DNA from: Bacteroidetes bacterium RIFCSPLOWO2_12_FULL_37_12
GTDB lineage: Bacteria; Bacteroidota; Bacteroidia; 2-12-FULL-37-12
DNA length: 50,253 bases
Direction of reading: 5' to 3'
Assembly: GCA_001769655.1 (NCBI GenBank)
Contig: MEPC01000033.1
Coordinates: 72,522 to 122,774, forward strand
A model generated the notes under the pieces. The model worked only from the letters and a program-made list of their open reading frames with translations, ran no database searches and was not told the origin of the DNA. Below are positions 1 to 50,253 of the stretch, piece by piece. How positions within the stretch are numbered: position 1 is the stretch's first letter; each line of letters begins with the position of its first letter. Position numbers and translations under genes: made by a program.

Positions 1-1230
1 TATAATTAACTGTTCCGATTCAGGATTTTTGTAAATAAAAAAATCTTTTTTCAGAATATTGGATTTTTCCTGCGTGGAAACACCTAACGAAGAATCTGTA
101 AAGTAAGCAATGTTGCGGACGGTATCGCCTTCGTTGTTTATCAAATCAAAAGAACCACCGATAATCAAGGTATCGTTTCTGACGTGAAAAGCTCTGACAA
201 CATCATATTTAGGGTAAAGAAATTTTAAGGGTTGAGGCATAATGTGTGAAAATTTTTTTCCGTCATATTTCATCAGATAGCGAATTGTATCACCGGGTGA
301 TTTTATATATTCAAATGTTCCTCCAAAATAAATATTATTTTTATAAGCTATAATTGTATTCACAGAACCATAGGAAGCGCTATCTACCATAAGAACATTA
401 AAATTTTCACCATCCCATTTTGAAATATTTACATTATAGCCATAAGTAGAACCAATAAACAACGTATCATTAAAGTTATAGGAACTAACATTATTATAAA
501 GATATTGGGAATTATTGCCGATGTAAAAGAAATTTGTTGGAGATAATGTAGCGCCATCCCATTTTGCAATCCCATTCGTTTCTGTATGTTCTAAGGAATC
601 AATATCCAAAATTTCACCGGTTCTGCCAGCAATTAATAAACCATTTTTAAAAATAGAAAAAGTAGTAACAACAGCATCGACAGATCCACTATATAGACCT
701 TTTCCTTCAAAATCTAAAAAAGAACCACCATTCCAGCGAAATAATGAATAAACATAATTCCATGGTTCATCTGAAACTTTTCTTGCCACTACAAATTGCC
801 CTCCTGCAATAAGTTCATCATTATATACTACAAGTTTCACGATCCTCCAAGATTGTGGCTCAGGCGCTGAACCAGAAATTTTAACATGTCTTTCCCAATT
901 TTGCCCATCCCAGGATGCAAGATAATCAAACCACCCACCCAGGTAAAGCTTGTCTTGAAAAACAGCCATGCACATGACTGTTGAATCAGGGCAACCAGGA
1001 ATATCCACCCAATCTAACCCATTCCATTTCCATAGGAATCCATATCCACTACTACCAGCTGTACCAAATTTATACCCGCCAGCGCAAAACAGTTCATTAT
1101 TATATTCGCAAAATATTCTTTCTCCTCCGTACTTTGCGAAAGCCCCCATTTGCTTTAATGTTTGAGCATGAACGACGCTTATACAGACAAAAAGCCAAAT
1201 GATTCCGGTAATTTTAATATACTTTAACAT
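1..1230 (-). CDS. Secreted WDG/GGxF-repeat protein, copy B (3' end beyond window)
   Basis: An open frame of 410 codons starts at the ATG at 1230 and runs off the left edge with no stop, so the C-terminus is missing. The product opens with a signal peptide ending in a VHAQ-like cleavage site. It then repeats kelch-like units of the form LYxGGxF followed by WDGxxW, which suggests a beta-propeller exposed outside the cell. It is a paralogue of the neighbour at 1469-2896 along its whole visible length, including the start of the C-terminal sorting tail (the KNPESEQLII segment is shared). The start overlaps the end of the GH16-like remnant by 17 bp, exactly as in the other copy, which suggests old translational coupling. 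Function beyond secretion and surface exposure is not known. Confidence 0.85.
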   Translation of the reverse strand, partial: MLKYIKITGIIWLFVCISVVHAQTLKQMGAFAKYGGERIFCEYNNELFCAGGYKFGTAGSSGYGFLWKWNGLDWVDIPGCPDSTVMCMAVFQDKLYLGGWFDYLASWDGQNWERHVKISGSAPEPQSWRIVKLVVYNDELIAGGQFVVARKVSDEPWNYVYSLFRWNGGSFLDFEGKGLYSGSVDAVVTTFSIFKNGLLIAGRTGEILDIDSLEHTETNGIAKWDGATLSPTNFFYIGNNSQYLYNNVSSYNFNDTLFIGSTYGYNVNISKWDGENFNVLMVDSASYGSVNTIIAYKNNIYFGGTFEYIKSPGDTIRYLMKYDGKKFSHIMPQPLKFLYPKYDVVRAFHVRNDTLIIGGSFDLINNEGDTVRNIAYFTDSSLGVSTQEKSNILKKDFFIYKNPESEQLII

Positions 1231-1459
1231 AGTCAATAAGCATAAATTTTTCAGATGTTGGTAATGGAATATTTTCAATGGAATAACCATAATAAACCGG
1301 CTTTCCGTCTTTATAATGTGATATATTGTGTCCATTCCAACCCCTCCAGGTCATGGATGCCGTTATATTCATTTCGCGGCTGGGTATAAGCGCATCTTCC
1401 TGGGTGAAATGTGCAATTTTGGTATCGTCCAAAAAAATAATTACCTCATTAGGGTACAA
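1214..1459 (-). pseudogene. 3' remnant of a GH16-like gene (copy B)
   Basis: This frame encodes about 80 residues matching the end of the GH16-like gene at 2880-4997: shared blocks include EVII(F/Y)LDD, KIAHFT, WNGHN and EKFMLIDYVKV. It has no proper start. The first in-frame start-like codon is TTG, and homology begins abruptly about 10 bases after the TAG stop of the 1469-2896 gene, in the same frame as that gene. I read it as the left part of a tandem duplication whose breakpoint fell inside the GH16 gene. Its TAA end still overlaps the next ATG by 17 bp. It is unlikely to work as an enzyme because the catalytic region is absent. Confidence 0.75.
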
Positions 1460-1468
1460 TCTTGTAAT

Positions 1469-2896
1469 CTACCTCACATTCACAAACTTCTGCGTAGCAA
1501 GAACCGTTTTATCACGGAAAGATGTAATTTTTATAAACATAACCCCTTCCGGAATATCTCTAGAATTCACTTGAGCAGGTAAATAAATATTCTCCTTTTC
1601 ATATAAACTTCTGCCAAGCGCATCCATTATCTTAATAGTGACCGGTTCGTTTATCGGATTATTTTGCGAATGTATAATTAACTGTTCCGATTCAGGATTT
1701 TTGTAAATAAAAAAATCTTTTTTCAGCATATTGGATTTTTCCTGCGAGGAAACGCCAACTGGAGAATCTGTAAAGTAAGCAATGTTGCGGACCGTATCGC
1801 CTTCGTTGTTTATTAAAGTGAAAGAACCTCCAATAAGCAGGGTATCGTTTCTAACGTGAAAAGCTCTGATAACATCATATCCGGAGTTAAGAAATTTTAA
1901 GGGCTGAGGCATAATCCTGGAAAAATTATTTCCGTCATATTTCATTAAACATCGAATGGTATCACCGGGGGATTTTATAAATTCAAAATCACCGCCAAAA
2001 TAAATAATATTTTTGTAAGCAATTATTGCATATACCGAACGGTAAGGGAAACTATCAGCCAAAAGAACATTAAAATTTACACCATCCCACTGTGAAATAG
2101 AAAAGTTATAACTATCATTATTCATAACATACAACATGGAGTCATTAAAATTATAAGAAGCATGAAGTTTGTTACCATGTTTAGAGCCCAGCGAAAAAAA
2201 ACTCATTGGAGATAAAACTGAGCCATCCCATTTTGCAAAACTTTTAGTGTCTATATATTTTGTGGAATCTAAATCCCTCAGAGAGTTAAACCCGCCAGCA
2301 ATTAACAAATCATTACTAAAAATTGAAAAAGTATAAACAACCGGATCATAATCTGCATCAGTTGATAAACTGTATCTACCAAAAGTTTGCAAAAAAATAC
2401 CATCCCAGCGAAACAAGGAATTGGTTTCATAATTCCAAGTATCATCAGAGGTTTTTCTAACTGCTTGAAACTGCCCACCTGCAATAAGCTCATTATTATA
2501 AACAACAAGTTTCTCGATTCTCCAATAATCTGGCGCAGGGAATGAGCCATAAATTTTAACATGTTTTTCCCAGTTTTGCCCATCCCAGGACGCAAGATAA
2601 TCAAACCATCCACCCAGATAAAGTTTATTTTGAAAAATAACCATGCTCATTACTGCCGAATCAGGACAATCTGAAATTTCCACCCAGTTCAACCCATCCC
2701 ATTTCCTAAGAAAACCATATCCAGGATAAGTAGCTTCTGCACCTCCGGCACAATACCATTCATTTTTATATTCACAAAACGATTTTACTCCACCAGACTT
2801 TGAAACAATCCCCAATTGCTTTAATGTTTGAGCATGAACGGCACTGATACAAGCAAATATCAAAATAAAACCGGTATTTTTATTCAACTTTAACAT
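1469..2896 (-). CDS. Secreted WDG/GGxF-repeat protein with T9SS sorting tail, copy A
   Basis: A 475-residue protein. I chose the ATG at 2896 rather than an upstream in-frame ATG because it gives a clean signal peptide (MLKLNKNTGFILIFACISAVHAQ region) and matches the start of copy B. The body holds repeated LYxGGxF and WDGxNW units, as in kelch or delta-60-like propellers. The last 80 or so residues have the form of a type A T9SS tail: KNPESEQL, a PVTIKIMDALGR-like strand, and a closing short strand ending VNVR. The predicted fate is export through Sec and then T9SS to the cell surface or medium. It lies directly after the GH16-like gene with a 17-bp overlap, so the two were probably co-translated. 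Ligand unknown. Confidence 0.85.
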   Translation of the reverse strand: MLKLNKNTGFILIFACISAVHAQTLKQLGIVSKSGGVKSFCEYKNEWYCAGGAEATYPGYGFLRKWDGLNWVEISDCPDSAVMSMVIFQNKLYLGGWFDYLASWDGQNWEKHVKIYGSFPAPDYWRIEKLVVYNNELIAGGQFQAVRKTSDDTWNYETNSLFRWDGIFLQTFGRYSLSTDADYDPVVYTFSIFSNDLLIAGGFNSLRDLDSTKYIDTKSFAKWDGSVLSPMSFFSLGSKHGNKLHASYNFNDSMLYVMNNDSYNFSISQWDGVNFNVLLADSFPYRSVYAIIAYKNIIYFGGDFEFIKSPGDTIRCLMKYDGNNFSRIMPQPLKFLNSGYDVIRAFHVRNDTLLIGGSFTLINNEGDTVRNIAYFTDSPVGVSSQEKSNMLKKDFFIYKNPESEQLIIHSQNNPINEPVTIKIMDALGRSLYEKENIYLPAQVNSRDIPEGVMFIKITSFRDKTVLATQKFVNVR

Positions 2897-4997
2897 AGTC
2901 AATAAGCATAAATTTTTCGGTGGTTGGTAAGGGAATATTTTTAAGGGAGTAACCGATAAAAACAGTATCACCCTTGTCAATGTAATAGTTATGACCATTC
3001 CATTCTCTCCAGTACAACGATGCATTAATTTGCATTTCCCGGTCCGGAATCCGTGCATCTTCTCCCGTGAAATGAGCAATTTTTAAATCATCTAAGTATA
3101 TAATTACCTCCGAAGGAGTCCATTTAATAATAAAAGTGTGAAAACCGTTTAAGAGTTTATCTCTGTGAATATAGGTCTTATTTAAAACGCCTGAATAGCT
3201 AAAATCACCTACAGAGGAAAATTTTCAGAAAATTTTAAAACCATATTTATTGGTCCATGAATTTTGATGGTAAGGTCCTCAAGCAAAATCAACTATGCCG
3301 GTAGCAATCATGACCCTGTCATCAGCGGTGGCATCCGAAAATATTTCAATATCTATTTCCTGTGGTTGTAATTGTGGCTCTTGTGTGTAATATCCATTAT
3401 TTTCACAATGCCGGGTTAATTTATATACATCCTCATTGCCATATTTAACAGAAACAAGTGGATCTGGATATTCATACAACCAAAAAGCAGGAAAAATTCC
3501 AGTAGGGAAATTATTGGAATTAAGAATTTCCGGTACGTAAATTCTTGCTGTTATGGTTCCGTATTTTATTGGTCTTTTACAGTAAGGGGCAGAAAAATTT
3601 CTATGGATTTCGCCTTCTTCTATTTGTCCGTTACATCCAACTTTTAAATTGTTTGGAGAACCTCCATAAGAAAAATTAGAAGTAATAAATTTGGAATCAT
3701 TATGAAAATATAAAGGATAACGGTTATTGTCGGGGATCGTATCATAAGAAGTATAATCATTTTTGGTGTATGTGTCATTCTGAATGCTAATGGCATAAAC
3801 TATATTGCCGTTTTCATCCAATATTTGTTTTTTAGAACTGAATATACCACCTCCATTATCAGACCCGGGCCACCAGGTTTGCCAATAAATATTGCTGAAA
3901 GGAAATGGAGGACCCAAAATACTCTCAGTTGTAATATCCACATCAAACTCATCATTTAGCACAGTAACATGTAAAGCGTGCCTTACAATGTTTACAGAAC
4001 CTTGTTTTATAAAAAGCTCGTTATAGTCATGAGGACTATCATAGAAAGCATCGTTTCCGCACCAGGGGTAATAAGGAGGAGCGTATATTGTGAGCGGGTG
4101 GTATCTTTTCAAATCAAAAGCTAATTCCTGCTCCGAATTGGCAACTAAAAGCATAACATCATAATACCCCGATTGAGGCAATTCCAGATTATACCTTGGG
4201 TCTTCGTCAGATGTATTTGGGTCAAATAAATTCTTTGGGTCATGAATTAATTTCCAATCAATGGAAACGGTAATGTACCGATTATAAATACGCTCATCAA
4301 TAGTAATAGGAACAATTGCGGATGCGCCGTAATAGTTATTGGTAGTGAATTCATTTATCTTATTAGTGTAAATTGCATTCCCTTCCGCTAGAGATGACAT
4401 TCCTCCATATTCTTCGGGAGAACGAAAATAATAAAGGCGGGCATACACCTTAGCATAGGTAATGGCGCTTGGAATCCTGATTTCAAATGAAGCCCGGAAG
4501 TTCCGTGTTTTACCTGGAGGAATATCCCGTACATCAAAGTCAGGGATACCATGTACGTTATAGAAAACAGAGCTGGTAAAGGAATTATAATCATCATATA
4601 ACTGCCCCTGGTTTATTTCTCTATAATAAGTTTTAAGATCTATGAGTTGGGTACGTGAAGGCACATAGTTTTCGCCGGCAAAGGGTTGAAAATTTCTGAC
4701 AATTACATGAATCTGAGATTCAGGAAGAGGTCCGGTTTCGCCTCCTTTATTGGGAGTTTCAAATTTATTAATCTGAATTGGTTGGAAAGGATTGGGTTCA
4801 CTCCCTGTAAAATCATTAAAAACATTTGGGTCTGTTTCTAAGGAAGCGTCGCCTTTTCGCAAGTTATTTTGATATTTTGTTGGCGTATCAATTACATCTT
4901 CGGACTTTTTACAGGAAGAAAACATGATGGAATTAAGGGAGAGGACTAGGACATAGAGATAGAAATGATGTTTAAAGATGGATGATGGATGTTTCAT
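2880..4997 (-). pseudogene. GH16-like lipoprotein gene with two in-frame TGA codons
   Basis: Read through, the frame is 705 codons from ATG 4997 to TAA at 2880-2882 with no frameshift. It is interrupted by TGA at 3279-3281 and 3225-3227. The start gives a lipoprotein signal ending SSC. Residues about 460-552 show a concanavalin-like GH16 fold signature: YGTITARIYVP, FPAFWLYE and the catalytic EIDIE motif (two Glu, one Asp). After the stops the frame continues with FHTFIIKWTP and LDD, typical of the GH16 second half. Both TGAs sit where Trp is plausible; the first is followed by Gly-Pro, resembling a WG motif. Other genes here stop at TGA, so the code is standard. Likely recent nonsense mutations (TGG to TGA); readthrough is the less likely option. 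Family role: endo-acting cleavage of beta-glucan-type polysaccharides. Confidence 0.7.
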
Positions 4998-5029
4998 AAC
5001 GGTAATTGATAAAATCAAGCGAGGAAGCA

Positions 5030-5060
5030 CAAACGTACGATAAATAATTTAAAAAAGCAA
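5030..5060 (-). promoter_or_regulatory. Bacteroidota-type promoter for the GH16-like gene
   Basis: On the minus strand TTG (5060-5058) is followed by 20 bases and then TACGTTTG (5037-5030), matching the Bacteroidota primary-sigma pattern TTG-N19/20-TAnnTTTG. The start codon at 4997 is about 33 bases downstream. Confidence 0.65.
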
Positions 5061-5098
5061 GTTTTTTGAAAATTAATTGACGCCTGTTTGTAAAAATA

Positions 5099-5226
5099 CC
5101 TCTATACCCCTATACCTCTATACCCCTATACCTCTATACCCCTATACCTCTATACCCCTATACCTCTATACCCCTATACCTCTATACCCCTATACCTCTA
5201 TACCCCTATACCCCTATACCTCTATA
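5099..5226. repeat. Octamer tandem repeat (CCTCTATA/CCCCTATA), 16 units
   Basis: There are sixteen 8-bp units without a gap, mostly alternating CCTCTATA and CCCCTATA. It fills part of the 442-base divergent gap between the GH16-like gene and the TPR gene. The rest of that gap (5227-5384) is G-rich low-complexity sequence with no gene I can support. The open frame that crosses the repeat (5077-5376, plus) is only a translation of the repeat and is not listed as a gene. Confidence 0.95.
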
Positions 5227-5384
5227 CCCTTCACCCCATTGTACACTATATTATTAATTCACAAAATATTGTGGATTTATTGCATGAGAATGTCGTTGTC
5301 AATGGTGGAATTTTGTAGGGTTAAAGTGTGGGGTGGGAAAGGTACAGGGTGGACGAAAGGAAGAAGGATAAAGTAAAAAGGAAA

Positions 5385-5435
5385 AACCTTCAAGGTTTTG
5401 AATGGAATTGAGGCGTCAGCTAACCTTGAAAGTTT
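5385..5435. repeat. 51-bp inverted-repeat element, copy 1 of 3
   Basis: The element starts AACCTTCAAGGTT and ends AACCTTGAAAGTTT, so the ends are inverted copies of each other. The middle contains GAGGCGTCAGCT. The same 51-bp sequence recurs at 16399 and 26598 with a few changes. It lies 38 bases upstream of the TPR gene start. Confidence 0.9.
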
Positions 5436-5472
5436 GGATAAAGAAAAAAGAAAATAGAAGAAAAAAAAGGGC

Positions 5473-8400
5473 ATGTATAAAAAATTTTCAATATTATTTT
5501 TTAGTGTGCATTTAGCAACAAGTGTGACGTATGCCCAAAAACCGTTGGATATAAACAGCGAACCTGAAAAATTTTCTACCTGTTTTGAGTTATATGACAA
5601 AGGAAAATATGGGAGTGCACAAAACAGGTTCGGAGATGTTTTTAAAGATAATGCCCCGTACTTTGAACAGATGACTGCAGAATATTTTTATGCATCAAGC
5701 GGCATCAAGTTATTTAACGAGGATGCCATTCTGTTAGCAGATGATTTCAGAGAGAAATACCCGAATCATCCTTCCGGACAGGAATTATTGTTTTCTGCCG
5801 GAGACCTTTATTACAGTCAAAAGGATTATGAATCGGCGTTGAAATATTTTTCTAATGTAAATTTCTATTCTCTTCCTAAAAAACAGAGAGTGGAAGCGCA
5901 ATTCAAATACGGTTATTCTCTTTTTAATTTAAAGAAAATGGATGAGGCGGAAAAACAATTCAATGATGTGAAAAAAGGGAGACATGAATATTCGGCTCCC
6001 GCTTCGTATTATGCCGGTTATTTAAAATACCGGAATAAAAATTATACCGATGCCATTGAAGACCTGAATGATGCGGCTAACCATGCCTCCTACACCTCTG
6101 TTGTCCCTGCCTTAATAGCAAGTTGCCATTATCAGAACAAAAGTTACGAGCTCCTTGAAACGTATGCCACTTCGGCGCTTGAAAGAGAATCAAAAGTGAA
6201 AGATGCTAACAAAATCCGGCTCCTGCTTGCTGAAAGTTATTACATGCAAAAGAAATTTAACAATGCAGTGCCACTTTACCAGCAATTTATAGAAGAATCA
6301 AAATCGCGGGATGCGGATCTTTATTATAAACTCGGCTATTGCCTTCTTACCGAAAAAAAATATCAACAGGCGGCGGATGCGTTTAAACAAATAAACACAT
6401 CGGATGATTCGCTGAAACAATATACTGCCTATCATCTGGGCTTGTGTTACATAGAACTCGACAATAAACCCTTTGCTATAACGGCATTTACGGAAGCAAA
6501 AAAAGGAACCCTTAACCGAGAACTGGCAGAGACGGCAAATTTTTTACTCGCTAAATTATGCATTGAGAACCGGCAGTATAATCTGGCAATAACCGAATTA
6601 CAAAATTTCACACGTACGTATCCTGAAAGTAAAAATCTGAGTGAAGCAAATGCCTTGTTGAGTGAAATTTTTCTAGACACCCGTGATTATGAGCGTGCCA
6701 TTTATGTCATTGAAAACATGAAAGACAGAAATCTCCGCGTAAATTCTGCCTATCAGCAGGTTGCCTATTTCAGGGGAGTGGAATTATATAACGAGGGTCA
6801 TTATACAAATGCGATTGATGCCTTTAAAAAATCGTTAACCTACCGATTAAACAAAGAGTTGGTGTTTCAAACCCTTTTTTATCTGGCAGATAGTTATAAT
6901 CTTTCCAAAAATTATTCTTCCGCTACAGAAACCTATTCTTCGGTGCTTCAAAACAAGGAATTTGCGAATCATGTATTGTATAAACGGAGTTATTATGGAA
7001 TGGCTTACCTTTATTACAATCAGAAAAAATATCAGGAAGCAAGCGGATGGTTTGAAAAATTTCTGCTTGCTTCTTCTGACTATAAAGAGGAAAATTTTGT
7101 ACCATTTTTTAAAGATGCCGAAATCCGGTTAGCCGATTGTTACTACGTAAAAAAGGACTACGGACGTGCCTTGCTGTTGTATGAAAATCATGCGAAAGAG
7201 ACAGATCCTTATTTTGATTATGCATTATTTCAGAAAGGAATCATTTATAGTATAAACGACAAACCGGAAGAAGCCGCTATTTGTTTTGATAAAATAAAAA
7301 ATACATTTCCCAAATCACGATATGTGGATGATGCGCAATTTTATTCAGCGCAAACGCTGTATGAAAAAGGTTTTTATGAAAGAGCCATCACAGCGTATTC
7401 TCAATTGATTGAAACCAAGCCCTTAAGTTCTTATTACCCTTTCTCACTGATAAATCGCGGAAATTGTTATAATAATCTGGAGAATTATTCCTTGGCAATA
7501 AAAGATTATCACAGGGTATTGGATGATTTTATAAATCATCTTGCCGCCGAAGATGCCATTTTAAACCTTCAGCAAATTCATAATAAAGAATACAAGAGCG
7601 CAGAATTTCCAGCTTACTATTCAACGTTTGAAAAAGCGAATCCAAAAAGTACCGCGCTGGAGGATATTGCCTTTCGGGCATCAAAAAATCTGTACGATGG
7701 AGAAAAATATCCGGAGGCAATTCACACATTTGACCAGTATATAGCAAAATATCCGGAGGGAAGATTTAAAACAGATGCTTTGTTTTTCAAAGGAGAAAGT
7801 TATTACCGGCTGAAAGATGCAGATAAAGCGTTACCACTTTATCAGCAAGTGATTACCAGTGGCACTCAATGGTACACATTAAAATCCTCTAAACGTGCGG
7901 CGTTCCTGCTTTTTGATAAAAAGGATTATGCCGGTGCTATTCCTTATTATAAACGGACGGAGTCGTTGGCGGAAACCCGTTACGATTTATTAAATGCCAA
8001 AGGTGGACTTATGCGTTCCTATTTTCTACTTGGTCAAAATGACAGCGCCATGAACTATTCAAAAGATATTGAAAATTATCCGCTTGCCACTAAGGATGCC
8101 ATTCATGAGGCAAAACTGATGCAGGCAAAAATTCAATATGGACAAAACCAATTTGAAAAAACCATTGACCAGTTAAAAAATTTAATTTCAGGGGACTTTG
8201 GGGAAGGGGGAGCGGAAGCCGCCTATTTATCAGCGGAGGTATTATATAAGCAGGGAAAACATAAAGAATCCATTGATGCATTATTTAAAATGAACGAAAC
8301 ATTTCCTTCGTACGATGATTGGATAGGGAAAGCATTTTTATTGATTGCAGATAATTATATAGCCACCAAAGAATTTTTTCAGGCAAAAGCGACCCTGCAA

Positions 8401-8532
8401 TCCATTTTAGATAATGCGGAAGACGTAAAATTAAAAAAACAGGCAGACGAAAAATTGAAGGAGGTTATGGAAATGGAGAAAAGAATGGATGGGAAGGAAG
8501 AAACAGTGGATAGTTTGGGAAATTTTCATTAG
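5473..8532 (+). CDS. Large TPR-repeat periplasmic/outer-membrane-associated protein
   Basis: A 1019-residue protein with a signal peptide (about residues 1-21, ending TYAQ). Behind it is a nearly unbroken series of TPR-like helical hairpins to the C-terminus, seen as repeated Y-x-x-A-x-x-x-F/Y, YPxS and A-x-Y-x-x-G-x-x-x-Y-x-x-x-K/G patterns typical of YbgF/BamD-type repeats. No membrane segment follows the signal, so a periplasmic scaffold is likely. It is first in a locus with an outer-membrane barrel, an SPOR protein and ExbB/ExbD/TonB-like proteins, suggesting a role in assembling or anchoring an envelope energy-transduction complex. The exact partner is inferred from context only. Confidence 0.85.
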   Translation: MYKKFSILFFSVHLATSVTYAQKPLDINSEPEKFSTCFELYDKGKYGSAQNRFGDVFKDNAPYFEQMTAEYFYASSGIKLFNEDAILLADDFREKYPNHPSGQELLFSAGDLYYSQKDYESALKYFSNVNFYSLPKKQRVEAQFKYGYSLFNLKKMDEAEKQFNDVKKGRHEYSAPASYYAGYLKYRNKNYTDAIEDLNDAANHASYTSVVPALIASCHYQNKSYELLETYATSALERESKVKDANKIRLLLAESYYMQKKFNNAVPLYQQFIEESKSRDADLYYKLGYCLLTEKKYQQAADAFKQINTSDDSLKQYTAYHLGLCYIELDNKPFAITAFTEAKKGTLNRELAETANFLLAKLCIENRQYNLAITELQNFTRTYPESKNLSEANALLSEIFLDTRDYERAIYVIENMKDRNLRVNSAYQQVAYFRGVELYNEGHYTNAIDAFKKSLTYRLNKELVFQTLFYLADSYNLSKNYSSATETYSSVLQNKEFANHVLYKRSYYGMAYLYYNQKKYQEASGWFEKFLLASSDYKEENFVPFFKDAEIRLADCYYVKKDYGRALLLYENHAKETDPYFDYALFQKGIIYSINDKPEEAAICFDKIKNTFPKSRYVDDAQFYSAQTLYEKGFYERAITAYSQLIETKPLSSYYPFSLINRGNCYNNLENYSLAIKDYHRVLDDFINHLAAEDAILNLQQIHNKEYKSAEFPAYYSTFEKANPKSTALEDIAFRASKNLYDGEKYPEAIHTFDQYIAKYPEGRFKTDALFFKGESYYRLKDADKALPLYQQVITSGTQWYTLKSSKRAAFLLFDKKDYAGAIPYYKRTESLAETRYDLLNAKGGLMRSYFLLGQNDSAMNYSKDIENYPLATKDAIHEAKLMQAKIQYGQNQFEKTIDQLKNLISGDFGEGGAEAAYLSAEVLYKQGKHKESIDALFKMNETFPSYDDWIGKAFLLIADNYIATKEFFQAKATLQSILDNAEDVKLKKQADEKLKEVMEMEKRMDGKEETVDSLGNFH

Positions 8533-8551
8533 TCATTAGTAATTAGTTATT

Positions 8552-8716
8552 ATACTGCAATCGGTATAAATTTTCGTGTAACTCTGTTCATTGTTCCATT
8601 GCTACATTGTTTCATTGTTGTGCTGAAATCATGGAGTCAATTAACAATGAAACAATGAAACAATAGAACAATATGTCAATATAGACATTTGCTGAAATTT
8701 GTTCCGTTTACAGTAT
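8552..8716. mobile_element. 165-bp MITE-like element with terminal inverted repeats
   Basis: The ends form 22-bp imperfect inverted repeats: 8552-8573 begins ATACTGCAATCGG, and the reverse complement of 8695-8716 begins ATACTGTAAACGG. 18 of 22 positions match. The element is flanked by a perfect 7-bp direct repeat AGTTATT at 8545-8551 and 8717-8723, as expected for a target duplication. Inside, CATTGTTTCATTGTT faces AACAATGAAACAATG, giving a second, inner palindrome. It encodes no protein. It fills most of the 230-base gap between the TPR and barrel genes; the rest is ATTAGTC-type short repeats (8524-8545, 8717-8760), so chance similarity of the flanks is possible. Confidence 0.6.
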
Positions 8717-8762
8717 AGTTATTAGTCATTAGTCATTAGTCATTGGTCATTAGTTATTAAAC

Positions 8763-10442
8763 ATGTTTATAATTTTCACAATTGTTTTTTTATTTGCAGG
8801 TGTCACTGGCTTCACACAAACCACTGTGTCACCCTCCGGAGAGATAGCCGACAGGGAAGTGGTAGTGGTAAAAGACCGCATAAACACCTTAGGATATGCG
8901 GAGCCCATTCTCGAAAAAGCGGAAACACAACCCGTGAATGAGCAGACACGCGAATTTTCTTATTCCATAAATCCTGTAACCCTTGATTTGCCTGCTGTAA
9001 AACCAACGGTAAGTGTGCAAAAATTAGAAACTCCTAAAATTCCCAAATTATACCCCAATTATCTGAGGGCGGGGGGGGGCAATCATTTTTCGTCCTTATT
9101 GGAGGGCTATTTTCATAATGGTCGCAGTAAGACCCATTCGTTTGGAGCGCAGGTAAAACATCTTGCTTCTAAACCCAAAACTGATACTAATGCTTTTTAT
9201 CCCAGACCATTCAGTGACAATTCCATTAGGTTATTTGGAAAAAAATTCATGGATGAGATTACTTTTGGAGCAGAAGCCGGTTATGAAAGGAACTACGTAA
9301 ATATGGTTATGCCCAAAATGATAGAAATTTTCTATCGTAAAGTTGATGTTTTTAAAAAGCCAATTCATCATACTTTTGATTCGAAAGTATTTTTTTATAC
9401 TACAAATATAGAAATACCATTTCGTTCTAAAGCGGAAATTAATTTCTATCGTTATTTAAATGAATTTAACGCAGAGGAAAATGATTTAACTTTTAAAGCA
9501 TTTTTAAAATATAAAATAAACTCCTCTTCTTCCATTTTTGGTAATTTTTATGCAAGCACTACCGATCAAAAAAATGAAGAAAAACTTTACCGTAGCTTAT
9601 CCTATTTTGCTTTTGAGCCATTTTTCTGGTACAAAAAGGAAAAAGCCGAAGCAAAGTTGGGCTTAAAAATTCATCATGAATCCATTAAACCGGTTAATTC
9701 AGATAACACCGGGATTTACCCGGATGTCTCTCTGAAATATGCAATTGTTGAAGAGCGACTTTCTCTTTTTACCATGGCTGACGGCGGAAAAGAAAAAACA
9801 ACTCTTAAGGGTCTTGTATTAAAAAATCCGCTGATGTATTATAATTTTCTTGCAAACGACTCTACTTCAGGAAACCCAGATCTCACTTATAAGGTTTCAG
9901 GTGGAGTAGAAGGAAACCTGACGACTACTTTGGATATTCGTTTTGGGTACGAGTTTGGAAAGTATGAAAAGAATTATTTTTTCTACCCCACAAATTTTGC
10001 ATTACAGTATTATATTATTGAGGTAAAAAACATTTCCGTAAAACGGTTTTTTGGAGAAGCTGTTTACAGATACAATGATGCGCTACGTATTCTATTAAAT
10101 GCAAAAACCAATGTTTACGACATGAACAAACAGGAAGAGAAACCCTGGCGTGTTCCAGAACTTGAAGCAGCATTTGCTATTTTTTATGTGATAAAAACAA
10201 AGATAGAAATTCATTCAGAGATTTCATTATTGAACAATTATTTTCTTTCTGAAAAAGATAGAAATGGAAATTTTGAGAAAAAAAGTTTAATGGATTTTAA
10301 TCTTGGAGTGGACTATAGATTTTCACAGAGGTTTTCTCTGTTTGCGACAGCGTACAATCTGATGAACGAAAAATATTCCAGATTTTATAATTATCCGGTG
10401 AACGGATTTACTATTATTGGAGGATTGAGTTTTTCATTTTAG
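8763..10442 (+). CDS. Outer-membrane beta-barrel protein, TonB-receptor-like
   Basis: A 559-residue protein with a short signal peptide (residues about 1-19, ending FTQ), a Pro/Thr/Val-rich N-terminal stretch, then alternating aromatic/polar strands to a C-terminal phenylalanine (ends GGLSFSF), the usual signature for BAM-inserted barrels. Near the end, FATAYNLMNEKY is typical of TonB-dependent receptor barrels. No plug domain or TonB box is visible, so it may be a receptor-derived barrel without a plug. It sits between the TPR gene and the SPOR/ExbB genes, consistent with being the outer-membrane part of the same envelope complex. Ligand unknown. Confidence 0.75.
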   Translation: MFIIFTIVFLFAGVTGFTQTTVSPSGEIADREVVVVKDRINTLGYAEPILEKAETQPVNEQTREFSYSINPVTLDLPAVKPTVSVQKLETPKIPKLYPNYLRAGGGNHFSSLLEGYFHNGRSKTHSFGAQVKHLASKPKTDTNAFYPRPFSDNSIRLFGKKFMDEITFGAEAGYERNYVNMVMPKMIEIFYRKVDVFKKPIHHTFDSKVFFYTTNIEIPFRSKAEINFYRYLNEFNAEENDLTFKAFLKYKINSSSSIFGNFYASTTDQKNEEKLYRSLSYFAFEPFFWYKKEKAEAKLGLKIHHESIKPVNSDNTGIYPDVSLKYAIVEERLSLFTMADGGKEKTTLKGLVLKNPLMYYNFLANDSTSGNPDLTYKVSGGVEGNLTTTLDIRFGYEFGKYEKNYFFYPTNFALQYYIIEVKNISVKRFFGEAVYRYNDALRILLNAKTNVYDMNKQEEKPWRVPELEAAFAIFYVIKTKIEIHSEISLLNNYFLSEKDRNGNFEKKSLMDFNLGVDYRFSQRFSLFATAYNLMNEKYSRFYNYPVNGFTIIGGLSFSF

Positions 10443-10489
10443 AGATTTAGAACTTTGGAATTAGGATTTACTTTAATTATTTCAGATAA

Positions 10490-11488
10490 ATGACACAAAT
10501 TTCAAAAATAGAAACACAAATTCTCAGATTGCTTCAGCGGAATCCGTATGTAATTTTGCCAGGGGTGGGGGCTTTTTATTTTTTAAAGATCCAGACGACG
10601 AAATCCGTTTTGTTACATTTCAATGAACAACTGCAAACCAATGACGGGTTGTTGGTCCAGACCATCATGGATACCTGCGGATTGAACGAGGAAGAAGCAA
10701 GTCAGGAAGTTCTTAACTATGTTGACCAACTCTATAAAATTCTGAATGACACCGGTTATTTCACCTTTTCGATTTTAGGAAATATTGAATCAGAAAGAAA
10801 CGGAACATTGATATTTAAACAGTCCACGGAGTTAAGCAATTATATTCATGGTTTTACCGGTAAAATAATAAATGCAATCAGTGAGTTAACATCCGTCTCC
10901 CAAAAACCGGCGGAAATTAGAAATATCAATAAAAAACAGGAGACAACAAAAGCAAATCAGGTTAACCCCCGTGATAAATTTAAAAAAATATTAAAAAAAA
11001 TAAAACTGACAGCATACGTCAACCCGCGGGCATATACATACGCAAAGGTGGCGGTATTGCTTTTGTTTTTACTTTCTTCTCTCTATTATTTTGTCTATAT
11101 TAAAAAATACAACCCTGAAACCACTTCTTCGTTGAAAACAGATGTTCCTGAAAAAATCTGGGATAAGATTAATTTAACAGCCGCAGAAAAGCCATCTGCC
11201 GGAAACGGTAACAAAATTCTTACACGAAATACTGCAACAATCAGTGACACAAAATATTTTCTAGTGGCTGGTTCATTTTCAGAAAGGGTGAATGCAGAAC
11301 AACTTTCCGATGAATTAGGAAAAAAAGGATTTGAAACGAGCATTTTAGCACCCTTCCACGATGGAATCTTATACCGCGTTGTGCTGGAACCATTTACTTC
11401 CCGTGAAGAAGCAGTGAAAAAGAGGGAAGATATTAAAGAGGATATTAAAAATATCTGGATAATGAATATGGATTTAAAAATTTACTAA
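10490..11488 (+). CDS. HU-like N-terminal domain, TM segment and SPOR domain protein
   Basis: A 332-residue protein in three parts. Residues about 1-130 resemble the paired HU-like (CCDC81-type) domains found in Bacteroidota (QRNPYVILPGVGAFYF motif). A single membrane segment lies near residues 184-206 (VAVLLLFLLSSLYYFVYI). The last 80 residues form an SPOR domain (YFLVAGSFSERVNAEQL, GILYRVVLEPF), which binds denuded peptidoglycan glycans. The topology predicts the HU-like part in the cytoplasm and SPOR in the periplasm. It lies 13 bases before exbB, so it is probably translated with the ExbB/ExbD motor and may tie it to the cell wall. That link is inference. Confidence 0.8.
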   Translation: MTQISKIETQILRLLQRNPYVILPGVGAFYFLKIQTTKSVLLHFNEQLQTNDGLLVQTIMDTCGLNEEEASQEVLNYVDQLYKILNDTGYFTFSILGNIESERNGTLIFKQSTELSNYIHGFTGKIINAISELTSVSQKPAEIRNINKKQETTKANQVNPRDKFKKILKKIKLTAYVNPRAYTYAKVAVLLLFLLSSLYYFVYIKKYNPETTSSLKTDVPEKIWDKINLTAAEKPSAGNGNKILTRNTATISDTKYFLVAGSFSERVNAEQLSDELGKKGFETSILAPFHDGILYRVVLEPFTSREEAVKKREDIKEDIKNIWIMNMDLKIY

Positions 11489-11501
11489 CCAATAAAACAC
11501 C

Positions 11502-12188
11502 ATGACTCATTTATTACTATTACAAGCCGGTGACACTACAGGGGTAATGTCACAAGCAAGTTCAGGACAGGAAGTCACAATCCTCAAACTTATCATGAAC
11601 GGGGGACTCCTGATGATTCCGATTGGAATCCTTTCCATCATTGCTATTTATATTTTTATAGAACGATTATTAGTTCTAAAGAAGGCAGGTAACAATCCTG
11701 TAAAATTTTTCTCACAGGTAAAAGAACTTATCACCGCTGGGAATATTGAAGGGGCAAAACTATTGTGCCGACAAACCGATTCACCCATTTCAAGGATGAT
11801 GGAAAAAGGCATTAGCCGGTTGGGAAGTTCACTTAAAATGATAGACGTATCCATAGAGAATGTTGGGAAATTAGAAATTTTCAAACTTGAAAACGGTCTT
11901 GCTACACTGGCGGCTGTTTCCGGCGCCGCACCCATGCTTGGCTTCCTCGGTACCGTAACAGGAATGATACGGGCGTTTATTGCGATTGCACACGAGCAGG
12001 GAAATGTTAGTCCTGCCTTGCTTGCCAGCGGAATTTATGAAGCTATGGTAACTACTGCCGCGGGGCTATTTGTTGGGATTCCCGCCTACATCGGCTATAA
12101 TTATCTTGTGACAAAAGTTTCAACCATCGTACATCACATGGAGCGAACCTCCGTAGAATTTATTGATTTGTTGCAAGAGCCGAAATGA
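11502..12188 (+). CDS. exbB: MotA/TolQ/ExbB proton channel subunit (set 1)
   Basis: A 228-residue inner-membrane protein with three hydrophobic segments. The first follows a short N-terminal tail (residues 30-52). The second and third flank the conserved block LAAVSGAAPMLGFLGTVTGMI and a GIYEAMVTTAAGLFVGIPAY segment, both hallmarks of the MotA/TolQ/ExbB family. ExbB pentamers with ExbD carry protons and drive TonB- or Tol-type machines. The gene follows the SPOR gene by 13 bases and precedes exbD and a TonB-like gene, forming one complete set. The stop is TGA. Confidence 0.93.
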   Translation: MTHLLLLQAGDTTGVMSQASSGQEVTILKLIMNGGLLMIPIGILSIIAIYIFIERLLVLKKAGNNPVKFFSQVKELITAGNIEGAKLLCRQTDSPISRMMEKGISRLGSSLKMIDVSIENVGKLEIFKLENGLATLAAVSGAAPMLGFLGTVTGMIRAFIAIAHEQGNVSPALLASGIYEAMVTTAAGLFVGIPAYIGYNYLVTKVSTIVHHMERTSVEFIDLLQEPK

Positions 12189-12219
12189 GGGGAGGAAAAT
12201 AAAATAATGTAAAAAAACA

Positions 12220-12325
12220 TATAACAAAAAACACTAAACTTAAAACACATAACACTAAACATATAACACATAACACAAAACACATAACACAAAACACATA
12301 ACACAAAACACATAACACAAATTTA
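12220..12325. repeat. ACACATAACACAAA-type short tandem repeats
   Basis: Degenerate then regular repeats of ACACAAAACACATA fill most of the 195-base gap between exbB and exbD. No gene or hairpin terminator is visible here. Related motifs occur near 29820 and, inverted, near 29925. Confidence 0.85.
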
Positions 12326-12383
12326 CACAACAAAACTAATATCCAATATCAAATATCCAACTAACAACTAAAAACTCCCCCCC

Positions 12384-12791
12384 ATGGAACTAAAATCACA
12401 TTTTAAAATTGACCCGGCTTTCAGTTTGGCTTCAATGACAGATATGATATTTCTGTTGTTGATTTTTTTTCTGTTAACCTCAACGGTAGTGACCCCTTCC
12501 GGTTTAACCATCACTCTTCCCACAAGCAAAACCAATCAGACCGCTAATCAGAAGGTGACGGTATCAATTACCGATGACTTAGGATATTATCTGAATGGGA
12601 AAAAAATAACTGCTTCCGAGTTGCCTGAGCTATTGAGAAATGAATTACCAATGGAAGGAGGGACCTTGCTTTTACAATCCGATAAAACAGTACCCATTCA
12701 ATATATTGTAGAAGTGGCGGATATGGCAAAGCAGTTTAATGCGAAAATAAAAATTGTATTGGCAACAAAACCGGGGGGAGATAGGAATTAA
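12384..12791 (+). CDS. exbD: ExbD/TolR family biopolymer transport protein (set 1)
   Basis: A 135-residue protein with a short cytoplasmic tail, one membrane helix (about residues 18-38) carrying the essential aspartate in SMTDMIFLLLIFFLLTS, and a periplasmic domain with the LPTSK and DKTVPIQYIVEVAD blocks typical of ExbD/TolR. The Asp is the proton-carrying residue in the ExbB-ExbD channel. It is separated from exbB by a repeat-filled gap but stays on the same strand and order as in standard exbB-exbD-tonB operons. Confidence 0.92.
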   Translation: MELKSHFKIDPAFSLASMTDMIFLLLIFFLLTSTVVTPSGLTITLPTSKTNQTANQKVTVSITDDLGYYLNGKKITASELPELLRNELPMEGGTLLLQSDKTVPIQYIVEVADMAKQFNAKIKIVLATKPGGDRN

Positions 12792-12838
12792 AGTTTGTCC
12801 ATAATTTTGGTGTTGCATAATAAGAATAAAAAAAGGTT

Positions 12839-12895
12839 GCCACTGATTACACTGATTAAAAATTATTTATTAAAAAAATCCGTGTAATCTGTGGC
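12839..12895. repeat. 19-bp imperfect inverted repeat (GCCAC-type)
   Basis: GCCACTGATTACACTGATT (12839-12857) pairs with AATCCGTGTAATCTGTGGC (12877-12895) with two mismatches and a 19-base loop. It lies between exbD and the TonB-like gene and could form an intercistronic hairpin that trims or attenuates the transcript. Confidence 0.8.
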
Positions 12896-12937
12896 TAACT
12901 TTTACTTTACAGACAGACACGAATCAATATTAAGAAA

Positions 12938-13804
12938 ATGAAATCACAAGAAGCATTTGAAAAGAAAAGCAAACGTATCGCGTGGATAGTAAGCATCTCT
13001 TTCCATACGCTTATTCTATTATTATTTTTTCTTATAGTTATCTGGAAGCCACCTTTTCCACCATTGCCGGAATTTGGGATGGAAATAAATTTTGGTACTT
13101 CCGATGAAGGGTCGGGGCAAATTCAACCTGAAACGAAAGTAGCGGAGACAGTAAATACGCAAGACGCACTTCCTGAGCCACCCGCAGAGACCAACAATGA
13201 TCCGGTAAAAGAAACAGTGACACCAAACACAGAAAGTAAAGAACCCACGTTGGAAGAGGAGGCGGTTAAAGAAAAAACTACCGAATCGGCAACCACTCCT
13301 GAGCCAGAACCGGTTTCGGCTGTTCCTAAAGCGCCCTCATTTCCAAAGCCAAGCGCAAAATCTGTAAAATCAGAAAAGAAATCTACTGATTCCGGAGCGG
13401 AAGGGGAAAAAGGGAAAAGCAAAGAGGTTCCCGGAGCAAATCAAGGAGACAAAACCGGAAAAGTGGGTGACCAGGGTGATCCGAAGGGGAGTATTGATGC
13501 TAAATCGTTATATGGAAAAGCCGGAAAAGGAGGGAATTTTCTGGAAATGACCGGATGGCAATGGGCAGATGAGCCAAAATTTGATGACCGTTCTCCCTAT
13601 AGCGGAAAAATTGTATTTCAGATTAAGATTGACGGAAGCGGAGAAATTGTTTCTGTGAAAGCCGTGGAAGCAAGCGTTCCAAACAGTGTCATTGAAACCT
13701 ATAAAAAAGAAATTGAGAAAGGTTCTTTTGTACCTACCCGTGAAAATAAAGATCCCGCTCCCTCTTCGGTGGGGAAATATACGGTGATAATTAAGGCGAG
13801 GTGA
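12938..13804 (+). CDS. TonB-family energy transducer
   Basis: A 288-residue protein with the usual TonB plan: short cytoplasmic tail, one N-terminal membrane helix (about residues 15-37), a long Pro/Glu/Lys/Ser-rich periplasmic spacer (residues about 50-180), and a C-terminal domain with the strand pattern IVFQIKIDGSGEIVSV and a final KYTVIIKAR strand. TonB spans the periplasm and passes ExbB/ExbD energy to outer-membrane receptors. It follows exbB and exbD and is preceded by an inverted repeat. The C-terminal domain lacks the YP motif of classical TonB, so a TolA-like role is also possible. Confidence 0.8.
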   Translation: MKSQEAFEKKSKRIAWIVSISFHTLILLLFFLIVIWKPPFPPLPEFGMEINFGTSDEGSGQIQPETKVAETVNTQDALPEPPAETNNDPVKETVTPNTESKEPTLEEEAVKEKTTESATTPEPEPVSAVPKAPSFPKPSAKSVKSEKKSTDSGAEGEKGKSKEVPGANQGDKTGKVGDQGDPKGSIDAKSLYGKAGKGGNFLEMTGWQWADEPKFDDRSPYSGKIVFQIKIDGSGEIVSVKAVEASVPNSVIETYKKEIEKGSFVPTRENKDPAPSSVGKYTVIIKAR

Positions 13805-13855
13805 GGAAGTTTAAATAAAATTTATTAAACTTGCACCCGCATAACCACTATTTTT

Positions 13856-14509
13856 ATGGGACTAACTATCCATTATCGAGGAAACTTCCGTACAGGCGCT
13901 TCCCTTTCAAAGATGATTGAAGAAGTGGAGGACATTGTCAGTATCAACCGGTGGGAATACCACATATTCGACCGGGAATTCCCAAAGAATTCCCTGAATA
14001 AAAAGACATTTAATGATGACGTTTACGGTATTTGTTTCACTCCCCCCGATTGTGAAACCGTCACGTTGACCTTTTTATCCAACGGTCGCCTGTGCAACCC
14101 GTTTTATTTTCTGAAATGTTATAAAGAAGACCTTCAGGATAAAAATTTTACCGCGAAAATGAGAAAGACCCTGTTGTTTTCATCTTTCACCAAAACACAA
14201 TATGCAGGTCCTTCGACTCATAAAAAAATAATTACCCTGTTCCGGTATCTCAATCAAAATTATTTTACCCGTTTTAAAATGTATGACGAAAGCAAATATT
14301 GGGAAACCAATGACGAGAAAGTCATGTACGAGAATTTTAATGTCTATAACTCCTTAGTGAATTCAGTGGCTTCCGCTTTTAAGAATTTTCCAATGAAAGA
14401 TGATGAACCCATTGTAGAATATTTCAAACGTGCTTTTCGCCAACAAAATTTTTTAACAGGCAAAATAAAACCGGATGAAATAAAGGAAATAAAAGTTGTA
14501 CGTAGGTAG
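13856..14509 (+). CDS. Conserved hypothetical protein (MGLTIHY-type)
   Basis: A 217-residue soluble protein with no signal peptide or membrane segment. The opening MGLTIHYRGNFR resembles the start of a family of uncharacterised bacterial proteins that share a TIHY motif; I know no function. Two Cys lie in a CFTPPDCETVTL stretch and a third in GRLCNPF. The C-terminal half is helical and rich in aromatic and charged residues. It lies between the two ExbB sets and is followed 53 bases later by a second exbB with its own promoter-like site, so membership in either operon is uncertain. Confidence 0.7.
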   Translation: MGLTIHYRGNFRTGASLSKMIEEVEDIVSINRWEYHIFDREFPKNSLNKKTFNDDVYGICFTPPDCETVTLTFLSNGRLCNPFYFLKCYKEDLQDKNFTAKMRKTLLFSSFTKTQYAGPSTHKKIITLFRYLNQNYFTRFKMYDESKYWETNDEKVMYENFNVYNSLVNSVASAFKNFPMKDDEPIVEYFKRAFRQQNFLTGKIKPDEIKEIKVVRR

Positions 14510-14534
14510 AATATGAATATTAAATTATTTCAAT

Positions 14535-14542
14535 TATATTTG
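14535..14542 (+). promoter_or_regulatory. Promoter -7 element before second exbB
   Basis: TATATTTG matches the TAnnTTTG element of Bacteroidota promoters, 20 bases before the ATG. No clear TTG is seen 20 bases upstream, so strength is uncertain. Confidence 0.5.
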
Positions 14543-14562
14543 CACCCCTAAATAATAAGAAC

Positions 14563-15360
14563 ATGAAAAGAACTCTTTTTTCCGTTTTTTTGGTATTGAT
14601 TACTCTTGGATTAATCAACGCGCAAAATCCTTCTTCCTCAGCCGATTCCTCTAAACCGGCATCAAGCGTCGCTCCGGCTCCCACCGCACCTACAGCGCCA
14701 ACAGAGCCCACAAGCGCTCCGGCTGAAGAGCAAAGCATGCATCAGATTCTCAAAACAAAATTTATTGAAGGAGATGTTCTTTGGATGACTCCGGTACTTT
14801 TATGTTTAATTTTAGGATTGGCAATTGCCATTGAAAGAATTATTACACTGAACCTGGCAACAACCAATACAGATAAATTATTAAAAGACGTGGAGGATGC
14901 GCTCAATGCCAACGGAATTGAAGGTGCCAAACAAGTTTGTGCAAATACCAGAGGTCCCGTTGCAAGCATTTTTACACAAGGACTCATGCGCTCTCATGAA
15001 GGGGTCGCAGAAGTAGAAAAGTCAATCGTTGCTTACGGTTCCGTTCAGATGGGCTCACTCGAAAAGGGGTTGGTCTGGGTTTCCTTGTTTATTTCATTAG
15101 CTCCTATGCTTGGGTTCCTTGGAACGGTCATCGGGATGATTTATGCCTTTGATGCTATTGAAGCCGCCGGAGATATTTCCCCTTCCTTAGTTGCCGGAGG
15201 TATTAAAGTAGCTCTTTTAACAACCGTTGCCGGTCTTATTGTAGCTATGATTCTACAGGTTTTTTACAATTATTGTATTTCAAAAATTGACTCATTGGTT
15301 AATCAAATGGAAGATTCCACTATTTCTTTAATTGACCTTTTGAACGCTAAGAAAAAATAA
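14563..15360 (+). CDS. exbB: MotA/TolQ/ExbB proton channel subunit with extended N-terminus (set 2)
   Basis: A 265-residue ExbB relative. Unlike the first ExbB it starts with a cleavable-looking signal (ending INAQ) and a 40-residue Ala/Pro/Ser/Thr-rich segment before the first membrane helix (about residues 72-92). The family core is present: FISLAPMLGFLGTVIGMIYAF and GGIKVALLTTVAGLIVAMI. The extra periplasmic N-terminus is seen in some Bacteroidota ExbB proteins. It is followed by a 3-TM protein and two ExbD proteins, making a second motor set distinct from the one at 11502-13804. Confidence 0.92.
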   Translation: MKRTLFSVFLVLITLGLINAQNPSSSADSSKPASSVAPAPTAPTAPTEPTSAPAEEQSMHQILKTKFIEGDVLWMTPVLLCLILGLAIAIERIITLNLATTNTDKLLKDVEDALNANGIEGAKQVCANTRGPVASIFTQGLMRSHEGVAEVEKSIVAYGSVQMGSLEKGLVWVSLFISLAPMLGFLGTVIGMIYAFDAIEAAGDISPSLVAGGIKVALLTTVAGLIVAMILQVFYNYCISKIDSLVNQMEDSTISLIDLLNAKKK

Positions 15361-15375
15361 TAAATTAAAAATTTT

Positions 15376-15423
15376 TATACCCTTATACCCTTATACCCTT
15401 ATACCCTTATACCCTTATACCCA
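15376..15423. repeat. TATACCCT octamer tandem repeat
   Basis: Six 8-bp TATACCCT units lie in the 97-base gap after the second exbB. The unit is a close variant of the octamer at 5099-5226 and of the one near 33650. Confidence 0.9.
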
Positions 15424-15457
15424 CAGTATAACTTAACTTAAAGAAACAACTTGTATC

Positions 15458-15811
15458 ATGGAAACCGTTAGTCACACCACCGAAATCTGGGTCAATATTG
15501 GCCTTTACATTAGTTACCTTATGCTTTTTTGCTCCATTCTTTTAATCATCGGATGGCCCGTGTTACATGCTATCAGAAACCCAAAAGAATTAAAAAAAAC
15601 CGGAATGGCTCTAGCAAGTTTGCTTGTATTATTTCTAATCTCGTATGTTTTTTCTGATTCAGTGGTGACTCCTGCATGTGAAAAATTTGGGCTCGATTCA
15701 GGTGATTCAAAAATGGTGGGTGGTGGCTTGATAATGATGTATTTACTTTTCGTAATATCAATGGGTGGTATCGTTTACACTGAAATTAACACTGCTATTA
15801 AACGCAGGTAA
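15458..15811 (+). CDS. Small three-TM membrane protein of the second ExbB/ExbD set
   Basis: A 117-residue protein with three predicted membrane segments, near residues 13-32, 48-66 and 85-106. The first loop carries the basic RNPKELKKTG stretch and the second an acidic DSGDSKMVGGG stretch. I do not recognise a named domain. It sits between exbB and two exbD genes and ends only 2 bases before the next start, so it is almost certainly co-translated with the motor proteins and may be an accessory subunit. Confidence 0.8.
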   Translation: METVSHTTEIWVNIGLYISYLMLFCSILLIIGWPVLHAIRNPKELKKTGMALASLLVLFLISYVFSDSVVTPACEKFGLDSGDSKMVGGGLIMMYLLFVISMGGIVYTEINTAIKRR

Positions 15812-15813
15812 TC

Positions 15814-16380
15814 ATGGCAAAATCCAAATTACGTCAATCCCCTACCATCAATGCCGGCTCCATGGCAGACATTGCTTTTTTGTTGCTTATATTTTTCCTG
15901 ATGACTACGACTATCCAAAGTGACAAGGGATTAGCCATCTTACTTCCTCCTTTGGAGGAAAAACCTAAAACAGAGGAGATTAAAATTCTGGATAGAAATT
16001 TATGCAAGGTTCTTGTAAACTCCAATGACCAGCTTTTAGTGAATGGTCAACCAATGAATGTAAAAGAAATCACTGAATATCTTAAAAAATTTATTTCCAA
16101 TAATAAAAAAGACCCGTCTTTGTCAGATTCTCCGGAAGATGCCATCGTTTCAGTAAAAAATGACAGAGGAACCAGTTATAAAATGTATATAAAGGTAATG
16201 GATCATATCCGTGCCGCTTACAATCAATTAAGGGCTGAACAGCTCGGTTTGACGTTAGATAAATACTTAGAGTTAAGCCGACAAAATCCAAAAGAGAAGG
16301 AAATGTTAGACAGAGTTTCTAAAATTTTTCCGCTCAATATTTCGGAAGCGGAACCTTCAACTTTAGGAGGAGCGAAGTGA
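15814..16380 (+). CDS. exbD: ExbD/TolR family protein (set 2, first)
   Basis: A 188-residue ExbD. The membrane helix has the conserved Asp in the segment SMADIAFLLLIFFLMTTT. The periplasmic part is longer than in the first ExbD and contains ILLPPLEEKP, an NGQP(M) block and a helical C-terminus (LGLTLDKYLELSRQ). The start follows the upstream stop by 2 bases. Two ExbD proteins after one ExbB suggests a heteromeric ExbD pair, as in other Bacteroidota loci; this is inference from gene order. Confidence 0.9.
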   Translation: MAKSKLRQSPTINAGSMADIAFLLLIFFLMTTTIQSDKGLAILLPPLEEKPKTEEIKILDRNLCKVLVNSNDQLLVNGQPMNVKEITEYLKKFISNNKKDPSLSDSPEDAIVSVKNDRGTSYKMYIKVMDHIRAAYNQLRAEQLGLTLDKYLELSRQNPKEKEMLDRVSKIFPLNISEAEPSTLGGAK

Positions 16381-16398
16381 GAAAAAAGATTAAAGATT

Positions 16399-16449
16399 AA
16401 CCTTCAAGGTTTTGCGTGGATTTGAGGCGTCAGCTAACCTTGAAGGTTT
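16399..16449. repeat. 51-bp inverted-repeat element, copy 2 of 3
   Basis: Best-preserved copy: ends AACCTTCAAGGTTT and AACCTTGAAGGTTT are perfect inverted copies over 13 bases. It lies between the two adjacent exbD genes, 28 bases before the second start, where it could fold in the mRNA. Confidence 0.92.
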
Positions 16450-16476
16450 GAATGATCTTAAAAAGAATAAAGAAAA

Positions 16477-16938
16477 ATGGCAAAGTTTTCAAAAAAAGCG
16501 AATGTATCTACCGAAATATCCACAGCATCACTGCCGGATATTGTATTTATGCTTTTGTTTTTCTTTATGGTAACTACCTCCATCCGGGAAACTACACTGT
16601 TGGTTAATAATAAAATTCCTCAGGCACGACAACTTCAAAAACTTGAGAAAAAATCATTGGTAAGTTTTATATTTGTTGGTTCTCCTACCAAAGCGATTCT
16701 TGGTACCGAACCCAGAATACAGTTGAATGATGTAATTGTTGAAACGTCTGCCATCCCTAACTTTATAGAAGAAGAAAGAAGACGATTAGACCCTTCCGAA
16801 AGAGATAAATTAACCATCTCTCTGAAAGTAGATGAAAATTCGAAAATGGGTATCATCACCGACATAAAACAAGAATTAAGAAAAGCCAATGCGTTAAAGT
16901 TGAATTACTCTGCTATAAAACCCGGAAAGGATTATTGA
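16477..16938 (+). CDS. exbD: ExbD/TolR family protein (set 2, second)
   Basis: A 153-residue ExbD with one membrane helix carrying the conserved Asp in SLPDIVFMLLFFFMVTTS, then LVNNKIPQARQL and a periplasmic domain ending NALKLNYSAIKP. It differs clearly from the preceding ExbD, so this is not a recent duplication. The next gene begins 9 bases after its stop. Confidence 0.9.
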   Translation: MAKFSKKANVSTEISTASLPDIVFMLLFFFMVTTSIRETTLLVNNKIPQARQLQKLEKKSLVSFIFVGSPTKAILGTEPRIQLNDVIVETSAIPNFIEEERRRLDPSERDKLTISLKVDENSKMGIITDIKQELRKANALKLNYSAIKPGKDY

Positions 16939-16947
16939 GGTGTTTCT

Positions 16948-17580
16948 ATGACAAAGTATCTGCTTTTTTTTTGCTTTATCTTTTTATTTTTTACGAATAC
17001 ATCTGCCCAGATAATCACGGAAGAGAAATGGTATGAAGGAAAAATCTTTTTTAAAGACAGCTCCATCGTTTTAACCCTTTTAAATTATGATTTTAACAGT
17101 CAGATTTTGCGGATTAAGTCAAACGGGCAACTTAGGACTTTCAACCCTTTCCAGATTTTGGGATTTGAATTTCTTGACAGTGAATTAGACACGTTAAGGA
17201 CTTTTTCTGTCTTTTCCTATCCTAAAACACCAAACTACCCTGTAGATATGATTTTTGAAGTGCTCGAAAAGGGAAAATTTTCTTTATTGTCTCAGGATGT
17301 TCTCGTTGCCGACTACAATGACCCAAGCCCGATGTTTAATAACTCTCCCGGTATGGGTGGCAATATGATCGAGGACAGACAAATTACATACAGGTATTTG
17401 CGAACCCATTTTGTTTATGAAGAGAAAAAGAAAAAGTTCACTCGTCTTTCAAAGCCCAAAAAATACTTTTCAAATCTATCAAGCCAGTTTCCAACCTTAA
17501 AAAAATTTATGAAAGAAAACAAATTGAAACCGGCAAGAGAAAGGGATATGAAAAGAATACTTAAATGGATGAATGGATGA
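16948..17580 (+). CDS. Secreted protein of unknown function
   Basis: A 210-residue protein with a strong signal peptide (residues about 1-20, ending SAQ). The mature part has beta-rich stretches (EGKIFFKDSSIVLTLLNYDF, FNPFQILGFEF) and a strongly basic C-terminal third (EEKKKKFTRLSKPKKYF). I do not recognise a family. It follows exbD by 9 bases and closes the locus; a promoter lies after it, so the operon likely ends here. Confidence 0.75.
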   Translation: MTKYLLFFCFIFLFFTNTSAQIITEEKWYEGKIFFKDSSIVLTLLNYDFNSQILRIKSNGQLRTFNPFQILGFEFLDSELDTLRTFSVFSYPKTPNYPVDMIFEVLEKGKFSLLSQDVLVADYNDPSPMFNNSPGMGGNMIEDRQITYRYLRTHFVYEEKKKKFTRLSKPKKYFSNLSSQFPTLKKFMKENKLKPARERDMKRILKWMNG

Positions 17581-17618
17581 AAAAAATTCAACTTTCTCCA
17601 AAATTATTGCTTAAAAAC

Positions 17619-17649
17619 TTGGAATTAAAATAAAGTTAATTTATATTTG
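17619..17649 (+). promoter_or_regulatory. Bacteroidota-type promoter for the secreted pair at 17721-19561
   Basis: TTG (17619-17621), 20 bases, then TATATTTG (17642-17649), an exact fit to TTG-N20-TAnnTTTG. The start codon is about 70 bases downstream. Confidence 0.7.
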
Positions 17650-17720
17650 CAAACAGTTTTGAATAAAAATACGAATTTCAGCGTTTTAAATCTTAAATCT
17701 TAATTCTTAATTTATTCTTT

Positions 17721-18227
17721 ATGATATCTTCAATCCATAGTTTTGCAAAATTCTGGTTACTAATCATATCTATTGTTTTCTTACGGTTCACCCTTCTTTT
17801 TTCTCAGGAAACCATTACCACCACCGGAGGTAATTTGAAAGGTACCAATGGTTCAGTTAGTTATACAGTAGGACAGGTAGTTAACCAGACCTATTCCGGA
17901 GGGAACGGATATATAATACAGGGAGTGCAACAACCCTACGAAATTTCGATAGTTACTTCCCAGGAAGAAGCCAAAGACATCCAATTAAAATTCGCTTTGT
18001 ATCCTAATCTTACTCAAGATGTTATAAATCTAATTGTGGATAATGTTAACACCACTGATTTAAGATATCAACTATCAGAAATCAGCGGCAGACAATTAAC
18101 AAATACACCGGTTTTAAACAGGGAGACACAGATTAATTTATCTTCCTACCCAGCTGAGACGTTTATACTAACTATTTTTCGTGACAAAAAAATCATTAAA
18201 ACATTCAAAATCATTAAAATTAAGTAA
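17721..18227 (+). CDS. Small secreted protein with T9SS-type tail
   Basis: A 168-residue protein with a signal peptide (about residues 1-30) followed by a Gly/Thr-rich domain ([20 protein letters not shown], then [13 protein letters not shown]), a pattern often seen at the N-terminus of Bacteroidota T9SS cargo. The last 80 residues ([12 protein letters not shown], then [23 protein letters not shown]) look like a type A sorting tail. The next gene starts 2 bases after the stop, so the two are co-translated. Function unknown. Confidence 0.8.
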
Positions 18228-18229
18228 TT

Positions 18230-19561
18230 ATGAAAAAGTTATTTATTGCACTTACAGCTACTTTAATTATGAAGGGTTTGATGGCTCAGGTTCCTCAAAA
18301 AATGAGTTACCAGGCAGTCATCCGGGACACGGATGGAAATTTAATTACCAATCAAGCAATAGGTGTTAAAATAAGTATTCTGGATAGTTCCACTACGGCA
18401 GTTTATGTAGAAACGCATAATGATTCTACAAATGCAAATGGGTTGATAAGTTTAGTAATTGGCAATGGCACTCCGGTTACAGGAGTTTTTTCAGATATCA
18501 ATTGGTCAAAGAGTCCGATTTTTATTAAAACGGAAACAGACCCAACGGGCGGAACCATTTATTCGATTTCAGGAACCAGCGAATTATTAAGTGTTCCTTA
18601 TGCACTTTATTCATCCAATGGAGGAATTCCGGGACCTGAAGGTCCGCAGGGACCGAAAGGAGATAGTGGCGCAGTAGGACCACAAGGTATTCAAGGGGAT
18701 CCAGGACCCGATGGTCCGCAAGGTCCAAAAGGAGATACAGGCATCGTAGGTCCTCAGGGACTACAAGGTATTCAGGGGATTCCCGGACCCAAAGGGGATA
18801 CGGGAGCCGTTGGTCCACAGGGTCCTCAAGGTACATTCGCTACCGGAAATGTGGTGGGCGATATGCAATATTGGGATGGTACTCAATGGGTGATGATTCC
18901 AGGAGGTGAAAGTGGTCATGGTCTCTCTCTAACAAATTGTCATGGGATTCCTCAATGGGGTCCATGCCCTTTGGAAGTAACGGATGTTGACGGAAATGTT
19001 TATTCAACAGTCGCTATTGATTCACAAATCTGGATGAGTGAAAATCTTAATGTTACAAAATTCAGGAACGGAGATCCGATTCCTACTATGTCAGACACAG
19101 CAGTAAATGACACTACTTCAATATATCAATGGTCGTATGATGAAAATGACAGCTTAGCCGGAGTTTATGGCCGATTATATACCTGGTATGCCGTTTCTGA
19201 CAGCAGAAATGTTTGTCCTATTGGCTGGCATTTACCTTCAGATGTCGAATGGACAACATTAATTACCTATCTTGGTGGAGACGTTGCGGCTGGTGGAAAA
19301 TTAAAAGAAACGGGTTTATCTCACTGGAAGAATCCAAACACCAGCGCTGATAACAGCAGTGGTTTTACTGCATTACCCGGAGGTATAAGAAATGCGTTTG
19401 CTGTATTTAATAGTATAAATAACAATGGCAGTTGGTGGTCATCTACCGCACTTGATGCTACACGGGCATGGTATCGTTACCTTGCTTATAATTCTTCATC
19501 TGCAAACCGGACGGCAAACCAGAAAGTTTTAGGACTTAGTGTCCGCTGTGTAAAAGATTAA
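18230..19561 (+). CDS. Secreted collagen-like protein with FISUMP domain
   Basis: A 443-residue protein with a signal peptide (about 1-20, ending LMAQ), an N-terminal domain starting [13 protein letters not shown] common in Bacteroidota surface proteins, about 22 collagen-like Gly-X-Y triplets (residues about 133-200, GPQGPKGD type) and a C-terminal FISUMP domain: [57 protein letters not shown] is the Fibrobacter succinogenes major paralogous domain, of unknown function. No T9SS tail is evident. The protein probably forms a surface rod or adhesin. The triplet DNA is repetitive, so length variation between strains is likely. Confidence 0.87.
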
Positions 19562-19774
19562 GCAAACTATTATAACTACTTATCCCTTTAGGCAAGTTCA
19601 ATATGTAGGAAGTTAAAAAAATGTTCAATGCCAAACGAACAATTAACAAGGTACAAGGGGTTCGCCATTTTCTTTTTTTACTTGCTCATTGTAAATTGAA
19701 AATTTGACATTGTTAGTTAATTAAGTAAAGCAAAATTTTATACTTGCCTAAAAGGGATAAGCAAATTATTATAT
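19561..19774. repeat. MITE-like imperfect inverted repeat with flanking direct repeats
   Basis: CTTATCCCTTTAGGCAAGT (from 19579) is matched in inverted form by ACTTGCCTAAAAGGGATAAG (19742-19761) with one extra base. Inside, CAATGCCAAACGAACAATT is also met by an inverted relative. Outside, AGCAAACTATTATA (19561) and AGCAAATTATTATA (19760) form a direct repeat. The right copy runs into TATATTTG (19770-19777), a promoter-like element before surE, so the element may bring that promoter. No coding capacity. Confidence 0.5.
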
Positions 19775-19789
19775 TTGCTTTTTTTTCCG

Positions 19790-20566
19790 ATGTCCAAAAA
19801 TTCTGTAATGCCCCTTATTCTCATTTCCAACGACGACGGAATTAATGCACCCGGGCTGAAATGCTTGGTGGAAACCATCAAAAGTTTAGGTGACTTGATT
19901 GTTGTGGCGCCTGACCAACCACAATCAGGAATGGGTCATGCTATTACTATTTCAAAACCGTTGAGAGTGGAATTAGTTAAAAAAAAGAATGGATGTAAGT
20001 GGCACACCTGTTCAGGTACACCTGCCGATTGTATAAAACTTGGAACAAAAATCATATTGAAAAAATTGCCGGATCTGGTCGTGAGTGGCATTAACCACGG
20101 TTCCAACTCATCCACCAATGCATTGTATTCCGGAACCTTGTCAGCCGCTATGGAAGGGGCAATTGAAGGAATTCCAGCCATTGGATTTTCTTATTGTGAT
20201 CATAGCTGGTCAGCTGACATGGAAGTATGCAGAGATATTGTTAAAACAATTACCAAAAAAGTATTAAACAAAGGATTACCTGCCGGTACTCTATTAAATG
20301 TAAATATTCCAAATGTGAACGAAAAACCATTGAAAGGAATAAAAATATGCAGGCAGGCAAATGCACGTTGGGTGGAAGAGTTTGAAGAGCGGGTGGATCC
20401 TTCCGGGAAAAATTATTATTGGTTAAAAGGAAATTTCAAAAATTTTGATAAAGGGCAGGATACCGATGAATGGGCATTGAGCCACAACTATGTTTCGGTA
20501 GTGCCACTTCAATACGATTTAACAGCGCATCATGTTATTTCGGTGATTAATGGATGGGAATTATGA
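19790..20566 (+). CDS. surE: 5'/3'-nucleotidase SurE
   Basis: A 258-residue SurE. The family core is clear: LISNDDGINAPG at the N-terminus (metal-binding DD), PDQPQSGMGHAIT, CSGTPADCIKLG, VSGINHGSN and YSGTLSAAMEG. SurE dephosphorylates nucleoside monophosphates using a divalent metal and also acts on short polyphosphate. I chose ATG 19790; an in-frame TTG at 19775 overlaps the promoter-like element and is unlikely. ATG 19808 is also possible because it starts two residues before LISNDDG. Convergent with the next gene. Confidence 0.95.
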   Translation: MSKNSVMPLILISNDDGINAPGLKCLVETIKSLGDLIVVAPDQPQSGMGHAITISKPLRVELVKKKNGCKWHTCSGTPADCIKLGTKIILKKLPDLVVSGINHGSNSSTNALYSGTLSAAMEGAIEGIPAIGFSYCDHSWSADMEVCRDIVKTITKKVLNKGLPAGTLLNVNIPNVNEKPLKGIKICRQANARWVEEFEERVDPSGKNYYWLKGNFKNFDKGQDTDEWALSHNYVSVVPLQYDLTAHHVISVINGWEL

Positions 20567-20573
20567 ACGGGAA

Positions 20574-20650
20574 CTCCCATACTCCCATACTCCCATACTC
20601 CCATACTCCCATACTCCGATACTCCCATACTCCGATACTCCCTCACTCCG
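20574..20650. repeat. ACTCCCAT octamer tandem repeat
   Basis: About nine 8-bp units, ACTCCCAT with ACTCCGAT variants, fill the gap between convergent surE and the receptor gene. No hairpin terminator is seen here. Confidence 0.92.
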
Positions 20651-20662
20651 ATACACTTTCCC

Positions 20663-23404
20663 TCACATCCCCATATCCATCCCCTCACTACCTCCCTTCG
20701 TATCTTTCCGTTTAAAAATGGATGCATCGAACTTCCCAAACCGGTAGCTGAAATTGAGTTTAATGATATGAGGGTCACGTAAGGAATAAGTAGATTGCCT
20801 GAAAAATTCTGTTTCCGAAAATGTTTCGTTCTTATCCGTGCCAAAAATATCACGAACACTTAGCGTGACACTTGCGTTTTTATTTTTTAAAAATTCAAAA
20901 CGCAAAGAACTTTCTACATTCCAACGCGGTTTGGTGTAGCCCTGTGCTGTGGTAATGTTCCCTTCCCACCAACCCTGTCTTCCCATACCCCCTGTTGGTC
21001 CTCCGGCTTGTTTACTTCCTCCTCCATCGCCTCCTTTTCCACCTTTGGGTAAAGCGGTTTGGCTTATGTATTCCGGTGTCACTTGCAATGTAAGATTTTT
21101 CAAAATGGTCGCTGTAAAATTTCCTTTAACATTCCAGGAAAGCTGATGACTGTTTAAATTTTTCTGAATATTTTCCGCCTGAATGACCGAGTAAAAAACA
21201 TTTCCATTCAACGTAAATTCGAGCCACTTTATGATGGAATGTTTACTGGTAAATTCACCGCCGTACAGATAACTGGCATCTGCATTCCTATATGTCCGAA
21301 GAATTATGTTTTTATCTATGACAGAATCATATTCAGTGAGCTGATAGCTGGTAATCAAATCAGTAGATGATTTAAAATATCCGGTAAAAAGCACATTGTT
21401 TTTTGGATTAATGATTTTCTGCAAACTGAGCTCATAAGAATTAGTAAACTCAGGAACCAATCCGGGATTTCCTTTCCGGAGATTCAACGAATCGCTGTAA
21501 TCAATAAATGGAATAAGCTGAAAAAACGTAGGACGATTTATTCTCCGTGAATAGGAAAACTGAAAACTGCTTTTTTCATTCAGTGAGTAGGTAGCACCGG
21601 CGCTGGGAAAAAGTGATACAGGAAAGTTATTAACGAATTTTTTTGCAGAGTCAACCAACTCTCCTGTATAAATCGAGTTTTCTCCTCGGATTCCAAGTTG
21701 ATAACTGAAACGCGAAACCTGTTTTCCAACTATAAGATACCCCGCATATATACGGTCATTGAATTTATAATGAAAACTCTGGTTTTTTATGATTTCAAAT
21801 AATTGATTGGAATTATTTTTCAAAAAATTTTCCGACGAGGTTTCAAATGTTCTGTCGGTGAATCTCACACCGGTTTCTAATTTCGATTTTTCATTTAAAG
21901 GACGGACATAATCTGATTGAGCGGTTAATAATCCGGTGGCACCCTCCGAACGCAATTGCTGTGCAGAAGGAAGTCCGGTTTCAACGTTTAGTGCATTGAA
22001 ATATTTAGTATCGTAATCACCCCACGCGTTATAATTGATTTTATTATAATTGATTTCACCGGTTAGTTCTTCATCTTCTTTAGGGTATAAATGTTTGAAT
22101 TGTATAGTACCCCCGCGGTTTCTGAATTTTCTACCGGTTTCTGAAATCCGGATGTAAGAGGAAGAATTATTGGCGGCAGACGGTAACGTATCGGTGCGGT
22201 TATTCAGAGAATCGGTTGGTTCGAACATTCCGTTAACATAATTCCCGGAAAAGGTAAGTGTGTTCCGGTTATTGAGAAACCAATCAATGCCTCCCCGTGT
22301 ATGCTGAAATCGTCCATCGCTGATACTTTGTTGGGTTTGAGAAATTTTTGTAAGCGGACTTCCTGTAAAATTTTCACGGTTTGTTTCGCCTTCAGAAATA
22401 CTGTGACGTTGATGAATATTTCCATTCAGAAACACATTCAATTTTCCTTCACGAACACTTAGATCACCACCACCGTTCATTTTTCCGTATTGGTCAATGC
22501 CGTAACGGAGTGACCCGTTATATCCCACCCGTCTGTTTTTTTTCAGCACAATATTCAGAATTCCACCTTGTCCTCCCGAGGCATCGTATTTAGCAGAAGG
22601 ATTCGTGATGACTTCAATGGTTTGAATGGCTTCGGCTGGAATCTGATCAATGGACAAGGTAGTGGGAGCGCCGTCAACAAAAATTTCAGGAGATGCACTT
22701 CTTACCGTAACATTTCCCTCCATGTCAACATTTACAGAGGGAACTTTTTTAAGGACATCCTCTGCAGTGCCACCCGAAGAACTCAAATCCTTACTCACAT
22801 TAAAAACTTTTTTATCCAGCTTAAAATCAAAAACGGGCGCAGATGACTGAATGGTAACCTCTTTTAGCTGAGTGACATTGGCGGTGAGTTTAATATTTCC
22901 TAAATCATTATAAATGCCACCTGCATTTTTTTTCATTTTTTCCTTATCTACATTAAATGAAACAGAAATTTCTTTTGGTTTATATCCTAATGCAGAAATT
23001 TTTAATTTATAATTGAGAGTGACATTAATTTTTTCTAAACGGAATTCACCGTTTTCCTGGGTTAATTGACCGGCAACTACCACATCCTGCCGCATTACTT
23101 TTTTGACAGTATCATATACATTTCCAGACAATTGCACCGCCGCATATTCTACCGATTTGTGTGTTATAGAATCAATAACTTTTCCATAGAGATGTCCTAT
23201 CTTCATTTTTTCGGGCATTTCCTTATAATTTCCACCATTATTTTGTCCGTGCTGGGAATAGGAAGGTAAAGGAGTTATTAAAATCAGTATGAAACATAAA
23301 ACTAATGACAGAGCACTAAGAATATGTAAATATTTCTGTGTTTCGTGTTCAGAATGTTTATTATTGTTTTCATGAGGTGCTTTTGATTTATGAAAATGTT
23401 TCAT
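20663..23404 (-). CDS. TonB-dependent receptor-family outer-membrane protein with CarboxypepD-like domain
   Basis: A 913-residue protein from the ATG at 23404 (an upstream in-frame ATG gives no better signal). A hydrophobic signal lies near residues 30-50 (ending YSQ). It is followed by a carboxypeptidase-regulatory-like domain (GKVIDSITHKSVEYAAVQL), a plug-like region (SSGGTAEDVLKKVPSVNVDMEGNVTVR, then IEVITNPSAKYDASGGQGGILNIVLKK) and a barrel of the outer-membrane beta-barrel family 3 type (YSRRINRPTFFQLIPF, GNPGLVPEFTNSYEL). Near the C-terminus is a Gly-rich stretch, and it ends MDMGM rather than an aromatic residue. Substrate unknown; energised by the ExbB/ExbD/TonB proteins if it is a true transporter. 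Confidence 0.88.
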   Translation of the reverse strand: MKHFHKSKAPHENNNKHSEHETQKYLHILSALSLVLCFILILITPLPSYSQHGQNNGGNYKEMPEKMKIGHLYGKVIDSITHKSVEYAAVQLSGNVYDTVKKVMRQDVVVAGQLTQENGEFRLEKINVTLNYKLKISALGYKPKEISVSFNVDKEKMKKNAGGIYNDLGNIKLTANVTQLKEVTIQSSAPVFDFKLDKKVFNVSKDLSSSGGTAEDVLKKVPSVNVDMEGNVTVRSASPEIFVDGAPTTLSIDQIPAEAIQTIEVITNPSAKYDASGGQGGILNIVLKKNRRVGYNGSLRYGIDQYGKMNGGGDLSVREGKLNVFLNGNIHQRHSISEGETNRENFTGSPLTKISQTQQSISDGRFQHTRGGIDWFLNNRNTLTFSGNYVNGMFEPTDSLNNRTDTLPSAANNSSSYIRISETGRKFRNRGGTIQFKHLYPKEDEELTGEINYNKINYNAWGDYDTKYFNALNVETGLPSAQQLRSEGATGLLTAQSDYVRPLNEKSKLETGVRFTDRTFETSSENFLKNNSNQLFEIIKNQSFHYKFNDRIYAGYLIVGKQVSRFSYQLGIRGENSIYTGELVDSAKKFVNNFPVSLFPSAGATYSLNEKSSFQFSYSRRINRPTFFQLIPFIDYSDSLNLRKGNPGLVPEFTNSYELSLQKIINPKNNVLFTGYFKSSTDLITSYQLTEYDSVIDKNIILRTYRNADASYLYGGEFTSKHSIIKWLEFTLNGNVFYSVIQAENIQKNLNSHQLSWNVKGNFTATILKNLTLQVTPEYISQTALPKGGKGGDGGGSKQAGGPTGGMGRQGWWEGNITTAQGYTKPRWNVESSLRFEFLKNKNASVTLSVRDIFGTDKNETFSETEFFRQSTYSLRDPHIIKLNFSYRFGKFDASIFKRKDTKGGSEGMDMGM

Positions 23405-23539
23405 TTGAAAAGCAAATGTATGCAATATTTTACCTTTATTATCATATCAAACAATTGCTTTATAAGGGCAACGTTTTTAATTTTCAACGGTTAGTTCAAA
23501 TATTTATTCAATACATGAGACAAATTACAAAAATTTATG

Positions 23540-23547
23540 TAAATTTG
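23540..23547 (+). promoter_or_regulatory. Promoter -7 element before the DUF433/DUF5615 pair
   Basis: TAAATTTG fits TAnnTTTG, 27 bases before the DUF433 start. A matching TTG at -33 is not obvious. Confidence 0.45.
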
Positions 23548-23574
23548 TGAGTGAATATTTCATAACTTTATATT

Positions 23575-23802
23575 ATGCATTATAAACGTATTATTTCCGA
23601 CCCTAAAATTATGCTCGGAAAGCCAGTCATCAAAGGTACGCGGATTACTGTTGAATTAATCCTTCGTAAATTATCGGAAGGGGCAAAGATAAGCGATATC
23701 CTGATTATGTATAACCATATTAAGGAGGAAGATGTATTAGCCGCACTTACTTATGCTTCAGATGTAGTCAGTAAGGAAGAAATGTTAAGTATAACAAAAT
23801 GA
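23575..23802 (+). CDS. DUF433 family antitoxin
   Basis: A 75-residue protein with the DUF433 pattern: RIISDPKIMLGKPVIKGTRITVELIL, then ILIMYNHIKEEDVLAALTYA. DUF433 proteins are helix-turn-helix-like antitoxins that normally pair with a DUF5615 PIN-like toxin, which is what follows. Its TGA stop overlaps the toxin ATG by 4 bases, giving fixed-ratio translation. Likely represses its own promoter. Confidence 0.92.
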   Translation: MHYKRIISDPKIMLGKPVIKGTRITVELILRKLSEGAKISDILIMYNHIKEEDVLAALTYASDVVSKEEMLSITK

Positions 23803-24146
23803 TAATTGCTGACGAACAAATTCCCTCCAAGATGATTATGGCTTTAAGGGAAAATGCTATTCATGTACTCTCAGTAAAGGAGGACTTTGCTGGGTTATCT
23901 GATGAAGATATCATTACCCTTTCAAATGAAAGGAAATTAATAATTCTTACGGAAGATAAAGATTTTGGTGAATGGATTTTTGCGCATGGAAGAAAAGGAT
24001 GTGGTGTTCTTTTCCTAAGGTATCGTTTCTCAGAAACTAATAAGATTACTGAAACATTAATAAATCTCATTATTGATAAAAGGGAAAAACTATTTTATCA
24101 TTTTACTACTTTAACCATTTATAAAATAAGAACCCGTGAAATTTAA
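23799..24146 (+). CDS. DUF5615 PIN-like toxin
   Basis: A 115-residue PIN-like nuclease-fold protein. The acidic residues expected for the fold appear in IIADEQIP, the Asp in LSDEDIITLS and the pair in ILTEDKDFGEW. The family is paired with DUF433 in toxin-antitoxin systems and is presumed to cut RNA. The ATG lies within the antitoxin stop. The C-terminus is longer than the core and basic (FTTLTIYKIRTREI). Convergent with the proline dehydrogenase gene 90 bases away; nothing else is visible in that gap. Confidence 0.92.
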   Translation: MIIADEQIPSKMIMALRENAIHVLSVKEDFAGLSDEDIITLSNERKLIILTEDKDFGEWIFAHGRKGCGVLFLRYRFSETNKITETLINLIIDKREKLFYHFTTLTIYKIRTREI

Positions 24147-24235
24147 AATATTTATTTTTATCTGAAAACTTGAATATGTCTTATCCACTCGTACCTACTA
24201 AGCTCACGGGAAGATCTGTGTGTTAGGTCTTAGCA

Positions 24236-25408
24236 CTATCTCCCCCTCCTTTCAATCTCCCTCCGAATCATTATCAACTCCCTGCCGGTTTGACCCGAGA
24301 TAGAACGGTTTTCTTCGGCTCTTCTGAATAAATATGGCAAGACGGATTCCACAGGTCCGTAGGGCATATACTTGGTAGAATTGTAACCATCCTTAGCCAG
24401 ATTAAAGGTTATATGATCACTCATGCCCAATAATTGTGAAAAATAAATATGCTTGTCCTGACGATGAATCTGATGGTGTGTCATTCGTTGTGCCATTAGC
24501 ATGCAACTCTCTTCATTGTGAGATGCCACACAGGCAGAAATGACATCTTTGTTTTTGCAAATAATTTCAAGGGCATCGTTAAAACTGCTATCTGTATCCT
24601 TTTTGCTCGAATGTAAAGGAGTAGAATAATTAAATTTTTTAGACCGCTCATTCTCTTCGTCTAAGTAAGCGCCTCGGACCATTTTAACGCCCGTAAAAAA
24701 TGAACCCTTTCTGGCTTCTTCAATTAGTGTATTTAACAGTTGAATGCTGTCTTTCCGGTAAAATTGAATAGTCGTATAGACAATACACTTCGATTGATTA
24801 TATTTTTTCATCATTTCGAGCGCTAAGTCATCTATAGGATTCTGAAACCAGGTTTTTTCGGCATCAATAAAGACAGGTACATTCATAATATATGCTTCAC
24901 GGCAAATCCGGTCATAACGTTCCCTCGCTTTTATCCAGTCATTTTTTTCTGATTCCGACAATTCTGATTTTAATTGAATTTTGTTTAGAATTTCGTATGA
25001 CACCAGCGCAGTGGGTTTAAAAACGGCAAAAGGAATGGATGCTTTATTTTTAGCAAAACGGATACTATTCTGAATTTCATCTGCCGCCTGGTCAAAACTT
25101 TTATTTGAATATTCACCTTCCACCGAGTAATTCAGAATGGAACCTACCAGATGTTTATAAAGTTTTTCCACTTTCTGGTGACATCCAATTAATGATTCAC
25201 CTCCGCAAAAATGTCCAAACAAGGTTTTCCGTAAGATGTTATTTATGGGAAGACGTAAAGCAAGTCCTGTTTTAATCAGGAGGGGTCCTATTTTACTCAA
25301 AACAGGATTATTCATGAGAGAAAATAAAAATGCAATCTTTTTGAGTTCTTTGGTAGAATAATCTTTAAAAGCGATGGAAGTATCGTACAGATTCAATGGC
25401 TCGCTCAT
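24236..25408 (-). CDS. Proline dehydrogenase (ProDH domain)
   Basis: A 390-residue monofunctional proline dehydrogenase from ATG 25408, chosen because upstream in-frame codons overlap the divergent gene. It oxidises proline to pyrroline-5-carboxylate with FAD, giving electrons to the respiratory chain. Family motifs: FIDAEKTWFQ, GVKMVRGAYLDEENER, CVASHNEES, FSQLLGMSDHITFNLA and the C-terminal YMPYGPVESVLPYLFRRAEEN, with the arginine pair that binds the proline carboxylate. Length fits the single-domain form typical of Bacteroidota. The P5C dehydrogenase is not nearby. Divergent from the DAHP synthase gene, with only 42 bases between starts. Confidence 0.94.
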   Translation of the reverse strand: MSEPLNLYDTSIAFKDYSTKELKKIAFLFSLMNNPVLSKIGPLLIKTGLALRLPINNILRKTLFGHFCGGESLIGCHQKVEKLYKHLVGSILNYSVEGEYSNKSFDQAADEIQNSIRFAKNKASIPFAVFKPTALVSYEILNKIQLKSELSESEKNDWIKARERYDRICREAYIMNVPVFIDAEKTWFQNPIDDLALEMMKKYNQSKCIVYTTIQFYRKDSIQLLNTLIEEARKGSFFTGVKMVRGAYLDEENERSKKFNYSTPLHSSKKDTDSSFNDALEIICKNKDVISACVASHNEESCMLMAQRMTHHQIHRQDKHIYFSQLLGMSDHITFNLAKDGYNSTKYMPYGPVESVLPYLFRRAEENRSISGQTGRELIMIRREIERRGR

Positions 25409-25434
25409 AATCCTGCAAAAATATATAAATTCCC

Positions 25435-25442
25435 TACATTTG
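25435..25442 (+). promoter_or_regulatory. Promoter -7 element before DAHP synthase
   Basis: TACATTTG fits TAnnTTTG only 8 bases before the ATG, so the mRNA may be leaderless or nearly so. The -33 part is weak. Confidence 0.45.
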
Positions 25443-25450
25443 CAACTGAT

Positions 25451-26560
25451 ATGGATGTTAATCTCGAAATACTTCCACTTTCTTCCTGGGTGCATGATGT
25501 TACAAGACCTGTATTAATTTCCGGACCTTGCAGTGCCGAAACCGAAGAGCAGGTTTTAACCATAGCCAGGGAACTTGTACAACAAAAAATTACTTTTTTC
25601 AGAAGCGGAATATGGAAGCCGAGAACGCGACCAAATGTTTTTGAAGGGGTTGGTTCCAAAGGGCTACCATGGTTAAACACAGTACAAAAATTAACAGGGC
25701 TGAAAGTTACCATTGAGGTTGCCACAGCGCGGCATGTGGAATCAGCGTTAAAACATTCCATAGATGTGTTGTGGATAGGAGCCCGAAGTACTGCCAATCC
25801 TTTTGTGGTTCAGGAAATTGCCGATGCATTGAAAGGAGTTGATATTCCGGTATTAGTGAAAAACCCAATTAATCCGGATTTAGGACTTTGGCTGGGAGCA
25901 TTGGAGCGATTGAATAAAAATGGTATAAAAAAATTAGCCGCTATTCACAGAGGATTTTCTGTATATGAAACTACCCGTTACCGGAATATACCTACCTGGC
26001 AAATTCCAATTGATCTTAAATTAAAGCTCCCTCAACTTCCTGTTTTTTGTGACCCAAGTCATATTGCAGGAAAACGGGATTTGATTTTTCCGCTTTCTCA
26101 GAAAGCGATGGACTTGAATTTTGATGGTTTGATGATAGAGTGCCACCACTGCCCGGAAAAAGCATGGAGCGATGCCGAACAACAAATTACGCCGGATGAT
26201 TTGCGCATTTTACTGCTCGAATTAAAAATCCGCGCCGACCATTCGGATGATTTAAAATTTGTGCACAATCTGGAAGATTTACGGGAGAGAATAAATAAAA
26301 TAGACCGAGAAATATTGGATGCTTTTGGAAAACGAATGGAATTGGTCCGCCGGATTGGTGATTTCAAAAGAGAGCATAATGTCACCATTTTGCAAAGCCA
26401 ACGCTGGGAGGAAATTATTCAAAATGGACTTGCGCGGTCTTTACGATTAAACCTTAGCAGTGACTTTATTACCGGATTATACAAGCAGGTTCATGATGAG
26501 TCAATCCGTAATCAGAATCTTGTGATGAATGCAGGAAAAGGGATGGAGATTGGGAATTAG
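25451..26560 (+). CDS. Bifunctional DAHP synthase / chorismate mutase
   Basis: A 369-residue fusion. Residues about 1-265 are a DAHP synthase: VLISGPCSAETEEQ, RSGIWKPRTRPNVFEG, LWIGARSTANPFVVQ, VLVKNPINPD and CDPSHIAGKRD. This enzyme joins phosphoenolpyruvate and erythrose-4-phosphate, the first step of the shikimate pathway. Residues about 275-360 are an AroQ-type chorismate mutase (LEDLRERINKIDREILDAFGKRMELVRRIGDFKR), which makes prephenate. The fused mutase probably also senses chorismate or prephenate to control the synthase, as in Bacteroidota homologues. It begins a run of aro genes (aroB, aroA, aroC). Confidence 0.95.
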   Translation: MDVNLEILPLSSWVHDVTRPVLISGPCSAETEEQVLTIARELVQQKITFFRSGIWKPRTRPNVFEGVGSKGLPWLNTVQKLTGLKVTIEVATARHVESALKHSIDVLWIGARSTANPFVVQEIADALKGVDIPVLVKNPINPDLGLWLGALERLNKNGIKKLAAIHRGFSVYETTRYRNIPTWQIPIDLKLKLPQLPVFCDPSHIAGKRDLIFPLSQKAMDLNFDGLMIECHHCPEKAWSDAEQQITPDDLRILLLELKIRADHSDDLKFVHNLEDLRERINKIDREILDAFGKRMELVRRIGDFKREHNVTILQSQRWEEIIQNGLARSLRLNLSSDFITGLYKQVHDESIRNQNLVMNAGKGMEIGN

Positions 26561-26597
26561 CATAGGGATAGAAAATAGAAGATAGAAAATAGGGAAG

Positions 26598-26648
26598 AAC
26601 CTTCAAGGTTTAGCATGGATTCGAGGCGTTAGCTAACCTTAAAGGTTT
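26598..26648. repeat. 51-bp inverted-repeat element, copy 3 of 3
   Basis: Starts AACCTTCAAGGTTT, ends AACCTTAAAGGTTT; the middle GAGGCGTTAGCT differs from the other copies by one base. It sits 23 bases before the TTG start of aroB, after AGAAAATAG-type short repeats (26566-26597). Confidence 0.9.
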
Positions 26649-26671
26649 GGAATTGAAAAATAAAAAAAAAT

Positions 26672-27643
26672 TTGAAAACCAACCAAAATATTTTCATCCT
26701 CACCGACCGGAATATTTCCCGATACTATAAAAAATATTTGTCCCGCATACTTCCTTCAGCGTTATGGCTCATCATACCTGTTGGAGAAAAAAATAAAAAT
26801 CTTTCCACTTGCGAAAAAATCTGGAAAACTCTTACGTTTCATCATGCTGATAGGAACTCGTTATTAATCAATTTCGGTGGAGGGGTTATTTGTGATATGG
26901 GTGGCTTTGTGGCATCGGTTTACAAGAGAGGGATTCCTTTTATTAATATTCCTACTACCCTAATGTCAATGGCAGATGCGGCAATCGGTGGAAAAACAGG
27001 AATCAATTTTCAGAATTTTAAGAACCATCTGGGGTTTTTTTGCTTTCCTGAAAAAATTTATATAAATCCTGATTTTCTTAAAACCTTACCCTCAAGGGAA
27101 TATCTCTCCGGATGGGCTGAAATTGTTAAACATGCTTTGATTTCGGATGCTGGAAAATTTTCTAAATTACCGTTAGAAATTCCCAGCCACACTAAAATCC
27201 GTTCCTATATTTCAGATTCAATACGTTTTAAATTTAAAATCGTAGAGAAAGATATTTATGATACAGGGGAACGGAAAATGTTGAATTTTGGGCATACCAT
27301 CGGGCATGCGCTTGAGTCAGCGTTTTTAGAAAAAAACAAACCGATTTCTCACGGGTTAGCGGTGGCAACCGGCATGATTTGCGAGGCGTGGATATCCTAT
27401 CAGAAAAAAATGCTTCCCGCAGTACAATTTTTCAATATTTCAGAAACCATACAGCGATATTTTCTAAAAATTAATTTAACAAGGGAAATTGAAAAATCCA
27501 TACTTACTAACATTTATCAGGATAAGAAAAACTGCAATGGGAAAATTCAATGTGTTTTATTAAGTGGCATTGGAAAACCGGTGATAGATTGTGTGATTAC
27601 GGAAGGGGAGGTGCGGGAAGCGCTGAGGTTTTATGAAGGATAA
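26672..27643 (+). CDS. aroB: 3-dehydroquinate synthase
   Basis: A 323-residue AroB, second enzyme of the shikimate pathway, which turns DAHP into 3-dehydroquinate using NAD and a divalent metal. Motifs: FGGGVICDMGGFVASVYKRGIPFINIPTTLM, DAAIGGKTGINF, GWAEIVKHALI (metal ligands) and LNFGHTIGHALE. The frame starts at TTG 26672, since the next ATG lies inside the NAD-binding core; the start region has no good Shine-Dalgarno, as is usual in Bacteroidota. At 323 residues it is at the short end of the family. The next gene may start 11 bases before its stop. Confidence 0.95.
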   Translation: MKTNQNIFILTDRNISRYYKKYLSRILPSALWLIIPVGEKNKNLSTCEKIWKTLTFHHADRNSLLINFGGGVICDMGGFVASVYKRGIPFINIPTTLMSMADAAIGGKTGINFQNFKNHLGFFCFPEKIYINPDFLKTLPSREYLSGWAEIVKHALISDAGKFSKLPLEIPSHTKIRSYISDSIRFKFKIVEKDIYDTGERKMLNFGHTIGHALESAFLEKNKPISHGLAVATGMICEAWISYQKKMLPAVQFFNISETIQRYFLKINLTREIEKSILTNIYQDKKNCNGKIQCVLLSGIGKPVIDCVITEGEVREALRFYEG

Positions 27644-28457
27644 AGAAAAAAGGATAAAGAAAAAAGGATCAAATACAAACTTAATGGAACCAAACCATCT
27701 CCACCCTCATCATTCATGTCTTCAGGTTTCAGGAGAAAACCCCGAAGAGAAATACTGCAAATATTGTGGAGTGAAATTAGCCCCCAAAAGATTGAACCTT
27801 AAAGAAATTCTGAAAGATTTTTTGAAACAATTTTTTGAATTGGATTTACCCTTATTAAACACATTGAAAGAAATGATGGTAAGTCCTGGAAGGTTTTGCA
27901 GGGAATATATTCAGGGAACAAGGTCGCGGAAAACAAATCCCCTGCAATTTTATATTGTGTCAATCTCCATTTATTTTTTCCTCTATTTTGCATTGGATAT
28001 AAATGAGAGTATTCAACAAAAGGTTACTGATTATCAGCAATTTTCGCCCGATGCCCCTGTTCAGCTTTTATCAGTAATTGAAAGATTTAACCATATAATA
28101 TTTTCAAATATTAAATATTTTTCATTTCTTATAATTCCTTCATTAGCGCTAATCCTAAGAATTTTTTTCCGTAAAAAACCATTCAACATTGCCGAAACCC
28201 TTGTTTTTGTTCTTTTTTTACAAGGAGAATCGAGCTTAATTGGTTGTATTTCCTGCCTGATGTTTGTGATCCATCCTCAATTTTATTGGAATGTCACTTT
28301 TATAACAATTGTTTATGAGTCGTGGGGGATTATTTCTTTTTATGGAAAGCCATCATTTTCCGGATTGTTGAAAGGGGGAATCGTTTGTGTATTGTCTAAC
28401 TTTTTGTATATTGCTGTTACAAGTTTATTGGTCATATTGTACATCTGGATATTTTAA
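27633..28457 (+). CDS. DUF3667 membrane protein with zinc ribbon
   Basis: A protein of 274 residues from ATG 27633, or 257 from ATG 27684. The second start follows a lysine-rich tail of low complexity and may be the real one; the first overlaps aroB. An N-terminal zinc ribbon is suggested by CLQ...CKYCG. The DUF3667 block follows (FFELDLPLLNTLKEMMVSPGRFCREYIQGTRSRKTNPLQFY), then four membrane segments. Function of the family is unknown. Its place inside an aro run is probably co-transcription rather than a pathway role. Confidence 0.85.
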   Translation: MKDKEKRIKKKGSNTNLMEPNHLHPHHSCLQVSGENPEEKYCKYCGVKLAPKRLNLKEILKDFLKQFFELDLPLLNTLKEMMVSPGRFCREYIQGTRSRKTNPLQFYIVSISIYFFLYFALDINESIQQKVTDYQQFSPDAPVQLLSVIERFNHIIFSNIKYFSFLIIPSLALILRIFFRKKPFNIAETLVFVLFLQGESSLIGCISCLMFVIHPQFYWNVTFITIVYESWGIISFYGKPSFSGLLKGGIVCVLSNFLYIAVTSLLVILYIWIF

Positions 28458-28507
28458 ATATACTTTTACACTTTACGTTAACTGATAAAATAATATTTTG
28501 CCAAAAT

Positions 28508-29776
28508 ATGTCAGAATTTGAAATGTTAGATATTATGCTCAAAATTAAAAAATCAAAATCCTCCCTCACAGGTACTCTTTCCCTCCCTTTCTCGAAAAGC
28601 ATCTCCAACCGGCTACTCATTCTCAATGCTATTTCCAACGGGAAAGTCAAATTCAGGAATCTTTCTGAGGCAAATGACACGCAACTTCTGAAAAATTTAA
28701 TTAATTCAAAAAAAAGAATTCTTAATGCAGGGAACGCAGGTACTACATTCAGATTTCTGACTGCTTATCTTGCCTTTAATGGTGAAAGAAAGATTCTCAC
28801 CGGTTCAACCCGTATGTGTCAGCGTCCGGTGGGTATTCTTGTGGATGCATTGAGAAAACTTGGAGCTAAGATAAATTATCTTGGAAAAAAAGGGTATCCT
28901 CCCATTGAATTTTTACCATCCATCCCATCATTCAATTATCCTCCCATTGAGATGTCCTCAAATATCAGCAGTCAGTTTATTTCTGCTTTAATGATGATTG
29001 CACCCGCTTTACCAGATGGATTAACCTTAATCCTGAAGGGAAAAGTCAGTTCTTATTCTTATATAAAAATGACCATTGCGTTGTTGAAACGTTCCGGCAT
29101 AAAAGTTGAGCAAAAGAAAAATCATTTTCATATCCCCAACCAAAAATTTAAAAGTGTCACTATAAACGTAGAACGTGATTGGTCATCAGCGGGTTATTGG
29201 TTTAGCATTGCGGCAATCAGTGGAAAAAGTAAATTCTTTATCAATGGCTTAAAACATAAATCTTTACAGGGTGATTCGGTAGCCACTTTACTATTTAAGC
29301 AACTGGGAGTTGATTCAATTTTTACCAAAAAAGGAGTATGGATTATCAGTGGAAAAAGGAAAAATTTCAAAATACCCCTGGAAATTTCGTATGATTTTAC
29401 TAACTGCCCCGATCTGGCGCAAACTGTAATTGCTTGTTGTGCCGCACTTGGAGTTAATGCAAAGTTTACAGGGCTTGAAACATTGAGAATAAAAGAAACT
29501 GACCGTATAGGAGCTATGCGTAATGAACTGAAAAAATTCAATTGTTTTTTAATTGAAAAACATCCAACAATCAAAAACCGATACTGGTATCTAAATTCCT
29601 CGCGGAGAATCTTTCCACAAAAATGTAAAATAGAAACATACAAAGACCATCGAATGACAATGTCTTTTGCTCCGTTTTCATTGAAAGTAAATAAATTTAA
29701 AATAGTGAATCCTGAGGTCGTAAACAAATCATACCCAGGTTTTTGGAAGGACATTAAATTAGTTGTACATTCGTGA
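28508..29776 (+). CDS. aroA: 3-phosphoshikimate 1-carboxyvinyltransferase (EPSP synthase)
   Basis: A 422-residue AroA that joins phosphoenolpyruvate to shikimate-3-phosphate. Motifs: SLPFSKSISNRLLIL (substrate lysine), GNAGTTFRFLTAYLA, QRPVGILVDALRKLGA, the DWSSAGYWF block and RIKETDRIGAMRNEL. The start may be ATG 28508, or one nearer the core at 28535 (MLKIKKSKSSL), since the first nine residues are not conserved in the family. It follows DUF3667 by 50 bases and precedes aroC, separated by an inverted repeat. Confidence 0.95.
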   Translation: MSEFEMLDIMLKIKKSKSSLTGTLSLPFSKSISNRLLILNAISNGKVKFRNLSEANDTQLLKNLINSKKRILNAGNAGTTFRFLTAYLAFNGERKILTGSTRMCQRPVGILVDALRKLGAKINYLGKKGYPPIEFLPSIPSFNYPPIEMSSNISSQFISALMMIAPALPDGLTLILKGKVSSYSYIKMTIALLKRSGIKVEQKKNHFHIPNQKFKSVTINVERDWSSAGYWFSIAAISGKSKFFINGLKHKSLQGDSVATLLFKQLGVDSIFTKKGVWIISGKRKNFKIPLEISYDFTNCPDLAQTVIACCAALGVNAKFTGLETLRIKETDRIGAMRNELKKFNCFLIEKHPTIKNRYWYLNSSRRIFPQKCKIETYKDHRMTMSFAPFSLKVNKFKIVNPEVVNKSYPGFWKDIKLVVHS

Positions 29777-29779
29777 TTT

Positions 29780-29975
29780 ATTATTACGACTCAGCAGATG
29801 TCTTTAGCTACAAATAAAACACATAACATATAACAAAAAATATTAAATAACCAACGAAAAGCCAAAATATGATATGATATATGAGCACTTAGTCGTTTAT
29901 TGTTTAATGTTTAATGTTTTATGTTATGTGTTGTTTTTTTAAAATAAAAATGTCTGTACGCTGAGTAATAACGAT
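29780..29975. repeat. Nested inverted repeat with ACACATAACA arms
   Basis: AAAACACATAACATATAACA near 29816 faces TGTTTAATGTTTTATGTTATGTGTTGT near 29910-29933. Outside these, TTATTACGACTCAGC (29781) has an imperfect inverted partner GCTGAGTAATA (29960-29970). It fills the 207-base gap between aroA and aroC, where no gene is visible. The nesting, minisatellite arms inside outer inverted ends, resembles the element at 8552. Confidence 0.5.
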
Positions 29976-29983
29976 TTATAAAC

Positions 29984-31057
29984 ATGAACACCTTCGGTCA
30001 AATTTTTCGTGTCACTACTTTCGGAGAATCTCATGGACCCGCTGTGGGTGTAGTTATTGATGGCTGTCCTGCCGGGCTTGAAATTCAAAAGGATTACATC
30101 CAATCAGAATTAAACCGCAGAAGACCGGGACAATCGTACCTTACGACTACACGGAACGATCCCGATGAAATTAAGATTTTATCAGGATTTTTTGAAAACA
30201 AGACAACCGGAGCACCAATATGTCTGATGGTTTATAATGAGGACCAGAAAGAGAGCGACTATGACCATCTCGTTGAAATCTATCGCCCTTCGCATGCTGA
30301 TTTTACTTATCAGGAAAAATACGGAATCAGAGATCATCGCGGTGGTGGAAGGAGTTCTGCCCGTGAAACGCTGGCACGGGTTGCCGCTGGAGCCATTTCT
30401 AAAAAACTGCTTCGAAATTCCGGGGTCAAAATTTTTGCTTATGTGGAAAGCGTTGGAAAAATCAAGACACAATTACCCTATCAAGATCTTGATTTTAATT
30501 TGATTGATTCAACTCCTGTTAGATGCCCCGACCTGCCGACTGCGCAAAAAATGATGTCATTAATCGAAAAAATTAAAAAAGAGGGGGATACGCTTGGCGG
30601 AGTTATTAAAGGCGTAATAAAAGGAACTCCTGTGGGATGGGGGGAGCCGGTATTTGATAAACTTCATGCCGACTTAGCGAAAGCAATGATGAGCATTAAT
30701 GCGGTACATGGTTTTGAATATGGGTCAGGTTTTGAAGGAACAGAAATGCCTGGTTCAATGCATAATGATGTTTTTACAAGCAGTAAGGGAAAAATTTCCA
30801 CTAAAACCAATTTTTCAGGTGGTATTCAGGGCGGGATTTCCAACGGGCAGGACATTTATTTCAGAGTCGCATTTAAGCCGGTAGCAACTTTAATGCAGAA
30901 TCAATCAAGCGTAACTAAAGAGGGAAAAACAGTTATTGTCAAGGGAAAGGGAAGACATGATCCTTGCGTTTTACCACGGGCAGTACCTATAGTAGAAGCC
31001 ATGGCGGGATTGGTATTGGCAGATCATTCTTTAAGAAACCGTTGTGTAAAGTTGTAA
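29984..31057 (+). CDS. aroC: Chorismate synthase
   Basis: A 357-residue AroC, last enzyme of the shikimate pathway, a reduced-FMN-dependent lyase that forms chorismate from EPSP. The three family signatures are present: [19 protein letters not shown] (N-terminal), [20 protein letters not shown] (middle) and the C-terminal [18 protein letters not shown]. Conserved His10-like and Arg residues lie in the first and second signatures. Full length for the family. Confidence 0.97.
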
Positions 31058-31151
31058 TTATGATGTTTTTTTTGTTCCTTTGCGGGGTTTTAAAATCAGA
31101 ACGATAGTTATTTGTACTTTTATTAAATTTAACTAAACCTCAAAATACTAA

Positions 31152-31706
31152 TTGGACAACAGATTTATTCCCAGGAAAAGACCCGGACAATTTGATAGTC
31201 ATCATAGAGTAAACTACGCTATACGAGTACCTAATGTAAGGTTAGTAGGCGATAACGTAGAAGTTGGAGTTTATCCCATTCAACAGGCATTGCAGATGGC
31301 TCAGAATATGCGATTGGATTTGGTGGAAATTTCTCCCAAAGCCGAACCTCCTGTTTGCAAAATAATTGATTATTCAAAGTTCAAATACGAACAAAAAAAG
31401 AAGTTAAAGGAAATAAAAGCGAAATCAAAAGTATCTCCATTAAAAGAGATAAGATTCAGCCCAGATACGGATGAGCATGATTTTCAGTTTAAATTACGGC
31501 ACGCAATGAATTTTTTGAAAGACGGGTCAAAAGTGAGAGCATTTGTTCATTTTAAAGGTCGTGCAATTGTTTATAAAGAAAGGGGAGAAGTTGTTTTATT
31601 AAAATTAGCTCAAGGGTTGGAAGAAGTTGCAAAAGTGGAAGAATTACCCCGGTTGGAAGGAAAAAGAATGGTAATAACACTTTGTCCTAGACCAAAAAAT
31701 GGGTGA
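31152..31706 (+). CDS. infC: Translation initiation factor IF-3
   Basis: A 184-residue IF-3 that keeps the ribosomal subunits apart and checks start codons. N-domain: INxxIR-like NYAIRVPNVRLVGDNVEVGV; linker Lys-rich KYEQKKKLKEIKAKSK; C-domain FSPDTDEHDFQFKLRHAMNFLKDGSKVRAFVHFKGRAI. The only possible start is TTG at 31152: an in-frame TAA lies immediately upstream (31149-31151). A poor start codon is the known basis of IF-3 autoregulation in other bacteria (ATT in E. coli), so this TTG may serve the same role. It heads the infC-rpmI-rplT operon. Confidence 0.96.
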   Translation: MDNRFIPRKRPGQFDSHHRVNYAIRVPNVRLVGDNVEVGVYPIQQALQMAQNMRLDLVEISPKAEPPVCKIIDYSKFKYEQKKKLKEIKAKSKVSPLKEIRFSPDTDEHDFQFKLRHAMNFLKDGSKVRAFVHFKGRAIVYKERGEVVLLKLAQGLEEVAKVEELPRLEGKRMVITLCPRPKNG

Positions 31707-31785
31707 TGTATAAAATAGAGAATAGAAAATAGAAAATAGAAAAAAGAAAATATAGAATTTCAAACATCCAACATCCAACACCACC

Positions 31786-31980
31786 ATGCCAAAAATGAAA
31801 ACCCGCAAATCTGCTTCGAAGAGATTTGCACTTACAGCCAGCGGAAAAATTAAAAGAAAGCACGCCTTTAAACGGCACATTCTTACAAAAAAATCAACAC
31901 AGCGCAAACGTAAGCTAACTCATTTTGCTCTCATACATCCAACTGATGAACATAGAATAAGAAGATTACTGACAATTTAA
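31786..31980 (+). CDS. rpmI: 50S ribosomal protein L35
   Basis: A 64-residue, highly basic protein starting [21 protein letters not shown], the typical L35 beginning, with [16 protein letters not shown] in the middle. Full length for L35. It lies 79 bases after infC; the gap holds AGAAAATAG-type repeats (31713-31750). Confidence 0.97.
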
Positions 31981-32017
31981 TTTTTGTTTTAACCTTTTAA
32001 CTAATCACACACCCACT

Positions 32018-32362
32018 ATGCCACGTTCCGTTAACTCCGTTGCTTCCCGTGCGCGGAGAAAAAAAGTCCTCAAAAGAGTTAAAGGATTTTGGGGAATCCG
32101 CAAAAGCACTATCAGTACTGCCAAATACGCCTTAGACCGCGCCTATCAACATGCTTATGTCGGTAGAAAATTAAAGAAACGCAATTATCGCTCTCTCTGG
32201 ATTACCAGAATAAATGCCGCGGTACGTGAAGAAGGGATGACCTATAAATCCTTCATTCATAAAATCCAACAGGCAAATATCGGGTTGAACAGAAAAACAC
32301 TTGCAGACCTCGCAGGAAATCATCCCGAAACCTTTCGGGAGATTGTGAAGCAGGTGGCGTAG
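32018..32362 (+). CDS. rplT: 50S ribosomal protein L20
   Basis: A 114-residue basic protein with L20 signatures: [26 protein letters not shown], then [17 protein letters not shown] and the C-terminal [16 protein letters not shown]20 binds 23S rRNA early in assembly and in other bacteria represses its own operon. Only 9 bases separate its stop from the end of the convergent pabB, so no separate terminator fits between them. Confidence 0.98.
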
Positions 32363-32371
32363 TGGCATTTT

Positions 32372-33640
32372 TTAACTCATCCCAAGCATTTCCCTTATCG
32401 CCTTCGTTTTTATCATACACTCCTCGTATTCCTTAAAGGGTTCTGATTTTGCTGTGATTGCGCCTCCTGAAAAAAAAGAAAGATTTTTATTGGCTGAGTT
32501 GTAAAAAACAGAGCGGATAAGTACATTGAAATCAAAATCACCATTTGGAGAAATGTAGCCCGCTGAGCCCGAATAAACACCCCGTTTGCTTTTTTCATAG
32601 TGTTCAATAAGTTTCATTGCTTCTACTTTTGGAGCTCCGGTCATGCTTCCCATAGGAAATGTGCTTTTAATAATATTCGTAAAATCTAATCCCCGTAATT
32701 GCTTCGATGTAATGGTAGAAATCATCTGATGTACATTAGGGTAAGAATAAATTCCAAAAAGCTCTTTCACTTTTACACTCCCGGCTACAGAACATCGTGC
32801 CAGATCGTTTCTGACTAAATCCACAATCATAAGATTTTCAGCCCTGTCCTTTTCGCTTCTGTGCAGTGTCTCCGCTAATTGTTTATCTTTAACATAAGAA
32901 TCAGAACGTGAAATGGTTCCTTTAATAGGTTGGCTTGTAAGAGTAGTGCCACTTTTTTTCAGAAACCGTTCAGGAGATGCGGATATGATATAATGGTTTT
33001 TCATCTTAAAAAAGCAAGAGAATGGCATGGGAGAAACCTCATTTAGCCGGTAATATAAATTTTGCGGATTAATAGTCACCCGTTCCATAAAGTTTTCAAG
33101 GCAATAATTTATTTCGTATATATCCCCGTGCTGAATATGACTCTTTAATTTTTTTACCGATTCAATGTATTCTTCGCGTGTCATATTTTGCTCAATTTTT
33201 TGTTTTCTCAAAGAAAATTCAAAAATTTTCGGATTGGTAGAACGTAATTTCAATATGATTTTTTCAGCAGAAGTTCCATAGATGGAAATTTTGTTGTTTT
33301 TGCATAATAATACAGTGTTGGGTTTAAAAAACAACAAGTCAGGAAATTCAAGACGGTCTGGCAAATGGCTTGAGAGATTTTCTATTTCATTTTTTAAATC
33401 GTATCCGAAATAGCCAAACCACCAGCCGGGATGTTTTTGATAAATTTTTTGAAAATCGTTGAAAGCATGACCAGATTTGCAGCTAATTTTTTGTTCAGCT
33501 CCCATGGCTACTGCAAAATCAAATTCTGAAAACGCTGATGGATAATGATTATTATCCAAAAAAGCAAAATAATCAAAATCCCTGCTCATGGAAAGCAGAT
33601 TTGATTTTATAGAGATGATTTCAGTTGGTTTAACTAACAT
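32372..33640 (-). CDS. pabB: Aminodeoxychorismate synthase component I (PabB)
   Basis: A 422-residue chorismate-binding enzyme that makes 4-amino-4-deoxychorismate for folate. The family fold is clear: GDIYEINYCLENFMER, SPERFLKKSGTTLTSQPIKGTISR, MIVDLVRNDLAR, FPMGSMTGAPKVEAMKLIE and FFSGGAITAKSEPFKEYEEC. PIKGT, with its active-site lysine, is specific to PabB; anthranilate synthase has PIAGT. The N-terminal half is short. The glutaminase partner (PabA) and the lyase (PabC) are not in this window. Confidence 0.93.
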   Translation of the reverse strand: MLVKPTEIISIKSNLLSMSRDFDYFAFLDNNHYPSAFSEFDFAVAMGAEQKISCKSGHAFNDFQKIYQKHPGWWFGYFGYDLKNEIENLSSHLPDRLEFPDLLFFKPNTVLLCKNNKISIYGTSAEKIILKLRSTNPKIFEFSLRKQKIEQNMTREEYIESVKKLKSHIQHGDIYEINYCLENFMERVTINPQNLYYRLNEVSPMPFSCFFKMKNHYIISASPERFLKKSGTTLTSQPIKGTISRSDSYVKDKQLAETLHRSEKDRAENLMIVDLVRNDLARCSVAGSVKVKELFGIYSYPNVHQMISTITSKQLRGLDFTNIIKSTFPMGSMTGAPKVEAMKLIEHYEKSKRGVYSGSAGYISPNGDFDFNVLIRSVFYNSANKNLSFFSGGAITAKSEPFKEYEECMIKTKAIREMLGMS

Positions 33641-33644
33641 GTAA

Positions 33645-33735
33645 AAAAGAGGTATAGAGGTATAGGGGTATAGAACTTCAATATTTCCTTATACCCATAT
33701 ACCCTTTTACCCTATACCTTTATTTCCTATACCTA
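33645..33735. repeat. Octamer repeat cluster (reverse of CCTCTATA/CCCCTATA)
   Basis: GAGGTATAGAGGTATAGGGGTATAG (33650-33674) is the reverse complement of the octamer family at 5099. After it come TATACCC variants (33691-33735). It fills the gap between pabB and the SCO1-like gene. Confidence 0.8.
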
Positions 33736-33738
33736 TTT

Positions 33739-34389
33739 TCATTGTATCACCAATAGCCGTTTCACATTCCGTATCAACGAATCCACCGCCAGCGAGTCCA
33801 TCCCATCGTAGTACCCCCTGATACGTCCTTGTTTATCCACGAGTACAAACCTTGAACTATGAATAAAATCTTCGGGACCGCCATCACCCTGGTCCACGGG
33901 GAGAAAAAAACCTTTACGCGCTAGTTCGTAAATAGCTGGCTTGGAACCGGTATAAAAATTCCACCTTGCAGAGTCGGCAGAAAAATTACGGGCATATTTT
34001 TTTAACTCTTCAGGGGAATCATATTCCGGGTCAACCGTAAAGGAAGCAATTTGAATTTGAGGGTTATCAGAAAATTCCTTTTGCACATGAGTCATTCGTT
34101 GTGTCATCAACGGACACATCGTGGCACATCGGGTGAAAATAAAATCAGCAATGAGAATCTTACCGCGATAATTCTTACTCATCGTTGTGTCACTATCCTG
34201 ATTTGTGAGGTGAAATCCGGGAACCGTATGCCCCGCAGGTCCATACACGGGAAATGTATCTTGTTTTTCTGCTATGGATTGCCCGTCTTGTTTTTGATTG
34301 GGGGAGGAACAAGAAAAAATGAAGAGTAAAAATGAAAGTCCAGAATATAGGGGCAACACTTTTGATGAATATGAATTTAATTTTAACAC
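33739..34389 (-). CDS. SCO1/SenC family copper chaperone lipoprotein
   Basis: A 216-residue thioredoxin-fold protein. It has a lipoprotein signal with lipobox ending FIFSC and the Cu-binding CxxxC in FTRCATMCPLM. A conserved His lies in FIHSSRFVLVD, with GRIRGYYDGMD nearby. SCO proteins deliver copper to the CuA site of cytochrome oxidase. The frame opens at a GTG at 34389, because the ATG just upstream runs into a stop. An in-frame GTG at 34359 would give a more compact signal. The promoter -7 box lies 6 bases upstream, so the first start would be leaderless. Confidence 0.92.
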   Translation of the reverse strand: MLKLNSYSSKVLPLYSGLSFLLFIFSCSSPNQKQDGQSIAEKQDTFPVYGPAGHTVPGFHLTNQDSDTTMSKNYRGKILIADFIFTRCATMCPLMTQRMTHVQKEFSDNPQIQIASFTVDPEYDSPEELKKYARNFSADSARWNFYTGSKPAIYELARKGFFLPVDQGDGGPEDFIHSSRFVLVDKQGRIRGYYDGMDSLAVDSLIRNVKRLLVIQ

Positions 34390-34394
34390 ATTGA

Positions 34395-34425
34395 CAAAGG
34401 TAAGTTATTATTATAATACACTCAA
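34395..34425 (-). promoter_or_regulatory. Bacteroidota-type promoter for the SCO1-like gene
   Basis: TTG (34425-34423), 20 bases, then TACCTTTG (34402-34395) on the minus strand, an exact fit to the spacing seen at 5030 and 17619. Confidence 0.65.
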
Positions 34426-34444
34426 TTCTTTCCTAATAATCTAT

Positions 34445-34452
34445 TAAATTTG
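34445..34452 (+). promoter_or_regulatory. Promoter -7 element before rarA
   Basis: TAAATTTG, 19 bases before the rarA ATG; divergent from the SCO1-like promoter with about 42 bases between the two -7 boxes. No clear -33. Confidence 0.45.
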
Positions 34453-34471
34453 AAGAATATTTATCCTCAAT

Positions 34472-35791
34472 ATGTCGTCCCTCATCCCTCTTGCCGAAAG
34501 AATCCGCCCGGAGTCATTAGATAGAATCGCAGGACAGAAACATCTGGTAGGACCTGGAAAACCCTTGCGGATTGCCCTCGAAAGAAAAAACGTACATTCT
34601 ATGATATTCTGGGGACCTCCGGGGGTGGGAAAAACAACGCTGGCAAGAATTATTGCAAAAACAGCGAACAGACCTTTTTTTCAGATTTCAGCCATTAACG
34701 CAGGAGTAAAAGATATACGTAATGTATTTGAAAAAATTACTCCCGATTCAAAACCGGTTTTATTTATTGACGAAATCCACCGCTTTAATAAATCACAACA
34801 GGATGCACTTTTGGGTGTAGTGGAAAAGGGTGACATTATACTAATTGGCGCCACTACAGAAAATCCATCGTTTGAAGTCATCTCTGCTTTATTGTCGAGA
34901 TGCCAGGTTTATATTCTTGAGCCGCTTGGAAAAGATGAACTAATTCAATTAGCGGAATTTGCGTGTGCTAACGATGAATCTCTTTCCAAACATCAAATTA
35001 TCCTAAAAGAAAATTCGGCATTATTGAGATTATCAGGCGGTGACGCGAGGAAGTTGTTAAACCTGTTGGAAATAATTGTGGAAGGAGAAACCGGGAAACA
35101 TGTACTCACGGTTTCTTCGGAAAAGGGAGTAGGCGAGAGGGAGCCAAAAATTGAAATTCTGATTGATGATAAATTAGTAATGCATTATGCCACACAGAAA
35201 TTAGCAATGTATGATAAGAATGGAGAATATCATTACGATATTATTTCTGCCTTAATAAAAAGCATGCGCGGAAGCGACCCGAATGGAGCTGTTTACTGGC
35301 TTGCAAGAATGATTGAGGGGGGTGAGGATCCGCTTTTTATTGCCCGAAGAATGATTATATTTTCTTCTGAAGACATTGGAAATGCAAATCCAAATGCCTT
35401 GTTGCTGGCTACTTCCTGTTTTGAAGCGGTTAATAAAATCGGATACCCGGAAGCAAGAATTATTTTAAGTCAGACGGCAGTTTATCTTGCATCGTCCCCC
35501 AAAAGCAATGCTTCGTATATGGCTATAGAAAAAGCAATTGAAAAGGTAAAAGAAAAAGGGGACTTGCCGGTGCCACTTCACATCCGCAATGCACCCACCA
35601 AACTCATGAAAGAAATAGGGTACGGAAAAAATTATCAATATGACCATTCTCGCGAAGGGAATTTCGCGGGACAGGAATTTTTGCCTGAAGGTCTGGAGAA
35701 AACCGTTTTTTATGAACCCGGAGAAATGGGAAGTGAAAAAGCAATTCGAGAGAGGTTAGTGGCACTGTGGAAGGGGAAGTACTATAAATAG
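34472..35791 (+). CDS. rarA: Replication-associated recombination protein A (RarA/MgsA)
   Basis: A 439-residue AAA+ ATPase related to clamp-loader subunits. Walker A is GPPGVGKTT, Walker B LFIDEIHRFNKSQQ, sensor 1 GATTENPSFE, arginine finger region LLSRCQVYIL, and the RarA-specific C-terminal tetramerisation part begins YDIISALIKSMRGSDPNGAVYWLARM, followed by MIIFSSEDIGNANPNAL. RarA acts at stalled forks with single-strand-binding protein. Full length for the family. Confidence 0.96.
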   Translation: MSSLIPLAERIRPESLDRIAGQKHLVGPGKPLRIALERKNVHSMIFWGPPGVGKTTLARIIAKTANRPFFQISAINAGVKDIRNVFEKITPDSKPVLFIDEIHRFNKSQQDALLGVVEKGDIILIGATTENPSFEVISALLSRCQVYILEPLGKDELIQLAEFACANDESLSKHQIILKENSALLRLSGGDARKLLNLLEIIVEGETGKHVLTVSSEKGVGEREPKIEILIDDKLVMHYATQKLAMYDKNGEYHYDIISALIKSMRGSDPNGAVYWLARMIEGGEDPLFIARRMIIFSSEDIGNANPNALLLATSCFEAVNKIGYPEARIILSQTAVYLASSPKSNASYMAIEKAIEKVKEKGDLPVPLHIRNAPTKLMKEIGYGKNYQYDHSREGNFAGQEFLPEGLEKTVFYEPGEMGSEKAIRERLVALWKGKYYK

Positions 35792-35985
35792 AACATTTGA
35801 CAATAGAACCATAGAACATTAGAACAATAGAACAATAGAACAATAGAACAATAGAACAATAGAACCATAGAACATTAGAACAATAGAACAATGGAACCAT
35901 AGAACATTAGAACAATAGAACAATGGAACAATGGGACAATAGGTCAATGGAACAATAGAACAATGGAAGAATGAACAATGTCAAA
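35787..35985. repeat. AATAGAACA nonamer repeat array
   Basis: About 190 bases of AATAGAACA units with CATAGAACATT, AATGGAACA and AATGCCC variants, between rarA and pyrD. No gene. The array runs to within 30 bases of the pyrD start. Confidence 0.92.
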
Positions 35986-36010
35986 TGCTCAATGCCCAAT
36001 GCCCAATTTC

Positions 36011-37057
36011 ATGTATAAACTCCTCAAATTCCTCCTCTTCCTTCTCTCGCCGGAGACAGCTCATCGTCTTACGATGTCTTTTCTTCAATTACTGTTTCGG
36101 TTCCGGACAGGGATTTTGTTGTATCGTATATTTTTTCCAATTCCTAAAAAACAGCAAGGTAAAACGCTGGCAGGGTTGCATTTTCAAAATGTGCTTGGCA
36201 TCGCCGCGGGATTTGATAAAAATGCTGTTTATTTAAAAGAACTTTCTATCATGGGATTTGGATTTATTGAAATCGGTACCGTCACTCCACTACCGCAAAA
36301 AGGCAATTTTCAACCAAGATTGTTTCGTCTTCCCAAAGACCAGGCATTAATTAACCGTATGGGATTTAATAACGATGGTGTAAAAACAGTGGCACTGCAC
36401 ATTAAAGAATTCTGCGAAAAAGAACCCGGTCTTCGCTCTCAGATTATTATCGGAGGAAATATTTCAAAAAACAAAAATACTCCCAATGCAGATGCGTTTA
36501 ATGATTATGGGATATGCTTTGATGAATTGCACAACTATGTTGATTATTTTGTATTGAATGTCAGTTCTCCCAATACGCCCGGTCTCAGGGAATTGCAGGG
36601 TAAAGAAGGATTGTTGAAAATTATTAACTTTATATTGGAAAAAAACAAAGCAATACCAACCCCCAAGCCGTTATTTATAAAAATTTCTCCGGATGTAACG
36701 ACTGAGGGGTTGAATGAAATAGCGGAGGCAGTAATTGAAACCAAACTAACGGGAGTAATAATAACTAATACTACCATAGAACGCCAGTCATTAAAATCAA
36801 CTGCTCAAAAGATAAGTTCTATTGGCGAAGGTGGGTTAAGTGGAAAACCGCTTTTGCCGGTTTCTACCGAAATCCTTGGGTACATGCGTGCAAAACTCCC
36901 ACCGCCTTTTGTATTAATCGGTTCCGGTGGAATAATGACAGACGATGATGCAATATTGAAATTCAACTCAGGCGCTGATCTTGTGCAGATTTTTACGGGG
37001 TTTATATATGAGGGACCGGGGTTGATGGGGAGGATACTCAGCAGAAAAGTAAAATAA
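36011..37057 (+). CDS. pyrD: Dihydroorotate dehydrogenase, quinone type (class 2)
   Basis: A 348-residue enzyme that oxidises dihydroorotate to orotate in pyrimidine synthesis, passing electrons to quinone through FMN. The N-terminal helix segment (LLKFLLFLLSPETAHRL) is the membrane-association part that marks class 2. Motifs: LGIAAGFDKNA, GFGFIEIGTVTPLPQ, RMGFNNDG, NVSSPNTPGLRELQG (catalytic Ser) and GSGGIMTDDDA. I chose ATG 36011 because the upstream in-frame ATG is in the repeat array. Confidence 0.95.
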   Translation: MYKLLKFLLFLLSPETAHRLTMSFLQLLFRFRTGILLYRIFFPIPKKQQGKTLAGLHFQNVLGIAAGFDKNAVYLKELSIMGFGFIEIGTVTPLPQKGNFQPRLFRLPKDQALINRMGFNNDGVKTVALHIKEFCEKEPGLRSQIIIGGNISKNKNTPNADAFNDYGICFDELHNYVDYFVLNVSSPNTPGLRELQGKEGLLKIINFILEKNKAIPTPKPLFIKISPDVTTEGLNEIAEAVIETKLTGVIITNTTIERQSLKSTAQKISSIGEGGLSGKPLLPVSTEILGYMRAKLPPPFVLIGSGGIMTDDDAILKFNSGADLVQIFTGFIYEGPGLMGRILSRKVK

Positions 37058-37103
37058 TCAAAAGGGATACTGTTCAGCACATTCTATGTGAATTTCTAAG
37101 TTT

Positions 37104-37156
37104 CTATGTGCCTATGTGGTAAAATTTAACTTGTTTATTACCACATAGGCACATAG
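37104..37156. terminator. 19-bp perfect inverted repeat between convergent genes
   Basis: CTATGTGCCTATGTGGTAA (37104-37122) and its exact inverse (37138-37156) flank a 15-base loop, between pyrD and the convergent TPR gene. It can fold on either strand. No long T-run follows, so it may be a dispersed palindrome used as a bidirectional terminator. Confidence 0.55.
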
Positions 37157-37206
37157 TTACATAGGGAAAACACATAGGACTGAACTGTAACACAAAAGGA
37201 ATATTC

Positions 37207-38523
37207 CTATTGAATATGCAATTTTTCCAACGCAATAGCTTTCGTTTCTAAGAGATCCAAAAGATAAACCGAAGAACTGAATTTATCTAAGTTGGGATTA
37301 GTATAAATATCCATATTATTAAAATCCGCCACAATAGCTACAAGCGCCTGTTGATAAAAAGAAAGTGCTTTCATATACTCTTTTTTATTTATATACAAGT
37401 CGCCTAAACACGAAAAAGTTAACCCAACACCGGGGTGTTTTTTACCAAAAACTTTTTCCTTCAATAAATGTGATTTTTCTAAATAAAACTCTGCTGAATC
37501 ATTCTGATTCAAATGCATAAACGAGATACCCATATTGAGATAAGTAATTGCCAGCATCGGGTTATCCACCCCTGTAGCAAGCCGGCGAATATTAGCAGAT
37601 AATCTGTAATAATTTAGCGCGCTGTCTTGAATAGATGCTTTTTGAAAAGATGAGGCAAGGTTACCATATTCCACACTAAGGGGTGGGTAATTTTCACCAA
37701 AGTTTTTTTTCATAATCTGTATTCCATAACTAAAGTTTTTAAATGATTCAGGAAGATTATTCTGAAGATAATAAATATTTCCTAAACTTCCATAGCATCT
37801 GCCCAAATTAGGATGGATGGGACCAAATTTTTTTTCAACAATCCGGATAGCATGTTTAACGCAATTTATCGAATTGTCATAGTCACCTGATTCTGTATAA
37901 GAGCTTGCCAGATTAAAATAGGCAGGAGCAAGGTCTTCTTCTTCGGGTCCAAAAAGTGAGCTATAAATTTCAATGGAAGCCAATGAACTTTCTACAGCTT
38001 TTTCAAGATCCCCCATAATCCGGTAAGTCATACTCAAATTGGAGAGTGTAGCCGCAACTGCAGGATGTTTCTCTCCATAATTTATTTTGGCAATTTTCAA
38101 TGCCAAAAGATAAGCATCACTTGCTTCTTTTATCTTCCCCAAATCTGTTAATATTGTAGCAAGTGCATTATTGCATTTGCCAATTATAATGTGGTTTTTG
38201 GGAAGATTTTCTTCACATAATATCAGCCCTTTTTCTGCAGTTTGAAATGCACGCTGAGTTTCACCGTATTCATTAAGGGACAACCCATTACTGCAAAGAC
38301 AAGATGCCCATCTGGAGAAATATTTTTTTTCTTCAAATATCACTAAAGCTTTTTCATAAAAAATCAAGGCACTGTCAAATTTCCCCTGGCGTGAATACTC
38401 TTCTGCCAGATTATAATTTTTTTCTGCTTCTAAACTGTCGCCGGTGGGAATAGTACAGGAAATACTGCCAGCATTTACAGTGTAATTTGCTAAGAATAAT
38501 ATTAGAAAAAAAATTTTGAACAT
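37207..38523 (-). CDS. Secreted TPR protein, kinesin light chain-like repeats
   Basis: A 438-residue protein with a signal peptide (about residues 1-18) followed by roughly eight 42-residue TPR units of the kinesin-light-chain type, seen as repeated LG.IY..QN, YGEKHPAVAATLSNLS and FGxxHPxLGxxYGSLGNIY patterns. No membrane segment or enzyme domain follows. Probably a periplasmic protein-interaction scaffold. It is the last gene before the R-M cassette and is on the same strand. Confidence 0.85.
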   Translation of the reverse strand: MFKIFFLILFLANYTVNAGSISCTIPTGDSLEAEKNYNLAEEYSRQGKFDSALIFYEKALVIFEEKKYFSRWASCLCSNGLSLNEYGETQRAFQTAEKGLILCEENLPKNHIIIGKCNNALATILTDLGKIKEASDAYLLALKIAKINYGEKHPAVAATLSNLSMTYRIMGDLEKAVESSLASIEIYSSLFGPEEEDLAPAYFNLASSYTESGDYDNSINCVKHAIRIVEKKFGPIHPNLGRCYGSLGNIYYLQNNLPESFKNFSYGIQIMKKNFGENYPPLSVEYGNLASSFQKASIQDSALNYYRLSANIRRLATGVDNPMLAITYLNMGISFMHLNQNDSAEFYLEKSHLLKEKVFGKKHPGVGLTFSCLGDLYINKKEYMKALSFYQQALVAIVADFNNMDIYTNPNLDKFSSSVYLLDLLETKAIALEKLHIQ

Positions 38524-38666
38524 TGACCGACAAAATTAGCCCAGAACGTTGGTGACAAATATACGTAGGTTTCAAGGTATTCTACAAATTAAAAGACCTG
38601 ATTCTGCAAGTGGAATGGAATAGAACCCTGGAAGTGGCTGAATAATACGTTGGAAAAAATCTCTGA

Positions 38667-41600
38667 TTAATTAGACAATAGTTTTCCATTCAGAATTTCT
38701 TCAACCGATTTATCCAATTCTGAAATTGCGTCTTTATATAGTCTGATTTTTGATAGTAGAATGTGAAACTCTTTTACTTCATCTTCTTCCAGTCGCTTTC
38801 TATAATATGGATATGAATGAAGTTTTAACCATTCTCTGACAACTGAATAACCGGAAACTTCAAACTGTAAAATATTTTTGTCAATGTTAAAATATTGCCT
38901 AACTAAATTTCCTTTCTCGTCCAGGAAACGAATGCTGTCGGTATCAATTTTATACTTGTGATATTCCAATTCCTTCATATCATCCTTCTCGGTTTTTATT
39001 ATGAAATCACCTGCTTCAATATCCGCAAGTTGTTTTCCAAACTCAGCAATAGCAATGAATAAATCTTTGTCCGCTGTAATCGGAATACTTGCCCACTCAC
39101 CGGCAACATTGTAAAGTTTTCCTTTGAACTGTTCAAGATAAAATTCGGAGCTCAAAATAGCATAACAATAAAATGTCAAAGGGTTAATCAACTTTTCTTC
39201 TTTGATGCCAAACTCTTTTGAAAGATTTGAAAGTAGAGTAGGGTTGATATTTGTCTTTACTTTGGAATCCCAATCTTTTTTCTTTTTGTATTCAGGAAAG
39301 AAGTTGCAAAAGATATGAGCATTACCTCTTGTTGAAAGGTCGTTGTCAGGAACATTCCAACAGAAAGAAGAAAACTTGTGAAGTGTCTTTCCTAAATCTT
39401 CGGGTGCAGGAGCAACTGCAAATCCGAAAACATTGTTGTTTTTGTATGCGGCTCTGATTTCCGGTCTGTCACGCATTCCACCACCTTTTGTTTTTCCTAA
39501 CTCATCCAAAAGATTTTCGTCAAGCAACACATACGATTCCAAAAACGGACGATAAGAGTATTTAAAAATGTTCTGTGCTATAACTGCTTTCTCCAATTTG
39601 TTCTTCACTGCATCATTAATCTTTGCAGCAGGTGGTGGCTTTTGCTGCCCGGAATACCATTTCTCTTTTATCGTTGCGTAATTGTTCTCCCCTTTAGCAA
39701 TAAACTTTGACCTTCTCTTTAATTGTCCTTCTGATGAATGAACAAGTAAATGTGTCGGAGCAAGTTTCAAACTTGAACAGTGTCGTAAAAATATTCCTTC
39801 GTTATTCTCTGCCGTCAAAGCCCAAAAGCGACTATACATTTCCGCATCGTAATCACTTGCAGGTTTGAAAGAATAGTTTTCATCCAACTGATTTATTGTA
39901 GTCCAGTCAGCAAGTGAAACATCAGCATTAAAGAAGTCATGCTTTTGCTGTCTGTTCAGATTGCAAATGCTTTTGTAATTGATGTTGACTTTTTTACTGG
40001 CTTCACTTTTCAGAACTCCAACCAAAGCAAGTCGTCCTTGTAAAGTTTTGAAAACATTTGATGCTTCCGCTCCGGTTCTGTTGTCGGTGTCAAATTCAAG
40101 AATCCACAAGTCGGAAACTTTCTCGCTCAAATATTTTCTTGCAAACTTGTATGAATTGTATTTCACAAAACCTGATGGAAGTATGAGAGCAAAAACAGAA
40201 GGAATACTTTTCTCTGCTCTGTCAATTGTCCAACGCAGAAATTTTGCAAACTCATTTGTCAATTGCTTCTGAATATTTTGTCTTCCTTTTCTCTGTGAAG
40301 CATCCGGTCTGAAATCCTCCATCATTTCCTTAATCATCTCTCCTTCGTTTGCAACTTGAAATGATGAATCGGAAGAAGGTGGATTGCCGACAATAATTGT
40401 CAATGGTGGATTTGCAAGTTGATACGCCACTTGCTGTTCGTGAAGAAGCAAAGTGGTTATTTCATTATCTCCTTTCTTAGTCTGCACTTCTTCAAAAAGA
40501 TTATCACTGAGTGTATTTGTCAAAATGATTTTGATGTTGTCGGGATATTTCTCTCTCAACATTGTCATGCGATAATGTGCAAGTGCGTAAGGTGCAGGAA
40601 GAATTTCAAAACCGATTATACTTGAATTGGAACGGAGATTAAATCTCTCCAATATTGCTTCTATGAAAGTTCCTGTGCCGCAGCATGGGTCAATGACTTT
40701 ATGTTTGGTCGTTTCAAGTTTCAGATTCGGTAATGTCTTTTTGATTACCGCTTTCACCAAATTCACTGTGTAGAAAGCCAATGATCTTGGAGTGTAATAT
40801 GCTCCGTAATCAAATCTTGTTTCAGGGTCGTAAACACTCAGGAATGTTTCATACAATTCGTGAAAATCGGGTTGTTCAATTTGTTCATCCTTCAATTGAA
40901 TGTGAGCCAACATCCGCCTGAGGTCGTCATACCAAATTCCTAATCTGCTCAACTCGGAATCAAGTTCCGATTTTAATTCATGCACTAAAGTTCTGAATGG
41001 AATAAGTTTGTCGGTATATTCTTTTTCCAAAACGGAGAACCAGAAATCGTGAATCTTTTGATACTTGTCTTTTGGATTATTTGCGGCTTTGTCAACCACA
41101 CGATGAGCATACAACAAACCGAATGAAAGAATTTGTGCAATAAAACCAGCAAAAGCTTTATCGTCAATTAATGATTTGTCGTGGCTTTGTTCGGCTGTGC
41201 TTTTTAATTCTTTGAGAAGTTTGATTGTTGTTCTCTCTACTTTTGTTTCTCCTTCATCATCTTCAAGTTCTAAAAGTTCAAGCAGTTCTTCCGATAAATT
41301 TCTTGCTCGTTTTGCAACTTCATTTACTAATTGATTCTCAGTTACCTTTCTGTATCCCGCTTTCTTGAAAAAGGTTTTGAATAAAACTTCAACTTCAAAA
41401 TTCAATTCCGGCTTCTCCCAGTTTATCGGCTTGTTGCAAAGCGAAAAGAGTTTTTTCTTTCCATCGTGAGTGAACAAAACGAAATCAATTCCGTCAGTGA
41501 GTATTACTGGATTTTCCAAAACCAAATAGCGTTCAACCTGACTTTCATAATCACTCACTTTTATCTCTTTCTTTTGGTCAAGTCCTTTCGCTTCCACATA

Positions 41601-41843
41601 TCCGTAAACTCCCATTGAATTGGAATTGTGAAATCTCCAATCGGGTCTTCCAAGTTTGCCTTGATTTTTCGGTTCGTGGATTCTGTCAATCTTTTTGTCA
41701 ATCCTCTCGGCAACATTCGTGAAAAAACCATCTAAGCTTATTCTGAAAGAAAGTTCATCGGTTGCTTCACCTGCAGAAGTACCGACTGAAAATTCTTTTT
41801 TCAGTTCCTTGAAATATTGTTCCGCTATTTGCTGAAAGGTCAT
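38667..41843 (-). CDS. Type IIG/ISP-like restriction enzyme: nuclease plus N6-adenine methyltransferase
   Basis: A 1058-residue fusion. Residues about 60-110 carry a PD-(D/E)xK-like nuclease pattern: GRPDWRF, then VYGYVEAKG. Residues 330-400 hold the N-6 methylase entry (YGAYYTPRSLAFY) and SAM-binding motif I (DPCCGTGTFIEAIL). Motif IV is GNPPS at about residue 490, where NPPY or NPPF is usual. The C-terminal third (YRPFLESYVL, then FYLEQFKGKLYN) resembles the specificity part of type ISP enzymes. No helicase motifs are seen, so a single-chain type IIG-like cutter is more likely than a type ISP motor. Its ATG overlaps the upstream methyltransferase stop by 4 bases. Confidence 0.8.
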   Translation of the reverse strand: MTFQQIAEQYFKELKKEFSVGTSAGEATDELSFRISLDGFFTNVAERIDKKIDRIHEPKNQGKLGRPDWRFHNSNSMGVYGYVEAKGLDQKKEIKVSDYESQVERYLVLENPVILTDGIDFVLFTHDGKKKLFSLCNKPINWEKPELNFEVEVLFKTFFKKAGYRKVTENQLVNEVAKRARNLSEELLELLELEDDEGETKVERTTIKLLKELKSTAEQSHDKSLIDDKAFAGFIAQILSFGLLYAHRVVDKAANNPKDKYQKIHDFWFSVLEKEYTDKLIPFRTLVHELKSELDSELSRLGIWYDDLRRMLAHIQLKDEQIEQPDFHELYETFLSVYDPETRFDYGAYYTPRSLAFYTVNLVKAVIKKTLPNLKLETTKHKVIDPCCGTGTFIEAILERFNLRSNSSIIGFEILPAPYALAHYRMTMLREKYPDNIKIILTNTLSDNLFEEVQTKKGDNEITTLLLHEQQVAYQLANPPLTIIVGNPPSSDSSFQVANEGEMIKEMMEDFRPDASQRKGRQNIQKQLTNEFAKFLRWTIDRAEKSIPSVFALILPSGFVKYNSYKFARKYLSEKVSDLWILEFDTDNRTGAEASNVFKTLQGRLALVGVLKSEASKKVNINYKSICNLNRQQKHDFFNADVSLADWTTINQLDENYSFKPASDYDAEMYSRFWALTAENNEGIFLRHCSSLKLAPTHLLVHSSEGQLKRRSKFIAKGENNYATIKEKWYSGQQKPPPAAKINDAVKNKLEKAVIAQNIFKYSYRPFLESYVLLDENLLDELGKTKGGGMRDRPEIRAAYKNNNVFGFAVAPAPEDLGKTLHKFSSFCWNVPDNDLSTRGNAHIFCNFFPEYKKKKDWDSKVKTNINPTLLSNLSKEFGIKEEKLINPLTFYCYAILSSEFYLEQFKGKLYNVAGEWASIPITADKDLFIAIAEFGKQLADIEAGDFIIKTEKDDMKELEYHKYKIDTDSIRFLDEKGNLVRQYFNIDKNILQFEVSGYSVVREWLKLHSYPYYRKRLEEDEVKEFHILLSKIRLYKDAISELDKSVEEILNGKLLSN

Positions 41844-42880
41844 ACGATGCTTTGAATTATTTTTTTGCCGATTGCATAAGCCAGTTTTGGTGGAACTGCG
41901 TTTCCGATTTGTCTTGCAACATCAACTTTGTTTCCGCAAAAGTCAAAGTCCATTGGGAAAGTTTGAAGCAATGCACCTTCACGAAGTGAAATGCTTCTGT
42001 GTTGTTCGGGGTGTCCGAACAAACCTCTTGTAAAACTGTCAAACCTTGCGGTAATGGTTGGGGCAACTTCATCCCAACTCATTCTTCCGTAAACATTTCT
42101 GTGTCCGATAACACTTGAATCAATCTTGTGGCATTCGGCTAATAATTTTTCGGGAAGAAATTCTCTGCCTTGTCCTTGCTTCAAATATTTTATTCGTTCA
42201 AGATTGATTTTGGAAAGCTTGTCGCTACGATGTAAAGAAATTTTTGCATGGTCTTTTCCATCAATGGGTGGCTTCGGCAATTTTGAAATGATGTCTCTCA
42301 CAGTAAATTTTTTTCCTATTGCTTTTGGAAATTGAAATTTCAATTTTCCATTCAACATTCTTTCTCCTACAATAATCAATCTCCTTCTTCTTTGCGGAAC
42401 CCCATAATCTTGAGCATCCAATATTTGTCTGTTGATTGCGTAACCGTTTTGCTCTGCAAAAGCAATAGCATCTTCCAAAATTTCCTTTCCTCTTTTCCCT
42501 GCGATGCCGGGAACATTTTCCATCAAAAAAAATTTAGGAAGAAAGTCAACGACTTTCTTCATGAATTCAAAAATCAAATTGTTTCTGTCGTCTGAATCTT
42601 CTCCGATTCTCTGAATTGAAAATCCCTGGCATGGTGGTCCGCCTGCGAACAAGGTCAGTACACCTCTCTTAATTCCAAGTTGCTTCATCAGTTGCTTGGA
42701 GTTGATTTGAGTTATGTCTGTACAAACTGCTTCGTGATTGAAATATTTTGTGTTTAGCTTTTGCGTTTTGATTGAAAGTTCATCAATGTCAAAACTGAAC
42801 AATATTTCAAACCCTGCCTTTGATAAGCCTAAGCTTAAACCGCCTGCTCCCGAAAAACTGTCAATACAAGTATGTCTCAT
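41840..42880 (-). CDS. C5-cytosine DNA methyltransferase 1
   Basis: A 346-residue m5C methyltransferase. Motif I: DSFSGAGGLSLGL; motif IV: GGPPCQGFSIQ with the catalytic Cys; motif VI: FLMENVPGI; motif VIII: QRRRRLIIVG; motifs IX-X: RDIISKLP and ARQIGNAVPPKLA. The target-recognition region (about residues 190-280) differs from that of its neighbour, so the two probably recognise different strands or sites. It overlaps both neighbours by 4 bases (ATGA). Confidence 0.94.
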   Translation of the reverse strand: MRHTCIDSFSGAGGLSLGLSKAGFEILFSFDIDELSIKTQKLNTKYFNHEAVCTDITQINSKQLMKQLGIKRGVLTLFAGGPPCQGFSIQRIGEDSDDRNNLIFEFMKKVVDFLPKFFLMENVPGIAGKRGKEILEDAIAFAEQNGYAINRQILDAQDYGVPQRRRRLIIVGERMLNGKLKFQFPKAIGKKFTVRDIISKLPKPPIDGKDHAKISLHRSDKLSKINLERIKYLKQGQGREFLPEKLLAECHKIDSSVIGHRNVYGRMSWDEVAPTITARFDSFTRGLFGHPEQHRSISLREGALLQTFPMDFDFCGNKVDVARQIGNAVPPKLAYAIGKKIIQSIV

Positions 42881-44169
42881 GCAAGAACTGCTTTATTTGT
42901 TTTTAGTATCTTGTGTCCGTTGTGATTTCCGTTTTGATGTAAGCCGTTTCCATTTAATTTCTTAACTGCAATTCCGTTTTTAATTGAAGTAAAGTCAAGT
43001 GCAATCTGTGTTGCTATTGCCAATGAAAGTAAAGGTGGAACAGCTTCACCGATTTGTTTGAAACACTCGTCAAGATTTCCTTCAAACTCAAAACCGTCAG
43101 GGAAACTTTGAATCCTTGCAGCTTCTCTAATTGTCAGCCCTCTGTTCTGAATCGGATGAGTGAATCGTCCGCTTGCCGGATTTCTTGAATATTGTGTGAT
43201 TGTGATGGAAGGTTTTTCCCAACTCAATCTTCCGTAAACATCATAAAAGCCAGTGACCTTATCCAAACATTTCGGTCCAACTCCTTTCGGTCTGCTTCCT
43301 CCGTTTTTCGGAACTTTTGAAATTGTTTCAATCGTGCTTTTCTTGTGCGAAGCGCTGCGGTGGTAAGAATCGCCTTTGAAAATTTCCCCTGCATTTACTT
43401 TTGGTAAATCTCCGATTGCATCTTTCACGGTTGAATACTCGTCAGGCGTAAGAAGTTCCAACGGAAGTGAGAAATTATTTTTCGATGCTACGATTACCGC
43501 TCTGTATCGTGCTTGCGGTACTCCGAAACCTGCTGAATTAATAATGGTCTGTGAGATTTTGTAACCTTTGTTTTCAAAAATTTCTTTCGCTTCCTGATAA
43601 TGTTGAAAATATTTTTCACCTAAAATTTCAGGAACATTTTCCATCACGATGTAATTAGGATTAAATGAAACAACCACTTCTGCAAATGCTTCGATTAAAG
43701 TATTTCGTTCATCATGTGTTTGTTGGTATCGTTTTTGGTGAGCAGAAAAGCCCTGACAAGGAGCACAACCGATTATCACCAAAGGTTTTTTTCTTTTCTC
43801 TTTTATTCCGAAATAATCTCTGATTATCTGCTGTTCTTTATTAAGATAAATTTCTCTTATATCTTTCCGCAAAATTTTTGCTTTGTAGTTTTTCTCAAAA
43901 GATTTCAAAGCGATTTCGCTGATGTCAACTCCCCCAATAATGTTAAATAGGTTTGTCTTTTGAGAAATTGCTGCAAAGCCCAAGGACATTCCACCACAAC
44001 CTGAAAAGAAATCCAACACATCAATTTCTCCTTGGGTGGTTGCTTCTTTAGGTTTCCAGCTTTTCAAAAGTTTTACGCCTGCGTAAAACTTTTCTTTAAA
44101 CTGCGCTTGGTTTTTATTAGCAGTGCCATTTACTCCAATTAGTTTTCCGTTGAATGTCTGTTTCTGCAT
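42877..44169 (-). CDS. C5-cytosine DNA methyltransferase 2
   Basis: A 430-residue m5C methyltransferase. Motif I: DFFSGCGGMSLGF; motif IV: GCAPCQGFSAHQ with the catalytic Cys; motif VI: YIVMENVPEI; motif VIII: QARYRAVIVA; final motif FKQIGEAVPPLLSLA. It has an N-terminal extension of about 45 residues before motif I and a Gly/Asn/His-rich C-terminal tail (NGLHQNGNHNGH) that looks disordered. It begins 3 bases after the regulator stop and overlaps the next gene by 4 bases. Confidence 0.94.
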   Translation of the reverse strand: MQKQTFNGKLIGVNGTANKNQAQFKEKFYAGVKLLKSWKPKEATTQGEIDVLDFFSGCGGMSLGFAAISQKTNLFNIIGGVDISEIALKSFEKNYKAKILRKDIREIYLNKEQQIIRDYFGIKEKRKKPLVIIGCAPCQGFSAHQKRYQQTHDERNTLIEAFAEVVVSFNPNYIVMENVPEILGEKYFQHYQEAKEIFENKGYKISQTIINSAGFGVPQARYRAVIVASKNNFSLPLELLTPDEYSTVKDAIGDLPKVNAGEIFKGDSYHRSASHKKSTIETISKVPKNGGSRPKGVGPKCLDKVTGFYDVYGRLSWEKPSITITQYSRNPASGRFTHPIQNRGLTIREAARIQSFPDGFEFEGNLDECFKQIGEAVPPLLSLAIATQIALDFTSIKNGIAVKKLNGNGLHQNGNHNGHKILKTNKAVLA

Positions 44170-44172
44170 CTT

Positions 44173-44475
44173 CTATGCTTTTGATTTTTGGACATACTTG
44201 ATTTTTTCTTCGGCTACTTTCAGTGCTTTGCAAGCGAGATTTTCATCTCCGATTTCATAAGTTACTTTGTCGCTTAACCATGCAACAATCAATTCGTCCT
44301 CGTCGATTTTGTAAAACTTAGCAAATTTCAAAACCTGTTCTCTTGTCGGTTTGCGTTCGCCTCGTTCAAATTTGCTGATAATAGCTTGGTCAATGTCTAA
44401 CTCTGCCGCAACTTGTCGGAGAATCAGAGAATCCCGCTCTCTTGCAACTCTGATTTTATCACCAAATGTTTCCAT
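44173..44475 (-). CDS. XRE-family regulator of the R-M cassette
   Basis: A 100-residue protein from the ATG at 44475; longer in-frame starts would lie beyond the operator and promoter. Residues about 4-60 form a helix-turn-helix of the XRE type (LRQVAAELDIDQAIISKFERGERKPTREQVLKFAKFYKIDE). A charged C-terminal tail follows. First gene of the R-M operon, placed like the controller (C) proteins of type II systems, which delay nuclease expression in a new host. A palindrome sits 15-33 bases upstream of its start (see 44490-44512). Confidence 0.9.
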   Translation of the reverse strand: METFGDKIRVARERDSLILRQVAAELDIDQAIISKFERGERKPTREQVLKFAKFYKIDEDELIVAWLSDKVTYEIGDENLACKALKVAEEKIKYVQKSKA

Positions 44476-44489
44476 AAGACAATGTTTAG

Positions 44490-44512
44490 TTTGACAATTT
44501 TTGTCAAAAGTA
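44490..44512 (-). promoter_or_regulatory. Operator palindrome overlapping the R-M promoter
   Basis: TTTGACAATTTTTGTCAAA (44490-44508) is a perfect palindrome with 8-bp arms. It overlaps TACTTTTG (44512-44505, minus), a TAnnTTTG promoter element. Binding of the XRE protein here would cover the transcription start and could autoregulate the operon. The -33 box is weak. Confidence 0.55.
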
Positions 44513-44683
44513 GGATAATTATTTAAAAAAAGCGATAAAACCTCTGTTTTTTTTATCAACAGTTATTTGTTGGTAAATGCAATTGTCTTAATATGAGGGT
44601 CATTACCTATTTAAAGTATCCCTTCATCCAAGTACATCTTGCCTTTCAATTCAAAGGTAGAATATCTTTGCAGAAAAAATTGC

Positions 44684-44770
44684 ATGAGAAACAAACTACA
44701 GAAATATCCTTTTATCAATCATCGCCGGACACATATAAAACTATTACAATGGCAAGGCGACGGATTTGCC
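44684..44770 (+). pseudogene. IS66 TnpB-like remnant
   Basis: A 29-codon stretch reads KYPFINHRRTHIKLLQWQGDGFA, which fits the C-terminal half of IS66-family TnpB (Orf2) proteins (the FxNRxRxxIKLLxWxGxGF pattern). Upstream and downstream parts of the gene are missing, and the frame runs into the tRNA antisense. TTG (44639) and TATCTTTG (44663-44670) upstream resemble a promoter. The rest of the 309-base gap between the regulator start and the tRNA holds the R-M operator and no other gene. The match is by motif recall, without a search. Confidence 0.6.
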
Positions 44771-44784
44771 TCAGTCCACTCCCG

Positions 44785-44858
44785 TGACCCCGGAGGGATT
44801 CGAACCCCCAACCAACTGATCCGAAGTCAGTTATTCTATCCAGTTGAACTACGGAGCC
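44785..44858 (-). tRNA. tRNA-Arg (anticodon TCG)
   Basis: The minus strand folds into a full cloverleaf: acceptor GGCTCCG/CGGGGTC, D-arm GTTC/GAAT, anticodon stem ACTGA/TCAGT with loop CTTCGGA (anticodon TCG at its third to fifth bases), T-arm GGGGG/CCCTC with loop TTCGAAT, discriminator A. CCA is not encoded. Its 3' end points to the R-M cassette, a usual arrangement for an integrated island. Confidence 0.92.
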
Positions 44859-44884
44859 ATTTTCTTTCCAAAAGTAATCAGAAT

Positions 44885-46300
44885 TCAGAAATAAATTGAC
44901 TTCCCATATCTGAAGTCAACCCCTAATGGAATATGAAACGGTATCAGATTAAGCAATTGTTGTGAACCCAGAAAGAAATTGATTCTTCGTGATTCATACC
45001 CAACTAAACACCCTCCGGTTGTGCCGAGTAGTGTTCCCGTCCCAAGATTTACAGCTAAAAAGATTTTTTGAAAAATTGAAAATGAATTAATTGTAGTGAA
45101 TTGAATGTTTTCATTCCATCTGTATTTTTGTATGAAAAAACTCAATGTATAACGTTCATTAAACTTATAAGTAGAGCCAACTTCGAATAAGGTAGGAAGA
45201 TAGAGGTTCAAATTACTAGTAGTAATAATGCTCTTAATTTCCGTAATAAAATAATTAATGGAAGTAACGTATGGTAAGTGGTTATATTTACTATAACTTG
45301 AGGTATCTATTTTGGGCTGATTTATTGTAGTAGAATCGTAATTAATATTTGGTAACCATTTATTTGTAGAATCAACAGAAATAGTATATTCATAATAACT
45401 TTTAGGGTTTGATAACCAGCCTAGGTCATTAATATTTGCTGAAATAGAAATGTTTTTATTTAGTTGATAATTAATACCAATACTTATTCCTCTTCCTTGA
45501 TAGTTGAATAAATTATCTGAAAAAATCCAGGAGTTATTGTTAAAAATGGGTGATAAATGATTGTTGAATGATACATTGGAAATTCCTGAAAACATCTGGT
45601 CAAAAAAAGTATTTTCTTTTCCTAACATTCTAATGGTTCCTTTGCTGATTGAGTGTGAACTATCAACCGGATATGCTATGTAATCGGATTCTGTAATCTC
45701 AAAAGAACTTTGCTGGATTCCTCCATACCAATGATAAAAAAAACCAACCCGCAATCTATTATCCAGAAAATCTTTATTAATTCCGTAGGTAGTTCTTAGA
45801 TATGAAATTCCATAAGATTCAGTATTAAAAATTTTATATAAATGTTGGTTAATATAATTGGGCATACCCATTATTAATATATTAAAATAATTATCACTAA
45901 TTGAAAGTTGCCCTGCTGAAAAATAATTGCACGAATAACTGAGTTCAATTCCTTTTTCCCTGTTAAATAAATAGGATAACCGGAAAAATTCAATTGACGT
46001 TTGCCAGTTAATATAATTCATCGAAGTACTCAGGGACCAATTATCAAGAGAGTAATCAACCGTTTCACCCTCATAGAACTTCAGGTTTCGGATCGAATTT
46101 TTTCCCATAGTTGTTAAACACGAATGAAACTGAAAAACACTGTAGTTGAAGTTAAACATTGTATCGCTGAAAACTTTTCTTTGAGGGTAGGTTGAAAAGT
46201 GAGAAATGATGGGAGAGGGAATATTTTTTGGAGTTTGCCCATAAATAAAATAATTAATGAGCAAACAAAATATTCCGGTGAAAATGAAGAATCGTTTCAT
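44885..46300 (-). CDS. Outer-membrane barrel protein, DUF5723-like
   Basis: A 471-residue protein from ATG 46300, which gives a clean signal peptide (about 1-21, ending YGQ). An upstream in-frame ATG is less likely. The body is made of alternating aromatic and polar strands with Asn/Ser-rich turns, for example GRGISIGINYQLNKNISISANINDLGWLSNPKSYY, and it ends YGKSIYF with an aromatic last residue, as for BAM-inserted barrels. The INDLGWL block is like DUF5723 proteins, which are uncharacterised. Located next to tRNA-Arg. Confidence 0.75.
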   Translation of the reverse strand: MKRFFIFTGIFCLLINYFIYGQTPKNIPSPIISHFSTYPQRKVFSDTMFNFNYSVFQFHSCLTTMGKNSIRNLKFYEGETVDYSLDNWSLSTSMNYINWQTSIEFFRLSYLFNREKGIELSYSCNYFSAGQLSISDNYFNILIMGMPNYINQHLYKIFNTESYGISYLRTTYGINKDFLDNRLRVGFFYHWYGGIQQSSFEITESDYIAYPVDSSHSISKGTIRMLGKENTFFDQMFSGISNVSFNNHLSPIFNNNSWIFSDNLFNYQGRGISIGINYQLNKNISISANINDLGWLSNPKSYYEYTISVDSTNKWLPNINYDSTTINQPKIDTSSYSKYNHLPYVTSINYFITEIKSIITTSNLNLYLPTLFEVGSTYKFNERYTLSFFIQKYRWNENIQFTTINSFSIFQKIFLAVNLGTGTLLGTTGGCLVGYESRRINFFLGSQQLLNLIPFHIPLGVDFRYGKSIYF

Positions 46301-46521
46301 TGTTCTGTTTATATTATTTTTTTCATCGCTCTCAGGTTCATTAGAAATTCTTTGCAAGGCATACATAATATTCCGCTCCTTTTAAATCTGTCATTTCCAT
46401 AATCATTAAAAAATATACGTACTAGCTCCATATTTGCTTCGTTTTTGGAGGTTAAGGGTACAAATTTACATTGATTAATTTAACACTATTGTCCGACTAA
46501 AATAAGTGATTTGTTCAAATT

Positions 46522-46734
46522 GCCCTGAAAGGGCTTAACATCCTAACACAGGGCATCGCCCTGTGTAGAATAAACGCGTACTTTAGCAAACCCTGAAATG
46601 GTTACACTTCTAATCCCAAACGTAACTATAAAGTATTAATGATAAAAGTCACGCCCTTTCAGGGCTTAGGGAATTACTTGGCTGACATTACACAGGGCGT
46701 TGCCCTGTGTTAGTATATTACGCCCTTTCAGGGC
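46522..46734. repeat. Alternating palindrome cluster (GCCCTTTCAGGGC and ACACAGGGC types)
   Basis: Five hairpins: type A (GCCCTGAAAGGGC or GCCCTTTCAGGGC) at 46522-46534, 46653-46665 and 46722-46734; type B (arms ACACAGGGC/GCCCTGTGT, 3-base loop) at 46546-46566 and 46690-46710. A decayed type A lies near 46590. They fill most of the 330-base gap between the barrel and TPR genes, and the last one abuts the TPR stop codon. Confidence 0.9.
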
Positions 46735-49700
46735 TTACAACTGACTTCCCCTCCCCACCTTCCCCCTCCTCTTCCTTCTGAACGTCCGCTCCAGTAACTG
46801 CTCTGCCTTTTCGTGTAACGGGTACAGCAGGAGTGCCAGTAAAAAATTAAAGGCGAGTTTCCAGCCGGGAGCGTTTCCGGAAAATTGTTCTATGTAAGGA
46901 TTCATGAAAACAATGGCTGTTTCAAACAACAGCAAAAAGGGTATGGTGGTGGCGATTTGTATGAGAGCCGGAGGTAAAACCAAACGGCTCAGGAGCAATG
47001 TTAATGCAAGTACGCCAAAAAACCCAACCATCACTAATGAATAGCCAATCTTATCTTCCCGCTCTTTTTCAATGCGGGCGGTTTCTGCCGACTGTTCTGC
47101 TTTTTTCTGACGCTCAAAATCCTCTATCTCTATTTTATGACGGGTTTCTAACTTTCCTATTTCCTTGCTTTTTTCCTCATTGAACAGGGTGTCTTTGACG
47201 GTGTCGTATTTTTTGTAGTGGGTGAGGGCGAGGCGCAGGTACGTTGAGACGCCCAAATTGGGTGTCTTAACATGCCCTGATTCTGCCAATTGTGCCAGTG
47301 TATCGTAGAGGTTAGTAAACATTTCATGAAGATCCTTTTGAGAATTAAGATCTCCTATTTCTGTTGATAAAACTAATGCACTATCAAGATATTGCTCCGC
47401 CTCATTAAATTGCCCGAGTTTGGTGTAGACCAAGCCGATGTTGCCGAGGTCTATTGCAATACCGTTTTTATCTCTGAGTTCTTTATCAATCTTCAACGCA
47501 TCAGAATAGTTTTCCAATGCCTTGGGATAGTTACCCTGCTCCTTGTAAACAATTCCGATGTTGCTGAGGTCTGTAGCAATATCATTTTTATTTCCGAGTT
47601 CTTTATCCATTTTCAATGCCTCAAAATAGTTTTCCAATGCCTTGGGATAGTTTCCCTGTTCATCGTAAACAATTCCGATGTTGCCGAGGTGTCTGGCAAT
47701 ACCTTTTTTATTACCGAGTTCTTTATCCATCTTCAACGCCTCAAAATAGCTTTCCAATGCCTTGGGATAGTTGCCCTGGTTTCTGTAAACAATTCCGATA
47801 TCGCCGAGGTGTCTGGCAATGTCGTTTTTATCATCGAGTTCTTTCGCCATTTTCAATGCCTCAAAATAGTTTTCCAATGCTTTGGAATAGTTGCCCTGCT
47901 CATGGTAAACAATTCCGATGTTGCCGAGGTGTCTGGTAATGCCGTTTTTATTACCGAGTTCTTTATCCATCTTCAACGCCTTAAAATAGTTTTCCAATGC
48001 CTTGGGAGAGTTTCCTTGGTTATAGTAAACATTGCCGATGTTGCCGAGGGAGGTGGCAATGCCTTTGCGGTCCTTGATATTTTTTCTTATGGTAAGAGAT
48101 TTAAAACTATATTCAAGTGAAAGGGGATAATTTCCTTTAATCCTGTTAAATTCTGCAAGATTGTGATAAGAGTTGGCAATACCTTTTTGCCATTTGCTTT
48201 TTTGGGCAAGAGAAAGCGATTGAGAGGAAAGAATAATAGAAGTGTCGGGATTGGTGTTGCGAAACTCCCAGCCGAGGGCATTGAGGGTGTTGATGCGGGT
48301 GGTGTCGTGCAGGTCTTTTTGCAACTCTGCGTTCAATGAATCGGTATTAAACACAAAGGCACTAAGAAAAAACACGAAGGCACTAAGAAAAAAAATAAAG
48401 AAAAGAGTAAAAAATTTTGTACCCATTGTGTTCCTTTCGTGTTCTTTGTGTTTAACTTCGTGTTCTTCGTGTTTAAAACTAAATCCCAACGTCATAGCCA
48501 TCCGCTTTTCAGAGAAATAATAAACAATAGAAACCGTACCGGCAAACAAACAGCTCAACAGGGTTTTATACACTACTTTGTTTTGAGTGAGCGTTTCTAT
48601 GTCGGTATCAAAGTAAATCAGAAGTGTTTCAAAAAAGATAAATATGGTGGCAAAGAGCAGTCCTAATGCAAAAGCATGTTTATTTATTGCAATAACCCTT
48701 TGCGCCATTGCGCCTTTGCGTGAAACTTTTATCTGCTCCGGTATCCTCGCAAGCAGACGTCTGCTGTTTAACAATGTAAGCAATAATAGAGTAAACAGCA
48801 ACACAATCACTGCGTATTGCAACATATCCCTCCTGCCAACTGATACTGTCTCCTGCCTGCTTCTTTCCTCCTCCTGTTTGGCTTTTTCCAATGCATCCAT
48901 TTCCCATTCGTGCTGTGCCTCTAACCCGCCTATCTTCTTGCTTTTCTCTTCGTTGAATATGGTGTCTTTGGCGGCACTGTATTTTTTGTAGTGGGTGTAA
49001 GCGAGGCGCAGGTATGTGGAGACGCCAAAATTGGGCGTCTTTACATGCCCTGATTCAGCCAATTGTGCCAGAGTATCGTAAAGTTGGCTGGTATTTTTCT
49101 CATAATACATGGAATAATTCAAAGCTCCTATACTATCGCATAATGCAAGGGCGCTGTCAAGATATTGTTCCGCCTTATTAAATTGCCCGAGTTTGGTGTA
49201 GAGCGAACCAATGTTGCCGATCCATGCAGCAATATTGTTTTTATTACCGAGTTCTTTCGCCATTTTCAATGCTTCGTAATAGTTTTCCAATGCCATGGGA
49301 TAGTTGCCCTGCTCATCGTAAACAATTCCGATGTTGCCGAGGCGTATGGCAATGCCGTTTTTATCTCCGAGTTCTTTATCCATCTTCAACGCCGCAAAAA
49401 AGCTTTCCAATGCCTTAGGATAGTTGCCCTGCTCATCGTAAACAACTCCGATGTTGCCGAGGCGTATGGCAATGCTGTTTTTATTACCGAGTTCTTTCGC
49501 CATCTTCAATGCTTCGTAATAGTTTTCCAATGCCATGGGATAGTTGCCCTGCTCATCGTAAACAAGTCCGATGTTGCCGAGGTGTCTAGCAATGCCGTTT
49601 TTGTTACCGAGTTCTTTATCCATCTTCAACGCCTCAAAATGGTTTTCCAATGCCTTGGGATAGTTGCCCTGCATAAAGTAAACATTTCCGATGTTGCCGA

Positions 49701-50115
49701 GGATGGCGGATATGCCTTTTTTGTTGTTGCTCCGCTTGTCTATTTCAAGGGACCTTGAATAAAAATTCAATGCTTGGGGATAGTTACCTATATCAAAATT
49801 ATATACACCAATATTTCGCAGGGTATTGGCTTTTCCTTTCTGTCCCGCTGTCCACAAAGCAGTTCCTTCGCTTACACTCCGGACAAGTTTTTCTGCTAAT
49901 TGGAGAGCATGCTGTAAAACAATAAATGAGGTGTCGGGGTTGGAGTATTCGTATTCCCATGCGAGGGCGTTGAGCAGGTTTATGCGGGTGGTGTCGGGGA
50001 GGTTTTTTTTCAGTTCTAATTTGAGGGAGTCGGCTTTGGAGAAATAGAAACCACAGGAATTATTTTTTAAAAGAATTAAGAGCGATAAAATAATTGAGAG
50101 TTTTATAAGTTTCAT
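46735..50115 (-). CDS. Head-to-tail fusion of two TPR membrane proteins
   Basis: A 1126-residue protein with two homologous halves. Half 1: signal peptide (about 1-22), 40-residue TPR units (YPKALENYFEALKM, GNIGxVYxEQGN) to about residue 350, a Glu-rich coiled coil near 400-425, then 3-4 membrane segments (about 430-535). Linker 545-565: KHEEHEVKHKEHERN, coded by AACACGAAG-type repeats. Half 2: a second signal-like helix (TKFFTLFFIFFLSAFVFFLSAF), more TPRs, coiled coil and membrane segments to the end. Both halves share NPDTS, DTTRIN and AESGHVKTPN segments. An ATG at 48426 could start the second half alone. Likely a membrane sensor scaffold; no enzyme domain is visible. Confidence 0.85.
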   Translation of the reverse strand: MKLIKLSIILSLLILLKNNSCGFYFSKADSLKLELKKNLPDTTRINLLNALAWEYEYSNPDTSFIVLQHALQLAEKLVRSVSEGTALWTAGQKGKANTLRNIGVYNFDIGNYPQALNFYSRSLEIDKRSNNKKGISAILGNIGNVYFMQGNYPKALENHFEALKMDKELGNKNGIARHLGNIGLVYDEQGNYPMALENYYEALKMAKELGNKNSIAIRLGNIGVVYDEQGNYPKALESFFAALKMDKELGDKNGIAIRLGNIGIVYDEQGNYPMALENYYEALKMAKELGNKNNIAAWIGNIGSLYTKLGQFNKAEQYLDSALALCDSIGALNYSMYYEKNTSQLYDTLAQLAESGHVKTPNFGVSTYLRLAYTHYKKYSAAKDTIFNEEKSKKIGGLEAQHEWEMDALEKAKQEEERSRQETVSVGRRDMLQYAVIVLLFTLLLLTLLNSRRLLARIPEQIKVSRKGAMAQRVIAINKHAFALGLLFATIFIFFETLLIYFDTDIETLTQNKVVYKTLLSCLFAGTVSIVYYFSEKRMAMTLGFSFKHEEHEVKHKEHERNTMGTKFFTLFFIFFLSAFVFFLSAFVFNTDSLNAELQKDLHDTTRINTLNALGWEFRNTNPDTSIILSSQSLSLAQKSKWQKGIANSYHNLAEFNRIKGNYPLSLEYSFKSLTIRKNIKDRKGIATSLGNIGNVYYNQGNSPKALENYFKALKMDKELGNKNGITRHLGNIGIVYHEQGNYSKALENYFEALKMAKELDDKNDIARHLGDIGIVYRNQGNYPKALESYFEALKMDKELGNKKGIARHLGNIGIVYDEQGNYPKALENYFEALKMDKELGNKNDIATDLSNIGIVYKEQGNYPKALENYSDALKIDKELRDKNGIAIDLGNIGLVYTKLGQFNEAEQYLDSALVLSTEIGDLNSQKDLHEMFTNLYDTLAQLAESGHVKTPNLGVSTYLRLALTHYKKYDTVKDTLFNEEKSKEIGKLETRHKIEIEDFERQKKAEQSAETARIEKEREDKIGYSLVMVGFFGVLALTLLLSRLVLPPALIQIATTIPFLLLFETAIVFMNPYIEQFSGNAPGWKLAFNFLLALLLYPLHEKAEQLLERTFRRKRRGKVGRGSQL
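47243..47271. repeat. In-frame palindrome within the TPR fusion, second half
   Basis: GTTGAGACGCCC and GGGTGTCTTAAC flank AAATT, pairing at 10 of 12 positions. It resembles the dispersed GTAGAGACGC...GCGTCTCTAC palindrome known from several phyla, here read as part of the protein (about residues 949-958). Confidence 0.7.
49016..49044. repeat. In-frame palindrome within the TPR fusion, first half
   Basis: GTGGAGACGCCA and TGGGCGTCTTTAC flank AAA with mostly complementary arms; homologous to the site at 47243-47271, at about residues 358-367. Confidence 0.7.
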
Positions 50116-50153
50116 TTCGGTATTTTTTTTTAAAAGAACTTGCGCTGGTCAAA

Positions 50154-50253
50154 AAGACCTCACCCCAGCCCCTCTCCAAAATGGAGAGGGGTGAGAGAGA
50201 TGTTGTCAATCCTTCAAGACCTCACCCCAGCCCCTCTCCAAAAAAATGGAGAG
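50154..50253. repeat. Direct repeat carrying a CCCCTCTCCA hairpin
   Basis: AAGACCTCACCCCAGCCCC begins at 50154 and again at 50216, a 62-base period. The first copy folds CCCCTCTCCA-AAA-TGGAGAGGGG (50169-50191). The second copy runs into the window edge. Confidence 0.85.

Follow-up and report, generated by a model that had tools for sequence, protein, structure and literature searches.

Type IIG restriction enzymes accompanied by two methyltransferases (MTases) are an established arrangement, known from BpuSI and BspLU11III, and from BseRI as an M1-M2 fusion (PMC3874165 Table 4; PMC3817140). In BpuSI and BspLU11III, a single chain carries a PD-(D/E)xK nuclease, a gamma-class MTase and a target recognition domain (TRD), while two stand-alone MTases, one m6A and one m5C enzyme, together modify both strands (PMC3874165, PMC3817140). 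The NPPY MTase of the restriction enzyme itself is active though weak, and BpuSI requires its two companions in vivo. BpuSI and Eco57I thus retain intrinsic MTase activity beside their companions, and in such systems the enzyme's own methylation may have a non-protective role (PMC3874165). More generally, where a single-chain IIG enzyme has one specificity domain, its recognition site is mostly asymmetric (PMC3874165). Two related groups are organised differently: MmeI-type (Type IIL) enzymes need no companion, their own single-strand m6A protecting the host, and Type ISP enzymes include a helicase-like ATPase domain. Finally, LlaJI uses two 5mC MTases for the asymmetric site GACGC/GCGTC, and in both LlaJI and BsuMI two 5mC MTase genes are followed by restriction genes (PMC1459862), which in LlaJI encode McrB/McrC-like subunits.

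Here we analyzed a 50,253-nucleotide stretch of DNA from Bacteroidetes bacterium RIFCSPLOWO2_12_FULL_37_12 (the window), in which a four-gene cassette lies directly 3′ of a tRNA-Arg (tcg) gene (Table 1). A 3-nt gap separates the XRE-family gene from M1 (44170-44172), and 4 bp are shared both by M1 and M2 (42877-42880) and by M2 and the fusion gene (41840-41843), so that the coordinates confirm the compact same-strand arrangement described in an earlier, sequence-only reading of this locus. Pfam matches and placement in separate clades agree with the same reading that two C5 MTases with differing recognition regions precede a 1058-residue fusion. Its remark that having both companion MTases and an enzyme with its own MTase domain is unusual does not hold, as this is the organisation already known from BpuSI, BspLU11III and BseRI (PMC3874165, PMC3817140). 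Judging from the motifs, the cassette differs from these systems in having 5mC enzymes as its two companions and a replaced motif in the fusion's own MTase. The papers available for this analysis describe no IIG enzyme that has lost the aromatic residue of motif IV and is accompanied by a pair of 5mC MTases.

Table 1 Features of the cassette and domains of the fusion protein (window coordinates).
Feature	Position	Strand	Details
tRNA-Arg (tcg)	44784-44858	-	ARAGORN
XRE-family regulator	44173-44475	-	100 aa from ATG 44475; PF01381 E 5e-10
M1, C5-cytosine DNA methyltransferase	42877-44169	-	430 aa; PF00145 E 4e-54
M2, C5-cytosine DNA methyltransferase	41840-42880	-	346 aa; PF00145 E 9e-64
Fusion: nuclease / helical connector / gamma-class MTase fold / Type ISP-like specificity domain	38667-41843	-	1058 aa
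PD-(D/E)xK nuclease domain, fusion residues 1-165	41349-41843	-	E30, P67-D68, E84-A-K86, Q102
Gamma-class MTase fold, fusion residues 327-640	39924-40865	-	PF02384 match 327-495; motif I DPCCGTG kept
Motif IV GNPPSSDS, fusion residues 486-493	40365-40388	-	NPPY tyrosine replaced by serine
Specificity (TRD) domain Type_ISP_C, fusion residues 698-1008	38820-39752	-	PF18135 E 1e-23

Elsewhere in the window, a 27-nt inverted repeat with a 15-nt loop (37096-37164) lies between two convergent genes and is probably a bidirectional terminator. A 1126-aa open reading frame (ORF) on the minus strand (46735-50115) falls into two halves that resemble each other; both contain repeated TPR-like units and have a hydrophobic C-terminal part, so that the ORF looks as if two adjacent paralogues had fused. 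A tRNA-flanked island bounded by attachment repeats was considered for the cassette and rejected, as the tRNA 3′ end has no second copy in the window.

The fusion unites a nuclease, a gamma-class MTase and a specificity domain in one chain, as Type IIG (IIC) enzymes do. Pfam matched N6_Mtase (PF02384, E 4e-14) and Type_ISP_C, and PADLOC assigned the protein to REase_MTase_IIG (8e-52). An AlphaFold2 model (mean pLDDT 74.6) matched DrdV (7lo5, 3e-32), LlaBIII (4xqk, 3e-26) and BpuSI (3s1s, 1.5e-11, weakly, with a TM of about 0.3) in the PDB, as well as the LlaGI and BrxX folds. The closest solved folds, DrdV and LlaBIII, thus come from the groups of DrdV/MmeI (Type IIL) and LlaGI/LlaBIII (Type ISP), with the Type_ISP_C domain in common. 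Unlike Type ISP enzymes, however, the 1058-aa fusion has no helicase domain recognized by Pfam, and unlike MmeI it is encoded with two companions. Taken together, its sequence and modeled fold identify it as a predicted Type IIG/IIL-like enzyme whose specificity domain resembles that of Type ISP enzymes. Because motif IV does not read NPP(Y/F/W), the adenine-methylation signature of Type IIG (IIC) enzymes, but NPPS here and NPP(S/C) across the five members described below, we file it as a IIG-derived, IIG-like restriction enzyme and not as a proven bifunctional IIG.

To evaluate this replacement, we aligned the fusion with 121 full-length homologues that share about 20-26% identity with it. 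E30, P67, D68, E84 and Q102 of the nuclease are kept, all among columns ≥93% conserved, and motif I residues D385, P386, G389 and T390 are conserved. The motif IV tyrosine is present in 121/121 of these distant homologues, which is consistent with the earlier suggestion that NPPS (serine codon TCT) marks a degenerate MTase domain. The fusion is nonetheless divergent overall, differing from its family at 53 of 130 highly conserved columns, and NPPS alone could therefore have been drift.

Closer relatives came from a viral contig collection. A search with the C5 enzymes returned M1-like genes (41-53% identity), mostly ahead of M2-like genes, and two of these contigs continue into a fusion 34-42% identical to that of the window; L325 and L326 were found with three fusions by the patterns RFDYGAY and IDPCCGT, motif IV not being included. 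All four relatives (L324, L325, L326 and L327) carry M1, M2 and the fusion in the order seen in the window, with identities to it of 34-42% for the fusion, 47-53% for M1 and 59-63% for M2. Motif IV reads NPPCSDS in L324 and L325 and NPPSSDS in L326 and L327; with S or C in four relatives as well, a sequencing error in the window is an unlikely source of NPPS. All five fusions group in a single clade (SH-aLRT 100) with one state change on the tree, and the nuclease residues including K86, DPCCGTG and NPP-x-SDS are invariant across them. The loss of the tyrosine is therefore old and conserved, yet one evolutionary event. Since four further cassettes have the same three genes and lack the same residue, the locus represents a conserved form of a known kind of defence system and not a one-off decay. 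A fusion that is decaying or inactive, leaving a cassette for methylation only, would fit the 53 deviating columns, but we consider it very unlikely: no nuclease residue has been lost, and for the most part the changes recur in four relatives that, at 34-42% identity, maintain an open frame, a C-terminal frameshift unique to L324 apart.

Other searches for the fusion gave only distant matches or none. A single-protein scan of the viral contigs returned no match, its patterns having fallen on variable stretches, and broad family-alignment scans, one with a pattern that included NPPY, yielded only about 20-28% identical relatives among the matches listed. Among the matches listed for about 1,600 genomes, all from the host phylum, there was no close relative, and the best match in plasmid and phage records had about 22-25% identity. 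Genes of phage type (exonuclease, single-strand binding proteins, integrase) occur close to the cassette on some of the relatives' contigs. A vsr gene (PF03852) stands beside the cassette in 4/4 relatives, which fits production of 5mC; none was found in the host genome of the window.

The lineage without the tyrosine is also the one with the C5 pair. A C5 MTase adjoining the fusion homologue was found at 0 of about 190 loci with distant NPPY homologues. A C5 gene occurred elsewhere in the flank at 3/193 distant loci, on the opposite strand at a distance of about 2.4 kb in one (L056) and several kb away in the other two (L124 and L126). A Fisher test of NPP(S/C) against C5 association (5/5 vs 0/90) gave a p of about 2e-8, a value that calls for caution, because all five members belong to a single clade and C5 genes entered the zero count only when adjacent. 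As the tyrosine was lost in a single event, its association with the C5 pair is seen in one lineage. The sequence-only reading had offered two alternatives, that the 5mC pair protects the site cut by the fusion or that the fusion's own MTase domain is degenerate and was replaced by the pair. These merge here, since the fusion has lost a residue that is invariant in its distant homologues and exactly that lineage carries the pair.

Studies of other NPPY enzymes indicate what this loss may entail. In CamA, the tyrosine stacks on the flipped adenine; in BrxX, the Y511A change abolished methylation and defence, and DNA binding too; and in BpuSI and TspGWI, changing the N of the motif to A eliminated SAM binding or left little or no cleavage. 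By analogy, tyrosine loss could harm cleavage by the fusion unless the pocket was rebuilt, and such rebuilding is needed if the enzyme still binds its site, because the BrxX change also abolished DNA binding. In the segment after fusion residue 584, the HG of the family is replaced by D-x-D-x-R-x-G, and this altered region, together with the conserved SDS, suggests a rebuilt pocket, in a fusion that may be active. It might still methylate adenine despite NPP(S/C), with the C5 pair adding protection as in the three MTases of BpuSI. Motif I is indeed intact, as is the N-P-P of motif IV, and intrinsic activity persists beside companions in BpuSI and Eco57I. Even so, we regard this as quite unlikely, given a tyrosine found in every full-length homologue and replaced in 5/5 cassette members, its stacking role in CamA, and the loss of methylation in BrxX.

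By their motifs, M1 and M2 themselves are complete enzymes. Both retain the PCQ (catalytic C138 in M1, C84 in M2), ENV, QxRxR and G(N/E)AVPP motifs of C5 MTases, and a search of the host genome found no PF00145 genes besides these two. The same genome has at least five further N6_Mtase (PF02384) genes, on contigs C1, C24, C34, C38 and C42, which would complicate m6A assignment in a methylome. With different recognition regions and in separate clades (M1, n=14, support 97/97; M2, n=14, support 98/99), the two are not products of a recent duplication, a possibility thereby ruled out. Likewise excluded is that M1-M2 are homologues of the LlaJI enzymes reading GACGC: the LlaJI pair (pNP40) falls outside both clades, and that site is therefore not transferable to the window pair, the likeness being one of organisation only.

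Outside the window, 12 contigs carry the pair, always in the same order, and its members co-diverge, the M1 and M2 trees mirroring each other by partner type. Fusion-type cassettes (n=5) form their own clade within M1 and within M2 (100/99 each), beside a McrB/McrC-like group and others (L336, L413). In the McrB/McrC-like group, L337, L412, L416 and L417 form a clade with L247 and L338 outside it; McrB-like AAA and McrC-like genes are present in all of these except L247, where the contig ends at the AAA gene. Since the same family also accompanies McrB/McrC-like genes, it is a transferable modification module, one that has been joined to restriction machines of at least two kinds (IIG-like and McrBC-like). 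The McrBC-like cassettes come in two- and three-ORF forms with the LlaJI/BsuMI organisation, several with vsr. Shortly after M2 on L413 (8844-13139; same in L414), an ORF of at least 1432 aa forms a third partner of the C5 pair; it has no Pfam, NCBIfam or PADLOC match and is possibly a new restriction component. Three near-identical viral-collection contigs (L415, L248 and L249) carry a solo M1-type C5 MTase without M2, perhaps an orphan protective methylase.

Could the two C5 MTases be orphan or regulatory methylases that merely adjoin the fusion? Their family does occur with other restriction partners, yet their genes overlap, their order is identical in five independent cassettes, and those of fusion-type cassettes form clades of their own, making this extremely improbable. 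A better candidate, although still an unlikely one, is that M1 and M2 are needed together, either cooperating or forming a heterodimer, on a site that is perhaps palindromic and with no division of strands. BsuMI is among the two-gene C5 systems reported to need both genes together, and the fixed order and co-divergence of the pair, as well as its association with three-ORF McrBC-like cassettes of the BsuMI kind, are consistent with joint action. However, each protein has full C5 motifs and its own recognition region, unlike split enzymes, and a solo M1 exists (L415). A palindromic site also agrees poorly with the asymmetric sites mostly read by IIG enzymes with one specificity domain (PMC3874165).

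Overall, we consider it likely that the IIG-like fusion recognizes and cuts DNA, that its adenine methylation has been lost, and that host protection comes from the two 5mC enzymes, each probably acting on one strand. Homology and fold suggest that the site would be recognized by the MTase fold and the C-terminal specificity domain and cut by the N-terminal PD-(D/E)xK domain. SAM most likely still binds, probably as a cleavage cofactor as in other IIG enzymes; motif I for SAM (DPCCGTG) is conserved, and cutting stimulated by SAM at a fixed distance from the site is predicted. Adenine would no longer be methylated because the motif IV aromatic residue is gone, and host protection would have passed to M1 and M2, encoded by overlapping genes of the same presumed operon. 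We infer that the pair protects the fusion's own site, M1 and M2 most likely each methylating a cytosine on one strand of an asymmetric sequence, because these enzymes are always paired and separately descended, and because LlaJI and BpuSI provide precedents.

The cassette shares with BpuSI two separate companion MTases, as do L324-L327, whereas by motifs it lacks both the m6A plus m5C combination (both companions are PF00145 proteins) and an active intrinsic MTase. With LlaJI it shares the two 5mC genes ahead of a restriction gene, but the restriction enzyme is IIG-like and no AAA or McrC genes lie beside the window cassette, which is thus not of the LlaJI type. By analogy, the best reading is that the system would work as a BpuSI-type organisation with LlaJI-type modification.

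The XRE protein is a generic helix-turn-helix regulator and a possible controller protein, with a weak PADLOC Control_protein match (7e-5); its frame can also be opened by a TTG upstream of the ATG. By its position, it probably times expression, with methylation ahead of cutting. No XRE gene was recognized directly upstream of M1 in the related cassettes (L324-L327, read by eye), so that the regulator is linked to the system by position only.

These features may also bear on a more far-reaching role for the MTase fold. The invariant NPP(S/C)SDS, the new DxDxRxG region after residue 584 and the kept SAM motif would be compatible with a rebuilt fold that is not simply dead but has been repurposed to read both the sequence and the cytosine marks of M1 and M2, licensing the nuclease only on unmarked DNA; we advance this tentatively, as a rather unlikely possibility. 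If true, a single-chain enzyme would have given up writing its own mark and would read one written by two others.

In this clade, nuclease, SAM site and recognition domain have been kept, the adenine-stacking tyrosine has been lost, and the companions are two 5mC enzymes. It thus represents a natural experiment, in which the need for base flipping and self-methylation in IIG cleavage can be tested. One 5mC-pair module, in turn, is common to two mechanistically different restriction machines, one IIG-like and the other McrBC-like.
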